DNA from: Acrocarpospora macrocephala
Lineage (GTDB): Bacteria; Actinomycetota; Actinomycetes; Streptosporangiales; Streptosporangiaceae
Assembly (NCBI RefSeq): GCF_009687865.1
Contig: NZ_BLAE01000059.1
Location: 1 to 64,000, forward strand
DNA length: 64,000 bases
Direction of reading: 5' to 3'
Shown here: positions 1-64,000 of the stretch, piece by piece
Position numbering within the stretch: position 1 is the first letter of the stretch
Layout of the letters: each line of letters opens with the position of its first letter
Notes under the pieces: model-generated
The model's database searches: none
The model's input: the letters and a program-made list of their open reading frames with translations, nothing else
Told to the model about the DNA's origin: nothing
Made by a program: the position numbers and the translations under genes

Positions 1-400
1 ACCCTGGGCAGATAGGTCTCCTGGAGATGCCCGTTCGAGGCGTTGATGGTCAAGACGCTGGTGTAACCCTCATGCACCACCACGGCAGGCGTCACATTGG
101 CCGCGGCCGGAGTGCCGGCGCCGGCGCTGAGGTCCTGGGTCACCCAGGCCGCGCCAACCCTGGGCAGATAGGTCTCCTGGAGATGCCCGTTCGAGGCGTT
201 AATGGTCAAGACGCTGGTGTAACCCTCATGCACGACCGCGACCGGCTTGGTCGCGGAAGCCGGAGTGCCGGCGTCGGCGCTGATGTCCTGGCTGTACCAG
301 GGAGAGCCGATCCCCGGCAGGTACGTCTCCTGGATATGACCATCGGCGGCGTTCCGCGTGAACATGCTGACGAAGCCCTCGTGCACCACCGCCGGACCGC
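1..400 (-). repeat. Tandem 156-bp coding repeat (52-aa units) in the secreted NlpC/P60 protein
   Basis: The string ACCCTGGGCAGATAGGTCTC starts at 1 and again at 157, and a diverged version lies near 313, giving a period of 156 bp (52 codons). The first two copies are nearly identical at DNA level, with one difference visible in the shared ~60-bp core, while the copy nearest the catalytic domain has diverged. This suggests recent unit duplication toward the C-terminus. The array continues past the window edge, so its copy number is unknown. Confidence 0.85.
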
Positions 401-1040
401 CGGAAGGACTGCCAGGGAGAGGGTCGTCCGTGGTGTTGTTGTAGTGGATCGCGTGCTCGAAATTGCTCGTGATGTCGCTCCGCGACCGGAATCCCAGGTT
501 CCCGAAGCTGCTGTTCGCATACGGGTTGCGAACCGTCTCGCCGGTGCTGTTGAAGGAGTAGAAGTAGGCGCCCTGGGCGTGGTCGGCCGCGTTCTTCCAG
601 CGGGCGAACACTTCGACGTGATCCGACAGGCCTTTGAAATTCACCCGCAGGACGGCGTCTCCCGCATCGAGGTCGTCGAAGCTGGACAGGCGTGTGATCC
701 GGCTGCCGATCCAGCTCTCGTAGACGCTGGTGTCGTAGTAGCCCTCGGGTAAGTGCCAGACCATCGACACCAGCCCGGAACAGTCGCGGCGATACCTGTC
801 GGGGCCGTCAGGGCCAGTCCGCCATGTGCTTTTGTCCGAGCTGTTTAAGTAGGTGTATCCCTGGCTGACCCAGTATTGGGCCCGGGAAAGGATTTCGGAG
901 CGGATGATTTGGCCGCCAGGTGTGGAAGCGGCGTGGGCGGGCACGGCGGTGGTGACGGTGGTCACCGCGACGCCTGTGAAGGCAAAGGCCGCCGCCGCCA
1001 TGATGCTGAGGGCGCGGGGGATCAGGCGGTTGAGTTTCAT
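1..1040 (-). CDS. Secreted NlpC/P60-type protein with C-terminal 52-aa repeats (3' end outside window)
   Basis: The frame opens at ATG 1040 and stays open to the left window edge, so the C-terminus is missing. The first ~40 residues form a signal peptide (KLNR start, Ala/Val-rich core, probable cleavage after PAHA). Residues ~40-200 contain DCSGLV (Cys87), the catalytic-cysteine motif of NlpC/P60 peptidases. Further on, a GDAV...SDHVEVF stretch matches the GD...HV(G)IY region carrying the catalytic His. The fold is therefore probably a cell-wall or peptide amidohydrolase acting outside the cell. From about residue 225 the protein consists of tandem ~52-residue units beginning VVHEG(Y/F) and containing ETYLP and a W-(Y/V)-(S/T)-QD motif; at least three are visible. 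Such repeats suggest a propeller or surface-binding module, which is inference. The start follows a GGAAGG-like site. Confidence 0.8.
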   Translation of the reverse strand, partial: MKLNRLIPRALSIMAAAAFAFTGVAVTTVTTAVPAHAASTPGGQIIRSEILSRAQYWVSQGYTYLNSSDKSTWRTGPDGPDRYRRDCSGLVSMVWHLPEGYYDTSVYESWIGSRITRLSSFDDLDAGDAVLRVNFKGLSDHVEVFARWKNAADHAQGAYFYSFNSTGETVRNPYANSSFGNLGFRSRSDITSNFEHAIHYNNTTDDPLPGSPSGGPAVVHEGFVSMFTRNAADGHIQETYLPGIGSPWYSQDISADAGTPASATKPVAVVHEGYTSVLTINASNGHLQETYLPRVGAAWVTQDLSAGAGTPAAANVTPAVVVHEGYTSVLTINASNGHLQETYLPR

Positions 1041-1229
1041 AAGTACCTTCCGGCGGAAGAGTGTTCTCGTCCTTACGCCGGAAGGTTCGAGCGGCGTGCT
1101 GAAAATCCACTGAAAATCCGTGGAGGCCGGATTTCAGCGCGCGGCCGCGTCCCGCAGGTGGCCGTCGACCAGGTGGAGCTCGCCCAGGGGGCGCAGGATC
1201 AGCCTGTCGGTGCCGAAAATCGTGTCACC

Positions 1230-1470
1230 TTATGCGACCTGGGAATACTCATGGATCAGTCCGCCGAGGTGGTCGCGGCGAAGAACATGCGCGGTGCCCG
1301 GATCGGATCGGTTGCCGCTGGGTGGGCTGTTCGCCCGTTGGGCGGTGTCTGATTCAGGGTTCGGTGCGGCCGGTGGCGGTTGTAATGATCAATATAGTCG
1401 GCCAGGACGGCGTGCAGATGTCCCGATGATCAGAACCTCGGCTCTCTTCGAGCAGCGGGTATACCGCGAA
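1230..1470 (-). pseudogene. Relic of an insertion-sequence integrase/transposase C-terminus
   Basis: Reading the minus strand gives HYNRHRPHRTLNQTPP followed by RRDHLGGLIHEYSQVA and a TAA at 1230-1232. This is the typical end of rve-type (DDE) integrases of IS elements, where HYN-x-RRPHR-x-L follows the catalytic Glu helix. Upstream residues AEVLIIG lie in a different frame from HLHAVLADY; the frame break is near 1432. No intact catalytic core or terminal repeats are present, so this is a short decayed remnant of about 80 codons. The rest of the 1041-1486 interval holds no gene I can support. A direct repeat (TGAAAATCC twice) lies near 1099-1120. Confidence 0.7.
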
Positions 1471-1486
1471 TCGCGGGCGTAGGCCC

Positions 1487-1909
1487 TCAGGAATTCTTCC
1501 AGAACTGGAATAGATAGTCCTCTGGGTAGTTCGAATCGGAGGTGGGGCGGCGATGGGCCAGGACGTTCCAGACGGTGTCCTCCTCGCCGAGGAGCAGGTA
1601 GGCGGTCTGGGTGTTGAGGAAGACGTCGCTGACGCAGATTTCGCCGAATTCTGAGAACAGCTGGGACGATATCGGGTCGTCGCTCCAGTCGTCCGGGTCT
1701 ACCGGATCCGGGGGCTCGGACCAGAGTTCGAGTTTGACCGACGCGTACATGCCGGATGTCATTCCGAGAATGAGTGCGCAATTGTCCATGGTCTGGAACC
1801 AGGCGTCACCGGCGAATTCGGTGATGTCGAATTCGGTGCCGACGTCGTGGATGAAGAATTGTCCGTAATCTAATCCGACGCTGTCCTCGCTGCTTTCCTG
1901 TAAGGGCAT
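1487..1909 (-). CDS. Hypothetical acidic protein, 140 aa
   Basis: I do not recognise a family. The start at ATG 1909 is preceded by GAGGAA with a good spacer, which favours it over longer in-frame extensions. The protein is strongly acidic, with a Pro/Asp-rich stretch (PPDPVDPDDWSDDP) near the middle, and has no signal peptide or membrane helix, so it is probably cytosolic. Size and acidity would suit a small immunity or adaptor protein, but nothing in the sequence proves this. It is divergent from the lipoprotein gene at 2126, with a 216-bp spacer between them. Confidence 0.6.
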   Translation of the reverse strand: MPLQESSEDSVGLDYGQFFIHDVGTEFDITEFAGDAWFQTMDNCALILGMTSGMYASVKLELWSEPPDPVDPDDWSDDPISSQLFSEFGEICVSDVFLNTQTAYLLLGEEDTVWNVLAHRRPTSDSNYPEDYLFQFWKNS

Positions 1910-2014
1910 GGGTGGTTCCTCGGGGCGGGCGCTGAAGTCTGGGAGCCCACGAAACAGGACGTGGGGGACGATCGTGCCGCAACGCGTGATCGATTGGGTA
2001 ACTTCGCGTGCCGA

Positions 2015-2044
2015 TGGAACGGGGTGGAACGGGATGGAACGCCT
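2015..2044. promoter_or_regulatory. Three 10-bp phased direct repeats (TGGAACGG-type) in a divergent promoter region
   Basis: TGGAAC occurs at 2015, 2025 and 2035, each followed by GGG or a variant, giving an exact 10-bp period, about one DNA turn. The repeats lie between the divergent genes at 1909 and 2126. Repeats on one helical face are typical of regulator binding sites. The regulator is unknown. Confidence 0.35.
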
Positions 2045-2125
2045 TAAGGCAGGGCGGAGCTGTTTTCGTGATGCCTGTCCCACCGTGTTCGTCTTATCGC
2101 GAAGAGTGATCAGGGAGTTCTTCTC

Positions 2126-2800
2126 ATGGGGATATGGCATCGGCACGCGCGAGCGGGCTTGATGATCGCCGGGGTGGCCGTCGCGGGGGTCGTGCTCAGT
2201 GGATGCGGGGCTCTCGGGCTGACTTCCACCGCGCCGAGCAATGACAGCCCGTCGACCGCGGAGGACCCGGTGGCCAAGCAGACCGAAGATGCTCCTGAGG
2301 TTCCGGCCTTCGCGACCGACCTGGAGCGCGTGTGCGCGGACGGCCTCGGGTTCTCGGGGCTGCCGGAGTATCGCCGCTCCGACAAGGGCCTTCATCCCGC
2401 CGTCCTGATGCGCAAGTCCGACGATTCCTGGACGCAGAACTCGATCTCGCCGGGGGATTACCCCAAGGGCTGGATCCTCGACTTCGGCGACGACGTGTCC
2501 AAGACCCAGCTGGTCGCCTGCTACGAGCAGACCGGCACCACCCCGGCCGGAAAGGTCTGCGACATGGAGGAGAAGGAGACGAAGAAGGCGTACAAGATGA
2601 CGATGTACAACACGTCATACCTGGTCCGTGTCGTGGACGCCCGCACCGGCAAGACGATCTCCCAGCACAAGGGCAGGGCCGCCTCCACCACCTGCCCGAT
2701 AATCACGTTCTTCAGCGAGGGCGACGACAAGTCGAAGTACTACACCGAGGCCTCCGCCAAGGACTACCGCATCTTCCTCAGGCGTTACATCTCCACCTGA
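2126..2800 (+). CDS. Putative secreted lipoprotein, 224 aa
   Basis: The N-terminus has a positive segment (HRHAR), a hydrophobic core and the lipobox LSGC with the lipidated Cys at residue 27, so the mature protein should be anchored on the outer face of the membrane. A Ser/Thr/Pro/Asp-rich linker of ~30 residues follows. The folded part has four cysteines (VCADG, VACYEQ, VCDME, TTCPI) that could form two disulfides. I recognise no enzymatic motif. The gene ends at a strong hairpin and converges with the GH30 gene. Confidence 0.75.
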   Translation: MGIWHRHARAGLMIAGVAVAGVVLSGCGALGLTSTAPSNDSPSTAEDPVAKQTEDAPEVPAFATDLERVCADGLGFSGLPEYRRSDKGLHPAVLMRKSDDSWTQNSISPGDYPKGWILDFGDDVSKTQLVACYEQTGTTPAGKVCDMEEKETKKAYKMTMYNTSYLVRVVDARTGKTISQHKGRAASTTCPIITFFSEGDDKSKYYTEASAKDYRIFLRRYIST

Positions 2801-2812
2801 CCGGCGAATGGG

Positions 2813-2839
2813 TGCAGGTCCCCCCCCGAGGGACCTGCA
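2813..2839. terminator. Bidirectional hairpin between convergent lipoprotein and GH30 genes
   Basis: TGCAGGTCCC and GGGACCTGCA form a perfect 10-bp stem around a short C-rich loop. It sits in the 50-bp gap between two convergent stop codons. No clear T-tract follows on either strand, as is common for actinomycete terminators. Confidence 0.6.
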
Positions 2840-2850
2840 TCCGGTTTGGG

Positions 2851-4728
2851 TTAGGAGAGGTTCCACTTCTGGTTGGCGGTGCCGGTGCAGGTCCAGATTT
2901 GGAGGCGGGTGGCGTCGGTGCTGGTGTTGCCGGTGACGTCTAGGCACTTGTTGGCGGCGGGGTTCACCAGGTCGCGGGCGGCTGTGTAGGTCCACTGCTG
3001 GTTGGGGGCGCCGGTGCAGGTCCAGAGTTGGGCCTGGGTGCCGTTGGCGGTGCCGTGGGAGACCAGGTCGAGGCACTTGCCCAGGGCGCGGAGGGTGCCG
3101 TCGCCTGGGCGGGTCCACTGCTGGGCGGCGGTGCCGTTGCAGGTGTAGAGCTGGACGGGGGTTCCGTCGGCGCTGCTGGCGCCCGCGACGTCGATGCACT
3201 TGCCGGCCAGGCCGGTAATGGGCGTGCCGCCGCCTCCGCCGGAGCCGGGGGTGCCCGACCAGGTGAAGGTCGCGGTCGTACGGGCGGGCAAGTTGTACAC
3301 GAAGGACTGGTTGCCCCAGTTCACCCGTACAGACTGGGCGGATGTGCCGCCGTTGTGGGCGATCAGGGCCTTGGAGCCGTCGGGGTTGCGCCAGGCGACG
3401 TTCTGGATGGTGGCGTTGTTGGTGGAGTCGATCCGGAACGCGCCGGGCTTGACGAACTTGGACAGGTGGCCGGTGGTGTAGTACTCGATCGTGTAGTCGA
3501 TCTGGCCCGCCCGCGCGCCGCCCTCCTGCACGGTGATCAGGCCGGTGCAGACGTCGCAGCCGCCGTTGTGCGGGCCCTGGAACTGGTTGAGCGCGAGGCT
3601 CCACTTGACCAGGCTGCCGCTCCAGTTGCGGGCGTAGGTGACGATGTCGGTCAGGTCCTCGTTGTGCTGGTTGCCGATCCAGTTGCCGCCGGAGTGCTCG
3701 GTGCTGAACTGTTTCACGGCCGGGAACTGGTTGTGGACCTGGGTGCCGACGGCGGGGTCGCCGAAGTAGCCGTGCCAGGCGACGCCGCCGAACAGGGGGT
3801 CGTTGCGCACGGCCGCGTCGTTGAGCACGCCCGAGCCCATGGTGGCCCAGTCGCCGTAGTTCCAGTCGTGGATGAGCACCTTGGTGGTGATGCCGGCCGC
3901 CCGGAACGCCGGGTAGATGTGGTTCTTGGTGAACTCGGCCAGGCCGGAGGAGTTCCAGCTCATGCCCGGGTAGTTCATCGCGGGCGGGTTGGCCGCCTGG
4001 CAGCAGTTGGGCTCGTTCTGGACGGAGATGTAGTCCACCGGGATTCCGGCGGCCTGGTAGCTCTGGATGTACTTGACGAAGTACTGGGCGTACATCGGGT
4101 AGTACGAGAACTGCAGCCAGCCCATCTGGTCCATCCGGCCGTTGTCCTTCATCCAGCCGGGCGCGCTCCACGGCACCCCCTTCACCCGGAGCGCCGGGTT
4201 GAGGGACTTGGCCTGCTGGGTCAGCAGCCGGACATTGGTGTCGTAGCCGTTGGCGCCGAAGTCGTTGAGGTTGCAGCAGGTGTCGTCCAGCGAGACGTTC
4301 CCCGGGCGGGACAGGTCGGAGGCGCCGATCGGGTTGCGCACGAAGCCGAGCCCGATGCCGTCGACCGGGTGGAACAGCTTGCGCATCGCGGCGTCGCGGG
4401 TGGTCGCGCTCACCGGGCCGCCGCGCAGCAGGTAGGCGGTGGTGTCGGTGATCGACGCCCCGGCGCCCTCGAACTGCTGGTACGTGGTGCCCTCGTTGAC
4501 GGTGATCGTGTGGTTGGCGCTGCCGCCGGCGGGGCCGAACGTGATGGGGGACTGCTGCTGCAGGCCGCGGGTGACGTTGCGGCCGCCGGAGTCCGAGGTG
4601 GTGGTGAGCCAGATGTTGACCTGTTCGTTGGCGGCGTACGCGGGCGAGGCGATCACGGGCCCGGCGACCCAGACGATGGAGGCGAGGGCCACGCCGAGGG
4701 TGACGGCCCTGCGAGACGGACGGAACAC
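2851..4728 (-). CDS. Secreted GH30-type glycoside hydrolase with C-terminal ricin-B (CBM13) domain
   Basis: The GTG at 4728 follows AGGA with a 7-nt spacer and opens directly on a twin-arginine-like signal (FRPSRRAVTLG, hydrophobic core, SPAYA), giving 625 residues; a longer frame to 4863 lacks such a start. Residues ~60-480 are a GH30-like (beta/alpha)8 barrel plus beta domain: YISVQNEPN carries the acid/base Glu and FSTEHSGG fits the nucleophile strand. After a Gly-rich linker, the last ~125 residues form one ricin-B trefoil with three Q-x-W motifs (QQWTR, QQWTY, QKWNL), a carbohydrate-binding module. The family cleaves beta-linked glycans such as xylan, beta-1,6-galactan or beta-1,6-glucan; the exact substrate cannot be read here. 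The LacI-type gene upstream, on the same strand, probably controls it. Confidence 0.88.
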   Translation of the reverse strand: MFRPSRRAVTLGVALASIVWVAGPVIASPAYAANEQVNIWLTTTSDSGGRNVTRGLQQQSPITFGPAGGSANHTITVNEGTTYQQFEGAGASITDTTAYLLRGGPVSATTRDAAMRKLFHPVDGIGLGFVRNPIGASDLSRPGNVSLDDTCCNLNDFGANGYDTNVRLLTQQAKSLNPALRVKGVPWSAPGWMKDNGRMDQMGWLQFSYYPMYAQYFVKYIQSYQAAGIPVDYISVQNEPNCCQAANPPAMNYPGMSWNSSGLAEFTKNHIYPAFRAAGITTKVLIHDWNYGDWATMGSGVLNDAAVRNDPLFGGVAWHGYFGDPAVGTQVHNQFPAVKQFSTEHSGGNWIGNQHNEDLTDIVTYARNWSGSLVKWSLALNQFQGPHNGGCDVCTGLITVQEGGARAGQIDYTIEYYTTGHLSKFVKPGAFRIDSTNNATIQNVAWRNPDGSKALIAHNGGTSAQSVRVNWGNQSFVYNLPARTTATFTWSGTPGSGGGGGTPITGLAGKCIDVAGASSADGTPVQLYTCNGTAAQQWTRPGDGTLRALGKCLDLVSHGTANGTQAQLWTCTGAPNQQWTYTAARDLVNPAANKCLDVTGNTSTDATRLQIWTCTGTANQKWNLS

Positions 4729-4786
4729 GAAGGATTCCTTTCGCGACAGGCTCCGACGGGCCGGGAACCGTCGGCGTAACAAATGA

Positions 4787-4845
4787 AACAAGGCTTGAAA
4801 CATGTCTTGTTGGAGAAGGACAACACGTGGGGAACTTGGTGTCAA
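4787..4845 (-). promoter_or_regulatory. Candidate promoter and operator for the GH30 gene
   Basis: On the minus strand a TTGACA hexamer (complement of 4840-4845) is followed after 17 bp by a weak -10 (TGTCCT). Just downstream lies an inverted repeat AACAAG (4787-4792) / CTTGTT (4806-4811) surrounding TTGAAACATG. Two further GAAACAAA direct repeats lie at about 4896-4914, next to the LacI stop codon. A LacI-family dimer site here would fit the neighbouring regulator. No experimental site is known to me for this sequence. Confidence 0.35.
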
Positions 4846-4914
4846 GGTCCGTATATGTCGCATTCAGAGCCCGAAATAGGGTCACCATCGCCCTGTGAAA
4901 CAAAATGAAACAAA

Positions 4915-5934
4915 CTAGGCGGCCGGGCCGGTCGAGCCGCGGATGATGAGCTCGGTGCCCAGCGAGACGTGCAGGGCTTCCAGGGTGTGGCGGTCCAGCA
5001 GCCGCATCAGGAGCGTGACGGCCATGCGGCCCATTTCCTGCAACGGCTGGCGCACGGTGGTGAGCATCGGCCGGGTGGCGCGGCTCACGTCGATGTCGTC
5101 GAATCCGGCCACGGACAGGTCGCGGGGGATGCTGAGGCCGCGTTCTGCCGCTGCCCACATTGCGCCGACGGCCATCTTGTCGTTGAACCCGACCAGCGCC
5201 GTCGGGCGTTCGGGGAGATCGAGGAGTTCGCAGGCGGCGCGGTAACCGTTCTCGGTGTTCGGTTCGACGACCGTGCGCAGCAGCTGGGCGGCGGGCAGCA
5301 CGCCCGCGTCGGCGAGGGATGCGGCATATCCGGCGAGCCGGGCGTCGCTGGCCAGCCAGTCCTCCGGGCCGCCGATGATGCCGACCCGGCGATGGCCGAG
5401 TTCCACCAGGTGGGACATGAGCTTGCGGGCCCCCGCGAAATGCGCGGCGGAGACGGCCACGATGTCCTTCGGCGGGGGCGTACGCGGATCGATCACCACG
5501 AACGGGAACTGGCGGTCGCGGAGCCTGACGAGCTCTTCCGCGGGTTCCGGCGGCAGGATGAGGATCGCGCCCGCGATGTCGGGCCGGTCGCCGAGGGTCG
5601 GCAGCACGGCGGTGCGCTGGGCGGCCTCACCCGCGCCGAGGATCAGCTGCCGCCCGTGCAGCTCCACGGTCTCGGCCACCGAGGAGACGATCAGCCCGAA
5701 GTAGTCGGTGAGCAGGTAGGGGCAGCGGACGTAGATCCCGCCCGGGACTGCGCCACGCCGCCGCGGCGCCTGGTCGCCGAGCCGGTCCACCGCGCGGAGC
5801 ACGAGCTCCCGGGTGTGCGCGGCGACATTCGCCTGGCCGTTGAGCACCCGGGAAACGGTCGCGATCGACAGGCCCGTCTCGGCCGCGACATCCCGGACCG
5901 TCGCCCGATTTCCCGCCGATCTGGCCACCGCCAC
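4915..5934 (-). CDS. LacI-family transcriptional regulator
   Basis: The protein has 339 residues, the usual length. The N-terminal helix-turn-helix reads VRDVAAETGLSIATVSRVLN (about residues 13-32), the LacI signature including the hinge-type AxxxGxSxxTVSR. The rest is a periplasmic-binding-like effector domain, ending with the typical VRQP...MG and RGSTGP segments. The GTG start at 5934 has GGGAG ten bases upstream. It lies 186 bp upstream of the GH30 start on the same strand, so it most likely represses that glycosidase until a breakdown sugar binds. Confidence 0.88.
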   Translation of the reverse strand: MAVARSAGNRATVRDVAAETGLSIATVSRVLNGQANVAAHTRELVLRAVDRLGDQAPRRRGAVPGGIYVRCPYLLTDYFGLIVSSVAETVELHGRQLILGAGEAAQRTAVLPTLGDRPDIAGAILILPPEPAEELVRLRDRQFPFVVIDPRTPPPKDIVAVSAAHFAGARKLMSHLVELGHRRVGIIGGPEDWLASDARLAGYAASLADAGVLPAAQLLRTVVEPNTENGYRAACELLDLPERPTALVGFNDKMAVGAMWAAAERGLSIPRDLSVAGFDDIDVSRATRPMLTTVRQPLQEMGRMAVTLLMRLLDRHTLEALHVSLGTELIIRGSTGPAA

Positions 5935-6012
5935 AGCATATTGACTCCCTCAACTTAAGCACCAGAATGAGCGGCTCCAGCGCCTGGACCTGCCTCCCGG
6001 AGGAGACGCGGG

Positions 6013-6867
6013 TCACCGGCGGTGGGTCAGGAAATCGCCGACCGCGGTCTGGAACTCGGCGGGTTTCTCCACCCAGGGCAGGTGGCCCGCGTTTTCCAGC
6101 ACGACCCGGGAAACGCGCGGCAGCGCGTCCGCCAGCGAATTCACCGACCAGCGGGGGCGGATGTCCTGTTCGCCGTCCACGATCAGCGCGGGCACCTCGC
6201 AGGCCCGGCAGCGGTCGTGGAGTTCCGCGGTTCCCCAGGTGAGCTTGTCTTCGGCGTTGATGGCGGCGTTGTAGCCGAAATTAACGCCGAACCAGGGACT
6301 GGCCATGCCCTCGGCGTGTTCCAGCCCGTTATCGGCGAAATCCGCCGACCATTGGAGCACACACAATTCCCGCTCCTCGGCCTCCGAACGCACCCGGCCC
6401 TTCAATTCCGCCCACCGAGCCAGCCGCCCGCCCATACGCACCTGGAAATTCTTCTGGTACGGCTCCCGCCACGTGGCCACCGGATCGATTCCCGTACCCG
6501 CGATGTAGATCAACCCACTGACCTGCCCGGGATTATCAAGCGCATAACGCAACGCCAGCTGAGCTCCCCAGGAATGCCCGGCCAGCACCATCCGCTCCAA
6601 CCCGAAATATCGCCGTACGGCCTCCAGGTCCGCGAGCGCCCGACCCCACGCGTACGGCCCGCGCCGATCCGATCGCCCGCATCCCCGCTGATCCCACCGA
6701 TGGACCGTAGCTAAATTTTTCAACAGATCGGCCATGCCGCCGAACATGTCCCACAATCCCGGGCCACCGTGACAGAGCACCACAGGAACCCCCTGGCCGA
6801 CCCGCGTCGCCCACAACCGCACGCCGTCGTCCGTCTCCACGGTTTCCCCCGGAAATTCAGAGGCCAA
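6013..6867 (-). CDS. Alpha/beta hydrolase of the proline iminopeptidase (S33) type
   Basis: The 284-residue protein shows HGGPG (oxyanion hole, near residue 33), WDQRGCGRS, and GHSWG with the nucleophilic Ser; the acid lies in DGEQDIRP and the His in AGHLPW. This order and the HGGPG motif are diagnostic of prolyl aminopeptidase-like S33 hydrolases, which release N-terminal proline or hydrolyse related amides in the cytosol. There is no signal peptide. Its start overlaps the 3' end of the upstream membrane-protein gene by 11 bp, so the two are probably cotranscribed. True substrate is uncertain because many S33 paralogues are not iminopeptidases. Confidence 0.82.
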   Translation of the reverse strand: MASEFPGETVETDDGVRLWATRVGQGVPVVLCHGGPGLWDMFGGMADLLKNLATVHRWDQRGCGRSDRRGPYAWGRALADLEAVRRYFGLERMVLAGHSWGAQLALRYALDNPGQVSGLIYIAGTGIDPVATWREPYQKNFQVRMGGRLARWAELKGRVRSEAEERELCVLQWSADFADNGLEHAEGMASPWFGVNFGYNAAINAEDKLTWGTAELHDRCRACEVPALIVDGEQDIRPRWSVNSLADALPRVSRVVLENAGHLPWVEKPAEFQTAVGDFLTHRR

Positions 6868-7894
6868 GATAATCCTCGATCAGATGCTGGCATCGATGCC
6901 ATTTGTAGGTGATCGTCCCCACCTCCCGCCAGCGCCGGTTGAGCAGCAGCAGCCGCAGGATCGGATACGGAAATATCACCCCTTCCTGGGCCGTCAGCTC
7001 CCGCCATTCGGCCCGTGTCGGCAGGTAGACCCGCGCCCGCGCCATCCGCCCGAACCCGGGCCCCAACTCCACGATCTCCGCGTTCAGATCGGCGTGGATC
7101 GACTTGATCTCCGGCATGAGCGGCCGTAACCCCGAGAAATAGAAAGCCGCCACCGCCCCGATCGTCTGCGGAACCGACAGATCCCGATCATCAAGATCAG
7201 CGGCCTCCTCAATCAGCTCAATCAACCGATTGAAACAGCCGTTTATGCGGATAAATCGGGCGAGTTGTGGGTCATCGTGGTCGTCAGGGCCGTCATTCAG
7301 GGCGGGCAGCCTCATCCGATGCCCGAGCGTCAGCAGTTCCCGATCACCCCGCCCATCCGACCGTGCCGCCAGAACCAGCACCCCGACCACCAGCACCACC
7401 GTGACCACCGTCACCGCGATGATCAGCCACACCACGATCGTGGCGATCGCCCCCGCCACCGCGGTCAGCGCCGAGGCGTAGCTGACCGCCGTCCAGCACA
7501 CGGCCACCACCGCCGCGCAGAACATCACCGCCTTGACCAGCCGCCACCCCGACTGCGTCCCGATGAAGGCGAGCACCACGGCCAGCACCAGCGCCACCAG
7601 CGGATCCCGCAGCCACCCGACCACCCCGTCCGCGCTCAGCCCGTCGACGAGCCCCGACCCCGGCGTCTCCCCGGCGGGCAGATTCACCGCCACGGCCACC
7701 AGCACCCCAGCCGCCGCCCCGAACAGCAGCACTTTCAGCAGCCGCGACGACACGAGCGCCGACAGCACGATCAGAACGATCGCCGTCACCGCTCCCGGCA
7801 CCGGCTGGGTCACCCAGGCGACCACAACGCCCTCAGATATCAACCAGGTCCCATAGCCAGCCGCATAGCCGTCGACCAGGCGATTCACCGCCAC
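6857..7894 (-). CDS. Hypothetical multi-pass membrane protein, 345 aa
   Basis: I do not recognise a family. The first ~190 residues contain about five to six hydrophobic segments (for example AIVLIVLSALV and VVTVVLVVGVLVL). A cytosolic, charged C-terminal half of ~150 residues follows, with RMARARVYLPTRAEW and a Tyr/Trp-rich end. The start is GTG at 7894. It overlaps the hydrolase gene downstream by 11 bp. An enzymatic or transport role cannot be assigned. Confidence 0.65.
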   Translation of the reverse strand: MAVNRLVDGYAAGYGTWLISEGVVVAWVTQPVPGAVTAIVLIVLSALVSSRLLKVLLFGAAAGVLVAVAVNLPAGETPGSGLVDGLSADGVVGWLRDPLVALVLAVVLAFIGTQSGWRLVKAVMFCAAVVAVCWTAVSYASALTAVAGAIATIVVWLIIAVTVVTVVLVVGVLVLAARSDGRGDRELLTLGHRMRLPALNDGPDDHDDPQLARFIRINGCFNRLIELIEEAADLDDRDLSVPQTIGAVAAFYFSGLRPLMPEIKSIHADLNAEIVELGPGFGRMARARVYLPTRAEWRELTAQEGVIFPYPILRLLLLNRRWREVGTITYKWHRCQHLIEDYLGL

Positions 7895-8033
7895 GGCCGT
7901 CAGATTACGGCTTTCTCATTTACAGGAACGCCCCGAAGAAAATTGTCCGAAGGCCCCCCGGTCCTTCGCGCCTCAATTCTTGGCAAGCCACGCCCGGCGG
8001 GCAACCCGTTAACGGAAACAGTTCGTCCCGACA

Positions 8034-8290
8034 GCGGAGCTGGCGGAACGCGAACAGGGCGGCTGGCGATTAACCGTTCATTGCGGAGCAGGCGGAGCGT
8101 GAGCAGGGCGGCCAGCGATTGACCGTTCATTGCCGGCGGAGCGCGAGCAGGCCGGTCGGCGATTGACCGTTCATTGCTGGCGGCGGAGCAGGCGGAGCGT
8201 GAGCAGGGCGGCTGGCGATTGACCGTTCATTTCCGGCGGCGGAGCAGGCGGAACGCGAGCAGCGCGAGCAGGGCCACCAGCAATTGACCG
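8034..8290 (-). repeat. About five tandem ~50-bp repeats derived from the gerW 3' end
   Basis: The unit GCGGAGCAGGCGGAGCGTGA, continuing through GATTGACCGTTCATT, recurs at about 8034, 8083, 8136 (shorter), 8183 and 8239. The last copy is the end of the GerW-like coding sequence itself. On the minus strand the copies read AALLTLRLLR followed by a stop, a copy of the C-terminal LLALLAFRLLRR of the gene. The remaining part of the 7895-8226 interval shows no gene. Confidence 0.8.
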
Positions 8291-8547
8291 CCGAGGACGA
8301 GCCGCCCGACATCGAGCGCCGGTTCCCAGCGGACCTCGCCGTCCTTGATGACATAGGCCCCGATCGGCCGTCCGGTGATGCCCCCGCCGCCGCCTTCGCC
8401 GGAGCCCAGCTCTCCATTGCCGTTGCCGAAGCCGCCCCCACCTCGGATGACGGCGGCGGGGATGACCGTGATTCCGTCGCGTTCGTACGGTTCGCCGTAC
8501 ACGCGCTGAGCGCCGGTGAGGCCGGACAGGAGCTCTCGAATATCCAT
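8227..8547 (-). CDS. GerW/YtfJ-family sporulation protein
   Basis: The 106-residue protein has the family layout: an N-terminal helix (RELLSGLTGAQRVYG), then the PYERDGITVIPAAVIRGGGG segment, a long Gly-rich stretch, and RPIGAYVIKDGEVRWEPALD, ending in a hydrophobic C-terminal helix with a basic tail. This is the actinobacterial form of the spore-germination/sporulation protein family GerW (YtfJ). Start candidates are ATG 8547 and ATG 8571 (eight residues longer); neither has a strong ribosome site. It is divergent from the acetyltransferase at 8611. Its 3' end has been duplicated downstream as tandem repeats. Confidence 0.82.
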   Translation of the reverse strand: MDIRELLSGLTGAQRVYGEPYERDGITVIPAAVIRGGGGFGNGNGELGSGEGGGGGITGRPIGAYVIKDGEVRWEPALDVGRLVLGGQLLVALLALLAFRLLRRRK

Positions 8548-8610
8548 ACCCAAGTGTGTCCCCAATTCCATAGCAAGTGGTCGCCAAGTGGCCCGGCGTA
8601 CAACGGAGGC

Positions 8611-9504
8611 ATGGAAATCAGGCATCCGAAGCCCGCTGACGCGGACGCGATCTACGAACTGGTGGCCGAGCACGACACCCGGGTGCTCGGACGGCCGGAC
8701 TTGACTCCGGCGGACGTACACGATCAGCTCACCGAGCCCGACTTCGATCCGGCCGCGGACGGCTGGCTCGCCCACGAGGGGGAGCGGCTGGTCGGCTGGG
8801 GCTGGGCCTGCCGCAAGGGGGCGAGCGACCGGGTGGACATCGACGTCCGGGCCCGCAGCGACGAAGCCGAGGAGGCGCTCTGGGAGCTGGTGCTCGGCCG
8901 GTTCAGCGGCGTCACCGCCGACATCGGCATCTACGCCCAGGACACCGCCCAGCAGGAGGCGGCCAGGGCGCGCGGGTTCGCGCCCGCGACCAGCTTCCAC
9001 CGCATGCGCATCGACCACAACGGCGAGCCCGCGCCCTCGTTCCTGGCGGGCGTGACCGTCGAGACCGGCTCGGGCGACGACGAGGAACTGCTGCGCGCCG
9101 CCCACGCGATCAAGGAGGAGGCGTTCGCCGAACATTTCGGGCACGTCCCGCAGAGCTTCGAGGAGTGGGCCGACGCGCGGGAGGCCTCCAGCGCGCACGA
9201 CTGGGGGCAGGTGCTCGTCGCGAAGGTGCACGGCGTTCCCGCGGCCGTGGTGGTCGGCACGAACCACTTCGTCCCCGACGAGAACTGCGGCTACGTGCTG
9301 ACCCTGGCGGTCCGGCCCGCCTTCCGCGGCAAGTGGCTCGGCAAGCTGATGCTCCGCCGCGCGTTCGCGGCCGACTGGCGTCGCGGCCGCACCGGCACGA
9401 TCCTGCACGTGGACTCCGGCAACACCACCCCGGCCCTGGACCTCTACCTGTCGGTCGGCATGCGCCGCATCCTCGCCATCGACATCTGGCAGAAGGCGCT
9501 CTGA
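8611..9504 (+). CDS. GNAT-family N-acetyltransferase with two GNAT-like halves
   Basis: The protein has 297 residues, about twice the size of one GNAT domain. The C-terminal half has the acetyl-CoA loop in the form VLTLAVRPAFRGKWLGKLML (R/Q-x-x-G-x-G/A variant) followed by HVDSGNTTPALDLYLSVGM, the classic NxxAxxLY region. The N-terminal half (MEIRHPKPADADAIYELV) starts like a second GNAT domain but lacks a clear loop. Two-domain layout resembles mycothiol synthase-like enzymes, but residues specific to MshD cannot be confirmed. A GGAGG lies only two bases before the ATG, an unusually short spacer. The substrate is unknown. Confidence 0.8.
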   Translation: MEIRHPKPADADAIYELVAEHDTRVLGRPDLTPADVHDQLTEPDFDPAADGWLAHEGERLVGWGWACRKGASDRVDIDVRARSDEAEEALWELVLGRFSGVTADIGIYAQDTAQQEAARARGFAPATSFHRMRIDHNGEPAPSFLAGVTVETGSGDDEELLRAAHAIKEEAFAEHFGHVPQSFEEWADAREASSAHDWGQVLVAKVHGVPAAVVVGTNHFVPDENCGYVLTLAVRPAFRGKWLGKLMLRRAFAADWRRGRTGTILHVDSGNTTPALDLYLSVGMRRILAIDIWQKAL

Positions 9505-9509
9505 ACGCG

Positions 9510-10361
9510 TCAGGCCGCTTCCTGAACCTCGGCTTGGGCGGTGCACGGGACGCGGTGGCGCTCGTTGTGGCGGGCCAGCAGGAAGACGATCAAGGCCACC
9601 AGCAGCAGCGGGAGGCCCTTGATCAAGAAGGCGCCGGCGAGGGCGGGGGAGTCCCACCAGGCGTGCATGAGCATGGCCAGGGCGAGGCCGCCCGCGCCCA
9701 CCAGGACGCGGCGCGGCATCGGCCGGCAGACGCGGCCGAAGAGATAGCCGAGGCCTGCGCCGCTGACGGCGGTCATCGCCCAGTGGCTCCACCAGGCGGA
9801 GAGCGCCACCCGGACGAACAGCGAGCTCAGGCTGTCGCTCACCTCGTGGACCCCGCCCGCGGCGGTGATCGTGTTGAAGACGTAGAGGAAGTCCTCGACG
9901 ACCTGGAAGCCCAGCCCGACAAGGGCGCCGTAGCCGAATCCGGCGAGAGGCCCGCTGATGAGATGGGGAACCATCAGGGCGAGCAGCGCCACTCCGGCCA
10001 CCTTGGCGAGTTCTTCGTCGATGGGGGCGACGATCATGTTGCCCCACCGGTCGGCGAACTCCAGGCCCACGGTCTTGCGCAGCAGGCTGAGGAACGCGGT
10101 GTTGGCCGCGAAGGCCACCCCGAAGGCGCCGAAGCCACCCCAGGCCACGGCCATCAACGCGTACCTCACCGGATGCGAGCGGACCGGGCGGATGCGATGG
10201 AACAGCCAGAACCCCACCAGCAGCAGGGGTACGAGCACGACCAGGCCGATCAGCGCGCCCGAGCTGAAGACGCCGGCCTGCGGCACAATGGTGATCAAGG
10301 TCGTGTACGCGCCGAGCGCGCACCCCACCGCCCACACCCAGAACGCCGGACGCCCCGTCAT
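9510..10361 (-). CDS. PrsW-family intramembrane metalloprotease
   Basis: The 283-residue protein has about eight membrane helices. It carries the PrsW signatures: IDEELAKV (EExxK zinc-binding/catalytic motif), GFQVVEDFLYV (ED motif), and later helices with conserved His (SHWAMTA, MHAWWD). PrsW proteins perform site-1 cleavage of anti-sigma factors or other membrane proteins. The start ATG 10361 overlaps the upstream stop as ATGA, so translation is coupled to the gene at 10918. That partner, a single-pass membrane protein, could be a substrate or accessory; this is inference. Confidence 0.85.
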   Translation of the reverse strand: MTGRPAFWVWAVGCALGAYTTLITIVPQAGVFSSGALIGLVVLVPLLLVGFWLFHRIRPVRSHPVRYALMAVAWGGFGAFGVAFAANTAFLSLLRKTVGLEFADRWGNMIVAPIDEELAKVAGVALLALMVPHLISGPLAGFGYGALVGLGFQVVEDFLYVFNTITAAGGVHEVSDSLSSLFVRVALSAWWSHWAMTAVSGAGLGYLFGRVCRPMPRRVLVGAGGLALAMLMHAWWDSPALAGAFLIKGLPLLLVALIVFLLARHNERHRVPCTAQAEVQEAA

Positions 10362-10918
10362 GCCCCGGCTCCGGCGAACCTGATCGAACGCAGCATCGCG
10401 CCGACATCCGCCCCCATGACCTCGGCGGGCGGCCCTGCCACCACGACGTCGGCCCCCAGCGCCGCGGCGGCGAAGACCGCGACCATGGCCATCCGATCCT
10501 GGAAGGTGACAGGCCCGGCCAGCCCCGGCACGCCCTGCGTGGTCGTGATGGTCACGGTCTCGCCCTGGCGGGCGTGGATGCCCCCGGCCTGCTCGATCCG
10601 GCCTAAGCCGTGCCACAGCTGCTCCGGCGTGGCCCCCTCGGACATGATGACGCTGAGCTGGAACGAGGTGGAGCCGTTGAGCAGCGCCACCGACTCCGAC
10701 AGTTCCGTGGCGTCGATATCCAGCGCCCACCCGTCCGGCACCTGAACCGAGACCGGCCGCTGCTCGTCCTCCCCGAGCGGCCCCACCTGGATCCGCGCGC
10801 CCGCGGGCAACGGAACCGCGCCCGCGGAGACCCGCCGATCCGCCATCGGGAGCCCGACACCGAGCACGACCAGCACCGCGGCGACCGCCAGCGTCCCTGG
10901 CCATCCCTTGCGGTCCAT
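10358..10918 (-). CDS. Single-pass membrane protein coupled to the PrsW-type protease
   Basis: The 186-residue protein has a short basic N-terminus (DRKGW), one membrane helix (residues ~8-27) and an extracytoplasmic domain. The domain includes VSVQVPDGWALDIDATELS and ends in an Ala/Gly-rich C-terminus that could be a second hydrophobic helix (MVAVFAAAALGADVVVAG). I do not recognise the family. Its stop codon overlaps the start of the PrsW gene by 4 bp, implying stoichiometric coexpression. Confidence 0.7.
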   Translation of the reverse strand: MDRKGWPGTLAVAAVLVVLGVGLPMADRRVSAGAVPLPAGARIQVGPLGEDEQRPVSVQVPDGWALDIDATELSESVALLNGSTSFQLSVIMSEGATPEQLWHGLGRIEQAGGIHARQGETVTITTTQGVPGLAGPVTFQDRMAMVAVFAAAALGADVVVAGPPAEVMGADVGAMLRSIRFAGAGA

Positions 10919-10981
10919 CCGGTCCCCTCGGTCAGGAGGGGGATGCCTCAGTCATAGCCTGCCTGTTCCGGATCAAACGTG

Positions 10982-11182
10982 TTATGTCTTCCGCCGCGCC
11001 GCCCACACTGCCAGGGCCAGGCCGACAATGACCACGATCGGCCCGATGATCGCCCACGTGGTGTTGTCGCTCATGAAGCTACCGCCGATGAAGCCGAGGC
11101 CCTGCAGGGTCCAGACGGCCCCCATAAGCACCAGGAGGGCACCAAGACCGATCAAGAAGGGTTTTCCCATGCCCCCAGTCAT
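10982..11182 (-). CDS. Small two-helix membrane protein, 66 aa
   Basis: The sequence has two hydrophobic segments (FLIGLGALLVLMGAVWTLQG and WAIIGPIVVIVGLALAVWAA) joined by GFIGGSFMSDN, and ends in a basic tail (RRKT). This pattern is common among small conserved actinobacterial membrane proteins of unknown function. ATG 11182 is preceded by AGAGG; an in-frame ATG at 11170 is the alternative start. Confidence 0.65.
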   Translation of the reverse strand: MTGGMGKPFLIGLGALLVLMGAVWTLQGLGFIGGSFMSDNTTWAIIGPIVVIVGLALAVWAARRKT

Positions 11183-11243
11183 AGCGCCTCTGAGGCGATC
11201 TTGGCGAGGTGCTGGGCGGTTTGCGGGGTCGGCGGCTTGAGAG

Positions 11244-12773
11244 TCAGCGGCGGACGCGGCTTCGGACGGCCAGCAGTGCCAAGGCCAGCAGGAGCGGGGC
11301 GAGCAGGCGCAGCACGAGTTCGATCCACTCGCCGGCCGGGGTGAGCGGGACGTCGGTGCCGCGCAGGAGCGAGGTCGCGGCGCGGACGCTGAAACGCACG
11401 GCGTCGCCGTACGCGAGGGGAGCGCCAGGGAAGCCCCACTGGACCAAGGCTGCGGACGTGGTGACAATGACGACCGCCAGGGCGGTCAGGGCGCGCCAGA
11501 CGCGCACGCCGTAGCCGGACAGCAGCCAGTAGAGCGACACCAGCAGCCACTCGCCTAGCGTGGCTGTGACCCCGCGCCACCAGCGCTCGCGCAGCCGGAC
11601 CCGGAACTCCTGCCAGAGCCCGATCCGGCGCATCTCCATCTCGCCGTAGTAGAACTCGGTGACGGCGGGCTCGTCCTTGGCCTCCTCGTGCATGCGGCGC
11701 AGGGCGTGGTAGTCCCCCTGGATGTTGCCGCTGACGGCGGCGTCCTGGTCGTCGCCGGGGATCGCCCAGCGCCGCCGGCGGCGGGCCGACCCGGTTCTGG
11801 CGCGGAAGCGGCGTTCGTCCGCCAGGGCGATCCGGCGGGTCACCCAGAGCGCGCGCGGGGTGTGGCCCCACGAGTTCCAGTCCTCGACCGCGAGCTGGTG
11901 CAGGTTGTGGGCGCCCGCGAACGAGCAGCGGGACAGGTCGACCGAGGAGAGGGTCAGGCCGGTCAGGTCCGTGCCGAGCACGCTGAGCAGCCGGGGGCGG
12001 TCGGCGGGGCGGTACTCGGTGATCGTGGCCGGGGCGGCGGCGATCGCGGAGGGCGCGCCGAAGTGCACATCGTGCAGGACGATCTCGGCCGGTCCCGACG
12101 AGGTGAGCCGGACGCCGCTCTCGAAGACGGTCCGGTCACATTTGAGCGTCCTGTCGGCCACCTCGATCCTGGCGCGGCGGCGGAACGTGCTCAGGCTGAA
12201 GTCCGTCAGGGGGGCGTCCAGGGTCAGGCTGGCGGCGCCTTCGAACAGAGCGCGGGTGAGACGGGCTCGGCTCCGGAACGTGACCCCGTCGAAGAGGACG
12301 TCCCCGTGGAAGCTCACCTGCTGGAACCAGGTCTCGCCCTCGAATTCCGCTTCGACGAAGCGCGTGTATCTGGCGAACGACGCGTCGCGAAAGGTCGCCT
12401 CGGCGCGGAAAACGGTGTTCCTGATCGTGCTGCGATGCTCGAATGTGGCGTGTGCGAACAGGGCCGGGCCGTTGAAGACCACGTTGTCCAGGGCGAACCG
12501 GTCGGCGAAGGTGGCGCCGGTGAAGTCCGCCGGGCCGTTGAAAACCAGGTCGGTCGAGTCGAATCGGCCCGTGAAGGTGCTGCCCTCGAAGGACGCGGGG
12601 CCCTCGAAGACCACCCTGCCGGATCCGAATCCGCCCAGGTCCTGGCCGCTGAGATCCACGTCGCGGACGATGGCACGGCCTTGGTCGTCATGCTCGCCCG
12701 TGCCGAAAGTATGCGCCAGGCAACCCTGGCTTCCGCGCAGTGCGTTCTCTGGACATTCGGTGCACGTCGGCAT
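11244..12773 (-). CDS. Pentapeptide-repeat-like protein with C-terminal membrane helices
   Basis: The 509-residue protein begins with a Cys-rich start (CTECPENALRGSQGCLAH), possibly a small zinc-binding knuckle. Residues ~35-300 consist of degenerate five-residue repeats with F/L at every fifth position (VVFEGPASFEGSTFTGRFDS and similar), the pattern of a right-handed quadrilateral beta-helix. The C-terminal ~130 residues contain two to three membrane helices (EWLLVSLYWLLSG, ALAVVIVTTSAAL, LLLALALLAV). Such repeat-membrane proteins are widespread in actinomycetes; their function is mostly unknown. It is divergent from the DUF2203 gene, with 42 bp between starts. Confidence 0.75.
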   Translation of the reverse strand: MPTCTECPENALRGSQGCLAHTFGTGEHDDQGRAIVRDVDLSGQDLGGFGSGRVVFEGPASFEGSTFTGRFDSTDLVFNGPADFTGATFADRFALDNVVFNGPALFAHATFEHRSTIRNTVFRAEATFRDASFARYTRFVEAEFEGETWFQQVSFHGDVLFDGVTFRSRARLTRALFEGAASLTLDAPLTDFSLSTFRRRARIEVADRTLKCDRTVFESGVRLTSSGPAEIVLHDVHFGAPSAIAAAPATITEYRPADRPRLLSVLGTDLTGLTLSSVDLSRCSFAGAHNLHQLAVEDWNSWGHTPRALWVTRRIALADERRFRARTGSARRRRRWAIPGDDQDAAVSGNIQGDYHALRRMHEEAKDEPAVTEFYYGEMEMRRIGLWQEFRVRLRERWWRGVTATLGEWLLVSLYWLLSGYGVRVWRALTALAVVIVTTSAALVQWGFPGAPLAYGDAVRFSVRAATSLLRGTDVPLTPAGEWIELVLRLLAPLLLALALLAVRSRVRR

Positions 12774-12815
12774 GAGAGAACAAGCTACTCGGAGGTCGCG
12801 ATAACCTCCTCAGAC

Positions 12816-13175
12816 ATGGAGAGGATCTTCAGTGTCGAGGGTGCCCGTTCCCTCATGCCCGAGGCGCGCGAACTCGTCGGGGAGCTGATCGAGCTCCGCG
12901 CCGACCTGGCCGAACTCGGCTACGACCTGAAACAGTCCGGGACGTCGACGCGGGGTGGCCTGGCCGAGGCCAAGGGCCTGGAGGCCAGGATGGCCGAGAT
13001 CGTCGGCTGGTTCTCCGACCAGGGCATCGAGCTCAAGGGCATCGCCCCGGTCCTGATCGACTTCCCCGCCGTCCTGGAGGGCATGTCGGTACGGCTCTGC
13101 TGGATCGAGGGCGAAGGCGAACTCGCCTGGTACCACCGCAGCGAACTGGGCTTCGCCGGGCGCCGGCCGCTCTGA
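12816..13175 (+). CDS. DUF2203-family protein
   Basis: The 119-residue protein opens with IFSVEGARSLMPEARELVGE and contains LKGIAPVLIDFPA and VRLCWIEGEGELAWYHRSEL, the three blocks typical of DUF2203. The function of the family is not known to me; a small alpha-helical soluble protein is predicted. No good ribosome site precedes the ATG. An inverted repeat GGAGGT (12791-12796) / ACCTCC (12804-12809) occupies the divergent promoter region, so the transcript may be leaderless. Confidence 0.8.
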   Translation: MERIFSVEGARSLMPEARELVGELIELRADLAELGYDLKQSGTSTRGGLAEAKGLEARMAEIVGWFSDQGIELKGIAPVLIDFPAVLEGMSVRLCWIEGEGELAWYHRSELGFAGRRPL

Positions 13176-13370
13176 CCCGAGGCGGGTAACCGCAGCGGAC
13201 TTCGCGGCCCAAAGGGGTAGCCGTGGTCGGGTCTGAAGGGGTGGCATTGGTCGGGTTCGCGGAACGACGGCTGTCTCTGACCTTCGGCCGGGAGCGGGGA
13301 GCCCACCAGCCAGACCTGGGTGTACTGATTCTCGGCCGGGAGCGGGGAGAGCCCGGGACGAGCTGAAGTC

Positions 13371-14285
13371 CTAGCCCTCCGGGTATTCCTCGCCAAACTC
13401 TCCGAGTTCCTCGAAGTCCTCGTTCAGGTTGCCCAGGATCGCGCCGTACCGGACGGTCACCATGCGGGCGACCGCCTCGTGGGCGCCCAGCGGTGACGCG
13501 CAGCCCATGCACTCCGCGGCGGCGGCCGTGATCCGGTCGGGGTCCACCTCGGGGCCGATCACGAAGGGCGCCAGCGCGATCCGGGACGCGCCGATGTTGC
13601 GCAGGCGGTCGGCCGCGTCGGCGACCGTGGGGCGGCCGTCGAAGGCGGCGGGGACGACGGGCAGGGCCAGGCGGGCGGCCAGCAGGACGGCGGTCGCGTC
13701 GGCGGCCCTGGCGGATTCGTCGCCGCCGACGGTGGCCACGATGATGCCGTCCACCGGCGAGGTCACGTTGAACAGGCGGATCCGGTCGGCGCGGGCCAGG
13801 CCGCGCTCCGACAGGCGTACGTGCAGGGCCTCGGCGAGGAAGGGGTGCGGGCCGAGCGGGTCGGTGACGGTCACCGGGGCCTCGCTCTCGGCGACCGCGT
13901 CACGGACCGAGCGCATCACGCGCGGGTGCGAGCCGGTGATCAGCGGGACCACGATGGCGGCGCGCGGGCGGGGTTCGTCGTCGGCTTCGGCGGGGAAGCC
14001 GCGGGTGGCGCGTTCGGCGGCGATGGAGGAGAACTCCTTGGCGAGGTCGGCGCCGCCGTCGGTGAGCGAGATGAGCCGGAGGTCGAGTTGCGGGTTGTCC
14101 ACTCGGATGATCGAAGCCAGCTCGGTCACAACGTCGTCCACCGCCCCTGGGACCGCGAGCACCAGGGTGGGCGCGTCCGCGGGCAGGTTGACGGGCAGCG
14201 GCCTGCGATGGCGGCCGCCTCCGCCTGGGCGCGACGAGCGTTCCCGGATGGGGAGCTTCGCCGGAACGTCTTGACCTTCGTTCAC
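13371..14285 (-). CDS. CbiX/SirB-like (sirohydrochlorin chelatase family) protein
   Basis: The 304-residue protein consists of two chelatase-like halves: PLITGSHPRVMRSVRDAV contains the GSHP/H-type motif of CbiX proteins (usually GSR-P after a His), and a second half includes LAPFVIGPEVDPDRITAAA. Members insert metal into sirohydrochlorin, but many actinobacterial paralogues are uncharacterised. The first ~35 residues are basic and disordered. The gene diverges from the ribokinase at 14365. A link to the broken B12-dependent dehydratase locus nearby is possible but not shown. Confidence 0.65.
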   Translation of the reverse strand: MNEGQDVPAKLPIRERSSRPGGGGRHRRPLPVNLPADAPTLVLAVPGAVDDVVTELASIIRVDNPQLDLRLISLTDGGADLAKEFSSIAAERATRGFPAEADDEPRPRAAIVVPLITGSHPRVMRSVRDAVAESEAPVTVTDPLGPHPFLAEALHVRLSERGLARADRIRLFNVTSPVDGIIVATVGGDESARAADATAVLLAARLALPVVPAAFDGRPTVADAADRLRNIGASRIALAPFVIGPEVDPDRITAAAAECMGCASPLGAHEAVARMVTVRYGAILGNLNEDFEELGEFGEEYPEG

Positions 14286-14364
14286 ACCGGCGGATTCTAG
14301 GACTAATCAGCCGAATTAGTGGAGTCGACGGGCCGATGCGTTCCCTGGGAGGAACATAGGAAGC

Positions 14365-15261
14365 GTGATCACGGTATTCGGCAGCGCCAACATGGACCTC
14401 GTCGCCTACGTCCCGCAAGCCCCTCACCTGGGGGAAACGGTGTCGGGAACCGAGTTTCGCACGGTTCCCGGCGGAAAAGGAGCAAACCAAGCGATCGCTG
14501 CGGCGCGGGCCGGCGCGGAGGTCGCCTTCGTGGGCGCGGTGGGGTCCGACGCGTTCGGGCCCGCGTTGCGGGCGGCGCTTGATGACGCTGGGGTGAACAC
14601 CGAGGGGCTTCGGGTGGTCGACGGGCCGTCGGGGATCGCGCACATCGTGGTCGAGGAGGGCGGCGGGAACTCGATCATCGTGGTGGCGGGGGCGAACGGG
14701 ACGGTCACCGGGCCCTCGGACCGGGATCTGGAGGTGATCGCCGCGTCGGACGCGCTGCTGCTCCAGCTGGAACTGCCGATGGAGGCGGTCGTCGCGGCGG
14801 CGGTCGCGTCGCCCGCGCCGGTGATCCTCACGCCCGCCCCGGTGGTGGAACTCCCGGACGAACTGCTCGACGCGGTCGCCCTGCTCGTCTGCAACGAGCA
14901 CGAGGCCGCCGCGATCACCGGCCTGGGCGTGCCCGACAGAGCCCTGGAAGCCCTTCTGGAGCGCGTTCCGGAGCTTGTGGTCACTCTGGGGTCAAAAGGG
15001 GCTCTGTACGGCTCACGCGACGGCTCACGCCTCTGGGCGCCCGCCGTGCCGGTCAAAGTGGTGGACACCACGGCGGCCGGGGACACGTTCGTGGGCGCGC
15101 TGGCGGTGGCGCGGGCCGAAGGGCGCGGCCCGGAACAGTTCCTGCGGTTCGCCTCGACGGCCGCGGCGCTGTCGGTCCAGCGGGCGGGGGCGTCCACGTC
15201 GATGCCGCTCCGGCACGAGATCGACCAGGCGCTGGACGATCAGCCGCTGGCCAATCCGTAG
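14365..15261 (+). CDS. rbsK: PfkB-family sugar kinase, ribokinase-like
   Basis: The 298-residue protein shows the N-terminal signature FGSANMDLV, the GGKGANQA motif, and the C-terminal PfkB signature DTTAAGDTFVGALAVA with the catalytic Asp in AAGD. Length and motifs match ribokinase, which phosphorylates D-ribose at O5 with ATP. The GTG start at 14365 has AGGAA at a good distance. No ribose transporter is nearby, so the physiological sugar is uncertain. The 3' end overlaps the relic of the diol-dehydratase reactivase gene on the other strand. Confidence 0.85.
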   Translation: MITVFGSANMDLVAYVPQAPHLGETVSGTEFRTVPGGKGANQAIAAARAGAEVAFVGAVGSDAFGPALRAALDDAGVNTEGLRVVDGPSGIAHIVVEEGGGNSIIVVAGANGTVTGPSDRDLEVIAASDALLLQLELPMEAVVAAAVASPAPVILTPAPVVELPDELLDAVALLVCNEHEAAAITGLGVPDRALEALLERVPELVVTLGSKGALYGSRDGSRLWAPAVPVKVVDTTAAGDTFVGALAVARAEGRGPEQFLRFASTAAALSVQRAGASTSMPLRHEIDQALDDQPLANP

Positions 15262-15580
15262 GCGACGGCGTGCCGATGCCCGAGCCGTCCGGCGACGTCA
15301 CCGCGCCCGACCGGCGTGGCCAGCTCGCGCGCCAGCACCGCGAGCACTTCGTCGTCCCCTGCCTGGCCGCCGATCACGACCGCCCGCTCGTACGGCACCG
15401 CGAGCTCTTCCAGCGCCCGCCTGAGCGTCGCCCCCAGCACCGCACGCTTGATCGACAACCGCAGCGACCGCCACTCCGCCGGGCTCATCGCCGCCGAGAA
15501 CGGCAACAACCCCGCAGGCCCCTGTACGGCCAGCCACCCCACCGCACTCCCCGCGTTTGGACCGGTTGTCGAGGACGCGT
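15240..15580 (-). pseudogene. C-terminal relic of a diol dehydratase reactivase large subunit (DdrA/PduG-like)
   Basis: The open frame reads leftward to a TGA at 15240. Its end, VVIGGQAGDDEVLAVL...GRGDVAGRLGHRHAVAYGL, follows the end of DdrA/PduG proteins (VLVGGSSLDFEIP..., GxGNIRGxEGPRNAVAxGL). The preceding GLLPFSAAMSPAEW...KRAVLGATLRRAL block also aligns with DdrA from memory. DdrA is the chaperone ATPase that replaces inactive cobalamin in diol dehydratase. Only about 100 of ~600 residues remain; the frame runs into the transposable element at about 15.58 kb. No start codon is identifiable, so it is broken. Confidence 0.65.
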
Positions 15581-15599
15581 CAGGTGATCCCCAGACAGG

Positions 15600-17105
15600 C
15601 GCACGCTTGTTCGCTGCTCAGCCTGTCAATCACAATCACCCTGGTAAACTGTAGTCACTTGTTCACCATGGGTTTACATAGGTTTGCCATGGCTGGGGAG
15701 GGTTGATGCAGGTCGTCCAGGCCTACCGGTACGCGCTCGACCCGACCCCGCGCCAGGAACGTCTGCTCCGTTCCCACTGCGGCGCCGCCCGCCTGGCCTT
15801 CAACTGGGGTCTGGCGCGGGTCAAGGCCAATCTGGCCCAGCGGGAGGCCGAACGCTCCTACGGCATCCCGGATGCTCAGCTGACCCCGCCGCTGTCGTGG
15901 TCGATGTATTCGCTGCGTAAAGCCTGGAACGGGGCCAAGCAGGAGGTCGCGCCGTGGTGGGCGGAGAACTCCAAAGAATCTTACGCATGCGGCCTGGATC
16001 GGCTGGCCACCGCGTTGACGAACTGGAGCGAGTCCAGGAAAGGCACCCGTAAGGGCCCGAAGATGGGATTTCCCCGATTCCGGTCCAAACGCAATCAGGC
16101 CATGTCGGTGCGGTTCACCACCGGGGCGATCCGCCTGGACGGCCGCACCCACGTGCTGCTGCCGGTACTCGGGCGTATCAAAACCCACGAGTCCACCCGC
16201 AAGCTGGCCCGCCGGATCGAGGCGGGCACCGCACAGATCCGCTCGGCCACCGTCCGCCTCGAAGCCGGGCGCTGGCTCGTCTCGTTCTCCGTCCAGATCG
16301 AGCGCGCCGCAGCCACGCCGTCGCGGCCGGAGGCGGTGGTCGGGGTGGACTTGGGCGTTAAGACCCTGGCCGTCTACTCCGACGGCCGTCCGCCCACGGC
16401 CAACCCCCGGCACCTGGCCGCCGCCTCCCGCAAGCTGCGCCGCCTGTCTCGGGCGGTGTCCCGCAAGCAGGGCCCGGACCGGCGCAGCGGACAGAAACCG
16501 TCCGGCCGGTGGCGAAAGGCCGACGCCGCGCGCAACCGGATCCACCACCGAGTGGCCGCGCTGCGCCGCGACGCCATCCACAAGCTCACCACGACACTGG
16601 CAGGCGAATACGGCACGCTGGTGGTCGAAGACCTCCACGTCGCCGGGATGGTGAAGAACCGTCGGCTGGCCCGCGCGATCTCCGACGCCGGGTTCGCCGA
16701 GATCCGCCGCCAACTCGCCTACAAGACCGCGTGGGGCGGCGGGCGGTTGGTGGTGGCCGGCCGCTGGTTCGCCTCCAGCAAAACGTGTTCCGGATGCGGC
16801 GCGGTGAAAGCCAAACTCGCCCTCTCCGAACGCACCTACACCTGCACCGCCTGCGATCTAGTCCTGGACCGGGACGTGAACGCCGCGCTCAACCTGGCTT
16901 CCCTGGTGAAGCACACCGTCGCCGGGAGTGGCCCGGAGACGCTAAACGGACGTGGAGCCGACCATAAGACCCCGCCTGCCGGGGCCGGTGGCTGTGAAAC
17001 GTCTACCCCGCACCGGGCACCGCCCAGACCAGACGGGGACCTCCGCCCAGCAATGGACGGATCACTGAGAAACACTGAAACTCAGTGAACGGCTTCGTAG
17101 ATGCG
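15600..17105 (+). mobile_element. IS1341-type (IS200/IS605 group) element carrying TnpB only
   Basis: The element contains tnpB and no tnpA; the 5' flank is too short for a Y1 transposase, so mobility would need TnpA in trans. The left end has GTAAAC...GTTTAC complementary segments near 15646-15676. The right end has a perfect hairpin CACTGAG (17063-17069) / CTCAGTG (17081-17087). Exact ends are not fixed: the flanks belong to two different genes (a reactivase relic on the left, a dehydratase relic on the right), so an adjacent deletion must have followed or accompanied insertion. No target duplication is expected in this group. Confidence 0.75.
15706..17088 (+). CDS. tnpB: TnpB, RNA-guided transposon-encoded nuclease
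   Basis: The 460-residue protein starts MQVVQAYRYALDPTPRQ, the helix-turn-helix N-terminus of TnpB. RuvC-like residues are present: Asp in GVDLGVKTLAVYS, Glu in LVVEDLHV, Asp in DRDVNAALNL. A zinc ribbon lies between the last two (CSGCG...CTACD). All catalytic and zinc residues are intact, so the nuclease may be active. TnpB proteins use a right-end RNA (omega RNA) to cut the empty donor site and favour element retention. ATG 15706 is preceded by GGGGAGGG; a TTG one codon upstream is possible. The C-terminus has a ~60-residue Pro/Gly-rich tail that overlaps the element's right end. Confidence 0.92.
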   Translation: MQVVQAYRYALDPTPRQERLLRSHCGAARLAFNWGLARVKANLAQREAERSYGIPDAQLTPPLSWSMYSLRKAWNGAKQEVAPWWAENSKESYACGLDRLATALTNWSESRKGTRKGPKMGFPRFRSKRNQAMSVRFTTGAIRLDGRTHVLLPVLGRIKTHESTRKLARRIEAGTAQIRSATVRLEAGRWLVSFSVQIERAAATPSRPEAVVGVDLGVKTLAVYSDGRPPTANPRHLAAASRKLRRLSRAVSRKQGPDRRSGQKPSGRWRKADAARNRIHHRVAALRRDAIHKLTTTLAGEYGTLVVEDLHVAGMVKNRRLARAISDAGFAEIRRQLAYKTAWGGGRLVVAGRWFASSKTCSGCGAVKAKLALSERTYTCTACDLVLDRDVNAALNLASLVKHTVAGSGPETLNGRGADHKTPPAGAGGCETSTPHRAPPRPDGDLRPAMDGSLRNTETQ

Positions 17106-17110
17106 CATCG

Positions 17111-17344
17111 CTCAAGCTCCAGCGCCTCCTCCACCGAACACTGCACGAGCACGCCGGGCGCGCCCACCGCCGACCCGATCGACCCCGCCACCGCGTCGGA
17201 CGGTGCGTCGGTCAGCACCGGCACGGTCGTCTCCAGCTCCCCGAACCCGAACGCCGCCGTCGCGGCGTCGGCCGCCAGCAGCAGCGGATCGTCCAGCCGG
17301 TTGGTGACATGCGCCCGTACTGATCCGTGCGCGAATAGTGACAC
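17111..17344 (-). pseudogene. Internal fragment of a B12-dependent diol dehydratase large subunit gene (pduC-like)
   Basis: The minus strand reads AHVTNRLDDPLLLAADAATA, FGELETTVPVL and GAPGVLVQCSVEEALELE. These align, from memory, with PduC residues ~140-220 (QAHVTNVKDNPVQIAADAAE, FDEQETTVAV, GRPGVLTQCSLEEATELK). The fragment is cut on the right by low-GC sequence near 17315 and on the left by the TnpB element near 17111, so it encodes no working subunit. The family converts 1,2-diols or glycerol to aldehydes using adenosylcobalamin. A matching N-terminal fragment sits at 41382. Confidence 0.75.
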
Positions 17345-17503
17345 CCAAGGAGGTTGTCAAGCTATACGACATGTAATGCAAATGCTTACAAATCGAACGA
17401 TTGACAAAAGGCAGAAAATGTTCCGAAATCGCGCCTTAAATGGACCGATAATTGGTTTGGGGTCGCGCGCATTGTGTCGGTGCCAGGTCGTATCGTGGGC
17501 GCT

Positions 17504-18697
17504 ATGTCCGATGCGGAGATCATTGAGGTCGCCGGCCGGGAAGTGAAGATCACCAGCCCTGAGCGGGTGGTCTTTCCCCGCACCGGCCACACCAAGCTGG
17601 ACCTGGTCCGTTTCTACGCCGCCGTGGGGGAGGGCGCCCTCCGCGGCGTCGCCGACCGCCCGCTGGTGCTCAAACGATTCGTGCACGGCGTCGACGAGGA
17701 ACCGTTCTTCCAGAAGCGCGCCCCGGCCAAGCGCCCGGCCTGGATCGAGGTGGCCGAGCTGCGCTACCCGTCCGGCCGCTCCGCGGAGGAGGTCGTCGGC
17801 CGCGATCTCGCCGCCGTGCTCTGGACCGTCAACCTGGGCTGCGTGGACCTGAACCCGCACCCGGTCCGCGTCCCCGACCTGGATCACCCCGACGAGCTGC
17901 GGATCGACCTCGACCCGGTGCCCGGCGTCGCCTGGGACGAGATCGTCGACGTCGCCTTCCTGGCCAGGGACGTGCTCGGCGAGCACGGCCTGACGGCCTG
18001 GCCGAAAACCTCGGGCTCGCGCGGCTTCCACGTCTACGCCCGGATCACCCCCGGCTGGACCTTCCCCCAGCTGCGCAAGGCGGCCGAGGCCGTGGCCAGG
18101 GAGATCGAAAGCCGTGCCCCCGGCCTGGCCACCAGCCACTGGTGGAAGGAGGAACGCCAGGGCGTCTTCGTGGACTTCAACCAGAACGCCCGCGACCGCA
18201 CGGTCGCCTCCGCCTACAGCGTGCGCCCGACCGGCCTGGTCTCCACCCCGCTGCGCTGGGAGGAGGTCCGCGGCTGCCGCCCCGAGGCGTTCTCCCTCGC
18301 CACCGTCCCCGCCCGCTTCGCCGCCGAAGGGGACCCCTGGGCGGAGATGGACTCCGCAGCGGCCGAGGGATCCCTGGATTCGCTGCTCGCGCTGGCCAAG
18401 GAGCAGGGCCCGCGCCCCAAGGCGCCCAAGGGCACCGGCCGCCGCCAGCCCACCATGCCGCTGATCGAGATCGCCCGTGCCGAGACGAAGAACGAGGCGC
18501 TCGTGGGCCTGGACCGCTGGAAGGCCCGCCACCCCGAGGTCGCCGCGCTGCTGGAGCCCGCCGACATCCTGGTCGACTCCATGCGCGGCCGCAGCTCCGC
18601 CTGGACCCGGATCCGGATCAACCTCCAGCATGTCCCCGAATCTGAGCGTCCGGCCCAGGAGGCGCTGGAGGTCGACTACGACCCCTGGAAACGCTAG
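17504..18697 (+). CDS. LigD-type polymerase/primase domain protein (NHEJ)
   Basis: The 397-residue protein opens with SDAEIIEVAGREVKITSPERVVFP, the LigD-polymerase N-terminus, and contains the metal-binding ELRIDLDPVPG (DLDP) pair and the KTSGSRGFHVYARI motif of archaeo-eukaryotic primases. It lacks ligase and phosphoesterase domains. These enzymes fill and process DNA ends during Ku-dependent end joining. The C-terminal ~80 residues (MPLIEIARAETKNEALVGLD and on) are an extension common in stand-alone actinobacterial forms. No Ku or ligase gene is in the window. Its stop overlaps that of the convergent GMC gene by 4 bp. Confidence 0.88.
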   Translation: MSDAEIIEVAGREVKITSPERVVFPRTGHTKLDLVRFYAAVGEGALRGVADRPLVLKRFVHGVDEEPFFQKRAPAKRPAWIEVAELRYPSGRSAEEVVGRDLAAVLWTVNLGCVDLNPHPVRVPDLDHPDELRIDLDPVPGVAWDEIVDVAFLARDVLGEHGLTAWPKTSGSRGFHVYARITPGWTFPQLRKAAEAVAREIESRAPGLATSHWWKEERQGVFVDFNQNARDRTVASAYSVRPTGLVSTPLRWEEVRGCRPEAFSLATVPARFAAEGDPWAEMDSAAAEGSLDSLLALAKEQGPRPKAPKGTGRRQPTMPLIEIARAETKNEALVGLDRWKARHPEVAALLEPADILVDSMRGRSSAWTRIRINLQHVPESERPAQEALEVDYDPWKR

Positions 18698-20847
18698 TTG
18701 CCGGGGCCGTACACGTCCCAGAGCTCGCCCAGGAAGAACGCGCCGAAACGGGCCAGCGCCGCCGCGCCGCCGGGACCGGCGGTGTGGAAGGTGGTGAGCA
18801 TCCTGGTCAGGTCGGCCGGCGAGATGCGCAGGGTTCCGGTGCCCAGGACGCTGCCTTCCTCGCCCTCCTCGACATAGCCCTCCAGCAGGGTGCTGTGCAG
18901 AGTAGAGGTGTCCAGCCACAGCCGGGTCGGCGGGCCGTGCTTCACGTGCTTCACGCCGAGCAGGGTGCGGGGCTGGTTCTCGCCGTCGCGGAAATGCAGC
19001 CGATAGCGCATTTCCCGGTGCTCGGGCGACTCTCCAGGCGCGAAGAGGTTGAACCAGCCCCGCTCGATCGGGCGCCGGCCCCCGCAAATGGCGGCGTCGA
19101 TCCATCCTTCGGCCCGGGCGAGGTGCTCGGGCTCGGTGAGGAAACGGTCTACATCGTCGGCGGTGATGGTGATGTGGAACGCGAAGCCGTCGCCGCCGTT
19201 GAGCGTGCCGCGCATTTCCTCGGTGAACGACAGGGCGGTGCGGACGGGCATTGGCGCGTTCTTTCTGGTGGTGATCCGGTCCGCCATCCGGTCGGCCATG
19301 GCGGCGATGGTGAGCGAGGGGTTCGGCCCCACCGGTCCTGGCATGGCCGCGCCGTCGGCGACGTACAGGCCGGGGAAGCCGAACACCTCGCCGCGCGAGT
19401 CGCAGACGCCCTCGCCGATGTGGCGGCCCATCGGGGCGCCGCCGAGCGGGTGCGCGGTGAGCACCCGCCGCAGCGGCGCGTCGGAGTATTCGGCGCCGAG
19501 GACGTCGCCGATACGCCGCATGGTGCCGCGCAGCTCCGCGTAGTACTCCCTGCTGGTCTCCGCGTCCCAGTCCAGGACGAGCCGCTCGCCGTGCAGCCGC
19601 AGCACGCCGTCGGGGACGTCCCGGCCCATGCCGAGGATCGGCAGCGACCGGTCGGACAGCTCGCCGGTGCCCAGCAGCCGGGACAGCTCCGCGGACAGGT
19701 TGTGGTCGCGGGTGATCAGGCCCCGCAGCCGCTCCCAGACGAACCGCACGGCCCGCTTGAACTCATCCCCCACGTCGGCGGCCTCGGCGATCCAGTCCAC
19801 GAAGGCGGGGAAGCCGCCCTCCTGGATGTAGGCGCCGTCGGGCAGCCGGATGGAGCTGGTGATCACCGGCCCCCGGCTGGCCGCGATCGGCCGGTCCTGG
19901 GCGCGCAGCAGGAACGAGATGATGTCGCCGTTGCCGGAGAACCGGGTCCCCAAGGTCTTGCTGATCCCCGGCAGCTGGTTCTTGAGCAGGAGATAGGTCG
20001 TGCCGTAGGTTCCCGCGGCCAGCACCAGCCGGTCACAGCTGATCGTCTGCAGTTCGGTCAGCGGATCGCGCTGGACGAAGCCGACCTCGTAGCCGCCGCC
20101 CGGCCTCGGGGTGATCGTCCGGACCTCGTGCAGGGTCCGCAGATCCGCCCCGTGCCGCCGGGCCGCAGATAGATAGGTGTGATCGAGGCTGTTCTTCGCG
20201 CCCTCGTTGCAGCCGATGTCGCACTCACCGCACAGCTTGCAGGTCCGGCGGGGTACGCCGTGCAGGTTGCCGTACTCCGGATCCACGATCTGGAGCCCGA
20301 TCTCCGGCCGCGCCCCCGGCTTCGGCGCGAAGCTGACCGCCAGCGGCGGCAGCTGCCAGTCCAGACCCAGCTCGGCCGCCGCGTCCTGCATGGCCCGCGT
20401 CTTGGCCGTGTCCTGGTAACCCTTCTTGTCGAGCGGGTACGCCGCCGCCCCCATCATGCGCTCCACCGCGTCATAGTGCGGATCCAGCATGTCCCTGCTG
20501 ATCGGCCAGTGCTCGTAGCCCCCGCCCGGCAGCGGCGACTCCCGCACGAACCACTTCTCCTCCTTGCGGAGCAGCACGTTGGCGTAGATCAGCGACCCGC
20601 CGCCGAGCCCGCTGGACACCACCGAGTCGCAGTCGCCGAAGCTCCACACGTCGAACAGCCCGTGCAGGCCCGCGGCCGGATCCCAGAACGCTTTCCCCAT
20701 CTGGGCGGGGCTGCGCGGGAACGAACCGGGCGGCCAGGCCCGGCCGCGCTCCATCACCACCACCTCGAACCCGGCCTCCGCCAGCCGGTAGGCCGCCACC
20801 GAGCCCCCGAACCCGGAGCCGGCGACGAGGACGTCAACGTGCTCCAT
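18694..20847 (-). CDS. GMC-family oxidoreductase, cholesterol/alcohol-oxidase-like
   Basis: The 717-residue protein starts EHVDVLVAGSGFGGSVAAYR, with the FAD-binding GxGxxG motif. It continues with SSGLGGGSLIYAN, a Cys-rich CKLCGECDIGC stretch, and the C-terminal HPLGGAPMG and GPVGPNPSLTIAAMADR segments with the GMC active-site residues. About 180 extra residues at the C-terminus (TFHTAGPGGAAALARF and before) form a domain found in large GMC enzymes. It lacks a signal peptide. The gene overlaps the upstream alpha/beta hydrolase by 14 bp, suggesting a two-enzyme pathway on a lipid or sterol-like substrate; the substrate is an inference. Confidence 0.85.
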   Translation of the reverse strand: MEHVDVLVAGSGFGGSVAAYRLAEAGFEVVVMERGRAWPPGSFPRSPAQMGKAFWDPAAGLHGLFDVWSFGDCDSVVSSGLGGGSLIYANVLLRKEEKWFVRESPLPGGGYEHWPISRDMLDPHYDAVERMMGAAAYPLDKKGYQDTAKTRAMQDAAAELGLDWQLPPLAVSFAPKPGARPEIGLQIVDPEYGNLHGVPRRTCKLCGECDIGCNEGAKNSLDHTYLSAARRHGADLRTLHEVRTITPRPGGGYEVGFVQRDPLTELQTISCDRLVLAAGTYGTTYLLLKNQLPGISKTLGTRFSGNGDIISFLLRAQDRPIAASRGPVITSSIRLPDGAYIQEGGFPAFVDWIAEAADVGDEFKRAVRFVWERLRGLITRDHNLSAELSRLLGTGELSDRSLPILGMGRDVPDGVLRLHGERLVLDWDAETSREYYAELRGTMRRIGDVLGAEYSDAPLRRVLTAHPLGGAPMGRHIGEGVCDSRGEVFGFPGLYVADGAAMPGPVGPNPSLTIAAMADRMADRITTRKNAPMPVRTALSFTEEMRGTLNGGDGFAFHITITADDVDRFLTEPEHLARAEGWIDAAICGGRRPIERGWFNLFAPGESPEHREMRYRLHFRDGENQPRTLLGVKHVKHGPPTRLWLDTSTLHSTLLEGYVEEGEEGSVLGTGTLRISPADLTRMLTTFHTAGPGGAAALARFGAFFLGELWDVYGPGN

Positions 20848-21934
20848 CACGCCCGCCCTCGCTGTGCTTGCGCAGGAACTCCAGGATGTGCGGGAAGACG
20901 TCGCGGGCGGCGTCCTTGCCGATGATCGGATCGACGTGGCCGTAGCCGGGCAGCACCTGCAGCTCGTGCAGCCCCGGCCGGGCCTTCGACATGATCTGGT
21001 GGCAGACGATGTTGGAGTCGCGGAAGACGTGATTACGGTCCCCGGTCAGGAACAGGACCGGCGTGTCGATGTGCTCCGCGAGCTCCAGATAGTCCTTCGG
21101 CAGGGCCGGGAACCGGTCGTCGTGCCGGACGGCGTGCCCGGCGCGGACCATCCGCCGCATGTGCCGGTAGTAGTGCAGCCCGTTCGCGCCGAACAGGTCG
21201 GCCACCCGGGCGTGCGTCGCCGGGTCCAGGTTCTCGTGGCTCCACAGCCCGGGATTGCCCGCCCCCCACATGAAACTGATCATGTGGCAGGCCCGGAAGT
21301 CGCACTCGCGGTGGAACAGGGACACCGCGCGCGAGATCATCCAGCCCCGGGTCAGCACCGGCGCGTCCCCGAACCGCGAGTCCAGGAACGACACGCCCGC
21401 GATGTAGTCGAAGAAGCCCGGCCCCAGTGCGAGCTTGATCTTGGACCAGCGCGGCACCCGGGTGACCAGCGCCACGCTGTTGGAGGTCATGCTGGCGATC
21501 TCGCCGACCAGGCCGGCGGCCAGGCTCATCATGAACGACACCGAGCCGAGGCACTGCGCGATCACGTGCACCCGCTTGTTCCCGATGTGCTTGCGTAACT
21601 CCCGCAATGCGGCCGGATGGTCGAACAGGGCGATGTCGTCGAGGGTGAACCGGTGTGTCTCGGTGTCGTACGGGAAGCGGTTGCTCATCCGGAAATCCAG
21701 CGACCACACGTCCGGGTAGCCGCTGTCCAGCAGGAACGAGACCAGGTTGCGGTGCTCGGGCATGATGAACATGTCCGTGGACGCCGGGAGCCCGTGCAGC
21801 AGCAGGATCACGTCGTCGCTGTCGGCCCGGTGGAAGCGGTGCAGCTCCAGGCCGAGCCCGTCCTCGGTCGCGAACGGATGCTGCGACACCTCGGCGTTCG
21901 GCACGCCTTCCGTGGTGAAACGCGCGATCCGCAT
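20834..21934 (-). CDS. Alpha/beta hydrolase cotranscribed with the GMC oxidoreductase
   Basis: ATG 21934 follows GGGAGGGCGG at a good distance, giving 366 residues. ILLLHGLPASTDMF provides the oxyanion HG motif; VIAQCLGSVSF has Cys where the nucleophilic Ser of GxSxG is normally found (AQCLGS), DRNHVF supplies an acid and GYGHVDPIIG the His. The AQCLG pattern recurs in the lipase-like partners of large GMC enzymes, so a Cys or displaced nucleophile may be genuine for the subfamily. It is probably an esterase or lactonase acting with the downstream oxidase. The LuxR-type regulator lies just upstream on the same strand. Confidence 0.8.
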   Translation of the reverse strand: MRIARFTTEGVPNAEVSQHPFATEDGLGLELHRFHRADSDDVILLLHGLPASTDMFIMPEHRNLVSFLLDSGYPDVWSLDFRMSNRFPYDTETHRFTLDDIALFDHPAALRELRKHIGNKRVHVIAQCLGSVSFMMSLAAGLVGEIASMTSNSVALVTRVPRWSKIKLALGPGFFDYIAGVSFLDSRFGDAPVLTRGWMISRAVSLFHRECDFRACHMISFMWGAGNPGLWSHENLDPATHARVADLFGANGLHYYRHMRRMVRAGHAVRHDDRFPALPKDYLELAEHIDTPVLFLTGDRNHVFRDSNIVCHQIMSKARPGLHELQVLPGYGHVDPIIGKDAARDVFPHILEFLRKHSEGGRDGAR

Positions 21935-22015
21935 GGTTCCGCCCTCCCGGGTATTTCCGAGATCACACCATCCCAAGAGCGGCCACCGGCGGGCATCGTG
22001 GAAAACCCGTATCTT

Positions 22016-24751
22016 TCACTTCAAAGCCAGCGCCAGGCCGATCCTGGACGACACCCCTAGCTTCTCGTACGCATGCGAAAGGTGCGTTTCCACCGTCCGT
22101 ACGCTGAGGAAAAGGCGTTCGGCGATCTGCTGGTTCGTGCACCCTTCGACGACCAGCTGGGCGACTTCCAGCTCCCGGGGCGACAGCCCGTGCCCGCCCG
22201 TGCCCCGGCTCTTCGCGGCCACCCGCTTCCCGGCCCGCCGCTGTTCCCGTACGGCTTGCGCCAGCAACCCCGGCGCGCCGCACGCCTCGAACAGATCCCC
22301 GGCTTCGGACAGATGGGGGAGTGCCTCCTTCTTGCGGCCCGCGGCGATCAGCGCCGTCCCGGCCCGGAGCAGGGCGCGCCCGGCGGTGAGCCGCTGATCG
22401 GCGGCCGCCAGGACCTCCGCCGCGCGCAGTGCCAGCTCGGCGGCGGCCGCGCCCGACGCGGCGTGGGAGGCGGCCAGGTCGACGATACCCGCGTTGAACT
22501 CCAGCTCCGGATGGGCGACCTCGGCCGCGCGCGCCGCCCACACCCCTGCCTCGTCGCTGTGGGCTGCCATCGCCTCGCAGAACGACAACATGCTGAACTG
22601 GTCCAGCCGCCCCGCCGCGAACGCCTCCTCGATCGCGGCCACCGGAGCCTGCCCGGCCCGCCCGGCGTGCGCGAGCGCGGTGCCGTAGGCGTACAGGGCC
22701 TGGGCGCCCGGCCACTCCCCGGCGCTCACCCCCGAGGTCGCCGCCGCCTCGCCCAGCCGCACCGCCAGCGCGTCGTGGCCGGTCGCGGCGGCCAGCAGGC
22801 TCTGCTGGGCCTGGGCCACCACCTCCGCGTAACCCGAGTGCAGCAGCCGGGCCACCTCCGCCGACTCCTCGGCCGCGACCGTGGCCTCGGCCAGGCGGCC
22901 CACCACGCCGTACGCGCGACCCTGACCGGCCAGCATGTTGGTCACGATGAACGTCTGCCCGGTCGCCTTCGCGATCGCGATCGCCCGCTCGAACCGCGCC
23001 ACCGCCGACCGGTGGCCGCCCAGCCACAGCTCCGCCCAGCACAGCCAGGCGATCGTGTCCAGCCACTCCAGCAGCTGCACGTCCGGCGTGGCCGACACCA
23101 GCGCGTCCGCCCGTTCCAGATGATCGATCGCCGCCGGGATGCGGCCCGCCGCGTAGGCGGTCATCGGCCGCAGCGCGGCCACCGCGACCACCAGGCCATG
23201 GTCGGCCGGGTCGCGCGGCATGAAGTCCAGCACCGCCTGGGCGGCCCGGTGGTCGCCGCGCATCAGGCTCTCGGCCACCAGGCGCAGCCGCATCGGCAGC
23301 GCGGCAGGCAGCCGGGGGTCGGGCATCTCGCGCAGCTCGGCCAGCAGCACCGCCCTGCCCTGCGCCGGGCGGTCCAGCAGGCGCTCCACCAGGGCGCAGA
23401 AGCGGGCCGCGAAAGCGCGTTTGGCGTGATCCTCGCGCGGCAGCAGGCGCAGCACCTCGTAGGCGGTCTCCCGGCCCTCGGCCAGCCAGCCGGACACCAC
23501 CTGGCCGCGGGCCAGCTCCAGCAGCAGGTCCAGGCGGTGCTCCCGGCCGTCGGCGTCGTCGGGCAGCAGCCGGATGGCGGCCTGGAGCCAGTGCGCGGTG
23601 GTGGCCGGCGCCGTGGTGGCGACCGCGCGGGCCGCCTCCACCAGGACCGCCACCGCCTCCCGGTCGCCGAAGGTGGCCGATCGTTCGATGTGGTGGGCTC
23701 GTACGGTGGCCGGGGCGCCCACCGCCGCCAGGTGCTCGGCGAGCCTGGCGTGGGCGGCCAGGCGCCAGCCGGGGGCGGCGGATTCGTAGGCGGCCTGCCG
23801 TACCAGGGGGTGGCGGAACCGGAACCGGTTGCCGGGGCCGACCGGGCGGACCAGGTCGCGGGCGACCAGCTCGTCCAGGGCCTTCAGGATGGCCGAATCG
23901 GCCAGTTCGGCGGCGACGGCCGCGAGCGGGGGCTCGAACTCGTCGGCGGCGACGGCGGCGGACTGGGCCACCAGCAGGGCGTCGCCGGACTGGTCGGCCA
24001 GCTCGCGCTGGAGCGCCGCGTGCAGGGTGGTGGGCAGGTCGCCGGCTTCGATCCTGGCCAGCGCCTGCAGGTAGAAGGGGTTGCCGCCGCTCGCCTCGTA
24101 CAGGGCCCTGCGGCGGCCCCGGCTGATCTCCGGGCCGAGCAGCTCGTCGGCCTCGGCCGCGCTGAGCGGCCCGACCACGATCTGCCCGCCGCCCGCGGCC
24201 AGCCGCGGCGGCGCCTGGTTCGGCCGGTACGCGACGGTGATCAGCACCCGGGCCCGGGGCGGATGCCGGACCACGTGGTCGAGGAACTCGATCGTGCTGC
24301 CGTCCGCCCAGTGCACGTCGTCCAGTACCAGCACCAGCCCCGACGGTTCCGCCAGCCGCTCCAGCATCCCGATGATCGCCCGGTAGAGCCGGTATCTGGC
24401 CAGGCCGCTGCGGTCGTCGCCCGGCTCCTCGGCCGCGCCCAGCGCCGGGAAGACCGTGGCCAGCAGGGGATCGTGCTGCTCGTCCCCGGTCTCCAGATGG
24501 CCGTCGAGCGCGTCCACCAGCGCGCTGAACGGGATCACCTGCTCGAACTCCGCCGCCCTGCCCCACAACGCCAGGCAGCCGCGCGCGCGGGCCGCCGTGT
24601 CGAGCTCGGCCAGCAGCCGCGTCTTTCCCGCTCCCGGCTCGCCGACCAGGGCGAGGAACCGGAACGCGCCGTCCATGCTCGCGTCCAGCGCCCCATGCAG
24701 GTCCCTGAGGACCTCGCCCCGGCCGACCAAGGGGGCGGTATGACCATCCAT
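22016..24751 (-). CDS. Large ATP-binding LuxR-family (LAL) transcriptional regulator
   Basis: The 911-residue protein begins with an AAA/NTPase domain: Walker A GEPGAGKT near residue 40 and Walker B LVLVLDDVHWADG near 130. A long helical TPR-like middle follows, and the last ~65 residues form a LuxR helix-turn-helix (LSPRELEVAQLVVEGCTNQQ, then SVRTVETHLSHAYEKLGVSS). This is the classical LAL/MalT-like layout; these proteins activate catabolic or secondary-metabolite genes upon ligand binding. ATG 24751 has AGGGTGAG in front; GTG 24757 is an alternative. Position and strand make the downstream hydrolase-GMC pair its likely target. Confidence 0.9.
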   Translation of the reverse strand: MDGHTAPLVGRGEVLRDLHGALDASMDGAFRFLALVGEPGAGKTRLLAELDTAARARGCLALWGRAAEFEQVIPFSALVDALDGHLETGDEQHDPLLATVFPALGAAEEPGDDRSGLARYRLYRAIIGMLERLAEPSGLVLVLDDVHWADGSTIEFLDHVVRHPPRARVLITVAYRPNQAPPRLAAGGGQIVVGPLSAAEADELLGPEISRGRRRALYEASGGNPFYLQALARIEAGDLPTTLHAALQRELADQSGDALLVAQSAAVAADEFEPPLAAVAAELADSAILKALDELVARDLVRPVGPGNRFRFRHPLVRQAAYESAAPGWRLAAHARLAEHLAAVGAPATVRAHHIERSATFGDREAVAVLVEAARAVATTAPATTAHWLQAAIRLLPDDADGREHRLDLLLELARGQVVSGWLAEGRETAYEVLRLLPREDHAKRAFAARFCALVERLLDRPAQGRAVLLAELREMPDPRLPAALPMRLRLVAESLMRGDHRAAQAVLDFMPRDPADHGLVVAVAALRPMTAYAAGRIPAAIDHLERADALVSATPDVQLLEWLDTIAWLCWAELWLGGHRSAVARFERAIAIAKATGQTFIVTNMLAGQGRAYGVVGRLAEATVAAEESAEVARLLHSGYAEVVAQAQQSLLAAATGHDALAVRLGEAAATSGVSAGEWPGAQALYAYGTALAHAGRAGQAPVAAIEEAFAAGRLDQFSMLSFCEAMAAHSDEAGVWAARAAEVAHPELEFNAGIVDLAASHAASGAAAAELALRAAEVLAAADQRLTAGRALLRAGTALIAAGRKKEALPHLSEAGDLFEACGAPGLLAQAVREQRRAGKRVAAKSRGTGGHGLSPRELEVAQLVVEGCTNQQIAERLFLSVRTVETHLSHAYEKLGVSSRIGLALALK

Positions 24752-24982
24752 GCCCACTCACCCTGATCATTTGCCCGCTGCTACAGGGGCACTTTACAGA
24801 GCGACGACTAACCTGGAGGGACATAGGGCGATCAACGCCGATATAAAACAAACTGTCATCGGCAGCGTTCAGCTGTCCTGTCACTCATGCTTCATCCGTC
24901 TCGCGGCTTTCCCTCACCGGAAATTGTCGTTGCCGCATGACAGTGTGTGGCTACCCGACACGGACATGCGAAGGAGCATTCC

Positions 24983-25753
24983 ATGCTGACCACCGACTTC
25001 TACCCGGGCGCGCCCAACTGGCTCGACCTCGGTTCCCCTGACACCGAGGCCAGCGCCGACTTCTACGGCTCCGTCTTCGGCTGGACCTTCGCCTCCGCCG
25101 GTCCCGACTCCGGCGGTTACGGCTTCTTCCAGCAGAGCGGCAAGACCGTCGCCGCCCTCGGCCCGCTCACCGAGGCGGGTGCCCGCTCCGCCTGGACCAT
25201 CTACTTCCACGTCCCTGACGCCGACGCCGCCACCCAGCAGGCCCGCGAGAACGGTGGAACGGTCCGGGTCGAGCCCTACGACGTCTTCGACGCCGGCCGG
25301 ACGGCCGCGTTCACCGACCCCGGCGGCGCCCAGTTCGCGATCTGGCAGCCCGGCAAGACCATCGGCCTCGACGTGGTCACCGAGCCCGGCTCGCTCGGCT
25401 GGACCGAGCTGTATGTGCCGGATCCCAGCGCCGTCCGCGACTTCTACACCACCCTGTTCGGCTGGACCATCAAGGAGGTGCCCTTCGGCGGCGGCATGAC
25501 CTACGTGCTGGCCTCCACCGCCGAGGGCAAGGAGCCCGACATCGCCGGGATCATGCCGCTCCAGCAGGGCGACACCCCGCACTGGCTGCCCTACATCGAG
25601 GTCTCCGACACCGACGCCACCCTGGTCCGGGTCGACGCCTCCGGCGGCGCCGTGCTGATGCCCGCCATGGACGTGGAGGGCGTCGGCCGGTTCGCCGTCT
25701 GCGCCGACCCGAATGGAGCCAGGTTCGCGGTGATCACCAGTTCCGAGACGTGA
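24983..25753 (+). CDS. VOC-family (glyoxalase/bleomycin-resistance-like) protein, two domains
   Basis: The 256-residue protein has two VOC repeats, each with the beta-alpha-beta-beta-beta pattern: PNWLDLGSPDTEASADFYGS...FGWTF and LGWTELYVPDPSAVRDFYTT...FGWTI. Each ends with a strand ending in E/D-PGGAQFAIW or DPNGARFAVI. Such two-domain forms bind small molecules or act as metal-dependent lyases or dioxygenases, but the substrate is not deducible. AAGGAG precedes the ATG by six bases. No signal peptide. Confidence 0.85.
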   Translation: MLTTDFYPGAPNWLDLGSPDTEASADFYGSVFGWTFASAGPDSGGYGFFQQSGKTVAALGPLTEAGARSAWTIYFHVPDADAATQQARENGGTVRVEPYDVFDAGRTAAFTDPGGAQFAIWQPGKTIGLDVVTEPGSLGWTELYVPDPSAVRDFYTTLFGWTIKEVPFGGGMTYVLASTAEGKEPDIAGIMPLQQGDTPHWLPYIEVSDTDATLVRVDASGGAVLMPAMDVEGVGRFAVCADPNGARFAVITSSET

Positions 25754-25760
25754 GAGCCCG

Positions 25761-25800
25761 GCCCAGGAGGCCTGGTGACCTAGCCCCAGACCTCCTGGGC
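25761..25800. terminator. Inverted repeat between convergent VOC and MetE-like genes
   Basis: GCCCAGGAGG (25761-25770) and CCTCCTGGGC (25791-25800) are perfect complements around a 20-nt loop. The right arm overlaps the last codons of the MetE-like gene. Position between converging genes supports a bidirectional terminator. Confidence 0.5.
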
Positions 25801-26898
25801 GGTCTCCACGATCAGGCGGATCTTGGCGAACTGCTCCTCGTGGGTGAGCGTGTTGCCCTCCACCGTGGAGGAGAAGCCGCACTGCGGCGACAGGCACAGC
25901 TGGTCCACGTCGATGAACTTGGACGCCTCCTCGATCCGGCGCTTGAGGTCGTCCTTCGACTCCAGCGCGCCGTTCTTGGTGGTGACCAGGCCGAGCACCA
26001 CGTATTTGTCCTTGGGCACGAACCGCAGCGGCTCGAACCCGCCGGAGCGCTCGTCGTCGAACTCCAGGAAGAAGCCGTCCACCGCGAGCTCGCCGAACAG
26101 CGCCTCGGCGACGAAGTCGTAGCCGCCCTCGGCCGCCCACGAGGAGCGGAAGTTGCCCCGGCACATGTGCGTGGTCACCCGCAGCTCCCGGGGCCGGTTG
26201 GCCAGCGCCGCGTTGATCTGCTTGATGTAGCGCAGGTGCAGGTGGTCGGCGTCGTCGCCGCGCGCGGCGATCTCGGCCCGCTGCGCCGGGTCGTTGAGGT
26301 AGGCCAGGCTGGTGTCGTCGAACTGCAGGTAGCGGCAGCCGAGCTCGGCCAGCCGCAGCACTTCCTCGTTGTACGCCGCGGCCAGGTCCGTCCAGAAGTC
26401 CTCAAGGTCCGGGTAGACGCCGGGATCGATGGAGGCGGGGCCGCCCCGGTAGTGGACCATGTTCGGCGACGGGATCGTCAGCTTGGCCGTCTGCCCGGGC
26501 TCGACGGTGTCGCGCAGGAACGTGAAGTCGTCCGCGAAGATCGTCTCGGTGAGCCGGATCGGCTCGGCCACCCGCATCGCCGGGGGCGCGAACTCCAGCT
26601 CCTCCTGGTCGTTCCTGAACCGGACCGTGATGCGCTCGCCGGTGGCCTGGGTCACCCCGCCGAGCCGGTAGATGAAGTCCATGTGCCAGGACGCCCGCCG
26701 GAACTCCCCGTCGGTCGCGGACTGCAGTCCCGCGTCCCGCTGGGCCCGCACGACCTCCCGGATCGCCGCGTTCTCGACGTCCCTGAGCTCGGCGGTCGTG
26801 ATGGTGCCCTGGCCGAATTCGTCACGCGCGCGGAGCAGCTCGGCCGGTCGCAGCAGGCTGCCGACGTGGTCCGCACGGAAGGGGGGTTCACTGCGCAT
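25780..26898 (-). CDS. Cobalamin-independent methionine synthase-like (MetE C-terminal type) protein
   Basis: The 372-residue protein matches the C-terminal catalytic barrel of MetE: FRADHVGSLLRPAELL at the start, ATDGEFRRASW, ELGCRYLQFDDTSLAY, THMCRGNF (His and Cys zinc ligands), LEFDDERSGGFEPL, and CLSPQCGFSS (Cys ligand). It lacks the N-terminal half of full MetE, as in the short archaeal and actinobacterial homologues that take methyl groups from other donors. It probably transfers a methyl group to a thiol, but use of homocysteine is not proven. No cobalamin riboswitch is evident upstream. Confidence 0.85.
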   Translation of the reverse strand: MRSEPPFRADHVGSLLRPAELLRARDEFGQGTITTAELRDVENAAIREVVRAQRDAGLQSATDGEFRRASWHMDFIYRLGGVTQATGERITVRFRNDQEELEFAPPAMRVAEPIRLTETIFADDFTFLRDTVEPGQTAKLTIPSPNMVHYRGGPASIDPGVYPDLEDFWTDLAAAYNEEVLRLAELGCRYLQFDDTSLAYLNDPAQRAEIAARGDDADHLHLRYIKQINAALANRPRELRVTTHMCRGNFRSSWAAEGGYDFVAEALFGELAVDGFFLEFDDERSGGFEPLRFVPKDKYVVLGLVTTKNGALESKDDLKRRIEEASKFIDVDQLCLSPQCGFSSTVEGNTLTHEEQFAKIRLIVETAQEVWG

Positions 26899-27179
26899 GC
26901 TGGATCATCTCCACACGTTCGGTGTGCGAATGCTCGTTCGTTTTCAGGCCCCGATAGGGCCGACGCTAGCGCCATTGCGTGCCCCAGGCGATCAGAACTG
27001 ACAATGATCGCGACATTTCAGTTGATTCGCGGGTTTGTGGTGACTTAAGTCACAGCGGCAACTCGGCTTGGTCTTTGTCACACCGTGTTCACAAACGGGC
27101 AATGGATGCGAAACGGGGGGTTGAAAGCCTCGGGCGTGGCGAGCTTACGACCTGGCTCGCGTCTGAGGAAGGGAACGAC
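26899..27179. promoter_or_regulatory. Divergent promoter region between the MetE-like gene and glnII, with a 14-bp palindrome
   Basis: This gene-free stretch holds a perfect palindrome GTGACTTAAGTCAC at 27040-27053 and a smaller hairpin CACAC/GTGTG at 26912-26926. The palindrome lies about 130 bp upstream of the glnII start, where a nitrogen regulator could act. It does not have the asymmetric GTnAC-n6-GAAAC form expected of a GlnR box, so the binding factor is unknown. Confidence 0.4.
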
Positions 27180-28199
27180 GTGGCTTTCAAGGCTGAGTAC
27201 ATCTGGATCGACGGCACGGAGCCGACGCCGAAGCTCAGGTCCAAGACGAAGGTCCTCGCGGACGGCGCCGACCTGCCGATCTGGGGCTTCGACGGATCCA
27301 GCACCAACCAGGCTGAGGGCCACTCCTCCGACTGCGTGCTCAAGCCCGTCTTCTCCTGCCCGGACCCGATCCGCGGCGGCGACAACATCCTCGTGCTCTG
27401 CGAGGTCTACAACGCCGACGGCACCGCCCACAGCACCAACACCCGCGCGCTGCTCACGCCCGTGGACGAGAAGTACGCCGCGCAGGAATCCTGGTTCGGC
27501 ATCGAGCAGGAGTACACCTTCTTCAAGGACGGCCGTCCGTACGGCTTCCCGGTCGGCGGGTTCCCCGGGCCGCAGGGGCCGTACTACTGCGGCATCGGCG
27601 CCGACGAGGTCGTCGGCCGCGACATCGTCGAGAAGCACCTGGACGCCTGCATCGAGGCCGGGCTGAAGATCTCCGGCATCAACGCCGAGGTCATGCCCGG
27701 GCAGTGGGAGTTCCAGATCGGCCCCGGCGGCCCGCTGGAGGCCTCCGACCACATGTGGATGGCCCGCTACCTGCTCTACCGCATCGCCGAGGACTTCGGC
27801 GTCTCCGCCACCCTCGACGCCAAGCCCGCCAAGGGCGACTGGAACGGCGCCGGCGCCCACACCAACTTCTCCACCCGCGCCATGCGCGAGAGCTACGACG
27901 CGATCATCACCGCCTGCGAGTCCCTCGGCGCCGAGGGCAAGGTCGAGGAGCACATCGCCGGATACGGCTTCGGCATCGAGCAGCGCCTCACCGGCCTGCA
28001 CGAGACCGCCCCCTACAACGTCTACAGCTACGGCGTCTCCAACCGCGGCGCCTCGGTCCGCATCCCGTGGCAGGTCGAACTCGACAAGAAGGGCTACATC
28101 GAGGACCGCCGCCCAAACGCCAACGTCGACCCCTACGTGGTCACCCGCCTGATCACCAACACCTGCTGCGAGGCCCTGGAAAAGGCCGGCCAGGTCTGA
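27180..28199 (+). CDS. glnII: Glutamine synthetase type II
   Basis: The 339-residue protein has the length and motifs of eukaryote-like GSII: FKAEYIWIDGTEPTPKLRSK, WGFDGSSTNQAEGHSSD, ESWFGIEQEYTF (metal-binding Glu), NAEVMPGQWEFQIGP, and GDWNGAGAHTNFST. It condenses glutamate and ammonia with ATP in the cytosol. The GTG start at 27180 follows AAGGGA with a six-base spacer. Unlike GlnA (GSI), the enzyme lacks the adenylylation loop, so control is expected to be transcriptional. A strong terminator follows, so it is monocistronic. Confidence 0.95.
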   Translation: MAFKAEYIWIDGTEPTPKLRSKTKVLADGADLPIWGFDGSSTNQAEGHSSDCVLKPVFSCPDPIRGGDNILVLCEVYNADGTAHSTNTRALLTPVDEKYAAQESWFGIEQEYTFFKDGRPYGFPVGGFPGPQGPYYCGIGADEVVGRDIVEKHLDACIEAGLKISGINAEVMPGQWEFQIGPGGPLEASDHMWMARYLLYRIAEDFGVSATLDAKPAKGDWNGAGAHTNFSTRAMRESYDAIITACESLGAEGKVEEHIAGYGFGIEQRLTGLHETAPYNVYSYGVSNRGASVRIPWQVELDKKGYIEDRRPNANVDPYVVTRLITNTCCEALEKAGQV

Positions 28200-28207
28200 C
28201 CTGTCGC

Positions 28208-28244
28208 AAACGGCTCCCGCCCATCGATGGGTGGGAGCCGTTTT
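28208..28244 (+). terminator. Rho-independent terminator of glnII
   Basis: AACGGCTCCC pairs with GGGAGCCGTT, with an inner CCCATCGATGGG self-complementary stem, and TTTT follows. This is the most canonical terminator in the window. Confidence 0.9.
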
Positions 28245-28363
28245 CATGCGCGCCTTACGGCAGCATCAGGTCGACGTCGTATGCTGTTGCCGCAACGGCG
28301 TTGCCTGGAAGGACGACATTCCCCGTCCGCGGTTTCGTCGAGCCGGAGCTGTGGGAGGTCGGG

Positions 28364-29314
28364 ATGGCGGCGAAGCCGGCACAGGCACGTGGAGGCCGGT
28401 CGGCTTCCGCTGTGGCGGGCGATGCGAAAGGTGCATCGCCGACCGGTGCCGGGCCGCTGACCAGCGGGGCCGTGCTCGCCAAGATCCAGGCGGCGGCGCC
28501 GTCGCTGGTGCCGAGCGCCCGGCGCGCGATGGAAGTGATCATCGCGAACCCGGAGGCGGTCATCGGCTACGCCGCCGCGGACGTGGCCGCCCGCGCCGAG
28601 ACCGCCGCGTCCACCGTCGTCCGGGCCTGCCAGCAGGCGGGTTTCAAGGGCTTCCAGGATCTGAAGCTGGCCCTGGTGCGCGACCTGGCGGCGCGGGGAA
28701 CGGACCAGTTGAGGTACGCCGACGAACTGGACTCCGAGTCCGCTCCGGCCGAGGTGTTGCGCACCATTCTGAATGCCAGCAGCCACGCACTGTCCGATGC
28801 GATGACGACAGTGGATCCGGTGGCCTTCACGGGCGCGCTGGAGACCCTGCACAGCCGGGACCGCGTCCTGCTGGTGGGCAACGGCCAGTCGGCGGCGCCC
28901 GCCCACGACGCCGCGCACCGGTTGCAGGCGCTGGGGCTGGCGACCTTCGCGCCGGCGGACGCCATCGGGCAGCACCTGGTCGCCCGGCAACTGGACGAGA
29001 GGGCCGCTTGCGTCGCGGTGAGCCACACCGGCGCGACCCGCGAGACCCTGCTGGTCGCGGAGACCGCCAAGTCGCGCGGCGCCTACGTGATCGCGGTGAC
29101 CAGTTTCCGCCGGTCGCCGCTGGCCGATCTCGCGGACGCCCCGCTGGTCGCCGGGAGCCCGAAGCAGGGGTTCCGGCTGGAGGCCACCGCGAGCCGGCTG
29201 GCCCATCTTGCGATCATGGACGCGTTGTTCGTCGGGCTGGCGCTCAAGGACCCCAAGCGATCCACCGCGTACCTCGACGCGATGGCCGACGTCACCGCCG
29301 AACACACCATGTGA
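28364..29314 (+). CDS. MurR/RpiR-family transcriptional regulator
   Basis: The 316-residue protein has an N-terminal RpiR helix-turn-helix (AAADVAARAETAASTVVRAC, then GFKGFQDLKLAL) after a ~40-residue disordered lead, and a C-terminal SIS sugar-phosphate-binding domain (VLLVGNGQSAAPAHDAAHRL, ACVAVSHTGATRETL). ATG 28364 follows GGGAGG. Such proteins sense phosphorylated sugars. It stands just before the sugar ABC transporter and aldolase genes on the same strand and is their probable regulator. Confidence 0.9.
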   Translation: MAAKPAQARGGRSASAVAGDAKGASPTGAGPLTSGAVLAKIQAAAPSLVPSARRAMEVIIANPEAVIGYAAADVAARAETAASTVVRACQQAGFKGFQDLKLALVRDLAARGTDQLRYADELDSESAPAEVLRTILNASSHALSDAMTTVDPVAFTGALETLHSRDRVLLVGNGQSAAPAHDAAHRLQALGLATFAPADAIGQHLVARQLDERAACVAVSHTGATRETLLVAETAKSRGAYVIAVTSFRRSPLADLADAPLVAGSPKQGFRLEATASRLAHLAIMDALFVGLALKDPKRSTAYLDAMADVTAEHTM

Positions 29315-29520
29315 AACCCGTCGCGGCTACCCCCGCGTCACCGGCGATGTGAGCGGCGGGCTCACGCGACGAGGCTCTGACGATCTCCATTCGGGCACGC
29401 GAACGCCCTGTGAACATTCCGCTCACACGCTTTCCAAGGCAACGAGATTGCTGGAAGCTCCAATTGTCAGGTAGTAGCGTTCCCTGGCGTCGCACCGGTC
29501 CAGCACTCCGTAGGACGGTC

Positions 29521-30429
29521 ATGAACTCGCTCCACACGCGGCTGCCGCGTCCGCATATCGGCCTCCGTCCACCGCCATCCGCCCTGCTCATTCCGGCGTA
29601 CACCCTGCTGTTCCTGCTGATCGTGGGACCGGTGCTGGTGGTCGTCACGCTTTCGCTGTTCGACTACGACCCGCTGCTCGGCGCCGCCGGCTTCGTGGGG
29701 ATGGACAACTTCGCCCGCGTCCTGCCGAGTGACGACTTCCGTACGGCGTTGGTCAACACGGCCGTCTACATGCTCCTGACGGTCCCGGTGACGCTGACGG
29801 CCTCGCTGCTCGTCGCGCTCGGCATCCACTCGGTGCGGTTCGGCGCCGCGCTGTGGCGCAGCGTGTACTTCCTGCCGGTCGCCGCCACGCTGGCGGCGAT
29901 GGCGGTCGCCTGGCGATGGCTCTTCTACGCCGACAGCGGCCTGATCGACGCGACGATCGGCCAGGTCCTCGGCCTGCGGGACTGGCTGCACTCCACCACG
30001 CTGGCGCTCCCCGCGGTCTCCGTCGTCGGCACGTGGGAGAACATGGGCTTCGCGATCGTGATGTTCCTCGCCGGCCTGTCCGCCGTCCCGCCGCACGTGA
30101 TGGAGGCGGCGCGGCTCGACGGCGCCGGGCCGTGGAACCGATTCTGGCACGTGACCTGGCCCGCGCTCGGACCGGCGACGGTGTTCACGCTGATCATCTG
30201 CACCCGGAACGCGCTGAAGGTGTTCGACCAGGTCCAGGTGATGACCAAGGGAGGCCCGATCAACAGCTCGACGACCCTGTCGTACCTGCTCTGGGAGCGC
30301 GGCATCCGCTTCCTCGACATCGGCGGCGGCTCGGTCATCACCCTCATGCTGCTGGCGCTGATCCTCGGCGTCACCGTGATCCAGCTCAGCGCGGTCGGCC
30401 GTCGCTGGGAACGGGCCGGTACCCGATGA
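29521..30429 (+). CDS. Carbohydrate ABC transporter permease (MalF/UgpA type)
   Basis: The 302-residue protein has six predicted membrane helices and the inner-membrane permease EAA motif in the form MEAARLDGAGPWNRFWHVTWPAL, which contacts the ATPase. It starts the transporter operon: its stop overlaps the next permease start by 4 bp. The substrate is probably a sugar or glycerol-phosphate-like compound. The 206-bp region upstream contains a short TGGA/TCCA inverted repeat near 29454 that could bind the RpiR regulator; this is speculative. Confidence 0.9.
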   Translation: MNSLHTRLPRPHIGLRPPPSALLIPAYTLLFLLIVGPVLVVVTLSLFDYDPLLGAAGFVGMDNFARVLPSDDFRTALVNTAVYMLLTVPVTLTASLLVALGIHSVRFGAALWRSVYFLPVAATLAAMAVAWRWLFYADSGLIDATIGQVLGLRDWLHSTTLALPAVSVVGTWENMGFAIVMFLAGLSAVPPHVMEAARLDGAGPWNRFWHVTWPALGPATVFTLIICTRNALKVFDQVQVMTKGGPINSSTTLSYLLWERGIRFLDIGGGSVITLMLLALILGVTVIQLSAVGRRWERAGTR

Positions 30430-31244
30430 CCGCCAGAACCGTCACCCGTGAGACCTTGACACACCTCGCGCTCGCCCTCGGCGGCGTGATCATCCTCGCG
30501 CCGTTCGCCATCATGGTGTGGACCGCCTTCGTACCCGAACGACTGATCTTCACCGGCGCCGGCCCGGGCGACCTGACCCTGGAGAACTTCCGGATCGCCC
30601 TGCGCGAGTGGGACTGGCTGAGCGCCTATCGCACGAGCGTCGTGGTGGCCGTCATCACGTTCGTGGCCCAGCTCGTCACCTGCCTGCCGGCGGGTTACGT
30701 GCTGGCGCGGCACCGCTTCCGCGGCCACGGGGTCGCCACGTGGGTGATGCTGGGGTGCCTGATCGTGCCGGGCCAGGTCATCGCGATCCCGACGTACGTG
30801 GTGATCTCAAGGGTGGGGCAGCTCGACACGATCCTCGCGCTGGTCTGGCCCTCCCTGACGTCGGCCTTCGGGATATTCCTGTTCCGGCAGTTCATACTGA
30901 CCCTGCCCCAGAGCATCTTCGACGCCGCCCGGCTCGACCGGGTCAGCGAGTTCGGCATGGTCTGGAGGGTGGTCCTGCCCAACGTCAAGCCGGCGATCAC
31001 CGCGTTCGGCATCTTCAGCGTCGTGTCGAGCTGGAATGACCTGTTCTGGGCCTCGGTGGTGCTGCAGAGCCCGGACAACGCCACCGTCCCGTTCGCCGTC
31101 ACCCGCTTCACCGACCCGGAGGCGGGAATCCAGTACGGCGCCCAGATGGCGGCGGCCAGCCTCGCGGTCCTGCCATTGATCATCGCTTTCCTGGTCGCGC
31201 AACGGCAGTTCATCCGCGGCATCAACCTGAGCGCGACCGACTGA
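30426..31244 (+). CDS. Carbohydrate ABC transporter permease (MalG/UgpE type)
   Basis: The 272-residue protein has six membrane helices. The EAA-like motif is FDAARLDRVSEFGMVWRVVL, followed by PNVKPAI, as in MalG-type subunits. It is translationally coupled to the first permease (ATGA), consistent with a 1:1 membrane complex. Confidence 0.9.
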   Translation: MTARTVTRETLTHLALALGGVIILAPFAIMVWTAFVPERLIFTGAGPGDLTLENFRIALREWDWLSAYRTSVVVAVITFVAQLVTCLPAGYVLARHRFRGHGVATWVMLGCLIVPGQVIAIPTYVVISRVGQLDTILALVWPSLTSAFGIFLFRQFILTLPQSIFDAARLDRVSEFGMVWRVVLPNVKPAITAFGIFSVVSSWNDLFWASVVLQSPDNATVPFAVTRFTDPEAGIQYGAQMAAASLAVLPLIIAFLVAQRQFIRGINLSATD

Positions 31245-31272
31245 CGACAGTCCCCACCCCTTACGGAGCATC

Positions 31273-32571
31273 ATGACCTCGTACGTCTCGACCCGCCGCC
31301 GCGGACACCCCGGCCGGTGGCTCGCCATCGCAATGACGGCCGCGTTGATGGCTACGGCCTGCGGCACCGACGACACCCCGGCCGACGGGCCGGTCACCGT
31401 GAACGTCCTGATTCCCGACTCGAGCTCGAACATCGTCGATCCCGCGTACAAGGTGCTCAATCCCGAGTTCACCAAGCGCACCGGCACGAGCGTGACGTTC
31501 GTCAAGTCCGGCGGCGACTACGGCGCCGTCGAGGAGCGCATCCTCGCCGCCCGGATCGCCGGGAACCTCCCGGACGCGGCGATCATCAGCTCGGCGTCGA
31601 TCCGGACCTACGTCGACGCCAAGCTGGCGCAGCCGTTCGACTCCCTGATGAAGGCCGACACCTCCTACGACCCGACGACCGCGGAGCCGTCGCTGCTGAA
31701 GTTCGGCGCCCGCGACGGCAAGACCTACGCGCTTCCCCTGACGGCGTCCTGGGTCGTCATGTACTACAACACCGAGATCTTCAAGAAGGCGGGCCTGAAC
31801 CCCGACGATCCACCCGAAACCCTGACCGAGCTGGGCGCCGCCGCACGTAAGATCGTCGACTCCGGCGCGGCGAAGCACGGCCTGGCGTTCCGCCTCTCCG
31901 ACGACCCCAACATGTGGCGCCTGCAGAACGTCGTCGCCTCCGGCGGCGGATCGCTGATGAACGACGACGAATCCGAGCCGACCTTCGACGACCCCGCCCT
32001 GCTCGGACTGGTCAGATTCCTCGCCGATCTCGCGAAGGACGGCGTCATCGCGCACTACGACGCCGAGTCCATGTCGGAGGCGTACTACCGGGGCGACGTC
32101 GGCATCGTCTACGACGCCAGCTCGGGAGCCCGCACGCACGCCAAGAGCGCCAACTTCGACTACCGCATCGCCCCCTACCCGATTCCCGACGGCGGCCGGC
32201 GGATCCTGTCGGCGGGCGGCGCCTCGATCGTGATGTTCACCGACGACCCCGTACGCCAGCAGGCCGTCTGGGAGGCGGTACGCGAACTCGTCGGCCCCGC
32301 CGGCGGCGCCGCCTACCTGGAGGAGCAGGGCGGCGGCGTACTCGTGCTGGACGCCGCGGCCAACAAGTCCAAGGCCAAGGAACACGCCGAACTGGCGCTG
32401 AAGCCGGAGGACGTCGCCGATTTCGCGCCGATGGTCCAGTTCCCCGGCCGCTCGGCGCAGGAGATCTGGACCATCCTCGGCGAGCAGATCCTCGCCGTCC
32501 TGCAGAGCGGCAAGGACCCGGCCACGGCGCTCGCCGACGCCGAGGCCGCCGCCAAACCCCTGCTGCCATGA
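31273..32571 (+). CDS. Sugar ABC transporter substrate-binding lipoprotein
   Basis: The 432-residue protein carries a signal with the lipobox ATAC (lipidated Cys30) after the basic STRRRGHPGR segment. The mature part has the family-1 extracellular solute-binding layout: VTVNVLIPDSSSN, ALPLTASWVVMYYNTEIFKK, and the late hinge region. It would deliver the sugar to the two permeases. The stop overlaps the ATPase start (ATGA), so all four transporter genes form one operon. Confidence 0.92.
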   Translation: MTSYVSTRRRGHPGRWLAIAMTAALMATACGTDDTPADGPVTVNVLIPDSSSNIVDPAYKVLNPEFTKRTGTSVTFVKSGGDYGAVEERILAARIAGNLPDAAIISSASIRTYVDAKLAQPFDSLMKADTSYDPTTAEPSLLKFGARDGKTYALPLTASWVVMYYNTEIFKKAGLNPDDPPETLTELGAAARKIVDSGAAKHGLAFRLSDDPNMWRLQNVVASGGGSLMNDDESEPTFDDPALLGLVRFLADLAKDGVIAHYDAESMSEAYYRGDVGIVYDASSGARTHAKSANFDYRIAPYPIPDGGRRILSAGGASIVMFTDDPVRQQAVWEAVRELVGPAGGAAYLEEQGGGVLVLDAAANKSKAKEHAELALKPEDVADFAPMVQFPGRSAQEIWTILGEQILAVLQSGKDPATALADAEAAAKPLLP

Positions 32572-33704
32572 CGACCTCCCCGACCTTGAATCCCTCGGTC
32601 TTGACGCCGCTTGCCCTGCCCAAGCCGCCGAACGCGGTGGACGTGTCCTGCCACAACCTGGTGAAACGGTTCCCCGACGGAACGGTCGCCCTCGACGACG
32701 TCACCATCGAGTGCCCGCCCGGCGGCATCACCGTGCTGCTCGGCCCGTCCGGCTGTGGCAAGACCACCCTCCTGCGCTGCGTCGCCGGCCTGGAGACGCA
32801 GACCACGGGCACCATGTCCATCGGCGGACGCGACGTGTCGGCGGTCGACGCCGGGCTGCGCGGGGTGGCCATGGTCTTCCAGAACCACGCCCTCTACCCC
32901 GACAAGACCGCCGAGGGCAACCTCGCCTTCCCGCTGCGCATGGCCGGGGTGCCCAAGCGGGAGCGGGCCCGGCGCGTCGCCGCGATCGCCGAGCTCCTCC
33001 AGATCGACGGCCTGCTCAAGCGGCGGCCGGGCCAGCTGTCCGGCGGGCAGCGGCAACGCGTCGGGATCGGCCGGGCACTCATCCGCGAGCCCGACGTGCT
33101 GCTCATGGACGAGCCGTTCTCCAGCCTCGACGCCGAACTGCGCGTCGAGATGCGGGCCGAGTTCCTGGCCCTGCAGCGCCGGCTCGGCATGACCACCCTG
33201 TACGTCACCCACGACCAGGCCGAGGCGCTGTCGCTGGCCGACCGGATGGTGGTCCTGCGCGCGGGCAGGATCGAGCAGGCCACCTCCGCCGAGGAGATGT
33301 TCCGCCGCCCGGCGACCAGCTTCGTCGCCGGCTTCCTCGGCGGCATGAACCTGCTGGCCGGCACGCTCGACGACGGCACCCTGCGCGTACCCGGGCATCC
33401 GCACGGCCTGCGGCTCCCGGCGCTCCCGGCCAACGGCTCCCAGAACCTCACGCTGGGCGTACGGCCGGAGGATCTCAAGCCAGGACCGGGAGGCCCGGAC
33501 GACCTCTCCTTCGAGATCACCACCATGCTCACCGAGCTGCTCGGCCGGGAGCGGCTGGTCCACGGGCACCTGGGCGACCGGCGGCTCAAGGTGCGGGTGC
33601 ACGCCGACGTCCCGGTCGGCGAGCGCCTGACCGTCCACGCCGCCGCGGCCGACCTCCACCTGTTCGACCACGACGGCGCCCGCCTGCCGGGCGCCGGCGA
33701 CTGA
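32568..33704 (+). CDS. Sugar ABC transporter ATP-binding protein (MsmK/UgpC type)
   Basis: The 378-residue protein shows Walker A GPSGCGKT (~residues 59-66), Q-loop FQNHALYP, signature LSGGQRQR, Walker B VLLMDEPF and the H-loop THDQ. The C-terminal ~130 residues form the OB-type regulatory domain of CUT1 ATPases (LGVRPEDLKPGPGG). An extra ~25 N-terminal residues are unusual. The encoded ATPase lying within the operon means the system need not share a general MsiK-type ATPase. Confidence 0.92.
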   Translation: MTTSPTLNPSVLTPLALPKPPNAVDVSCHNLVKRFPDGTVALDDVTIECPPGGITVLLGPSGCGKTTLLRCVAGLETQTTGTMSIGGRDVSAVDAGLRGVAMVFQNHALYPDKTAEGNLAFPLRMAGVPKRERARRVAAIAELLQIDGLLKRRPGQLSGGQRQRVGIGRALIREPDVLLMDEPFSSLDAELRVEMRAEFLALQRRLGMTTLYVTHDQAEALSLADRMVVLRAGRIEQATSAEEMFRRPATSFVAGFLGGMNLLAGTLDDGTLRVPGHPHGLRLPALPANGSQNLTLGVRPEDLKPGPGGPDDLSFEITTMLTELLGRERLVHGHLGDRRLKVRVHADVPVGERLTVHAAAADLHLFDHDGARLPGAGD

Positions 33705-33731
33705 TCCCATGTTCCAAGCGAGGAGACCTGC

Positions 33732-34511
33732 ATGAAAGTCAACGCGATGAAGGCGAAGATCCTCCGCGGCGAGGCGGTCTTCGGGCTCGCCCTCGACACA
33801 CCCGACCCGATCATGGTCGAGTACGCCGCGCTGGCCGGCCTGGACTTCATCCGCATCGACTGCGAGCACGGCCCGGTCACGCTCGAGAACATCGAGCATA
33901 CGGTGCGCGCCGCCGAGGCCGCCGACATCACGCCCACCGCCCGCATCGCCGTCAACCGTCCCGACATGGTGACGCAGATCCTCAACCGCGGTGTGGCCGG
34001 CATCACGTTCTCCCACATCAGCACCGCCGAGGACGCCGCCGCCGCGGTCCGTTCGATGAAGTTCGCCCCCGACGGCGATCGTGCCATCACCAGTTCCGGG
34101 GGACGCGGCATGCACGCCCGCTGGGCACTCGGCGTACCCGCCGACGAGGCGTACGCCTTCGCCAACCGCGAGACTCTCGTCACCTGCCTGATCGAGGATC
34201 CGATCGGCGTCGAGAACGTCGAGGCCATCGCGGCCGTGCCGGGAGTCGACGTGATCACGTTCGGTGCCGGGGACCTGTCGGCGACCACCGGCCACATCGG
34301 CGACTCCAGCCACGAGAAGGTACACGAAATGATGCGGGACGGCATGCGCCGCGCCCGCGCGGCCGGCAAGCCGGTGGGCGTCTCGGTGGGCAACAAGTCC
34401 ATGGAGCGCGCGGCCGAGTTCATCGACGCCGGCGTCCGCGTGATCCAGCTGATGCCCGCCCCACTGATCGTCAACGGGGTCGCCGCCATGCGCGCGGCCT
34501 TGACCCCCTGA
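33732..34511 (+). CDS. HpcH/HpaI-family aldolase
   Basis: The 259-residue protein shows the class II pyruvate-aldolase motifs: FIRIDCEHGPVTLENIE (metal and catalytic His/Glu region), RIAVNRPDMVTQILNRGVAG, and TCLIEDPIGVENVE (metal-binding Glu). Relatives cleave 2-keto-3-deoxy sugar acids or 4-hydroxy-2-oxoacids to pyruvate plus an aldehyde. Together with the RpiR regulator and ABC importer, this points to catabolism of an imported sugar or sugar acid, although dehydratase and kinase genes are absent. Spacing from the ATPase gene is 27 bp with an AGGAG site. Confidence 0.88.
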   Translation: MKVNAMKAKILRGEAVFGLALDTPDPIMVEYAALAGLDFIRIDCEHGPVTLENIEHTVRAAEAADITPTARIAVNRPDMVTQILNRGVAGITFSHISTAEDAAAAVRSMKFAPDGDRAITSSGGRGMHARWALGVPADEAYAFANRETLVTCLIEDPIGVENVEAIAAVPGVDVITFGAGDLSATTGHIGDSSHEKVHEMMRDGMRRARAAGKPVGVSVGNKSMERAAEFIDAGVRVIQLMPAPLIVNGVAAMRAALTP

Positions 34512-34524
34512 CCTGGGCGGACGC

Positions 34525-34735
34525 ATGCCGTTCGCGGAACTGGGCGGCGGCCGGCTCTGCTACACCGACGAGGGAGCCGGCCTGCCGCCACTGCTGCTGA
34601 TCCACGGCTGGACCTGCGATTCGCGTCATCTCCTGGCCCGGCACCGGCCACTGGCTCCACCAGGAGAGACCCACCCAGTTCAACACCATCGTCCTGCAAT
34701 GGCTCGCAGACCTGCCCGACCTGCTCCAGCCGTGA
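34525..34735 (+). pseudogene. Alpha/beta hydrolase with large internal deletion and frameshift
   Basis: The first ~34 codons (PFAELGGGRLCYTDEGAG, LLLIHGWTCDSR) match the N-terminus of an alpha/beta hydrolase, ending at the oxyanion HGW motif. The next frame gives ISWPGTGHWLHQERPTQFNT and DLPDLLQP with TGA at 34733-34735, the C-terminal part carrying the catalytic His (GHW). About 180 codons including the nucleophile are missing, and the two pieces are in different frames. The intact ancestor was probably the last gene of the sugar operon. Confidence 0.75.
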
Positions 34736-34767
34736 TCGGATTCGTGGTCAGGGCAGGCAAGGTCTTC

Positions 34768-35328
34768 TCACCGCAGCAGCTCCTCGCGTAACTCCGGCCT
34801 GCTCAGCAGCGCGACTCGGCCCTTCGTGAGAATGGGGCGGTTGAGTCCGCACACGTCGATAGTCGTCTGGCCTTTGGGCGATCCGCCTTTGGCGCGGTAC
34901 ACGCCGAGGGTGAGGGTCAGCTGGAGATGATCGAAGGGATCCTCCGTCGAGGGGTCGATCAGCAGCGGCTGACCATTCCGGTCGAGCGGGAATCGGTCGC
35001 GCTTCTCGTGGCTGTTGCAGTACGTGCAGGAGAGGAGGTGGTTGAGCCAGTCGAAAGTTCGCAGCGGATTCCTGGCCATCGGCTCGTGGTGGTCGATTGC
35101 CGTGCCCTGGCTGTCGCCGCAGTACATGCAGCGCTCCATTCCGGGAGCCATCTGCCGGAGAACGTCGGTGAGCGGCCGGTGGACGTTCCTTCGCTGCGCC
35201 GAATGTTTCCACAGCTGACGGGCTCCATTGAGCCGGTCGGCGTCGTCGCGATCCGCGACTTGCTGCGTCAGCGCGGCAAGTCGGGAGTTGAGTTCGTCGG
35301 GGATGCCCAGTCGGGTCAGGCGGATCAT
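34768..35328 (-). CDS. HNH endonuclease, PtuB-like partner of the adjacent ATPase
   Basis: The 186-residue protein contains an HNH/zinc core: CMYCGDSQGTAIDHHEPMAR, then LNHLLSCTYCNSHEKRDRFP, i.e. two C-x2-C zinc pairs with the catalytic His in DHH and the N-x2-K/H element. The N-terminal ~60 residues are helical. It starts inside the stop codon of the ATPase gene (ATGA), so the two are made together. In Septu defence systems, PtuB is exactly such an HNH nuclease acting with a PtuA ATPase. The role in phage defence is inferred from architecture. Confidence 0.8.
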   Translation of the reverse strand: MIRLTRLGIPDELNSRLAALTQQVADRDDADRLNGARQLWKHSAQRRNVHRPLTDVLRQMAPGMERCMYCGDSQGTAIDHHEPMARNPLRTFDWLNHLLSCTYCNSHEKRDRFPLDRNGQPLLIDPSTEDPFDHLQLTLTLGVYRAKGGSPKGQTTIDVCGLNRPILTKGRVALLSRPELREELLR

Positions 35329-36668
35329 CTCTCGGGCGGTCCCGTCAGGCCCAATCTGGCAGCTACTTCGTCCGCTCGTGTCGCTGGCGAGCTGGACAGT
35401 TGCCGCTTGAGCTCAAGGTAGCGTTGCTGCGCGTCCTCGTCGGCGTGACCTTCGAGGACGGCGGCTTCGAGCGTGACGAGTTCCTCGCGGAGGCGCTCAG
35501 TCGCCGCCGAATAGGGCGTGTCGAGACCAAACAATTCAGACAGAACAGCGTCGTCGCCGCTGCCATGGACGATTCTCTTGTAGAGGCTCTCGGGAACGAC
35601 GCTGGGCGCTTCTGTTTCGTTCGGGCCCGGGAGGCGAATAAGCCCGCCCTCGTCGGCGTCCTGACAGATATAAGGACTATGCGTGGTGACGATGAACTGG
35701 ATGTTCGGGAAATGTGCTTTCAACCAGCCACCGAGCCGTTGTTGCCAGGACACGTGCAGATGAGCATCGACCTCATTGATGATCACAACCCCCGGATTGA
35801 GAACGACGTGTGGCCAGGCCTCGTCCGTCAACAGGTCACTGCTTTCGAAAATACGTCGGATCAGGTCGGTCACCAACGCCGCGACAGTGCGGTAGCCGTC
35901 GCTCATCTCCCGGAGTGGGAATCGGCGACCGTCATGAACTACCCATAGCCCATCAGAGTCGATGTCGTCGATGCGGTAACCGTCAGGAAGAAGCCCGTCG
36001 CCAAGGATCATCATTGCTGCGTCCTTCACCGCCTGGGCGCCAGGTCGACCTTCAAAGGCCCGGAGATGCAATTCAATGAGCCATGTCACTCCCTCCGCGA
36101 GGGATGCGTCCTCGTGGAAGAGACTCGCCATTCTGGCGACCCGTTCGGGGCCTAGCATCAACCTTTGCGCATCTCCGGATCCGCCGATCAGGCGACGAAA
36201 CGGGCCATATGCGGCACAGAACCAACCTGGGCTGTTCTCATCCCAAGGGCCGGTTTCAGGACTTTCCGCCGGATAGCCGGAAAGAGTTGGCTGGAGTCCG
36301 CGACGAGCGCTGAACTTATCCCGTGGGGCGGGCATTATCCAGTCAATTCCGACATTTAACTCTTCCGGCAGATAATCGCCAATCCAGAAATCATAACCGT
36401 CATCACCAACCAAGCCGACGCGTACTGACGCTTGATCTTCTCCGTGGGTGATCCAGTTCTCGAAGTCTGAAATGAGAGTCCGGGCCACATAAGGTCCGCT
36501 CACCGCCATCGCGATCGCGCGGAGAAGCGCGGTCTTCCCGGATCCGTTTCGTCCCGCGATCACCGTCCATCCCGCGTAGGAGCCATCGGGCCGCGTCAGA
36601 TCCAGGTCAACGGTTCGCGGCCCCGTGAAGCCTTTGACGTTTTCGACCCGCACGGACGAGATGTACAT
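35325..36668 (-). CDS. AAA/ABC-type ATPase, PtuA-like (RecF/OLD-like)
   Basis: The 447-residue protein has Walker A AGRNGSGKT near residue 40, a signature-like MSDGYRTVAAL, a Walker B variant VVIINEVDAHLH (Asn-Glu in place of Asp-Glu) and the switch TTHSPYI. There is no coiled-coil arm or TOPRIM domain, so it is shorter than OLD nucleases and resembles PtuA of Septu. Together with the overlapping HNH gene it forms a two-gene cassette, flanked by a decayed hydrolase on one side and a terminator on the other, as expected for a movable defence island. Confidence 0.8.
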   Translation of the reverse strand: MYISSVRVENVKGFTGPRTVDLDLTRPDGSYAGWTVIAGRNGSGKTALLRAIAMAVSGPYVARTLISDFENWITHGEDQASVRVGLVGDDGYDFWIGDYLPEELNVGIDWIMPAPRDKFSARRGLQPTLSGYPAESPETGPWDENSPGWFCAAYGPFRRLIGGSGDAQRLMLGPERVARMASLFHEDASLAEGVTWLIELHLRAFEGRPGAQAVKDAAMMILGDGLLPDGYRIDDIDSDGLWVVHDGRRFPLREMSDGYRTVAALVTDLIRRIFESSDLLTDEAWPHVVLNPGVVIINEVDAHLHVSWQQRLGGWLKAHFPNIQFIVTTHSPYICQDADEGGLIRLPGPNETEAPSVVPESLYKRIVHGSGDDAVLSELFGLDTPYSAATERLREELVTLEAAVLEGHADEDAQQRYLELKRQLSSSPATRADEVAARLGLTGPPER

Positions 36669-36711
36669 GGGACGACTTTAGCTTTGATCGTCTCGGTGTT
36701 CCGAGGACATG

Positions 36712-36743
36712 ACGACCTCTCCGGTTCCCGCCGGAGAGGTCGT
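36712..36743. terminator. Strong hairpin downstream of the FG-GAP gene
   Basis: ACGACCTCTCCGG pairs perfectly with CCGGAGAGGTCGT around a 6-nt loop. It lies immediately after the FG-GAP stop codon (minus strand) and upstream of the ATPase start, so it separates the two transcripts. Confidence 0.8.
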
Positions 36744-36754
36744 CTGGGAGTGGG

Positions 36755-38398
36755 TTAGCGGGCGGATTCGCCGAAGTTGTCCAAGGGTTCTGTGGTGTCG
36801 GCTATGCCGGGGGAGTCCTGGTGGAGGAACTGGCCGTCGTCGGGGTCGAGGCCGCCGAAGCCGAAGATGCCGAAGGCGTCCTTGCCGAAGACGAGGTTGA
36901 GGGCGCCAGGGCTGGTGGCGCCGCTGCCGGGGACCTCTTCGCCGGGGATGGTGATGAGGAGGTCGGATTCGCCGTTGTTGTTGTAGTCGCCGTTGGTGAG
37001 GGCCGTGCCGAGGGCGTCGTCGGTTTCGGCGGGGTCGCCGAAGGTGAGGTTGTCACCGAAGAGGAACTGCTGGTTGGCGGAGCCGAGGGCGGCTCCCCGG
37101 TCGCCGTAGATGACGTTGACCGCGCCGACGTTGGAGTTCGCGCCGTCCTCGCCGGGGACGCCGATGGCCAGGTCGTCCTGGTTGTCGCCGTTGAAGTCGC
37201 CGGCGGTCAGGGAGCGGCCGAAGGCGTCGCCGGGGTTGCCGGACTCGGAGATGCCGGCGGTGTCCTGGGACCAGATCTGGGCGCCGGTGGTGACCAGGGA
37301 GTTGCCGGAGCGGTAGATCACGTAGACGACGCCTTCGCCGGCGTCCTCGCCGGGGGTGCCGACGGCGAGGTCGTCGGGGAACTGGCCGCTCACGTTGGCG
37401 GCGTTCTCGTTGAAGTCGCCGACGGCCAGGGCGGAGCCGAAGGCGTCCCCGGCCTCCGGGCCGCCGGGGAGCGGGGCCGCCTGGTTCCAGAGCTGGTCGT
37501 TGGCGGTGGACAGGCCGGTGGCGGAGCCGTACAGGACGTTGACGGAACCGGCGTTGTCGACGGCGTCGACCTCGTCGCCGGGGACGCCGATGGCCACGTC
37601 GTCGAAGGCGTCCGTGCCGAGGTCGCCGACCGCGAGGGCGGAGCCGAAACGGTCGCCGGGGGACTGGACGCCCGCGACGCCGCCCGCGCCCTGGGTGAGC
37701 TGGGTGGTCGCGAAGGTGTCGAACCGGAAGTCGCCGAAGCCGAACTGGAGCACCCAGACCTGGCCGGCGTCGGCCACGCTGAGGTCCTCGCCGGGGGCGC
37801 CGACGAACACTTCGGCCTCGAAGTCGTTGTCCACCCGGCCCACGGCCAGGGCGGCACCCCACTGGTCGCCCGGCTCGTTGTCGGCGTCGGACAGGGAGCT
37901 GGCCAGCTCCTGGTCGAGGGTGATGCTGCCGGTGCCGGTCAGGCCGCCGGAGACGTGGCCGAACAGGACGTGGATCGCGCCGGAGTCCTGGGTGAGGCCG
38001 CGGTCCTCGCCGGGGACGCCGATGATCAGGTCGTCGATGCTGTTGCCGTCGACGTCGCCCACCGCGAGGGCCGCCCCGAACCGGTCTCCCGTCTCCGGTC
38101 CGGGGTCGTCCATGATGCTCGGGTCGATGCCGGGGCTGTTCTGCTGGAAGGTCTGGCTGCCGCCGCTGCCGAGGCCGTCGGGGCCGCCGTACAGGATGTG
38201 GACGAGGCCGGCGTCTTGGATCGCTCCAATGTTCTCGGAGGGGACGCCGATGGCGGCGTCCGCGTACCCGTCGCTGTCGAAGTCGGCGTGGAGTTCGACG
38301 CTGACCGAGTCGGCTTGGGCCGGTGGGGCGAGGGCGGCGGAGCCGCCGAGGGCGACGATGACGGCGACCGCCGCCCGGGTGAGATGGCGATGGATCAT
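36755..38398 (-). CDS. Secreted FG-GAP repeat (integrin-alpha-like beta-propeller) protein
   Basis: The 547-residue protein has a signal peptide (HRHLTRAAVAVIVALGG... PPAQA) and about seven ~65-residue repeats of the type GDxFGxALAVGDxxxDxxDDLAIGVPGED, each with an integrin-type calcium loop (DxDxDGxxD, e.g. DFDSDGYAD, DVDGNSIDD, DFNGDNQDD). This predicts a complete seven-bladed extracellular propeller. No catalytic domain is fused. Its role may be adhesion or ligand binding at the cell surface. AGGAGG lies eight bases before the ATG. It is monocistronic. Confidence 0.9.
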   Translation of the reverse strand: MIHRHLTRAAVAVIVALGGSAALAPPAQADSVSVELHADFDSDGYADAAIGVPSENIGAIQDAGLVHILYGGPDGLGSGGSQTFQQNSPGIDPSIMDDPGPETGDRFGAALAVGDVDGNSIDDLIIGVPGEDRGLTQDSGAIHVLFGHVSGGLTGTGSITLDQELASSLSDADNEPGDQWGAALAVGRVDNDFEAEVFVGAPGEDLSVADAGQVWVLQFGFGDFRFDTFATTQLTQGAGGVAGVQSPGDRFGSALAVGDLGTDAFDDVAIGVPGDEVDAVDNAGSVNVLYGSATGLSTANDQLWNQAAPLPGGPEAGDAFGSALAVGDFNENAANVSGQFPDDLAVGTPGEDAGEGVVYVIYRSGNSLVTTGAQIWSQDTAGISESGNPGDAFGRSLTAGDFNGDNQDDLAIGVPGEDGANSNVGAVNVIYGDRGAALGSANQQFLFGDNLTFGDPAETDDALGTALTNGDYNNNGESDLLITIPGEEVPGSGATSPGALNLVFGKDAFGIFGFGGLDPDDGQFLHQDSPGIADTTEPLDNFGESAR

Positions 38399-38506
38399 GA
38401 AATGTTCCTCCTTGTCAGGGGTGAAAGCTCGACAAGGGAAACAGCCGTTATTCCGCTTGATCTGCGGAAATGTCCGCAGTTGTTGGGTGCAAAAGGACGT
38501 CGTGCG

Positions 38507-39745
38507 TCAGGCGAATAGGTATTTGTCCGTGAAGGGGTTGCGGAATTTTCCGGATGGGTCGAGGTCGTCGGCCAGAGCTTGGAAGTCGGGGAGGCGGGTG
38601 TAGAGGGGGCGCAGGGCGTCCGGTGGGGTGGTGAAGATCTTGGCCCAGTGCGGGCGGGGGGCGAACGGCGCGAGCGCCTCTTCGATGCGGGCGACCGCCG
38701 GGAGCACGGCCGGGGTGTCGGCGATCCAGGTGAAGTGCAGGGCCACGGTGTCCCGCTCGTAGCACGGGCTGAGCCAGAGCCGGTCGGCGGCGATGGTACG
38801 GATCTCGCAGATCCGCAGGACCGGGTGGATATGGTCGCGGATCGTGTCGAGCGCGCCGAGCGCCGCGACGGCGTCGGAGGCGTCGATCATGAATTCCGAT
38901 TGCAGTTCGTCACCCGCGCTGGGAATCCGGTCGGGCCGGAAGTGCGGCAGCCGCTCGAACCAAGGGCCGGGAATGTCCGATTGTACGGTGCAGCTGTCGG
39001 GCGACATTCCGGGCACGGGATGCCGTGGCCCGTCGGCGGGTTCTGCCGGGATCGGCACGACGGCTTCGCCGTCCCGCCGCTTCACCCACACCTGATTGAT
39101 CACCGGCCCTCGCCAGTCCGTGAAAAGACTCACGCTGTACGCACTAGACACGATTTCCTGAAATTTCGGGAAAAGGGCGTCCAATGGCAGCGCTTCGTAA
39201 ACACGTTGCCGCACCTGAAAGGACGGAACCAGGTCCAGTTCCAGGGCGACCACTACGCCCAGCGCCCCAAGCCCGACCACAGCCCCGTCGAACCCCTCGT
39301 CCCCCCGCCTTAGCGTGACGAGATCACCCTCAGCTGTGACCAGCTCAAGCCCCGCAACGGCCGCCGAGAGATTCGCGTTCCCCACCCCCGACCCATGCGT
39401 CCCGGTCGCACACGCCCCCGCCACCGAGATATGCGGCAACGACCCCAGATTCCCCAGCGCGAACCCACGCTCATCGATATACCGCGCCACATCCGCATAC
39501 CGCAGCCCGCCACCCACCCGCACCCGAGCCCGGTCCGCGTCCACCTCGACAACCGGCTCCAGCCCCCCAAGCTCCACCAGCTCAGCGGGAGTATCACCGA
39601 CCTCGTTGAACGAATGCCGAGTCCCCAGCGCCCGAATCCGCGGACTCCGCGCCACAACCCCCTGCAACTCCGAGACCGACACCGGCCGATGAACCCGCGC
39701 CGCACTGTAGGTGAGATTCCCCGCCCAATTGACTTCCATCGCCAT
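38507..39745 (-). CDS. Alditol (xylitol/sorbitol) oxidase, VAO-type flavoprotein
   Basis: The 412-residue protein closely follows Streptomyces AldO: NWAGNLTYSA at the start, RALGTRHSFNEV, the covalent-FAD motif ATGTHGSGVGN with the linking His, VSLFTDWRGPVINQVWVKRR, and the C-terminal ARPHWAKIFT and DPSGKFRNPF blocks. AldO oxidises the C1 hydroxyl of xylitol or sorbitol with O2, releasing H2O2, in the cytosol. ATG 39745 (or 39739) is the likely start; an upstream open frame to 40000 shows no resemblance to the family. Confidence 0.92.
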   Translation of the reverse strand: MAMEVNWAGNLTYSAARVHRPVSVSELQGVVARSPRIRALGTRHSFNEVGDTPAELVELGGLEPVVEVDADRARVRVGGGLRYADVARYIDERGFALGNLGSLPHISVAGACATGTHGSGVGNANLSAAVAGLELVTAEGDLVTLRRGDEGFDGAVVGLGALGVVVALELDLVPSFQVRQRVYEALPLDALFPKFQEIVSSAYSVSLFTDWRGPVINQVWVKRRDGEAVVPIPAEPADGPRHPVPGMSPDSCTVQSDIPGPWFERLPHFRPDRIPSAGDELQSEFMIDASDAVAALGALDTIRDHIHPVLRICEIRTIAADRLWLSPCYERDTVALHFTWIADTPAVLPAVARIEEALAPFAPRPHWAKIFTTPPDALRPLYTRLPDFQALADDLDPSGKFRNPFTDKYLFA

Positions 39746-40117
39746 GGCCACGACCCTAACCACCTCCCCACAACCCACGGAGAGCGGGTCGGTAGCCCAA
39801 CAGGCTCGGCACTCCCACGACGCGAAAGACCGCCCGGCGGCACGCGCGGAGCGCCCAACCGAGTGCCGCTGTCGCCGGGTTTCGCGCCGTATCCGGCGCC
39901 GTTCACGCAGGCGGTGGTCCTCGCCGCCCTGGCGCCGAGTGGTTGCGGCGGCTAGCAGGACGGGCCCTGCTCTTGCGCACGCTCGCCGCTTGGTTGCCAA
40001 AGGTGCAGTCGGCTACAGCTTTCCTTTGGCACGCTCGCCGGCTCAGTGCCAAAAGCGGCCGGAGGATGGGCGCACGTTGCCTGCCGGGCCGTGGGGGAGC
40101 GCTAGCCTGGGTGGGCG
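39746..40117. other. Gene-free region with a small inverted repeat
   Basis: I see no supportable gene in this 372-bp gap between divergent genes. It contains TGCCAAAGG and CCTTTGGCA (near 39997 and 40025), a 9-bp inverted repeat, plus a further GTGCCAAA a little downstream. This could be an operator or a hairpin. Most of the remaining sequence is GC-rich without motif. Confidence 0.4.
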
Positions 40118-41266
40118 ATGAGTAGTCTCGTGACGCCGGTGGGGGAGTTTGAGCTCGTCCGAGCCACCGGGAATGGTCGTGATGGGCTTCGGGCCTGGGA
40201 TGCGGCTGATGAGTATCTGTTGCGGCATCTGGCGGAGACGGTGCATCTGGCCGGTGAGGTGGTGGTTTTCGGGGATCGGTGGGGGGCGATTTCTACCGCG
40301 CTGGCGGAGTGGGGGCCCAGTCAGGTCAGTGATTCGTTTCTTGGTCAGCGGGCGACGCGGTTGAACCTTGAGCTCAATGGGGTGGCGGGACCGCGGCTGC
40401 TTTCGACGTTGGATTCGCTGCCGGAGCGGATCGATGTGCTGGTGGTTCGGGTGCCGAAGAGTTTGGCGCTGCTGGAGGATCAGTTGCACAGGCTCGCGCC
40501 CTCGGTTCATGAGGGGACGGTGATCGTCGGGGCGGGGATGGTCACGGAGATTCATACGTCCACGTTGGCGTTGTTCGAGCGGATTCTTGGTCCGACCAGG
40601 ACGTCGCTGGCGGTGAAGAAGGCGCGGCTCATCTTCTGTGCGCCGGACATGGGGATCAAGCGGACCGGCAGTCCGTGGCCGCGTACCTACGATCTCCCGG
40701 AGGGTGTCGGCGTGGTTTCGGGGCGGACCGTAACCAATTACGCGGGGGTGTTCTGCGCGGATCGGCTCGATATCGGGACGCGGTTCCTGTTGCGTCATCT
40801 CCCGGTGCGGAGCGGGCAGGTCGTGGATCTCGGCTGCGGGAACGGGGTGGTCGGGCTGGCCGCCGCGCTGGCCGATCCGGGTGCGGAAGTGACGTTCGTG
40901 GACGAGTCCTACCATGCGGTGGCCTCGGCGGAGGCGACCTTCCACGCCAATACAGCAGCCCCCGGCCGTTTCCTCGTCACTGACGGCATGTCGGAAATAT
41001 CGCCCGGCAGTGTGGATCTCGTCCTGAACAACCCGCCGTTCCACAGCCATCGGGCCATCGGCGACGCCACCGCCTGGGAGATGTTCACCGGCTCCCGCCG
41101 CGCCCTGCGCCCCGGCGGCGAACTCTACGTCATCGGCAACCGCCACCTCGGCTACCACGTCAAACTCCGCCGCGCCTTCGGCAACTGCGACCTGGTGGCC
41201 AGCGACCCCAAGTTCGTCATCCTCCGCGCAGTCAAAAGCCCTGCCGCCGGACGATCCGAAAGGTAA
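40118..41266 (+). CDS. RlmG/RsmC-like rRNA (guanine-N2) methyltransferase
   Basis: The 382-residue protein has the RsmC/RlmG two-domain layout: an N-terminal degenerate methyltransferase-like half, then a catalytic half with the SAM motif VVDLGCGNGVVGLAAAL and the LVLNNPPFHSH (NPPF) motif that binds the target guanine. A TNYAGVFCADRLDIGTRFLL segment links the halves. The family modifies G in small- or large-subunit rRNA; which site is modified here cannot be told. Start ATG 40118 follows GGGTGGG. Confidence 0.85.
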   Translation: MSSLVTPVGEFELVRATGNGRDGLRAWDAADEYLLRHLAETVHLAGEVVVFGDRWGAISTALAEWGPSQVSDSFLGQRATRLNLELNGVAGPRLLSTLDSLPERIDVLVVRVPKSLALLEDQLHRLAPSVHEGTVIVGAGMVTEIHTSTLALFERILGPTRTSLAVKKARLIFCAPDMGIKRTGSPWPRTYDLPEGVGVVSGRTVTNYAGVFCADRLDIGTRFLLRHLPVRSGQVVDLGCGNGVVGLAAALADPGAEVTFVDESYHAVASAEATFHANTAAPGRFLVTDGMSEISPGSVDLVLNNPPFHSHRAIGDATAWEMFTGSRRALRPGGELYVIGNRHLGYHVKLRRAFGNCDLVASDPKFVILRAVKSPAAGRSER

Positions 41267-41381
41267 AGCCGAGCGCAATGCGCCACTTACTTGGCGCGCC
41301 ACCAGAATGACGCAGGTCACCAAGTCGCTCGCCGTTATCCGGCGCCCAAGGCGGTTCCGTTAGGGGTACGAAAGGTAAGAG

Positions 41382-41594
41382 ATGACGGAAGTCGGCCGGA
41401 TCCGGTTCATGGACGCGCAGCCCGTCAATCTGGACGGGTTCGCGGTGGAGAACGCGGAGCTGGGCCTGGTGGCGCTGGCCTCGCCGCACGATCCCGAGCC
41501 GGGCCTGGTCGTCCGGGATGGCGTGGTGGCCGAGCTGGACGGCGTGCGTTCCTATTCGGGGTGGGTGAACGTGGCGATTGTCGCGGTGAACTGA
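41382..41594 (+). pseudogene. N-terminal fragment of a B12-dependent diol dehydratase large subunit gene (pduC-like)
   Basis: The frame starts at ATG 41382 after GAAAGGTAAGAG. RIRFMDAQPVNLDGF, LGLVALASPHDPEPGLVV and GVVAELDGV align, from memory, with PduC residues ~5-54 (KRPVNQDGFV..., FIAMESPNDPKPSIKIVNGAVTELDG). Similarity stops at about 41550, exactly where the stop codon of the convergent NRPS gene lies; the last ~14 codons are antisense to it. The missing middle of such a gene is found at 17111-17344 on the other strand. Confidence 0.75.
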
Positions 41595-42913
41595 TTGGCG
41601 AGGGCTTGCATTGATGAGGCTTTGAAGAGGTCGGTGCTGTAGTCGAGGATGCCGGCCAGGCCGTCGCCCAGTGGCCACATCTGTACGGCGACCTCGGCCT
41701 TGGTGTAGCGGGAGCCGGGGCCGGGATAGAACTCGGCGGTCAGGTCGCCGAGTGAGGGGCGGAGCATGTCGTTCTGCGGTGTGTTCTGTAGTGCGAACAT
41801 GGCCTGGCACAGGGGTAGCCTGCTCAGGTCGCGTGGTAGTCGCAGTGCGGTGATCACCTTCTCGTATGGCGTGTCCGCTCGTGTCATTGCCTCGATCACG
41901 ATCTTCCTGACCCGTTTGGCCAGCTCTCCCGGCCCTGGATTTCCTGATAAATCCGCTCGAATCGCCAGCGTGTTGGCGAAGGAGCCGATCATCGGCGCGT
42001 ACTCGGCCTTGGATCTTCCGGCGACCGGCACGCCGACGCAGAAGTCCTTCTGTCCGGTCGCCCGTCCGAGCGTGGCCTGGAAGGCCGCCATCAGGACCAT
42101 GAACGGCGTGCACCGCTCCCGACGCGAGAACCGCTCCAACCCTCGGACGGTCTCGCCCGTCACCTGGAACCGTACTGCGGCCCCCCGACCGGTCCACCGT
42201 GACGGCCGCGCATGGTCGATGGGCAGGTCCAGATTGGGCGTCCCGGCCAGTCGCTCGGCCAGGAACGTCACGGCAGGCCCGACGTCTCGTTCCCGCTCCC
42301 ACGCTGCGAACGCCGTATACGGCATCACCAGTTCCGGCAGTTCCGGCTCCCGCCCTTCCACGGCGGCGGCGTAGCACTCGGCCAGTTCCCGCATCAGCAC
42401 GTCCAGCGCCCACCCGTCGGCCGCGATGTGATGCAGCACGATGCACAGCAGCATGTGATCGTCGACCACCCGCAGCAGCGCCACCCGCCACGGCGGCTCC
42501 ATCTCCAGGTCGAAAGGACGGTTCACGAACGCGTCCACCACGACCGCCGGATCCCCTAGCAGTTCCCTCCGTTCCAGGGTGACCGGCCCGGGCGGCAGGA
42601 TGAACTGCCGAGGCCCCGCGCCGGTCATCCGAAAACGGGCCCGCAGCACCTCGTGCCGGGCGGCGATCCGGGTGAACGCCGCCGCGAGCAGCTCCGGCCG
42701 TACCGGACCGCGCAGCCATACGCACCACGGCACGTGATAGCTGGTGTCCTCGGGGTCGAACGCGCTGAGGAACCACAGCCGCTCCTGCCCGGTCGACAGC
42801 GGCGCCATCACCCCTCTCTTCTCCCCGAGGGTGCGCCGCAGTGCCTCCCGGCGCTCGGGCGGCACCCTGGCGAGCCGGTCCAGCAGGGCGGCCCGCAGAT
42901 CCGGCGAGATCAC
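41552..42913 (-). CDS. NRPS condensation-domain protein (last gene of the operon)
   Basis: The 453-residue protein is a single condensation domain: PLSTGQERLWFL (C1), RHEVLRARF (C2), LHHIAADGW (C3, intact HHxxxDG), YTAFAAWER (C4), GVPVAGRSK (C5/C6) and PLCQAMFALQN (C7). It would join two carrier-bound amino acids or act in release. The GTG start at 42913 overlaps the preceding stop (GTGA). It ends abruptly at THPE with the stop at 41552-41554, right at the break with the diol dehydratase relic, so a longer C-A-T original cannot be excluded. Confidence 0.88.
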   Translation of the reverse strand: MISPDLRAALLDRLARVPPERREALRRTLGEKRGVMAPLSTGQERLWFLSAFDPEDTSYHVPWCVWLRGPVRPELLAAAFTRIAARHEVLRARFRMTGAGPRQFILPPGPVTLERRELLGDPAVVVDAFVNRPFDLEMEPPWRVALLRVVDDHMLLCIVLHHIAADGWALDVLMRELAECYAAAVEGREPELPELVMPYTAFAAWERERDVGPAVTFLAERLAGTPNLDLPIDHARPSRWTGRGAAVRFQVTGETVRGLERFSRRERCTPFMVLMAAFQATLGRATGQKDFCVGVPVAGRSKAEYAPMIGSFANTLAIRADLSGNPGPGELAKRVRKIVIEAMTRADTPYEKVITALRLPRDLSRLPLCQAMFALQNTPQNDMLRPSLGDLTAEFYPGPGSRYTKAEVAVQMWPLGDGLAGILDYSTDLFKASSMQALANQFTATIATFTHPE

Positions 42914-45825
42914 TCCTCCGCCATCTCGGCCAGCAGCAGATCCTCCAGGACCTCGGCGAGCTCCGCCACCGTGCTCTTGTCGAACAGGGTGCGGATCGGC
43001 ACCTCCACCCCGAGCCCGGCCCGGATCCTGGCCGCCATCCGGGTCGCCAGCAGCGAATGCCCGCCCAGCTCGAAGAAGTCCTCGAACACTCCTACTTCGG
43101 GCACTCCCAGCAGCCCGCACCAGATGGCGGCCACGAACCCCTCCGCGTCGGTGCGCGGCAGCACCCGCTCGGCCGCCCCCGGCCTGCCCGGCTCCGGCAG
43201 CGCCGCCCGGTCGACCTTGCCGCCCTTGGTGAGCGGCAGCGCGTCCATCCGGGCCCACACGGTCGGCACCAGATGCCGGGGCAGCCGCGCCACCAGATCG
43301 GCCCGCAGGTCCACCGGATCGGCGGTGCCCGCGTAGTAGGCTACGAGATCGTCCTGCCGCGCCGTCACATATGCCTGCGCCACCTCGGGATGGGCGAGCA
43401 GATGGCTCTCGACCTCGCCCGGTTCGATCCGGAAGCCGCGTACTTTGAGCTGGTCGTCCGTCCGCCCGAGGAACTCCAGCCGCCCGTCGCTCCGCCACCG
43501 CGCCCGATCCCCGGTCAAATACCGCCGCCCGCCCGGATTGTACGGATCCGGCACGAACCGGCTCGCGGTCAACCCCGGCAGCCCGGCATAACCACGCGCC
43601 ACCCCGACCCCGCCAAGAGCGAGCTCACCCACCACCCCGGCCGGCGCCGCCAAACCCTGATCGTCGAGCACGACCGCCGACGTCCCGCCGATGGCCGCCC
43701 CGATGGACGGCCGCCGCCGCGCGTCCTCCGCCCCCAGGTCGGCGATGGTCGCGATCACCGTCCCCTCAGTCGGCCCGTACGAGTTGACCAGCCGCACCGT
43801 ATCCCCGAACCGATCCCGCCACCGCTCCACCGCCGCCGCCATGACCTGCTCGCCGCCCAGGACCACCAGCCGCAACCCCGGCGGCCAGGCGATCTCGTCG
43901 AGCACGTCCACCAGCCGATGCCAGTACGCGGTAGGCAGATCCAGCACGGTCACCTCCGGCCCCGACCGCAGCAGATCCGGCAGGGTGGCCGCCCCGTCGG
44001 GCAGCAGCACCAGCGCCGCCCCCGCCGCCAGCGCCGGAAACACCTCCTCCACATGCGCGTCGAAACTCAGCGCCGAGAACTGCACCACCCGATCCCGCGG
44101 CCCGATCTGGTACGCCTCCCGCATCCACGCGACCCGCGCCTCAACCCCGGCCCGCTCCGCGACCACCACCCGCGGCACCCCGGTCGTCCCCGACGTCGGA
44201 ATCACGTACGCGGCCCCCGAATACCGGAGAGTGCCCGCACCCCGAGTGACGCCTTCGGAGGTGACGATCCAGTGCGCGGGTCCGGCCAGCAACGCGATGC
44301 GATCATCCGGATCGTCCGGATCCAGCGGCAGATACGCGGCCCTCAACCGCCACACCGCCAGCAACGTCGCGATCGCCTCCACCGACCTCGGCAGGCATAC
44401 CCCCACAAGATCCCCGGGCCGTACTCCGGAGAGCCTTCGGGCGATCTCCTCCACCCGCGCGTCGAGCTCCTCGTACGTCACCCGCTCGTCCCCGCAGATC
44501 AACGCGACCGCGTCGGGCTCCCCACCCAGCGCGAACGCGGCCTCCCGTACCGGCTCCACCACCGGAGCGGCCACGGGATCCGCCATCGCCAGCCGCGACA
44601 CCGGCACCTGAGGATCCGCCGCCGCCGACTCCAGCAGCCGCAGGAAACGTTCGCCCATCAGCCGGACATCGGCCTCGCGGAACAGCGCGGTGTCGTAGTT
44701 GAACGACACCAAAATCCGGCTGCCGTCATGCCAGGCGTCGATGTTGAGGTCCACCTTGGCCTGCCGGTACCCCGACTCGAACTGGCTCATGGTGAGCCCG
44801 CCGAACGAGCCGTCCTTGCCCGGTGTCTGGTTGTGCAGGATGAACAGGCTCGGCACCAGCGTCTCGGCGGGCTGCGCGAACCGCTCGAACGGCACGCCCG
44901 GCCGGCCGAGCGCCGTCACCGCGTCCGCCCGGGTCCGGTCCACCAACTCGGCGAAGCCGGGGTCGTCGCTGAGATCCCCGCGCAGCGCCACGACCTGCGA
45001 GACGAACCCGACGATCGCCTCAAGCCCGGCCCGTTCCCTGGCCGCCACCGCCGTGCCCACCAGCACGTCACGCTGCCCGGTATGCCGGGAGATAAGGGCC
45101 ATGTACGCGGCCGTGAGCACCATGAACAGCGTCGCCCGCCGCTCCCTGCCCACCCGCTCAAGCCCGCGCACCACCTCAGGCGGAATCTCCATCAGATGGA
45201 ACCCGCCCCGCCCGCTAGCCGCTCCCACCGCACGGAACGGAAGGTCGGGCGGCGGCGGATCGGCCAGCCGTTCCAGCCAGAACGGCACCGCCCGCTCGTC
45301 CCGCCTGCGCTGCCAGCGCGCGTAGTCGCTGGGCTGGATCGGCAGCGGCGCCAGCCTGGGCTCCCGCCCCGCCACCGAGGCGTCGTAACATTCGGCCAGG
45401 TCGGCCAGGAGGATCTGCAGCGACCAGCCGTCCACGATGATGTGGTGCGGCACCACGCACAGCACGTGCTCCAGCGGCCCGAGCTCGATCATCGAGATCC
45501 GCACCGGCGGCCCCGCCGACAGGTCGAACGGGCGCCCCACCAGCTCGGCGACCAGCTCCTCCGCCTCGGCCTCACCGCCCGCCCGCCGCCAATCCACTGG
45601 GGGCGGCGGGCCCGCCACCGCCCACGGCACGCCTTCCTCGTCGACGAAGCGGGTGCGCAGGCTCTCGTGCCGGGCCGCGACCAGGGCGACCGCGCGGTCC
45701 ACGGCGGCCCGGTCGAGCGGGCCGCGCAGCCGCCGTACCAGATGGCAGTTGTAGGCGGAGTTGTCGGGCTTCAGCCGCTGGAGCACCCACAGGCGCTCCT
45801 GGGCGGGGGAGAGGGGCGCTTTCAT
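42910..45825 (-). CDS. NRPS module C-A-T, predicted to load a basic amino acid
   Basis: The 971-residue protein starts at ATG 45825, overlapping the previous stop (ATGA). It has a C domain (residues ~1-435, HHIIVDGWS intact), an A domain (~445-880) and a T domain with Ser924 in LGGHSLLAT. The A3 core is atypical (IPTSGTTGVPRVVV: Arg replaces the usual PKG Lys). Reading the ten binding-pocket positions by eye gives D-A-E-D-V-G-S-V-I-K; acidic residues at 239 and 278 suggest a basic side chain (Lys/Arg type). The substrate is a prediction only. Confidence 0.88.
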   Translation of the reverse strand: MKAPLSPAQERLWVLQRLKPDNSAYNCHLVRRLRGPLDRAAVDRAVALVAARHESLRTRFVDEEGVPWAVAGPPPPVDWRRAGGEAEAEELVAELVGRPFDLSAGPPVRISMIELGPLEHVLCVVPHHIIVDGWSLQILLADLAECYDASVAGREPRLAPLPIQPSDYARWQRRRDERAVPFWLERLADPPPPDLPFRAVGAASGRGGFHLMEIPPEVVRGLERVGRERRATLFMVLTAAYMALISRHTGQRDVLVGTAVAARERAGLEAIVGFVSQVVALRGDLSDDPGFAELVDRTRADAVTALGRPGVPFERFAQPAETLVPSLFILHNQTPGKDGSFGGLTMSQFESGYRQAKVDLNIDAWHDGSRILVSFNYDTALFREADVRLMGERFLRLLESAAADPQVPVSRLAMADPVAAPVVEPVREAAFALGGEPDAVALICGDERVTYEELDARVEEIARRLSGVRPGDLVGVCLPRSVEAIATLLAVWRLRAAYLPLDPDDPDDRIALLAGPAHWIVTSEGVTRGAGTLRYSGAAYVIPTSGTTGVPRVVVAERAGVEARVAWMREAYQIGPRDRVVQFSALSFDAHVEEVFPALAAGAALVLLPDGAATLPDLLRSGPEVTVLDLPTAYWHRLVDVLDEIAWPPGLRLVVLGGEQVMAAAVERWRDRFGDTVRLVNSYGPTEGTVIATIADLGAEDARRRPSIGAAIGGTSAVVLDDQGLAAPAGVVGELALGGVGVARGYAGLPGLTASRFVPDPYNPGGRRYLTGDRARWRSDGRLEFLGRTDDQLKVRGFRIEPGEVESHLLAHPEVAQAYVTARQDDLVAYYAGTADPVDLRADLVARLPRHLVPTVWARMDALPLTKGGKVDRAALPEPGRPGAAERVLPRTDAEGFVAAIWCGLLGVPEVGVFEDFFELGGHSLLATRMAARIRAGLGVEVPIRTLFDKSTVAELAEVLEDLLLAEMAEE

Positions 45826-47636
45826 GACCCGGCCGCCAGGTCGTCGAAGATGGCGGCCAGATCTTCCGCGCTCAGCCCGTCCAGCTGGTCGCGGAGCGCG
45901 GCCACCTCGTCCAGGTCCAGCTCGTCCGGGTCGAACAGTTCCATCTCGCGGGCCAGGGCGGCGACCGTGGAATGCTCGAAGAGCAGCACGATCGGCACCA
46001 CGATGGCGAACCGCGCCTGGATCTTGGCGATGATCTGGGTGGCGGCCAGCGAATGCCCGCCCAGGTCGAAGAAGTCGTCGTCGGCGCCGATCGGCTCGGC
46101 CACGCCGAGCACCTCCCCCCAGATGGCGGCCAGCTCCTGCTCGACCGGGGTGGCCGGCTCCCGGTAGGGGACGGTGCCCACCCTGGTCCAGGCGGGTGGC
46201 GGCAGCGCGGCCCGGTCGAGCTTGCCGTTGGGGGTGAGCGGCAGCGCCTCGAGCACGACCAGGTGCGCGGGCACCATGTATTCCGGCAGCGTCCTGCGCA
46301 GCCGCTCGCGCAGCACCGGCCAGAGCGCGCCGGGGTCGGCCTCTTGTGGCACCACGTAGGCCACCAGCCGGAGCGTGCCGTCCGGGCCCGGGTGGACAGC
46401 CGCGGCGGCCTGGCGCACCTCGACGCCGGAGCGCAGCGCGGTCTCGATCTCGCCGAGCTCGATGCGGAAGCCGCGCACCTTGACCTGCTGGTCGGCCCGG
46501 CCGAGGTATTCGAGCCCGGCCCCGGTGCGGCGGACCAGGTCGCCGGTGGCGTACATGCGGGTGCCGGGACGGGGGCTGAACGGGTCGGGCCGGAACCGCG
46601 CGGCCGTCAGGCGCGGCAGGCCCCGGTAGCCGCGGGCGACGCCCGCGCCGCCGATGTGCAGCTCGCCCTCCTCGGCGGGGGAGCCGTCCTCGGCGAGCAC
46701 GTACAGGCCGGTGTCGCCGACCGGGTCGCCGAGGGTGACCGGGGCGGGCGCCGGCGCCACCAGGCCCGCGGCGGACCAGACCGTGGTCTCGGTGGGGCCG
46801 TACACGTTCCACAGCCGCACCCCGTCGGCGAGCAGCGCGTCGGCGAGGTCGCGGGGCAGCGCCTCGCCGCCGCACAGGCGGGTCGCGATCTGTTCCGGCA
46901 CGCCGCCGGACTCGAGCAGGACCCGCCATCCGGCCGGGGTGGCCTGCATGATCGTCGCCCCCTGGGCGATCGCCAGCTCGCGCAGCGCCTTGCCGTCGGC
47001 GGTGTCCGCCGCGATCACCACCCGGGCCCCGCAGGCCAGCGGCAGCAGCAGCTCGAGCACCGAGATGTCGAACGACAGGGTCGTCACCGCCAGCCAGACG
47101 TCGCCGGGGGCCGGCTTCAGCGTGTCCGCGAACGACTCGATCAGGTGGGTGACCGCGCGGTGCGGCACCGCCACCCCCTTCGGGCGGCCGGTCGAGCCCG
47201 AGGTGTACATCAGGTACGCCAGATCGCCGTGCGGCCAGAGGCCCGGCTCGGCGTCCCCCGCCGCCAGCCCGCCCTCGCTGATCGTCAGCACCTCGGGCAC
47301 GCCCGCGACCAGCCGCTCGTCCACGCCCGGCTGGGTCAGCACCAGCCGGATCCCCGCGTCCTGGAGCATCAGCCGCAGCCGATCCTCCGGGAAGGCCGGG
47401 TCGAGCGGCACGTACGCGCCGCCCGCCGCCCACACCGCCAGCACCGCGACCAGCATGCCGGTGGTCCGCTCCAGGCAGAGGCCGACCGGCACTTCCGGCC
47501 CGACCCCGCGCCCGCGCAGGACCCCCGCCAGCGCGCTCACCCGGCGATGCAGCTCGGCGTAGGTCAGGTCCCCGCCGGGGCCGCTCACCGCGACCGCGTC
47601 CGGGGTCAGATCACGCCATCGCGCCAGCAGGCTCAT
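45822..47636 (-). CDS. NRPS A-T didomain, predicted to load glycine
   Basis: The 604-residue protein has an adenylation domain (A3 YTSGSTGRPKGVAVPH, A5 NVYGPTETTVW, A7 YATGDLVRR, A10 LTPNGKLDRAAL) and a carrier domain with Ser529 in LGGHSLAAT. It has no C domain, so it is either an initiation module or works with the stand-alone C protein encoded just upstream. The pocket code read by eye is D-I-L-Q-L-G-V-V-W-K, close to the glycine code DILQLGLIWK. The last ~40 residues form an acidic helical tail, perhaps for docking. Confidence 0.88.
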   Translation of the reverse strand: MSLLARWRDLTPDAVAVSGPGGDLTYAELHRRVSALAGVLRGRGVGPEVPVGLCLERTTGMLVAVLAVWAAGGAYVPLDPAFPEDRLRLMLQDAGIRLVLTQPGVDERLVAGVPEVLTISEGGLAAGDAEPGLWPHGDLAYLMYTSGSTGRPKGVAVPHRAVTHLIESFADTLKPAPGDVWLAVTTLSFDISVLELLLPLACGARVVIAADTADGKALRELAIAQGATIMQATPAGWRVLLESGGVPEQIATRLCGGEALPRDLADALLADGVRLWNVYGPTETTVWSAAGLVAPAPAPVTLGDPVGDTGLYVLAEDGSPAEEGELHIGGAGVARGYRGLPRLTAARFRPDPFSPRPGTRMYATGDLVRRTGAGLEYLGRADQQVKVRGFRIELGEIETALRSGVEVRQAAAAVHPGPDGTLRLVAYVVPQEADPGALWPVLRERLRRTLPEYMVPAHLVVLEALPLTPNGKLDRAALPPPAWTRVGTVPYREPATPVEQELAAIWGEVLGVAEPIGADDDFFDLGGHSLAATQIIAKIQARFAIVVPIVLLFEHSTVAALAREMELFDPDELDLDEVAALRDQLDGLSAEDLAAIFDDLAAGS

Positions 47637-47637
47637 C

Positions 47638-49020
47638 TCACATGCCTTTCAGTTGGGATAGGCGCAGGTCCGGGTGCTTGCCCGCCCGATGGACCAGGCC
47701 GGTGAAGGTCTCCCCGATCAGGTGACCCGTCTCGGCGGAGAACAGGTCGCTGTTGTATTCGAGCCAGCCGCCGACGCCGTCGGCGTCCCGGTAGATCTCC
47801 CCGAAGACCTCCGCCCTGGCCTGGGTGACCCGCAGCGGCTCGCACGTCTCCACCCGCAGATCGCCCAGCGTGGTACGGAACAGGTCGGCCTTCGGCAGAT
47901 CGTGGGTGAGGTTGAACACCACCTGGCAGAGCGGCGGGCGGCTCAGATCCCGGGGCGGCTGGACCGCGTTCAGCACCCGCTCGAACGGCGTGTCGGAGTT
48001 CTGCAGCGCCCGCAGGAACGGCCCCTTGGCCCGGCGCAGCAGCTCCCGGAAGGTCGGGTCGCCGGACAGGTCGGCGCGCAGCGCGATCGTGTTGGAGAAG
48101 CAGCCGATCAGCGGCGCGAACTCGGCCCGGCCGCGCCCGTGCACCGGCACGCCCACGCAGAAGTCCTGCTGCCCGGCCAGCATGCCCATGCTCGCCTGGA
48201 ACGCCACCACGAGCGCCATGAACTGGGTGCAGCGCTCCTGCTTGGCCAGCTCCTCCAGCCTGGTCGCGGCGTCGTCGGGCACCGAGACGTACTGGCGAAC
48301 CGCCCGCCCGCTCCACCGCTTCGGCCGCGGCCGATCGGTGGGCAGGTCCAGCGGCGGCACACCGGCGAGCCACTCGGCCCACCACTCCAGGGCGCGCGGG
48401 TCCTGCCGCTTCCGTTCCCACACCGCGAAATGCCGGTATTGCAGGGGAAGGGCGGGCAGGTCGGCTTCCCGGCCTTCCCGGTAGGCGGCATAACATTCGG
48501 CCAGCTCGCGCATGAGCACGTCAAGCGACCAGGCGTCACCGGCGATGTGGTGGATCACCATGCAGAGCAGGTGCGCGTCCCCGTCGGCGATCAGCGCCAC
48601 CCGGATCGGCAGGTCCCTGCTCAGGTCGAAGGGCCGGTTGACGAACCCGACCACCGCCTGCTCGCCGCCGTCCATCCGCTCCACCGGCACCTGCTCCGGC
48701 TCCCGCACCACCTGCGCCGGCCGGTCGCCCCGCAGCAGGAACCGGGTGCGCAGCACCTCGTGCCTGGCCACGATCCGGGAGAACGCCCAGACCAGCCCCG
48801 CGTGGTCCACCGCGCCGTGCAGCCGGACATGCCACATCATGTGGTAGCCGGTGTCGGCCGGGTCGAACCTGCTGAGGAACCACAGCCGCTCCTGGCCGGA
48901 GGAGAGCGGCCAGGCCATCCCGTCCGCCTGCTCGGCCAGCGACCTGCGCAGCGCCTCCCGCCGCGCCTGCGGCAGCTCCGCCAGCCGTTTGACCAGCTCC
49001 GCGCGATCCTCGGGGGTCAT
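47638..49020 (-). CDS. Stand-alone NRPS condensation domain
   Basis: The 460-residue protein is a single C domain: PLSSGQERLWFL, RHEVLRTRF, IHHIAGDAW, and CVGVPVHGRGR. The C3 motif reads HHxxxDA instead of HHxxxDG; the catalytic second His is kept. It overlaps the first NRPS gene (ATGA) and ends one base before the A-T gene start, so it probably supplies the condensation activity missing from that protein. Confidence 0.88.
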   Translation of the reverse strand: MTPEDRAELVKRLAELPQARREALRRSLAEQADGMAWPLSSGQERLWFLSRFDPADTGYHMMWHVRLHGAVDHAGLVWAFSRIVARHEVLRTRFLLRGDRPAQVVREPEQVPVERMDGGEQAVVGFVNRPFDLSRDLPIRVALIADGDAHLLCMVIHHIAGDAWSLDVLMRELAECYAAYREGREADLPALPLQYRHFAVWERKRQDPRALEWWAEWLAGVPPLDLPTDRPRPKRWSGRAVRQYVSVPDDAATRLEELAKQERCTQFMALVVAFQASMGMLAGQQDFCVGVPVHGRGRAEFAPLIGCFSNTIALRADLSGDPTFRELLRRAKGPFLRALQNSDTPFERVLNAVQPPRDLSRPPLCQVVFNLTHDLPKADLFRTTLGDLRVETCEPLRVTQARAEVFGEIYRDADGVGGWLEYNSDLFSAETGHLIGETFTGLVHRAGKHPDLRLSQLKGM

Positions 49021-52000
49021 GACGTGACCTTCTCGAGCCGGCGCTGCAGCGCCTGTGTGCCAACCAGGTCATCGGGCACCGCGTCCGGCACCTCCTCGTC
49101 GAAACGGGCCAGCCTGCTGATCCGCAGCGCGGCCAGCGCGATGACCGCGATCGCCAGGCCGCAGACCAGATAGAGCAGGCCGATGCCGCGGTCCGCGCCG
49201 ATGCCGGCCGCCGCGCCGATGTGCTTGAACAGCTCCGACCCGTACGGCACGACCACGATGTAGCCGAACGGCAGGGTCGACCAGGCCACCAGCGTGTTCA
49301 GCGCGATCACCCGGCCGTGGAACCGCTGCGGCACCTTGACCTGGATGATCGTCGCGTACTGGCCGTTGATCAGGGTCATGCAGAACGCCATGCCGAACGC
49401 GCCCGCCGCGATCAGGGTCAGATCCGAGCGGAACCCCACCACCCCGCAGAACACCGCGAAGCCCAGCGTGGCCAGGAACACCCCGCGCAGCCGGTGCCTG
49501 CGCGGCCCGCCCCAGACGCTCATCACCAGGCCGCCGAGCAGGCCGCCCACCCCGCCGGCCAGCGACACCCGCGCGATGTCGGCCAGCGTCGCGAAGGACA
49601 GCACCAGCGGCGTGAACATCAGCCACAGCGGCGCGAGGAACACGTTGAGCACCGCGAACCAGAGCAGCATGGCGCGGAAGCTGACGTTGCCCCACGAGTG
49701 CCGGACGCCGCCCGCGATCTCGGCGAGCAGCCCCTCCCTGCGCCGCCACGCCATCGTCCTGGGGAACTGGACGAAGACCACCACGAGGGTCGCCACCACG
49801 TAGCTGAGCACGTCCAGCGCCAGGATGCCGCCGAGGCCGATCACCGACAGCAGCCCGACCGCGAGCAGCGGCACCAGCAGCATGGCCGACCCGCTCACGG
49901 TCGCCACGACGCCGTTGGCGTGGCCCAGGTACTGCTTGGGCACCAGCTGCGGGACCGCCGACATGTACGCGAACCGCTGGAACGTGAGCGCCAGCGACAG
50001 CGCCACGATCAGCGGATAGATATGCCACACCTGGAGGTTGCCCGTCCACGCCAGGACGCCCAGGATCAGCTGCACCCCGCCCGCGGCCAGATCGCCGAGG
50101 ATCATGATGGTGCGCCGGTCGTACCGGTCCACGATTGCCCCGGCCAGCGGCGACACCAGCATGCCGGGCACCAGCCCGAGCACCGCGAACATGGTGAAGT
50201 CGGCCAGCGACCCGGTGGTGATGTAGATCCACACCGGGATGGCGAAGTCGGTCAGCGCCGAGCCCGTCCACGAGATCAGCTGTCCGGCGGCGACGGCGAA
50301 GAAGCGGCGCATGCTCGGGCTGGGGCCGAGCGCGAGCCCGTCCTCGTCGGCCGCCACGTCCTTGCGGGACAGCCCCTGCAGCCACCAGGTGGACCGCTCG
50401 GTGCGGCGGAGCGGCTCTGTGGCGTCCTCCGCGATCGCCCGGTGGGTGCCGGTGACGATCGCGGCCAGCTCTTCGGCGCGGTACTTCAGGTAGAAGTGCC
50501 CGGCTTCGTCGAGCACCACCCCGGCGGCGCAGTCGCTCAGCAGGTGCCACTCGCGGTAGCGCTCCTGGTAGAACTCGCAGGCCGGGTCGCGTTCGCCCGC
50601 CACTGAGATCACGGGGGCGCGCAGGCGCGCGATGCCCTGCTCGAACAGGTTCGTGAAGTACTGCTCGGCCTCGCGGGTGCCCCGCCTGCGGTTCTCGATC
50701 ACGAGCTTGAGCTGGGCGGGTTCGAGGTCGTCGAGGTCCAAGCCGGCCGCTTGCAGGGCGTTGGCCCAGATCTGGTCGCTGCGCAGGCGCTCCATGACGC
50801 GGGAGAGTCCGGCCAAGCGGCCCCTCGGGCGGCCGAACGGGAAGATGCCGCCCAGGTAGACGGCGTCCACCTCGCGGCCGGCCGCCTCCAGCTTGCGGGC
50901 GATGTCCACGGTGAGCATGACGCCCAGGCCGCAGTGGCCGTACAGGACGAGCGGGCCTTGCACGTTCGCCAGGATCTCCGCCACGCAGCCGTCGGCGACC
51001 TCCGGGATCGGGCGGCCCTCTTCGCCCAGCTCGTGGCCGGGGACGGCGATCGAGAGGAGCTGCCAGTCGTCCGGCATCACGTCGGCCAGGGGTTTGTAGA
51101 TGACCGCGCTGCCACCGCCGTACGGCGCGCAGACGAGGGTCCCTTTCGTCTGCTTCCGGGGTGGTGTGAACCGGTGCAGGAAACGTTTCGGGCCGCTGTC
51201 GCCGGTGTCGAGGAGGCGGGCCAGGTCGCGTACGGTGCGGTGTTTGAACAGGTCGAGTACGGTCACGGTCCGGTGTGGCACGGCCTTGCGGAGGCGGGCG
51301 ATCACGCGCATGGCCAGCAGTGAGTGGCCGCCGAGGGTGAAGAAGTCGTCGAGCGCGCCGACCTGGTCCGCGTCGAGCAGGTCGGCCCAGATGGCGGCGA
51401 CGATCCGCTCGGATTCGGTGGCAGGGGGGATGTGCTCGCCCGCTGGGAGCGCGGCGAGTTCGGGGAGTTTGTCGCGGTCGATCTTGCCGTGGGATTTGAG
51501 GGGGAGTTCGGCCAGCCAGATGAACTGAGTGGGGATCATGTAGTCGGGGAGGGTTCGTGCCAGGCGGTCGCGGAGTTCCTCGTCGGGGACGGGGTCGCCA
51601 GTGAGGTAGGCGACCAGGCGGTCGTTGCGGGGGACGACCACGCAGGCGCCGCCGATGACGGCTTCGATCTCGGCGGGTTCGACGCGGTAGCCGCGGATTT
51701 TGAGCTGGTGGTCGCGGCGGCCTAGGAAGTCCAGGTCGCCTGAGGGTAGCCAGCGGGCCAGGTCGCCGGTGCGGTACATGCGGGCGCCGGGCTCGCCGTA
51801 CGGGTCGGGGAGGAAGTTCTCGGCGGTGAGCGCTGGGCGGTTCAGGTAGCCGCGGGCCAGGCGGGGGCCGCCGAGATAGACCTCGCCGGGGACGCCCACG
51901 GGGACCGGGCGCAGGTGCCGGTCAAGGACGTGCACGCGCGCGCCCGGGAGGGGCTCGCCGATGGGGAGTGTGCCGTGGTCCTGCGGGAACTCGATCTTGT

Positions 52001-54302
52001 ACGTTGTGACGCCCACCGTGGCTTCGGTCGGGCCATAGTGGTTGACGACCGGGCAGATCTGGGCGAGTTCGCTTGCCCAGGTGGCGTCGGCCGCTTCGCC
52101 ACCGAGGATCAGCAGCCGCCGGGGGAGTAGCTCGGCGGGTGGCGTGTCGGCGGACAGCGCGGCCAGATGTGATGGCGTGATCTTGAGATAGTCCGCCGGT
52201 CTTTTCCGGAAATATGCGGCTAAATCGGGGCCTGCTGTGCGGGAGGGGATCAGATTGAGGGTGCCGCCGGTCATCAGGCACAGGTAGAAGACCGTCACCG
52301 CGAAGTCGAACGCCAGCGATTGCAGCAGCGCGAATGACGCGCCCGGTTCTATCCCGAAACGTTCGTGCACGCCCGCCAGATATGTCATGACTTCGCGATG
52401 CTGAACGGCGACACCCTTCGGCCGCCCGGTCGTCCCGGAGGTGTAGATCACATACGCGAGATCCGCGCTTCCAGCGCTTCGGTCGATGTTCGCCCCGTTT
52501 ATCCCTTCGCCGACCAGGACCGGGCTGACCCCGCCAGGAAGGCGATCGAGCAGCGTGCTGTCCGTGACGACCAGCTCCGCCCTCGCGTCCGACACCACGA
52601 ACGCGAGCCGCTCCTTCGGATGTTCGGGATCCAGCGGCAGATACGCCGCGCCCGATTTGAGCACGCCGAGCACCGCCACCGCCGACTCCACCGACTGCTC
52701 CAGGCAGATCCCCACCCGGCTTCCCGGCCCTGCCCCCAGCCGCAGCAGCCGGTTCGCCAGCTCTTCGGCGAGCCCGTCCAGCTCCGCGTAGGTCAGCGAT
52801 TTCTCGCCGCAGACGACCGCCGTGGTCAGGGGCGTACGAGCGGCTTGCGAGGAAATCGCCTCGTGCAACGTTCCCGCCGATGTGAACGGCGTCGCCGGCT
52901 CGCTCGCCCCGAACGCCAGGACCTCGGCGGCCTGCTCCTCCGCGAGCATGTCCAGCGCCGAGACCCGCACGTCCGGATCGGCCACGATCGACCGCAGCAG
53001 CCTGCCGAAACACGCGTTCAGCCGCTCCATCGTCGCGGGCCGGAACAGCGCCGTGGAATAGACGAACGTCCCCGTCAGCCCGCCCGGCGTCTCGAACAGA
53101 TACAGCGCCAGGTCGAACCTGCTGGAAACCGTCGGAACCGGAAACGCCTCCAGCGTCAGCCCTGGCGTCTTCAACCCGCTCGACCGGTAGTTGTGCAGCG
53201 AGAACAGCACCTGGAACACCGGCGGCCGGGACACGTCCCGCTCGACCGCCAGCTCGGTCACCAGCCGGTCGAACGGCAACTCCTGATGCGTGTACGCGTC
53301 CAGCGCCGTCTCCCGGGTCCGCCCCAGCAGCTCCGCGAACGTCGGATCCCCGGACAGGTCCGCACGCATCGGCAGTGAGTTAATGAAAACCCCCACCATC
53401 CGCTCAAGCTCGGGCAGATCCCGCCCCGACACCGGCGACCCGACCGCGAAGTCCTCCTGCCCGGAGAACCGCGACAGCAGCACCTGGAACGCGGCCAGCA
53501 TCGTCATATACCTGGTCGCGCCATGCTTGCGCCCGAGCAGGGTCAGCGCCTCGGTCAGCTCGGCGTCCACCCAGACGTCACTCGCCGCGCCCTCCCACCG
53601 CTGCTCCGGCGGCCGGGGAAAGTCGGTCGGCAGGTCCAGCGGCGGCAGGCCCGCCAGCTGCCCCCGCCAGTAGGCGATGTCCTTGTCGTGCGAGCGGTCC
53701 CGCTGCCAGCGCGCGTAGTCGCCGTACTGCACGGCGATGGGCGCCAGCCGCGCCTCGGTCCCCGCCCGCCTGGCCGTGTAGAGCGCGAACAGCTCCTCCA
53801 TCGCGATGTCGCACGACCAGCCGTCGGTGACGCTGTGATGCATGGACAGCAGCAGCACCGACTCGCTCGCGCCCAGCCTGATCACGAGCACCCGGATCAG
53901 TGGCCCGCGCTCCAGGTCGAAGGGCCGGTCCAGCTCCCGCGGCAGCCGCGACAGGTCGTCCACGTGGAACTCGGCGTCGGGGCCGTCGAGCAGGACCTGC
54001 GGCTCGCCGTCCTCGGTGGCGGTGAACCGCATCCGCAGGGCTTCATGCCGGGCGGTCAGGTCCTTGAGCGCTTTGGCCATCGCCTCTTCGTCGATCGCGT
54101 CGTCCACCCGGACGGCGAAAGGGACGGTGTAGGCGGGGGTGTCAGGGGTGTACTGCTCCAGGAACCAGAGGCGCTCCTGGGCGTACGACAGCGGGGGAGG
54201 CGTGTCCGCGGGGCGCCGCTGGATCGACAGCGCCGCGGCCCCTTGCCGGAACCGTTGCGCGAGCCGGGAACGCTGGGCAGGCGAGAGTTCGGCCCGCGTC
54301 AC
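49017..54302 (-). CDS. NRPS C-A-T-TE fused to an MFS transporter; TE has a Cys nucleophile
   Basis: The 1761-residue protein starts at GTG 54302 (GGGGA seven bases upstream). Domains: C ~15-450 (MHHSVTDGWS); A ~460-960 (YTSGTTGRPKGVAVQH, YGPTEATVG); T with Ser994 (LGGHSLLAM); thioesterase ~1060-1310; MFS permease ~1330-1745 with about twelve helices. The pocket code by eye, D-F-T-K-I-G-H-V-G-K, is near the Asp code DLTKVGHIGK. The TE nucleophile motif is GHCGLG (Cys1124) instead of GHSxG, with acid in GERDPA and His in EAGHFY. Cys thioesterases are known from NRPSs that form strained rings (obafluorin ObiF, sulfazecin SulM). The fused MFS domain could export the product on release. This is the first gene of the operon. 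Confidence 0.92.
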   Translation of the reverse strand: MTRAELSPAQRSRLAQRFRQGAAALSIQRRPADTPPPLSYAQERLWFLEQYTPDTPAYTVPFAVRVDDAIDEEAMAKALKDLTARHEALRMRFTATEDGEPQVLLDGPDAEFHVDDLSRLPRELDRPFDLERGPLIRVLVIRLGASESVLLLSMHHSVTDGWSCDIAMEELFALYTARRAGTEARLAPIAVQYGDYARWQRDRSHDKDIAYWRGQLAGLPPLDLPTDFPRPPEQRWEGAASDVWVDAELTEALTLLGRKHGATRYMTMLAAFQVLLSRFSGQEDFAVGSPVSGRDLPELERMVGVFINSLPMRADLSGDPTFAELLGRTRETALDAYTHQELPFDRLVTELAVERDVSRPPVFQVLFSLHNYRSSGLKTPGLTLEAFPVPTVSSRFDLALYLFETPGGLTGTFVYSTALFRPATMERLNACFGRLLRSIVADPDVRVSALDMLAEEQAAEVLAFGASEPATPFTSAGTLHEAISSQAARTPLTTAVVCGEKSLTYAELDGLAEELANRLLRLGAGPGSRVGICLEQSVESAVAVLGVLKSGAAYLPLDPEHPKERLAFVVSDARAELVVTDSTLLDRLPGGVSPVLVGEGINGANIDRSAGSADLAYVIYTSGTTGRPKGVAVQHREVMTYLAGVHERFGIEPGASFALLQSLAFDFAVTVFYLCLMTGGTLNLIPSRTAGPDLAAYFRKRPADYLKITPSHLAALSADTPPAELLPRRLLILGGEAADATWASELAQICPVVNHYGPTEATVGVTTYKIEFPQDHGTLPIGEPLPGARVHVLDRHLRPVPVGVPGEVYLGGPRLARGYLNRPALTAENFLPDPYGEPGARMYRTGDLARWLPSGDLDFLGRRDHQLKIRGYRVEPAEIEAVIGGACVVVPRNDRLVAYLTGDPVPDEELRDRLARTLPDYMIPTQFIWLAELPLKSHGKIDRDKLPELAALPAGEHIPPATESERIVAAIWADLLDADQVGALDDFFTLGGHSLLAMRVIARLRKAVPHRTVTVLDLFKHRTVRDLARLLDTGDSGPKRFLHRFTPPRKQTKGTLVCAPYGGGSAVIYKPLADVMPDDWQLLSIAVPGHELGEEGRPIPEVADGCVAEILANVQGPLVLYGHCGLGVMLTVDIARKLEAAGREVDAVYLGGIFPFGRPRGRLAGLSRVMERLRSDQIWANALQAAGLDLDDLEPAQLKLVIENRRRGTREAEQYFTNLFEQGIARLRAPVISVAGERDPACEFYQERYREWHLLSDCAAGVVLDEAGHFYLKYRAEELAAIVTGTHRAIAEDATEPLRRTERSTWWLQGLSRKDVAADEDGLALGPSPSMRRFFAVAAGQLISWTGSALTDFAIPVWIYITTGSLADFTMFAVLGLVPGMLVSPLAGAIVDRYDRRTIMILGDLAAGGVQLILGVLAWTGNLQVWHIYPLIVALSLALTFQRFAYMSAVPQLVPKQYLGHANGVVATVSGSAMLLVPLLAVGLLSVIGLGGILALDVLSYVVATLVVVFVQFPRTMAWRRREGLLAEIAGGVRHSWGNVSFRAMLLWFAVLNVFLAPLWLMFTPLVLSFATLADIARVSLAGGVGGLLGGLVMSVWGGPRRHRLRGVFLATLGFAVFCGVVGFRSDLTLIAAGAFGMAFCMTLINGQYATIIQVKVPQRFHGRVIALNTLVAWSTLPFGYIVVVPYGSELFKHIGAAAGIGADRGIGLLYLVCGLAIAVIALAALRISRLARFDEEVPDAVPDDLVGTQALQRRLEKVTS

Positions 54303-54340
54303 GGCATGATCCCCGACTGAACTCCACGGGCACGAAACAC

Positions 54341-54354
54341 TGGGAGCGCTCCCA
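54341..54354. promoter_or_regulatory. CebR/CelR-type operator (perfect 14-bp palindrome) upstream of the NRPS operon
   Basis: TGGGAGCGCTCCCA is identical to the consensus palindrome bound by CebR in Streptomyces and CelR in Thermobifida, LacI-family repressors released by cellobiose. It lies 39 bp upstream of the NRPS start codon, in promoter or leader position. Confidence 0.75.
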
Positions 54355-54457
54355 TCTTGCTTGGTACGGTTTTACTTGTTCCGGCACGACCAATATCGGC
54401 AGACCAAAAACACGGAGCCACAAAAGCAACCCCGTTCCACTCGAACTCGCGCACCTA

Positions 54458-54471
54458 TGGGAACGCTCCCA
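54458..54471. promoter_or_regulatory. Second CebR-like operator, one mismatch
   Basis: TGGGAACGCTCCCA differs from the perfect palindrome at one position. It lies 117 bp from the first site, start to start, in the divergent region, so looping between two repressor dimers, or control of the gene at 54742 as well, is possible. The rest of the 54303-54741 gap holds no gene I can support. Confidence 0.6.
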
Positions 54472-54741
54472 CCCTTACCGCAGGCGGAACCAGCGCGAGT
54501 TCTCCGTCACGGTATACATCACACGACGTTCCAGCCACCTGTTGGCGTGAGGAACTTGCTCCTGCTCCCTGCGGGGTTCTCCGGATCTGGGAAGATTCCC
54601 GGCCGGGCGGGCGGTAAAGGCCGGGTGCATGAAAATTACATTCGCCCGGCCCGATGGTTTCGCTTGGGAGGCGTGGGTAGGTGGCCAGGTAGGGGACTAA
54701 ACCACTACAAAGGTGGATATTGCCGAGGGGAGGGTGTGTCG

Positions 54742-55197
54742 ATGACCGATACTGACCCGAGAGCGGTGGCCGAGCCGGTTACGGCAGGCAAAGTGGGAGC
54801 GCGGCGGGCGGAGATGGGCCAGCAACTGCCGGACAGCGTCTCGCTCTCGCTCAACGTGCCCCAGATTCGGCCTGCGGCGACCGCCCGGCCGGAGGCGGCA
54901 ACCCCGTCCACCGCCGACCCGACACCCGCCATGCTGATCTGGCCACCGATCGAACCACCACGCCGGCCCGACATATCCGACGACCTTGCCGAGAACGCCA
55001 GGCGCATGAACGAAGCGCCTCCCGTCAACGACGTCGTCGCCGCCCACACCCGGCATGACACATCACCGGAGACCACCCCTGCCCGGCCGGCCTCCGAAAC
55101 GCCGCCGCGAAAGCACCGCGCCCGCTACGTGACCGCGGCCGCCGTCGCGGCGGGCGTGGCCGCCCTGATAAGGCACCACAGAAGGGTCCACCACTAG
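54742..55197 (+). CDS. Hypothetical Pro/Ala-rich protein with C-terminal hydrophobic segment, 151 aa
   Basis: I do not recognise a family. ATG 54742 follows GGGGAGGG at a suitable distance. Residues 1-120 are low-complexity and rich in Pro, Ala and Thr (probably disordered), with one SVSLSLNVPQI stretch. The C-terminus has a short hydrophobic run (YVTAAAVAAGVAALI) flanked by basic residues (RKHRAR, RHHRRVHH), which could be a tail anchor. It is divergent from the NRPS operon and precedes the kinase gene. Confidence 0.55.
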   Translation: MTDTDPRAVAEPVTAGKVGARRAEMGQQLPDSVSLSLNVPQIRPAATARPEAATPSTADPTPAMLIWPPIEPPRRPDISDDLAENARRMNEAPPVNDVVAAHTRHDTSPETTPARPASETPPRKHRARYVTAAAVAAGVAALIRHHRRVHH

Positions 55198-55278
55198 AAC
55201 TTCGCTCCTTCAGGATGAGCCGGGACCGTGTGATGAAGTACGGTTTGACCCGCCGGAAAACACCTGAGGAGAAACACC

Positions 55279-55326
55279 GTGGCGGACTTTACCGATCCCC
55301 GACCTATGTGGGGATTCGCGAAGTGA
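55279..55326 (+). CDS. Possible 15-codon leader ORF overlapping the kinase start
   Basis: GTG 55279 is preceded by GAGGAG with a seven-base spacer, one of the best ribosome sites in the region. The frame reads ADFTDPRPMWGFAK after the start and stops at TGA 55324-55326, which overlaps the GTG of the kinase gene. It may serve only to couple translation. Alternatively it marks a frame disturbance at the kinase N-terminus. Confidence 0.35.
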   Translation: MADFTDPRPMWGFAK

Positions 55327-56804
55327 CCCTGCTCGCCGAACGGTACCGGCTTATTGCGCCCATCGGCCAGGGTGGCATGGGCACGGTCTGGCACGCCATG
55401 GACGAACTCCTCCGCCAAGAGGTCGCGATCAAGGAAGTGCTGCTTCCGCCTGACCTCGGCGAAGCCCAGCTGGTCGAGATGCGCGAGCGCACCCTGCGCG
55501 AAGCCCGCGCCGCCGCGCGGCTGCGTTCCCACCCGTCGATCGTGACCGTGCACGACGTGGTCCTGGACGGCGGGCGCCCGTGGATCATCATGGAGCTGGT
55601 CCGGGGGCAGTCCCTCGACAAGATCGTCCGTACCGGCGGGCCGCTGCCGCCGCAGCGGGTCGCCGAGATCGGGCTGACCATGCTGGACGCGCTCAACGCC
55701 GCCCATTCCATGGGCATCCTGCATCGGGACGTCAAACCGGGCAACGTGCTGATCACCGGCCAGGGCCGGGTCCTGCTCACCGACTTCGGCATCGCGACCG
55801 TGGCGGGCGACGTGGCCCTGACGCAGACCGGCCTGCTGAGCGGTTCGCCCGGATATATGGCTCCAGAACGCCTGCGTGGCGAGCCTGACGGGCCGCTGGC
55901 CGATCTGTGGTCGCTGGGCGCCACGTTGTACACGGCTGTCGAGGGGACCACGGCGTTCCACCGGGAGAACCCCGCGGCGATCATGGCCGCGGTGCTGATG
56001 CACGAGCCGCATCCGATGCGGCTGGCGGGGCCGCTGGCGCCCGTACTGGCCGCGATCCTGGAGAAGGACCCGGCCCGCCGCTGCCCGCCCGGCTATGCCG
56101 CCGCCCAGTTCCAGGCGATCGCCGGAGGCGGCATCCCCACCGGCCCCACCATGCCCGCCCCGCTGGCCCCGCGCCCCCGCCGTGGCTCCCCGACGCCGCT
56201 CATCGTCGGCGGCGTCCTGGGGGTGACATTGCTCGCCATCACCGGTGTGGTCCTGTGGCGCGACGACCTGATCCCGTCATTCGCCGCCACTCCCAGCACG
56301 AGCAGCTCCGCCAATGGCACCGGCACCGGCGAACCGTCGTCCGAACCCACGGCCGAGGCGACCCCGCTGCTCCGCGCCGACCCCGAAGCGTGTGACCTCC
56401 TCACCCCCGCCCAGGCGCGGGTCCTCCTGGGCGGCGCGGTCAAGCGCCAGTTCCAGACCCACGGCTCGTGCATGTGGACGGGCCCCAACAACACCTCGTT
56501 CATCAACCTGCAGAAAACCCAGTTCGTGAACCTGGAGGTCACCCAGTCGGCGTACGACGGGATCCGGGCGACCATGGAGGACGAGCCCAAGCGCTACCCC
56601 GCCACCCGCCTGCGGGCCACCCGGACCGTCGGCAACGCCACCTACAGCTGGACCCGCCAAGCCGACGGCTACCACCAGACGACCGTCATGTTCAAAACCG
56701 CCAACGTGACAGCGTCCCTGTACTACTCGGGCCCTCGACCGGGTTTCGCCACCGCCGACCGCGCCGCCAAACTCGTCAACGCCGCGATCCTGGCCGCTCA
56801 CTGA
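55323..56804 (+). CDS. Membrane Ser/Thr protein kinase (PknB-like) with DUF3558-like sensor domain
   Basis: Starting at GTG 55323 the 493-residue protein opens directly on LLAERYRLIAPIGQGGMGTV (glycine loop). Catalytic elements are VAIKEV (Lys), HRDVKPGNVL and TDFGIA, all intact. One membrane helix follows (LIVGGVLGVTLLAITGVVLW), then a Ser/Thr/Gly linker. The extracellular part, CDLLTPAQARVLLGG...SCMW, resembles DUF3558 lipoprotein domains, likely the sensor. Earlier in-frame starts exist at 55215 and 55236 but lack good ribosome sites. The ligand and substrates are unknown; the vWA-phosphatase-kinase operon begins ~340 bp downstream. Confidence 0.88.
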   Translation: MTLLAERYRLIAPIGQGGMGTVWHAMDELLRQEVAIKEVLLPPDLGEAQLVEMRERTLREARAAARLRSHPSIVTVHDVVLDGGRPWIIMELVRGQSLDKIVRTGGPLPPQRVAEIGLTMLDALNAAHSMGILHRDVKPGNVLITGQGRVLLTDFGIATVAGDVALTQTGLLSGSPGYMAPERLRGEPDGPLADLWSLGATLYTAVEGTTAFHRENPAAIMAAVLMHEPHPMRLAGPLAPVLAAILEKDPARRCPPGYAAAQFQAIAGGGIPTGPTMPAPLAPRPRRGSPTPLIVGGVLGVTLLAITGVVLWRDDLIPSFAATPSTSSSANGTGTGEPSSEPTAEATPLLRADPEACDLLTPAQARVLLGGAVKRQFQTHGSCMWTGPNNTSFINLQKTQFVNLEVTQSAYDGIRATMEDEPKRYPATRLRATRTVGNATYSWTRQADGYHQTTVMFKTANVTASLYYSGPRPGFATADRAAKLVNAAILAAH

Positions 56805-56813
56805 GCACGCGGG

Positions 56814-56886
56814 TGGCGGGTGCGGGGATCGAACCCGCCTTCAGCGGCTTATGAAACCACCGGGCACACCAGCGCCCCCACCCGCC
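56814..56886 (-). tRNA. tRNA-Met-like (anticodon CAU)
   Basis: The minus strand folds into a full 73-nt cloverleaf. The acceptor is GGCGGGT/ACCCGCC with discriminator A. The D stem is GGGC/GCCC with a GCTGGTGT loop. The anticodon stem GTGGT/GCCGC closes the loop TTCATAA, placing CAT at 56851-56853. The variable region is TGAAG and the T arm is GCGGG-TTCGATC-CCCGC. CCA is not encoded. Oddities are G at position 8 instead of U and a short D loop without A14. It could be elongator tRNA-Met or a lysidine-modified tRNA-Ile. It lies antisense just behind the kinase stop. Confidence 0.75.
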
Positions 56887-57144
56887 TCACCTCCTGGGCA
56901 CTCCAAGCTTTGCCCACGCACCATCTCCCCTCAACGGATTTTCTCGCCGCCCACACGGCTGAGAATGCCCCAAGATATGGTGATTTATCCGAATATAGCT
57001 GACTATGGAGATAGCTTCTGTAGCTATATCAAGAAAAATGTGTGCCAACAGGTAAACCTGTGATGGATCCCGCGCATCTTACGGACAGGAACGCTCCAAC
57101 GGAGTGCCCCTAGGTCCGTGACGGCCATTCAACAGAGGTGATCA
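56887..57144. other. Intergenic region with AT-rich segment upstream of the vWA operon
   Basis: There is no gene here. Positions ~56950-57060 are strikingly AT-rich for this genome and contain ATAGCT/AGCTAT inverted repeats (about 57009-57028) and an earlier ATATAGCT. This probably holds the promoter of the operon starting at 57145 and possibly a regulator site. Confidence 0.5.
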
Positions 57145-57915
57145 ATGTCGCAGCCCTCCGGGACATACCACCCGACTTCGCCTTACACGGTGAATCTGGA
57201 ACCCGTCTACGGGTTGCGACCACGGGCGTTCCCCTTCTACATCGTCTGTGACGTGTCCCATTCCATGTGGGCCGAGCGCTCCGACGGGCCCGCACCCTGG
57301 GACAGCCTCGCCCCCTGCGTCCGGAAGCTGCTGTTCGAGCTGGAATCCAGCAGCCCGGAGGTCAGCGAGGCAGCCCATGTCTCCATCGTCGCCTTCCACG
57401 ATCAGGCGGAGGTGATCCTCCCGCTGACCCGGCCCGTCAACGCGATCAATGTGCCGATCCTGCCCAAGGGCGGCCAGACGAATTACGCGGATGTGTTCGA
57501 AAAGCTTGCCCCGATCATCGAAGCCGACTGTGTCAGGCTGGAGCGCGATCACCGGCGGAAGATGCCGGTGGTGTTCTTCGTGACCGACGGCAATCCGTAC
57601 GTCGGTCACGAGGACCAGCCGGCGGAAGTCTGGCTGCCGATGCGCGACCGGCTGGTCGACCCGGCCAGGCCCTTCCCCGCCCACGTGGTGGCGATGGGGT
57701 TCGGCGATGTCAAGGAACAGACGCTCTGCCAGGTGGCGACGGAGTTTCACGGCAACAAGCTGGCCTATGTCGCCAAGGTCGGGCAGAACCCCTCCACGGT
57801 GGTCAAAGAGATCGTCGAGTCGATCTGTATCAGCATCAGCGCCTCCGTCACCGGCCCCGACTTCGTCATCCAGGTGCCCGAGGGCATGCGGCAGATCAAT
57901 TGCGGAGCATGGTGA
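57145..57915 (+). CDS. vWA-domain protein, TerY-like
   Basis: The 256-residue cytosolic protein has the metal-ion-dependent adhesion site DVSHSM (DxSxS-like) near residue 37, PKGGQTNYADVFEKL with the MIDAS Thr, and FFVTDGNPY with the third metal ligand. The fold matches TerY-type vWA proteins, which occur in gene triads with a PP2C phosphatase and a kinase. Its TGA overlaps the next start (TGATG). It probably scaffolds the signalling proteins encoded downstream. AGAGGTGATCA precedes the ATG. Confidence 0.88.
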   Translation: MSQPSGTYHPTSPYTVNLEPVYGLRPRAFPFYIVCDVSHSMWAERSDGPAPWDSLAPCVRKLLFELESSSPEVSEAAHVSIVAFHDQAEVILPLTRPVNAINVPILPKGGQTNYADVFEKLAPIIEADCVRLERDHRRKMPVVFFVTDGNPYVGHEDQPAEVWLPMRDRLVDPARPFPAHVVAMGFGDVKEQTLCQVATEFHGNKLAYVAKVGQNPSTVVKEIVESICISISASVTGPDFVIQVPEGMRQINCGAW

Positions 57916-60029
57916 TGCGATCCCGCGCGGGAATCGCCGCCGGCCTGCTTCTGGTCGCCTGCGGCCTGGCTGGATGCGCCGCCGGCGACACGGACGTGGG
58001 CCATCGTGCCGCGTCCCCGGCCGGCGAGGTGGCCCAAGATCCCATCACCATCCAGTCGTTCGGGCTCGCGGAAGACAACTACATCGCGATGCTGTTCGCC
58101 GAGGCGCTGCGACAGACCGGCCGGAGCGCCGAGACCAAGTTCATCGAGGACACCACGATCGAGGAGCAGGGGGCTCCGGCCACGTTGAGCCTCGTCTACG
58201 ACCTCGATTTGCTCGAGCACCTGGCCGGGCCCGAGTTCCAGGCGGTCCGATCGCAGGAGTTCCAGTCCGAACTGCCGGGGCGGCTGCCACAGTCACACGT
58301 CGTGGTGGCCCCACTCCCGGTGGTGCGGAAGGACATCCTCATCTTCGACAGCAACGAGATCAAGTCAGAGCAGGTGACCAAGTTCTTCGCCAACACCCCA
58401 GGACAGGAGCCGGGCGATCTCGCGGGAAAAGACGTCACCGTGCGCGAGACGTTCGGCAGCGGCCTGACGACGGAGTTGCAGACCCGGTATCCCCTGCTCA
58501 AGCTGAGCTTCGAGAAGCCGGACAAGCTCAGGAAGGCCGTTGAAGGGCGCGACGTGCCCATCGCCATCGTGCCCGAGACCATGACGTCGCGTTCCGGGTA
58601 CAAGACCGCGCGGACGCCGGACGGCTTCTTGCCGGAGCGTACTCTCCTCGCTGTCACCACCGGCATCGACGACGCGACCAGGCAGCTGCTCCGGGAGGTG
58701 GCCACCAGGCTGGACGCCACCGCGGTGCGGAAGGCCGTGGCCGCAGGCCCGGCCTCCTTCCCCCAGTCGGCACGGCGGTGGCTGGACGACAAGGGCCCCA
58801 AGCTGGCGCCCGTAGCGCAGTCGACGAGCCCGTGCGCCGGTTCCTGCGGGCAGGCACCCGACCTGAACTTCCTGCCGTCCGGAGCGATCATCGCCGCCTT
58901 CCTGCTGTTGAGCGGGTCGGTCTGGCTGGTACGCCGTTTCCGCCTGTTCGGGCCCTCCCCACGGAGGAACAGGCTGGGGGAGGACGAATCCGGCCTGGAA
59001 CCGACCTCGACGCCCGCCCACGTCTCAGACCCACTGCCACCCGGCCTAACCGCAGGCAACCAGCTTCTCTCCGCACAGACAGCCGAGGATGAAGTCAGCG
59101 CACAGGATCCGGAGGAATCTGTAAGTGCGACTCAGGTGCTGGAGCACGCGAGACAGGACGACCCCGAGGGTGAGAACGAACCTTTCGTCGCGGGCCGCCC
59201 GCCGAAGCCCATCAGAGTACGGCTGCCGCCCGTGGTCACCTCGGCGATCGCCGGGACCGCGCTGGACTGGGGCCTCATCGGGAAGACGACGGTCCGCGCG
59301 GCCAGCGTCCGCGGACGCACCCACTCCTATGACGGCGAACCCCGCCAGGACGCGTACGGCGTGCGCCTCAGCTCGGACCGCCGCTGGGTGATCGCGGTCG
59401 TGGCCGATGGCCTCGGCAGCGCCGTACGCGCCGAAATCGCCGCCACGGCCGCGGTCGCTCGCGCGCTGAGCATCATCGACGATGATCTCGCCACGGACCC
59501 GCGCCTGGACTGGTATCAGGTGATGGAGCGCATCGCCGGCGCCATCACGGAAGCCGTCGACTCGCCGGCGACGGGCCAGGCGCAGGCCAAGGCGTCGGCC
59601 AAGCCGGCCACCACGCTGACCGCGGTGGTGATTCCCGCCGAAGGCCCTGGAGAGGTCGTCTGCGCCGCGGTGGGCGACTCCCCGGCCCTGCTGCTGGCCG
59701 AGGGGTACTGGCAGCCGATCGTGACGGCGGAACCGAAGGCCCCGATGCTGGAGAACGTCACCAGGTCGCTGCCCGGCGCCCCGCACGCCGTCCGGATCGA
59801 CCGGCGGGAGTGGCAGGCGGACGGTCTGCTCATCATCACCACGGACGGATTCCACGACAGCCTTGGCGACGGCCGCACCGGGTTCGCGCAGCACGTGGCG
59901 GAGAAATGGAAGAAACCACCTGGAATTCTGGAATTCCTCCGATACATAGATTTCCGTGCCTCCGGGTTCCACGACGATCGTACGGTCGTGGCCATTTGGG
60001 GCGGCGAGCATGACACCGAAGTGGCATGA
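57915..60029 (+). CDS. Lipoprotein solute-binding domain fused via one TM helix to a PP2C phosphatase
   Basis: ATG 57915 is favoured by GGAG seven bases upstream (57909 is possible), giving 704 residues. The N-terminus has a lipobox LAGC (Cys21). Residues ~35-300 resemble a type 2 (OpuAC-like) solute-binding protein: ITIQSFGLAEDNYIAMLFAEAL, later VRETFGSGLTTELQ. One membrane helix lies at ~322-345 (GAIIAAFLLLSGSVWLV), then a ~110-residue disordered linker, then a PP2C domain (~460-700): RQDAYGV, AVVADGLGS (metal Asp), TTDGFHDS and HDDRTVVAIWG. It should sense a ligand outside and dephosphorylate Ser/Thr inside. The next gene overlaps it (ATGA). Confidence 0.88.
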   Translation: MRSRAGIAAGLLLVACGLAGCAAGDTDVGHRAASPAGEVAQDPITIQSFGLAEDNYIAMLFAEALRQTGRSAETKFIEDTTIEEQGAPATLSLVYDLDLLEHLAGPEFQAVRSQEFQSELPGRLPQSHVVVAPLPVVRKDILIFDSNEIKSEQVTKFFANTPGQEPGDLAGKDVTVRETFGSGLTTELQTRYPLLKLSFEKPDKLRKAVEGRDVPIAIVPETMTSRSGYKTARTPDGFLPERTLLAVTTGIDDATRQLLREVATRLDATAVRKAVAAGPASFPQSARRWLDDKGPKLAPVAQSTSPCAGSCGQAPDLNFLPSGAIIAAFLLLSGSVWLVRRFRLFGPSPRRNRLGEDESGLEPTSTPAHVSDPLPPGLTAGNQLLSAQTAEDEVSAQDPEESVSATQVLEHARQDDPEGENEPFVAGRPPKPIRVRLPPVVTSAIAGTALDWGLIGKTTVRAASVRGRTHSYDGEPRQDAYGVRLSSDRRWVIAVVADGLGSAVRAEIAATAAVARALSIIDDDLATDPRLDWYQVMERIAGAITEAVDSPATGQAQAKASAKPATTLTAVVIPAEGPGEVVCAAVGDSPALLLAEGYWQPIVTAEPKAPMLENVTRSLPGAPHAVRIDRREWQADGLLIITTDGFHDSLGDGRTGFAQHVAEKWKKPPGILEFLRYIDFRASGFHDDRTVVAIWGGEHDTEVA

Positions 60030-61174
60030 ACGTGGGCGATTCCGACTGGATCATCTCTCCGCGCACGTTGCGGCCGGCCGACGGCCGGGACACCATGAGC
60101 TTCCACGGCGGTGGTCAGAGCACCCGGCCGACCCTCGTTCACGGACCCGGCGACGAGGTCTACCTGCTGAAGCGCTACAACCCGGAGACCCGGGAGAGCC
60201 TGCACGTTCCGGCTCTGCGGACCATGATCCATTGGCGGCGGGAGCTGCCCCGGAGCGAACGGGCCGAGCTTGACGCACGATGCGCCTGGCCGGTGTCGGC
60301 GGTTGGCCGGGGCGACCGGCCCGAAGGCATCCTGGTCAAGCTCGCCCCCCAGGAGATGTTCGAGCGGCAGATCCCGGAGGACGGGGTCGTGATCGACATG
60401 CCGCGGCGCGTCAGCGACCTCACGGGGATGTTCGAGTGGTCCGTGCGTCGAGCCCAGCGCCTGCGGCTCGATCGCGAGTATTACGAGCCGCCGTACAAGC
60501 TCGCCCTGCTCGGCCAGCTGTTCGAGACCATGGACTGGCTGCACCAGCGCGGATACGTGGTCGGGGACCTGCACCCGGGGAACGTGCTGTTCGCCATCGA
60601 CCCCAGACCCGCCGTCTTCCTGCTCGACTGCGACTCCTGCATCCCGCCCGGCGGGCAAGGAGCGATGAAGCAAGTCGATCCCGACCAGTACAAACTGCCG
60701 CCCGGGCATCAGGGTGAGCCGTTCACCCTGCAATCGGACTACTACAAGTTCGCCTGGATGGTCATCCGCTGCATTCAGGAGCGGTCGGAGAGCTGGGATA
60801 TCGAGCCCGGGGTTCTCGGGCATGTGATGAGCCCGGAACTCGTCGAAAGACTGGTCGCCTGCGCCAAATGGGAGAAGCCGCCGGGGATGCGGGAGTGGCT
60901 GCAGATCGAAGCCTCGTCCTGGCTCGGGCCGGTGGTCGACGGGCGCATGTTCGTCGGCACCGGCCGTCAGACGAGGGAGCTCTGGCCGAAGGGACTCTCC
61001 GCGGTGTCCTACCAGCCGCCGCGGGAGCAGGACGCGCCCGTACCGGTGCTCGCCCGACCGGCGGCGCCGCCAGCGACGGCGCGTCGCTGGTCGGTTCCGC
61101 TGCGCTGGGCCGCCGCGATCGCGCTGGCCCTGATCGTGATTCTGATCGTCGTGAACGGAGGAGTGTTTTCTTGA
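60026..61174 (+). CDS. Atypical protein kinase-like protein with C-terminal membrane anchor
   Basis: The 382-residue protein has a kinase-like fold. EVYLLKRYN could supply the ATP-binding Lys, YVVGDLHPGNVLF replaces the HRDxKxxN catalytic loop (GDLHPGN keeps Asp and Asn), and LLDCDSC replaces DFG (DCD keeps the metal Asp). This divergent set is typical of the kinases in TerY-phosphorylation triads. A C-terminal helix (WAAAIALALIVILIVVNG) anchors it. It lies between the phosphatase and the second kinase with 4-bp overlaps on both sides, so all are coexpressed. Confidence 0.82.
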   Translation: MNVGDSDWIISPRTLRPADGRDTMSFHGGGQSTRPTLVHGPGDEVYLLKRYNPETRESLHVPALRTMIHWRRELPRSERAELDARCAWPVSAVGRGDRPEGILVKLAPQEMFERQIPEDGVVIDMPRRVSDLTGMFEWSVRRAQRLRLDREYYEPPYKLALLGQLFETMDWLHQRGYVVGDLHPGNVLFAIDPRPAVFLLDCDSCIPPGGQGAMKQVDPDQYKLPPGHQGEPFTLQSDYYKFAWMVIRCIQERSESWDIEPGVLGHVMSPELVERLVACAKWEKPPGMREWLQIEASSWLGPVVDGRMFVGTGRQTRELWPKGLSAVSYQPPREQDAPVPVLARPAAPPATARRWSVPLRWAAAIALALIVILIVVNGGVFS

Positions 61175-62301
61175 GAGTCGAGCCGCTCCGGAGTGGAGAT
61201 CCGCGAAAGATCGGGCCGTACCGGGTCGAAGGGCGGATCGGTTGCGGCGGCCAGGGGTGCGTCTTCCTCGCGAAGGGGCCGGGCCGCCCGCAGGTGGCGA
61301 TCAAGGTGCTGCACCTGGGCAGGGCCGACGACGCCGACGCGCGCCGCCGCTTCGCGGAGGAACTTCTGCTCATGCGGAAAGTCCCGCCGGAGCACACCGC
61401 GGTGGTGTACGACGCGGACGTCGACGGCGAGGAGCCCTACCTGGTCGTCGAGTACATTCCCGGACCATCGCTGCAGCAGGCCGTCATCGAACGGGACGTG
61501 ATCGCCGATACCCCGCTGCAACGGCTGGCCACCCAGATGGCGACGGCGCTGGTCGCCATCCATGGCGCCGGCGTGGTGCATCGCGACCTGAAACCCGCCA
61601 ACGTCCTGCTCGGCCTGGATGGCGTCCGGGTGGTGGACTTCGGGATCGCGCAGGCCGCGGAGGCCACCGCGCTCCAGACCAACGTGGTGATGGGAACCTT
61701 CGCTTACATGGCGCCGGAGCAGTTCTCGGGTAAGTCGAGCCCGGCCACCGACGTGTACGCGTGGGCGGCGACCCTGGTTTTCGCGGCCTCTGGGCGGCCG
61801 CCCTGCGGCGACGAGGGCGGCATGCCGGCGATCATCAACCGCGTCCTGAACCAGCCGCCGGAACTGGGCCCGATCACCGAGCCGCTCCGGTCGATCGTGC
61901 GTCGCTGCCTGGCCAAGCGGCCCGAGGAAAGGCCGACGGCGTGGTGGCTGCTGCAATCCCTGCTCGTCCGCGACCCCGGCCTGCCCGTTCAGCCGCGGAC
62001 GGATGTCCCGCCGCTGCGGCTGACGGTGTCCGGGAAGTCGTACGAGCTGAACAGCACGAAGATCTACACGGTCGGCGGTCCCGGCTGCACGATCGAGATC
62101 GCCGACTTCCCGGCCGAACTGCTCTACCTGCGATATCGGGACGAGTGGATGATCCGCGTACGGGTTCCCGACGCGGACATCCGGGTCGAGAGAGCGCAGC
62201 ATAATGCCGACACGCTGCTGCTCTCGGAAACAGGTGCGAACTGTACGGTCACCGCGTACATCGGCAGCCGGCGGGTGACGTGCGGGCTGACGCTGGGGTA
62301 G
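61171..62301 (+). CDS. Ser/Thr protein kinase with C-terminal FHA-like domain
   Basis: The start is TTG 61171, overlapping the upstream stop, with GGAGG nine bases before it; 376 residues. The kinase domain is canonical: RIGCGGQGCVFLA, VAIKVL, HRDLKPANVLL, VDFGIAQ, APEQFSG. The last ~95 residues (LRLTVSGKSYELNSTKIYTV, GGPGCTIEIADFP) are beta-rich and may be a degenerate FHA-like or similar binding module. There is no membrane helix, so it is cytosolic. It is the last gene of the vWA-PP2C-kinase operon and converges with the DUF1707 gene, with 3 bp between stops. Confidence 0.88.
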   Translation: MRVEPLRSGDPRKIGPYRVEGRIGCGGQGCVFLAKGPGRPQVAIKVLHLGRADDADARRRFAEELLLMRKVPPEHTAVVYDADVDGEEPYLVVEYIPGPSLQQAVIERDVIADTPLQRLATQMATALVAIHGAGVVHRDLKPANVLLGLDGVRVVDFGIAQAAEATALQTNVVMGTFAYMAPEQFSGKSSPATDVYAWAATLVFAASGRPPCGDEGGMPAIINRVLNQPPELGPITEPLRSIVRRCLAKRPEERPTAWWLLQSLLVRDPGLPVQPRTDVPPLRLTVSGKSYELNSTKIYTVGGPGCTIEIADFPAELLYLRYRDEWMIRVRVPDADIRVERAQHNADTLLLSETGANCTVTAYIGSRRVTCGLTLG

Positions 62302-62304
62302 CTT

Positions 62305-62871
62305 TCAGCGGCTTGGATACCTGATCTTGATGCGACCCATGCCGAGCTTGCCGCTCAGCCGCAGCGTCGTCGTCACGTTCATGTCGGCGGAGCCGGGCGC
62401 CTTGTTGATCACATGGCCCATGCCCGTGACGAGCCCGTCGACGACGGCGATCCAGCCGCGCGGCACGATGACGATGATCTTGCCTGACCCGCAGGTGGCC
62501 TCCAGGCGCACCTCCTGGTGACGGCACACCGCCTCGGTGAAGTCGATCGTGATGGTGCCCATCGTCACCGTGGCCGTGATCCGCTCGGGCACCACCCAGC
62601 GGCCCACCTGCGTGATCTTTCCGGAACGGGTCTCAAGGACCAGTGGCTGGGCGTCGGAGAGCATCGACCGGCCTTGCGGAAGATCCATGATCAGGGTGTC
62701 CAGCTCGGCGTAGGTCTTGGCGGCGTACACGCCTTCGAGCCTGTCCTCAAGCTCGTCCAGGGTGATCCGGCCCTCACCGGCGGCCACCCGCAGACGATCC
62801 GACACCGCGTCGCGGTCCGCATCTGAAGCTCGCAGAGTCCTGTGGATTTCACCGGCGCTTTGCTCAGTCAC
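62305..62871 (-). CDS. DUF1707 (SHOCT-like) protein with LiaF-like C-terminal domain
   Basis: The 188-residue protein starts with the DUF1707 motif LRASDADRDAVSDRLRVAAG followed by EGRITLDELEDRLEGVYAAK, found at the N-terminus of many actinobacterial regulators. The C-terminal half (VTMGTITIDFTEAVC, IIVIVPRGWIAVVDG) is a beta-helix-like region similar to cell-wall-active-antibiotic-response (LiaF/DUF2154) domains. No membrane helix. The GTG start at 62871 is the only good one. It may sense envelope stress, by analogy. Confidence 0.82.
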   Translation of the reverse strand: MTEQSAGEIHRTLRASDADRDAVSDRLRVAAGEGRITLDELEDRLEGVYAAKTYAELDTLIMDLPQGRSMLSDAQPLVLETRSGKITQVGRWVVPERITATVTMGTITIDFTEAVCRHQEVRLEATCGSGKIIVIVPRGWIAVVDGLVTGMGHVINKAPGSADMNVTTTLRLSGKLGMGRIKIRYPSR

Positions 62872-62979
62872 GAGATCCAGGCTATTCGTTCCGGCGCCGG
62901 AATGGCGATCCCCAAACGCGACAGATCTCGATAGCGCGGGAACGCTCGTGGCCGTTCGAATATGAGCTTCATGGGGTCG

Positions 62980-64000
62980 TCAGGCCAGCGGTGAGGTCAT
63001 CGTGAAGGAGGCGTCGGAGGCGAACACCGAGCTGGACTCTCTCAGGTCGAGCCGCATCGCGTAGTTGTAGTGGCGTAGGTAGCGGCCGGGCAGGTTGTAG
63101 GACTCGAAGGAGATCGTGCCGCCGCCCGCTAGCCCGACCCGGCCGCAGAAGGTGGCGTCGCCCTTGAAGATCGCCGATCCGTCGTCGCGTTGCAGGGTGA
63201 GCGCCATGTTGTAGTGGCGCAGGTAGTAGCCGGGCGTGTTCACCGACTGGAACGAGTAGCAGCCAGAGTTGGCCAGTCCCGCGGCCACGGTGAACGTGGC
63301 GCTCTGGCGGTCGGAGAGAGGGCCGGCGGCGCTGAGCGGGTCGATGTAGGCCAGGCCGCTCCGGTGACGTAGGTACCGGTCGGGGAAGTTGGCCGACCGC
63401 AGCGACCGGTTGCCGGTGGGGACGGCCGTGGTGTCGCCGACGTCCTCGCGCAGGACGGTGAAGTGCCTGGCCACGCCGGAGAGCCCGGCCAGTTCCACCT
63501 TGCCGCCGAAGGATGACAGGTTGGAGCTGTCGGCGTAGTAGTACCGGCCGCCGGTGTAGTTGTCGAAGTACAGCCGCCACCGGCCGTCGGCCAGCCGCGC
63601 CAGCGCCGGCCCCTCCAGCCCGGAGCCCCAGCCCGCCCAGTTACCGGTCCCGGCGAACTGCCACGGCCCGTTGAGCGAGGTGGCGGTGGCGTGCTCGATG
63701 TACTTGGTCGTCTCGTTCTTGAGGAAGTTGTGGTACGTCCCGCCGACCTTGACCACGAAACTGTCGATGTAGTTGGCCGGGATGCCCAGCGCGACCGGCG
63801 CGGTCCAGGCCGACAGCGCGGTGTTGGTGGCGGTGATCCGGTACGGCCGGAACTGGCCGGCGGTCCCGGTCGTGGACGCGGAGAAGATCACGTGGACGCT
63901 GCCGTCGGAGTCCTTGAACCATTCAGGCGCCCAGGTGCTGCCGGTGGAGCCGTTGAGGCCGACGGCGACGTTGCGCAGGAACGTCCAGCTGACGGAGTCG
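62980..64000 (-). CDS. Secreted glycosidase: GH43-like propeller plus AbfB (CBM42) domain, N-terminus outside window
   Basis: The frame is open to the right edge, so start and signal peptide are not visible. The visible N-terminal part (~195 residues) has propeller-type strands of a GH43-like enzyme: STWAPEWFKDSDGSVHVIFS, GTYHNFLKNETTKYIEHATA, SGLEGPALARLADGRWRLYF, including the EGP with a probable catalytic Glu. The C-terminal ~145 residues form an AbfB/CBM42 trefoil with RYLRHRSG and YYLRHYN and RYLRHYN repeats, which bind arabinofuranose side chains. It probably releases arabinose from hemicellulose outside the cell, consistent with a plant-biomass lifestyle. Confidence 0.82.
   Translation of the reverse strand, partial: DSVSWTFLRNVAVGLNGSTGSTWAPEWFKDSDGSVHVIFSASTTGTAGQFRPYRITATNTALSAWTAPVALGIPANYIDSFVVKVGGTYHNFLKNETTKYIEHATATSLNGPWQFAGTGNWAGWGSGLEGPALARLADGRWRLYFDNYTGGRYYYADSSNLSSFGGKVELAGLSGVARHFTVLREDVGDTTAVPTGNRSLRSANFPDRYLRHRSGLAYIDPLSAAGPLSDRQSATFTVAAGLANSGCYSFQSVNTPGYYLRHYNMALTLQRDDGSAIFKGDATFCGRVGLAGGGTISFESYNLPGRYLRHYNYAMRLDLRESSSVFASDASFTMTSPLA

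Follow-up and report, generated by a model that had tools for sequence, protein, structure and literature searches.

The stimuli that activate bacterial Ser/Thr kinases have been called an outstanding question (PMC6069109), and the locus described here raises the question of what a phosphatase, two kinases and a vWA protein encoded together might respond to. In the window analysed (64,000 nt; positions 1 to 64,000 of Acrocarpospora macrocephala contig NZ_BLAE01000059.1, assembly GCF_009687865.1), four coupled genes span 57145-62301 and code for a vWA protein (A), a PP2C phosphatase (B), an atypical kinase (C) and a Ser/Thr kinase (D). We propose that this cassette is probably a membrane-anchored reversible-phosphorylation switch that couples an outer sensor to an inner phosphatase and kinases. 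Because the likely input domain sits covalently on the phosphatase and two kinases lie in the same operon, a single cassette might suffice to reconstitute signal, writer and eraser.

Table 1. Coordinates of the cassette and its parts in the window
Feature	Position	Strand	Basis
Accessory interval; the congener G001 lacks it at this site	56806..62303	.	flank identity
Gene A: vWA protein, 256 aa	57145..57915	+	VWA_2 Pfam match and conserved MIDAS
Gene B: lipoprotein-type N-terminus, OpuAC-like ectodomain (by profile), one transmembrane helix, linker and PP2C, 705 aa	57912..60029	+
B signal sequence and lipobox LAGC (Cys22 counted from GTG)	57912..57977	+
B extracytoplasmic OpuAC-like solute-binding domain (by profile), aa 43-316	58038..58860	+	hhalign with relatives
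B transmembrane helix, aa 322-340	58875..58931	+	hydropathy 1.85 over 19 aa
B cytoplasmic PP2C domain; D480, D499-G500, D645-G646, D688-D689	59232..60026	+
Gene C: atypical YegI-like protein kinase, 382 aa	60026..61174	+	conserved motifs and YegI profile match
C C-terminal transmembrane helix, aa 363-381	61112..61168	+	hydropathy 2.73 over 19 aa
Gene D: canonical Ser/Thr kinase and C-terminal domain	61171..62301	+	Pkinase Pfam match
D C-terminal domain, about 97 aa	62008-62298	+

The initial annotation had described an overlapping set of a vWA protein, a sensor-PP2C, an atypical membrane kinase and a Ser/Thr kinase, and open reading frames, Pfam matches, motifs and hydropathy confirm all four. 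The A/B, B/C and C/D junctions each overlap by 4 bp (GTGA, ATGA and TTGA), with B starting from GTG at 57912 and D from TTG at 61171, preceded by GGAGGAG; an alternative ATG for B at 57909 would lengthen the A/B overlap to 7 bp. In all four of the other cassettes with a solute-binding (SBP)-type B protein, the overlap of A with B is 1 or 4 bp, and the stop codon of B overlaps a start codon predicted to be that of C. A promoter scan gave no sigma-70-like site, and terminator-like sites numbered 1 observed versus 2.3 expected.

The catalytic motifs and the MIDAS are intact. Protein A matches VWA_2 (3.7e-8) and has the MIDAS arrangement of a TerY-like vWA (DxSxS..T..D; here D36-x-S38-x-S40/T112/D148), in which D36, S38, T112, D148 and G149 are identical in 15/15 aligned sequences and S40 is replaced by Thr in one. 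Beside it, the inner half of B matches PP2C_2 (1.6e-23, aa 467-667), and its tabulated aspartate motifs, including the adjoining glycines, are invariant in 5/5 aligned B proteins; we take these aspartates to be metal ligands, so that B provides the metal-binding PP2C expected next to the vWA protein of a TerY-P unit, and passes the check on metal ligands set in the initial annotation. A search of this PP2C domain against PDB sequences gave 0 matches at 1e-3. The transmembrane helices of B and C were called from hydropathy only; RRFR follows directly after that of B, on the predicted inner side, and the lipobox recurs in 4/4 other SBP-type B proteins. Kinase C, for which Pfam returned a single sub-threshold APH match (6.7e-4), carries K49, GDLxxxN (D181, N186) and DCDS (D201, D203), with K49, G180, D181, L182, N186, D201, C202 and D203 identical in 15/15 aligned sequences. 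Kinase D matches Pkinase (8.2e-39, kinase domain aa 17-263), its K45, HRDxKxxN, DFG and APE motifs are identical in 8/8 aligned sequences, and no transmembrane helix was found in it.

By profile comparison, A-B-C is related to E. coli YegL-PphC-YegI, with the PphC match the weakest (hhalign P=97.6/34.5/89.5, respectively; two cross-pair comparisons stayed below 0.2). HMMER searches with one sequence gave 2e-11, 1e-10 and 5e-9 for the three pairs and no match between D and YegI, and BLASTP was weak (A/YegL 0.03; PP2C/PphC 4e-4 over 75 aa; C/YegI 3e-4 over 85 aa). The vWA-PP2C-kinase order is the same, although K-12 has yegJ between the last two genes, YegI is 648 aa in length versus 382 aa for C, the part of the yeg stretch examined has no fourth kinase gene, and PphC, at 253 aa, has no room for an ectodomain. 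PphC is reported to dephosphorylate the membrane kinase YegI (PMC13232886), a precedent that supports the opposed kinase/phosphatase logic proposed for the locus. The cassette had also been read as a variant of TerY-P. Like TerY-P, it combines a vWA protein with an intact MIDAS, a PP2C and a kinase in one operon; in contrast, it has a membrane topology and an OpuAC-like ectodomain on the PP2C, and its kinase lacks the C-terminal zinc ribbon that the literature gives for the strict TerY-P kinase (the defence form is given an OB fold there; PMC11090510, describing Anantharaman 2012). Neither a zinc ribbon nor an OB fold gave a Pfam match at the C-terminus of C, which is the transmembrane helix, and of its five cysteines (86, 202, 205, 249 and 279) the sole CxxC lies within the catalytic DCDSC motif. 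The related triad and the external domain on the phosphatase thus stand, but without the zinc ribbon the triad is TerY-P-like, not strict TerY-P.

The outer half of B had been called a lipoprotein solute-binding domain, a description that holds by profile with relatives and has no Pfam match on its own: the ectodomain alone hit 0 Pfam families up to E=10, and Pfam, NCBIfam and PDB sequence searches with it returned nothing useful. Alone, the window ectodomain scored 0.6 against OpuAC proteins and 13.5 against stand-alone SBPs in hhalign, and GAP1-type homologues scored 0.5 and 9.6. The five cassette ectodomains jointly reached P=97.3 against 15 OpuAC proteins and P=98.7 against 11 stand-alone SBPs, over about 240 columns, with a maximum of 0.21 among 22 reversed or shuffled controls run on five-row and 14-row alignments. 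As judged from these profiles, the ectodomain is of OpuAC-like ancestry, recognisable only together with its relatives. A class-wide scan with the B profile gave 10/40 rows that match the ectodomain part only, and the two of these that were opened show, by eye, a stand-alone SBP-type lipoprotein in the matching frame. The same ectodomain type occurs on GAP1-like proteins, which were the strongest other matches when a single-sequence SBP query over 341 family genomes hit 24 genomes; that query missed four true relatives, which were picked up by searching with C and with the B profile.

We measured cassette architecture at 18 named loci. The order A-B-C, whose recurrence had been set beforehand as a check, is found in 19/20 close relatives examined, and the contig of the twentieth begins inside B. 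The SBP-PP2C fusion occurs in 5/297 family genomes from four genera, all within or next to the search profile. Nonomuraea-type cassettes (L136-L147 and L150, also L023, L098-L107, L111 and L112) have the same A-B-C-D order and keep the tested catalytic motifs in the aligned rows; in the 13 named loci of this type B has only a short N-terminus before the transmembrane helix and D ends in a transmembrane helix, and D carries FHA (by Pfam in L023 and by tblastn in the others tested). Because the ectodomain is missing from them, the unit can do without it. Among the literature matches listed, none describes an SBP-PP2C fusion in a vWA/kinase operon. Sorangium PBP-SpoIIE-type phosphatases fuse a periplasmic-binding domain to a PP2C-superfamily phosphatase, but that domain is PF00532, the phosphatase belongs to a SpoIIE-like clade and the extract mentions no vWA/kinase operon (PMC2887360). 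According to a published proposal, an SBP lipoprotein governs a Ser/Thr phosphorylation relay in GlnH-GlnX-PknG, but through separate proteins and with a kinase, not a phosphatase, as the controlled enzyme (PMC6069109).

Sequence comparison also shows the cassette to be accessory and mobile, a point absent from the initial annotation. The congener G001 (contig C8) has flanks 93% and 94% identical to those of the accessory interval and has at that site, in place of the cassette, a PIN-like pair of genes within about 0.8 kb. A 6.2 kb cassette block common to two genera has a dS of 0.03-0.08 versus 0.48 for recA, indicating recent transfer between genera. tRNA-Met (56812-56886) adjoins the cassette, and two congeners also have it near the same upstream kinase, at a distance of 4-6 kb; integration at the tRNA end was considered and dropped, no att repeat being identified there. 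In the one close pair on which the rate test rests, from these two genera, dN/dS is 0.21-0.25 for A, PP2C and C and 1.36 for the ectodomain, not significantly above 1 (p=0.24) and with no detectable purifying selection; the B transmembrane helix plus linker gives 1.65 on 10 changes. Conserved inner parts versus a fast-changing outer part, in a unit moving between genera, provide a natural panel of sensors for a single relay and may help to reveal the stimuli of YegI/TerY-P-type triads.

In the switch that we propose, the outer domain of B would bind an extracytoplasmic ligand or partner, and its opening or closing, whichever is the gating direction, would be relayed through the single transmembrane helix to the inner PP2C, altering the activity or position of that domain. 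We infer from sequence that a solute may gate the phosphatase in this way. The membrane-anchored kinase C would autophosphorylate and phosphorylate its partners, with A as the likeliest scaffold or substrate, and the PP2C of B would reverse this phosphorylation. A phosphorylated vWA protein with an FHA partner is known from ArnB/ArnA, where the phosphosite mutations of ArnB that were tested left motility and ArnA binding unaffected (PMC6509490). Kinase D, via its C-terminal domain, could then carry the state to a variable output; in relatives this may be an FHA domain, or else an FHA-ABC exporter that is either joined to D or stands in its place. A more specific reading, which we put forward tentatively, is that of a horizontally mobile receptor-phosphatase: a captured OpuAC-type lipoprotein, now rapidly diversifying, would have become a sensor, possibly one recognising non-self, so that a conserved vWA/PP2C/YegI-like relay receives changing inputs, plus changing outputs through the fourth gene (kinase, FHA-ABC exporter or PASTA protein).

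How the divergence of the ectodomain is read separates the alternatives. Between non-sister cassettes its identity is 19-26%, against 51-71% for PP2C. Together with the mobility of the cassette, its accessory site and the rate contrast (N:S changes 28:8 versus 26:39, Fisher p=3.5e-4), this would suit an anti-phage or antagonism switch at the envelope, in which recognition of a variable non-self molecule by the ectodomain would set off protection or export through the phospho-relay. TerY-P-like modules have been described as anti-phage (PMC11090510, PMC7699616), and actinobacterial GAP1-N2 loci, which can include kinase, PP2C and vWA genes (PMC7159879), resemble the cassette both in these genes and in the ectodomain type found on GAP1-like proteins; there, however, the SBP lies near the C-terminus of the GAP1-like protein rather than on the phosphatase, and no GTPase or GAP1 Pfam match was found in A-D or the neighbours at 55215-56804 and 62305-62871. 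We consider such a conflict role unlikely, although as a special case of the switch its probability is not exclusive of it: A-D contain no nuclease or other toxic domain by Pfam, the rates come from a single pair, and PADLOC models gave no family for either A or B, weak matches for C and kinase-type models only for D. PADLOC also returned 0 for E. coli YegL and PphC, so its library may not cover the class.

The same divergence speaks against a sensor of compatible solutes or nutrients. Transporter OpuAC proteins bind quaternary amines or similar osmolytes, and the ectodomain might still do so, with osmotic or nutrient state setting PP2C activity. Its ancestry, the GlnH/PknG precedent and a Tyr at the alignment position of the Tyr in the EYxG motif of stand-alone SBPs (one position compared), kept in the window, L133 and L134, would fit; yet the motif around that Tyr is YDLD[LV]L instead of EYxGxLL, L135 and L094 lack it, and Pfam finds no transporter among A-D, making this reading quite improbable. 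Near-neutral dN/dS could reflect relaxed constraint instead of diversification, and the ectodomain might be a vestigial or purely structural anchor, an SBP fold without ligand that perhaps tethers the phosphatase to the wall. The rates of the ectodomain and of the helix plus linker, and its absence from Nonomuraea-type cassettes, where the tree suggests loss, agree with this. Against it, 5/5 SBP-type B proteins retain the open frame, lipobox and transmembrane helix despite such low identity outside one sister pair, and we hold an anchor to be just as improbable as an osmolyte sensor.

Returning to the switch, the initial annotation had described a two-kinase variant of the triad. From the comparisons above the triad kinase is the YegI-like C, and D is a variable fourth module: a D-type kinase adjoins C in 15/20 close relatives examined, and the other five have an FHA-ABC exporter after C (two) or a PASTA protein (two), both read on the named copies of the contigs, with L110 left out. 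The five exceptions might suggest that D is an independent kinase merely following the triad, outside the circuit; its TTGA overlap with C, its adjacency in the majority and the other phospho-signalling parts at the same place in 4/5 exceptions make this very unlikely. An FHA reading of the D C-terminal domain was unsupported (hhalign P=0.9). The kinase PknF adjoins the FHA-ABC exporter Rv1747 (PMC3908365), as kinases do in relatives of the cassette; unlike that pair, the window cassette has no exporter, and PknF-Rv1747, described as a two-gene operon, includes neither a vWA nor a PP2C partner. FHA-ABC2 proteins lie downstream of C in two Actinomadura, and in G354 one open frame of 1159 residues combines kinase, FHA, ABC ATPase and ABC2 permease. 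In a plasmid collection, three records match B, in the PP2C part only.

The cassette lies on contig 59 of the 166 that make up the 12.1 Mb genome. Its four genes, encoding a vWA protein (A), a PP2C phosphatase with an ectodomain (B), an atypical YegI-like kinase (C) and a canonical Ser/Thr kinase (D), lie at the positions given in the initial annotation and are joined by 4-bp overlaps at all three junctions (GTGA, ATGA and TTGA). The vWA, PP2C and Ser/Thr kinase identities are upheld by Pfam (VWA_2 in A, PP2C_2 in B, Pkinase in D), which on C gives only a sub-threshold APH match. Motif alignments of A, C and D, covering a chosen subset of the loci retrieved, window included, retain the MIDAS residues of A in 15/15 proteins (S40 replaced by T in one), K49, GDLxxxN and DCD of C in 15/15, and K45, HRDxKxxN, DFG and APE of D in 8/8. 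The PP2C aspartates of B, which we take to be the metal ligands expected of it, are invariant in a five-row alignment. Simple hydropathy, used without a dedicated predictor, gives B a lipobox (Cys22) and one transmembrane (TM) segment, C a C-terminal TM segment, and A and D none. The predicted topology places the ectodomain of B outside and its PP2C inside, with C anchored inside and A and D cytosolic.

Profiles of 19 rows each relate the first three genes to Escherichia coli K-12 YegL/PphC/YegI: A matched YegL (hhalign 97.6%; HMMER 2e-11), the PP2C part matched PphC (34.5%; 1e-10) and C matched YegI (89.5%; 5e-9), with swapped controls (A/PphC, PP2C/YegL) below 0.2% in hhalign. The corresponding BLASTP pairs were weak (0.03, 4e-4 and 3e-4, respectively), and the D profile gave 4.7% against YegI in hhalign and no match in HMMER. 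According to PMC13232886, PphC dephosphorylates the membrane kinase YegI. Because C, not D, matches YegI by profile, C is the kinase of the triad and D an addition to it. Gene order is yegL-pphC-(yegJ)-yegI in E. coli and vWA-PP2C-kinase in the cassette. In the available text of PMC11090510, the defining feature of TerY-P is fusion of the kinase to a zinc ribbon, and the form reported as anti-phage carries an OB fold in the ribbon's place. By contrast, C has a TM segment and no second CxxC, which makes the cassette TerY-P-like rather than strict TerY-P. The initial annotation's reading of a TerY-P variant thus stands for a related vWA/PP2C/kinase triad and falls for the strict system; overall, its observation holds and its interpretation is partly supported. 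The genome holds another vWA-PP2C-kinase triad (L034, contig 41, 4655-11748), which has no SBP match; a 1263-aa protein with weak, sub-threshold NACHT/STAND matches adjoins it in divergent orientation.

A search with C matched 124 of 341 family genomes at 1e-3; in 24 of them, counting the window's own, the match reached about 1e-54 or stronger. Twenty of the 23 others, including G007, were examined as close relatives (G205, G221 and G234 were left out), and 19 of them keep the order A-B-C; in G286 the contig begins within B. Named relatives fall in Streptosporangium, Sphaerisporangium, Rhizohabitans, Nonomuraea and Actinomadura, so that the host is probably an actinobacterium of their family. 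A B profile built from the window, three SBP-type relatives and one relative without the SBP was matched end to end in 5/297 family genomes, at up to three candidates scored per genome (the window, G262, G361, G354 and G270; four genera). All five are profile rows or a near copy of one (G270), so no further fusion was found among the 297. In a class-wide sample of 394 genomes, with two candidates scored per genome, the window's own alone matched end to end at 1e-10. The scan of named genomes recovered 18 loci, with the fusion in at least three (L133, L134 and L135), a lower bound because the scan missed G354. The spacing from A to PP2C is 1086-1230 bp in these three and only 192-448 bp in 14 loci; the remaining contig (L149) begins within B.

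The ectodomain itself had zero Pfam matches and no credible sequence relative in the PDB (best E 0.23). The solute-binding-type half proposed for the phosphatase proved OpuAC-like by profile with relatives: five cassette ectodomains jointly gave 97.3% over 240 columns against 15 OpuAC-family proteins from a family search and 98.7% over 242 columns against 11 stand-alone SBPs (hhalign). With the window left out, the four relatives still gave 96.7 and 98.4, whereas the window sequence alone scored low (0.6 and 13.5); controls, one reversed and ten shuffled per target, reached at most 0.21. Ten rows of the class scan matched the B profile in the ectodomain part only, and each of two inspected carries an SBP-type lipoprotein.

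Most likely, a ligand or partner bound by the B ectodomain outside would alter the PP2C inside, which would oppose kinases C and D, with A serving as scaffold or substrate. ArnB/ArnA is a known case in which a vWA protein is phosphorylated and has an FHA protein as its partner, though the available text of PMC6509490 reports tested phosphosite mutations without effect. The nearest arrangements in print, in a search that left most subscription journals outside, are kinase-SBP fusions (PMC1262709), GlnH-PknG (PMC6069109) and PBP-SpoIIE phosphatases (PMC2887360). One rival makes the cassette an osmolyte sensor. The motif YDLD[LVI]L is found in 8/14 aligned ectodomains, of the cassette and GAP1-type groups alike, at a position where transporter-type SBPs mostly show EYxGxLL or EYTGT. 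Another rival makes the cassette a conflict switch. An ectodomain-type domain also lies near the C-terminus of long proteins in other genomes of the family (L024, L025 and L114-L125; open frames of ~800-1170 aa), usually between two TM segments. Against the cassette ectodomains, these GAP1-type domains score 99.8% in hhalign, or 99.3% when the window is left out; by themselves they gave 0.5 against OpuAC and 9.6 against stand-alone SBPs, and all 14 ectodomains pooled gave 92.1 and 97.6. Of three such proteins scanned, two show GAP1-M below threshold (E 0.05-0.06) and L116 shows none, and DUF4407 genes adjoin both loci tested (L024 and L025). The arrangement resembles a GTPase-type conflict system fitted with the same sensor.

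A further rival to ligand-gated phosphatase control treats the ectodomain as a drifting anchor. In the one close pair used for rates, Sphaerisporangium perillae/Streptosporangium subroseum, nonsynonymous to synonymous changes were 28:8 in the ectodomain versus 26:39 in A+PP2C+C (Fisher p=3.5e-4), and dN/dS was 1.36, not significantly above 1 (p=0.24), versus 0.21-0.25 in A, PP2C and C; TM and linker gave 1.65, resting on ten changes. One close pair does not tell diversification from relaxed constraint. The two ectodomains are 90% identical; outside this sister pair, ectodomain identity among SBP-type cassettes is 19-26%, with 51-71% for PP2C, 57-81% for A and 45-67% for C. In the A+PP2C+C tree, SBP-less Nonomuraea cassettes branch from within the SBP-type set at moderate support values (67 and 76). 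The C-only tree unites the four other SBP types (68) but keeps the window apart from both these and Nonomuraea (81); either tree suggests that Nonomuraea-type cassettes lost the ectodomain. The last rival makes D a bystander. A D-type kinase adjoins the triad in 15/20 close relatives, and the fourth place varies: a kinase with a C-terminal domain of unknown family in the window and Rhizohabitans; kinase, FHA and TM in the Nonomuraea type (TM in 13/13 named loci); an FHA-ABC2 protein in Actinomadura rubrisoli and formosensis; and, in S. subroseum and S. perillae, a two-PASTA protein and a 202-aa protein (dN/dS 0.79 and 0.76). In the long frame of G354 a kinase is joined to an exporter that is likely its target; FHA-ABC export under kinase control is described for PknF/Rv1747 in the available text of PMC3908365. 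Pfam found no exporter in A-D or the two scanned neighbours, the upstream kinase and the DUF1707 gene.

Coordinates of the cassette, its surroundings and related features
Feature	Location	Strand	Context
Four-gene cassette A-B-C-D	window 57145-62301	+	
Ser/Thr kinase with TM, sub-threshold DUF3558 part	window 55215-56804	+	directly upstream of cassette
tRNA-Met (CAT)	window 56812-56886	-	adjoins cassette
DUF1707 gene, sub-threshold LiaF-C-like part	window 62305-62871	-	convergent with cassette
PIN-like gene and small gene upstream	L214:3431-4218	-	at cassette site in congener G001
Kinase, window-type C-terminal domain, FHA, ABC ATPase and ABC2 permease in one 1159-residue open frame	L094:1810-5286	-	G354

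Three features stand out as most worth pursuing: a sensor that changes while its relay is conserved, the fusion to an exporter, and recent intergeneric transfer. One 6.2 kb block is 93% identical between Sphaerisporangium perillae and Streptosporangium subroseum, with nothing at 1e-10 beyond it in the 16.8 kb compared; A, SBP, PP2C and C have dS values of 0.03-0.08 in this block, versus 0.484 for recA, a recent transfer between genera. Within one genus, G354 and G361 have a recA dS of 0.174, yet 0.69 for gene A. Cassettes therefore pass from one species to another and across genus boundaries. In G001, flanks 93 and 94% identical to the window's enclose ~0.8 kb and no cassette; the PIN-like gene there (PF01850, 1.1e-4, 23.2 bits against a cut-off of 23.6) and the small gene before it, which had no Pfam match, are toxin-antitoxin-like by layout. 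The DNA of the upstream kinase is present in G001 and less similar in G002-G004, and the DUF1707 gene occupies the same site in G001 and contigs other than the upstream kinase's in G002-G004. ARAGORN found no tRNA in the G001 stretch; in the congeners G002 and G003 a tRNA like it stands at 4 and 6 kb, respectively, from that kinase (type uncalled in G003), and the tRNA-Met site is possibly a turnover hot spot. Elsewhere in the window, a 1761-aa ORF (49017-54302, minus strand) reads by eye as a single frame in which an NRPS module with thioesterase precedes an MFS-type transporter.
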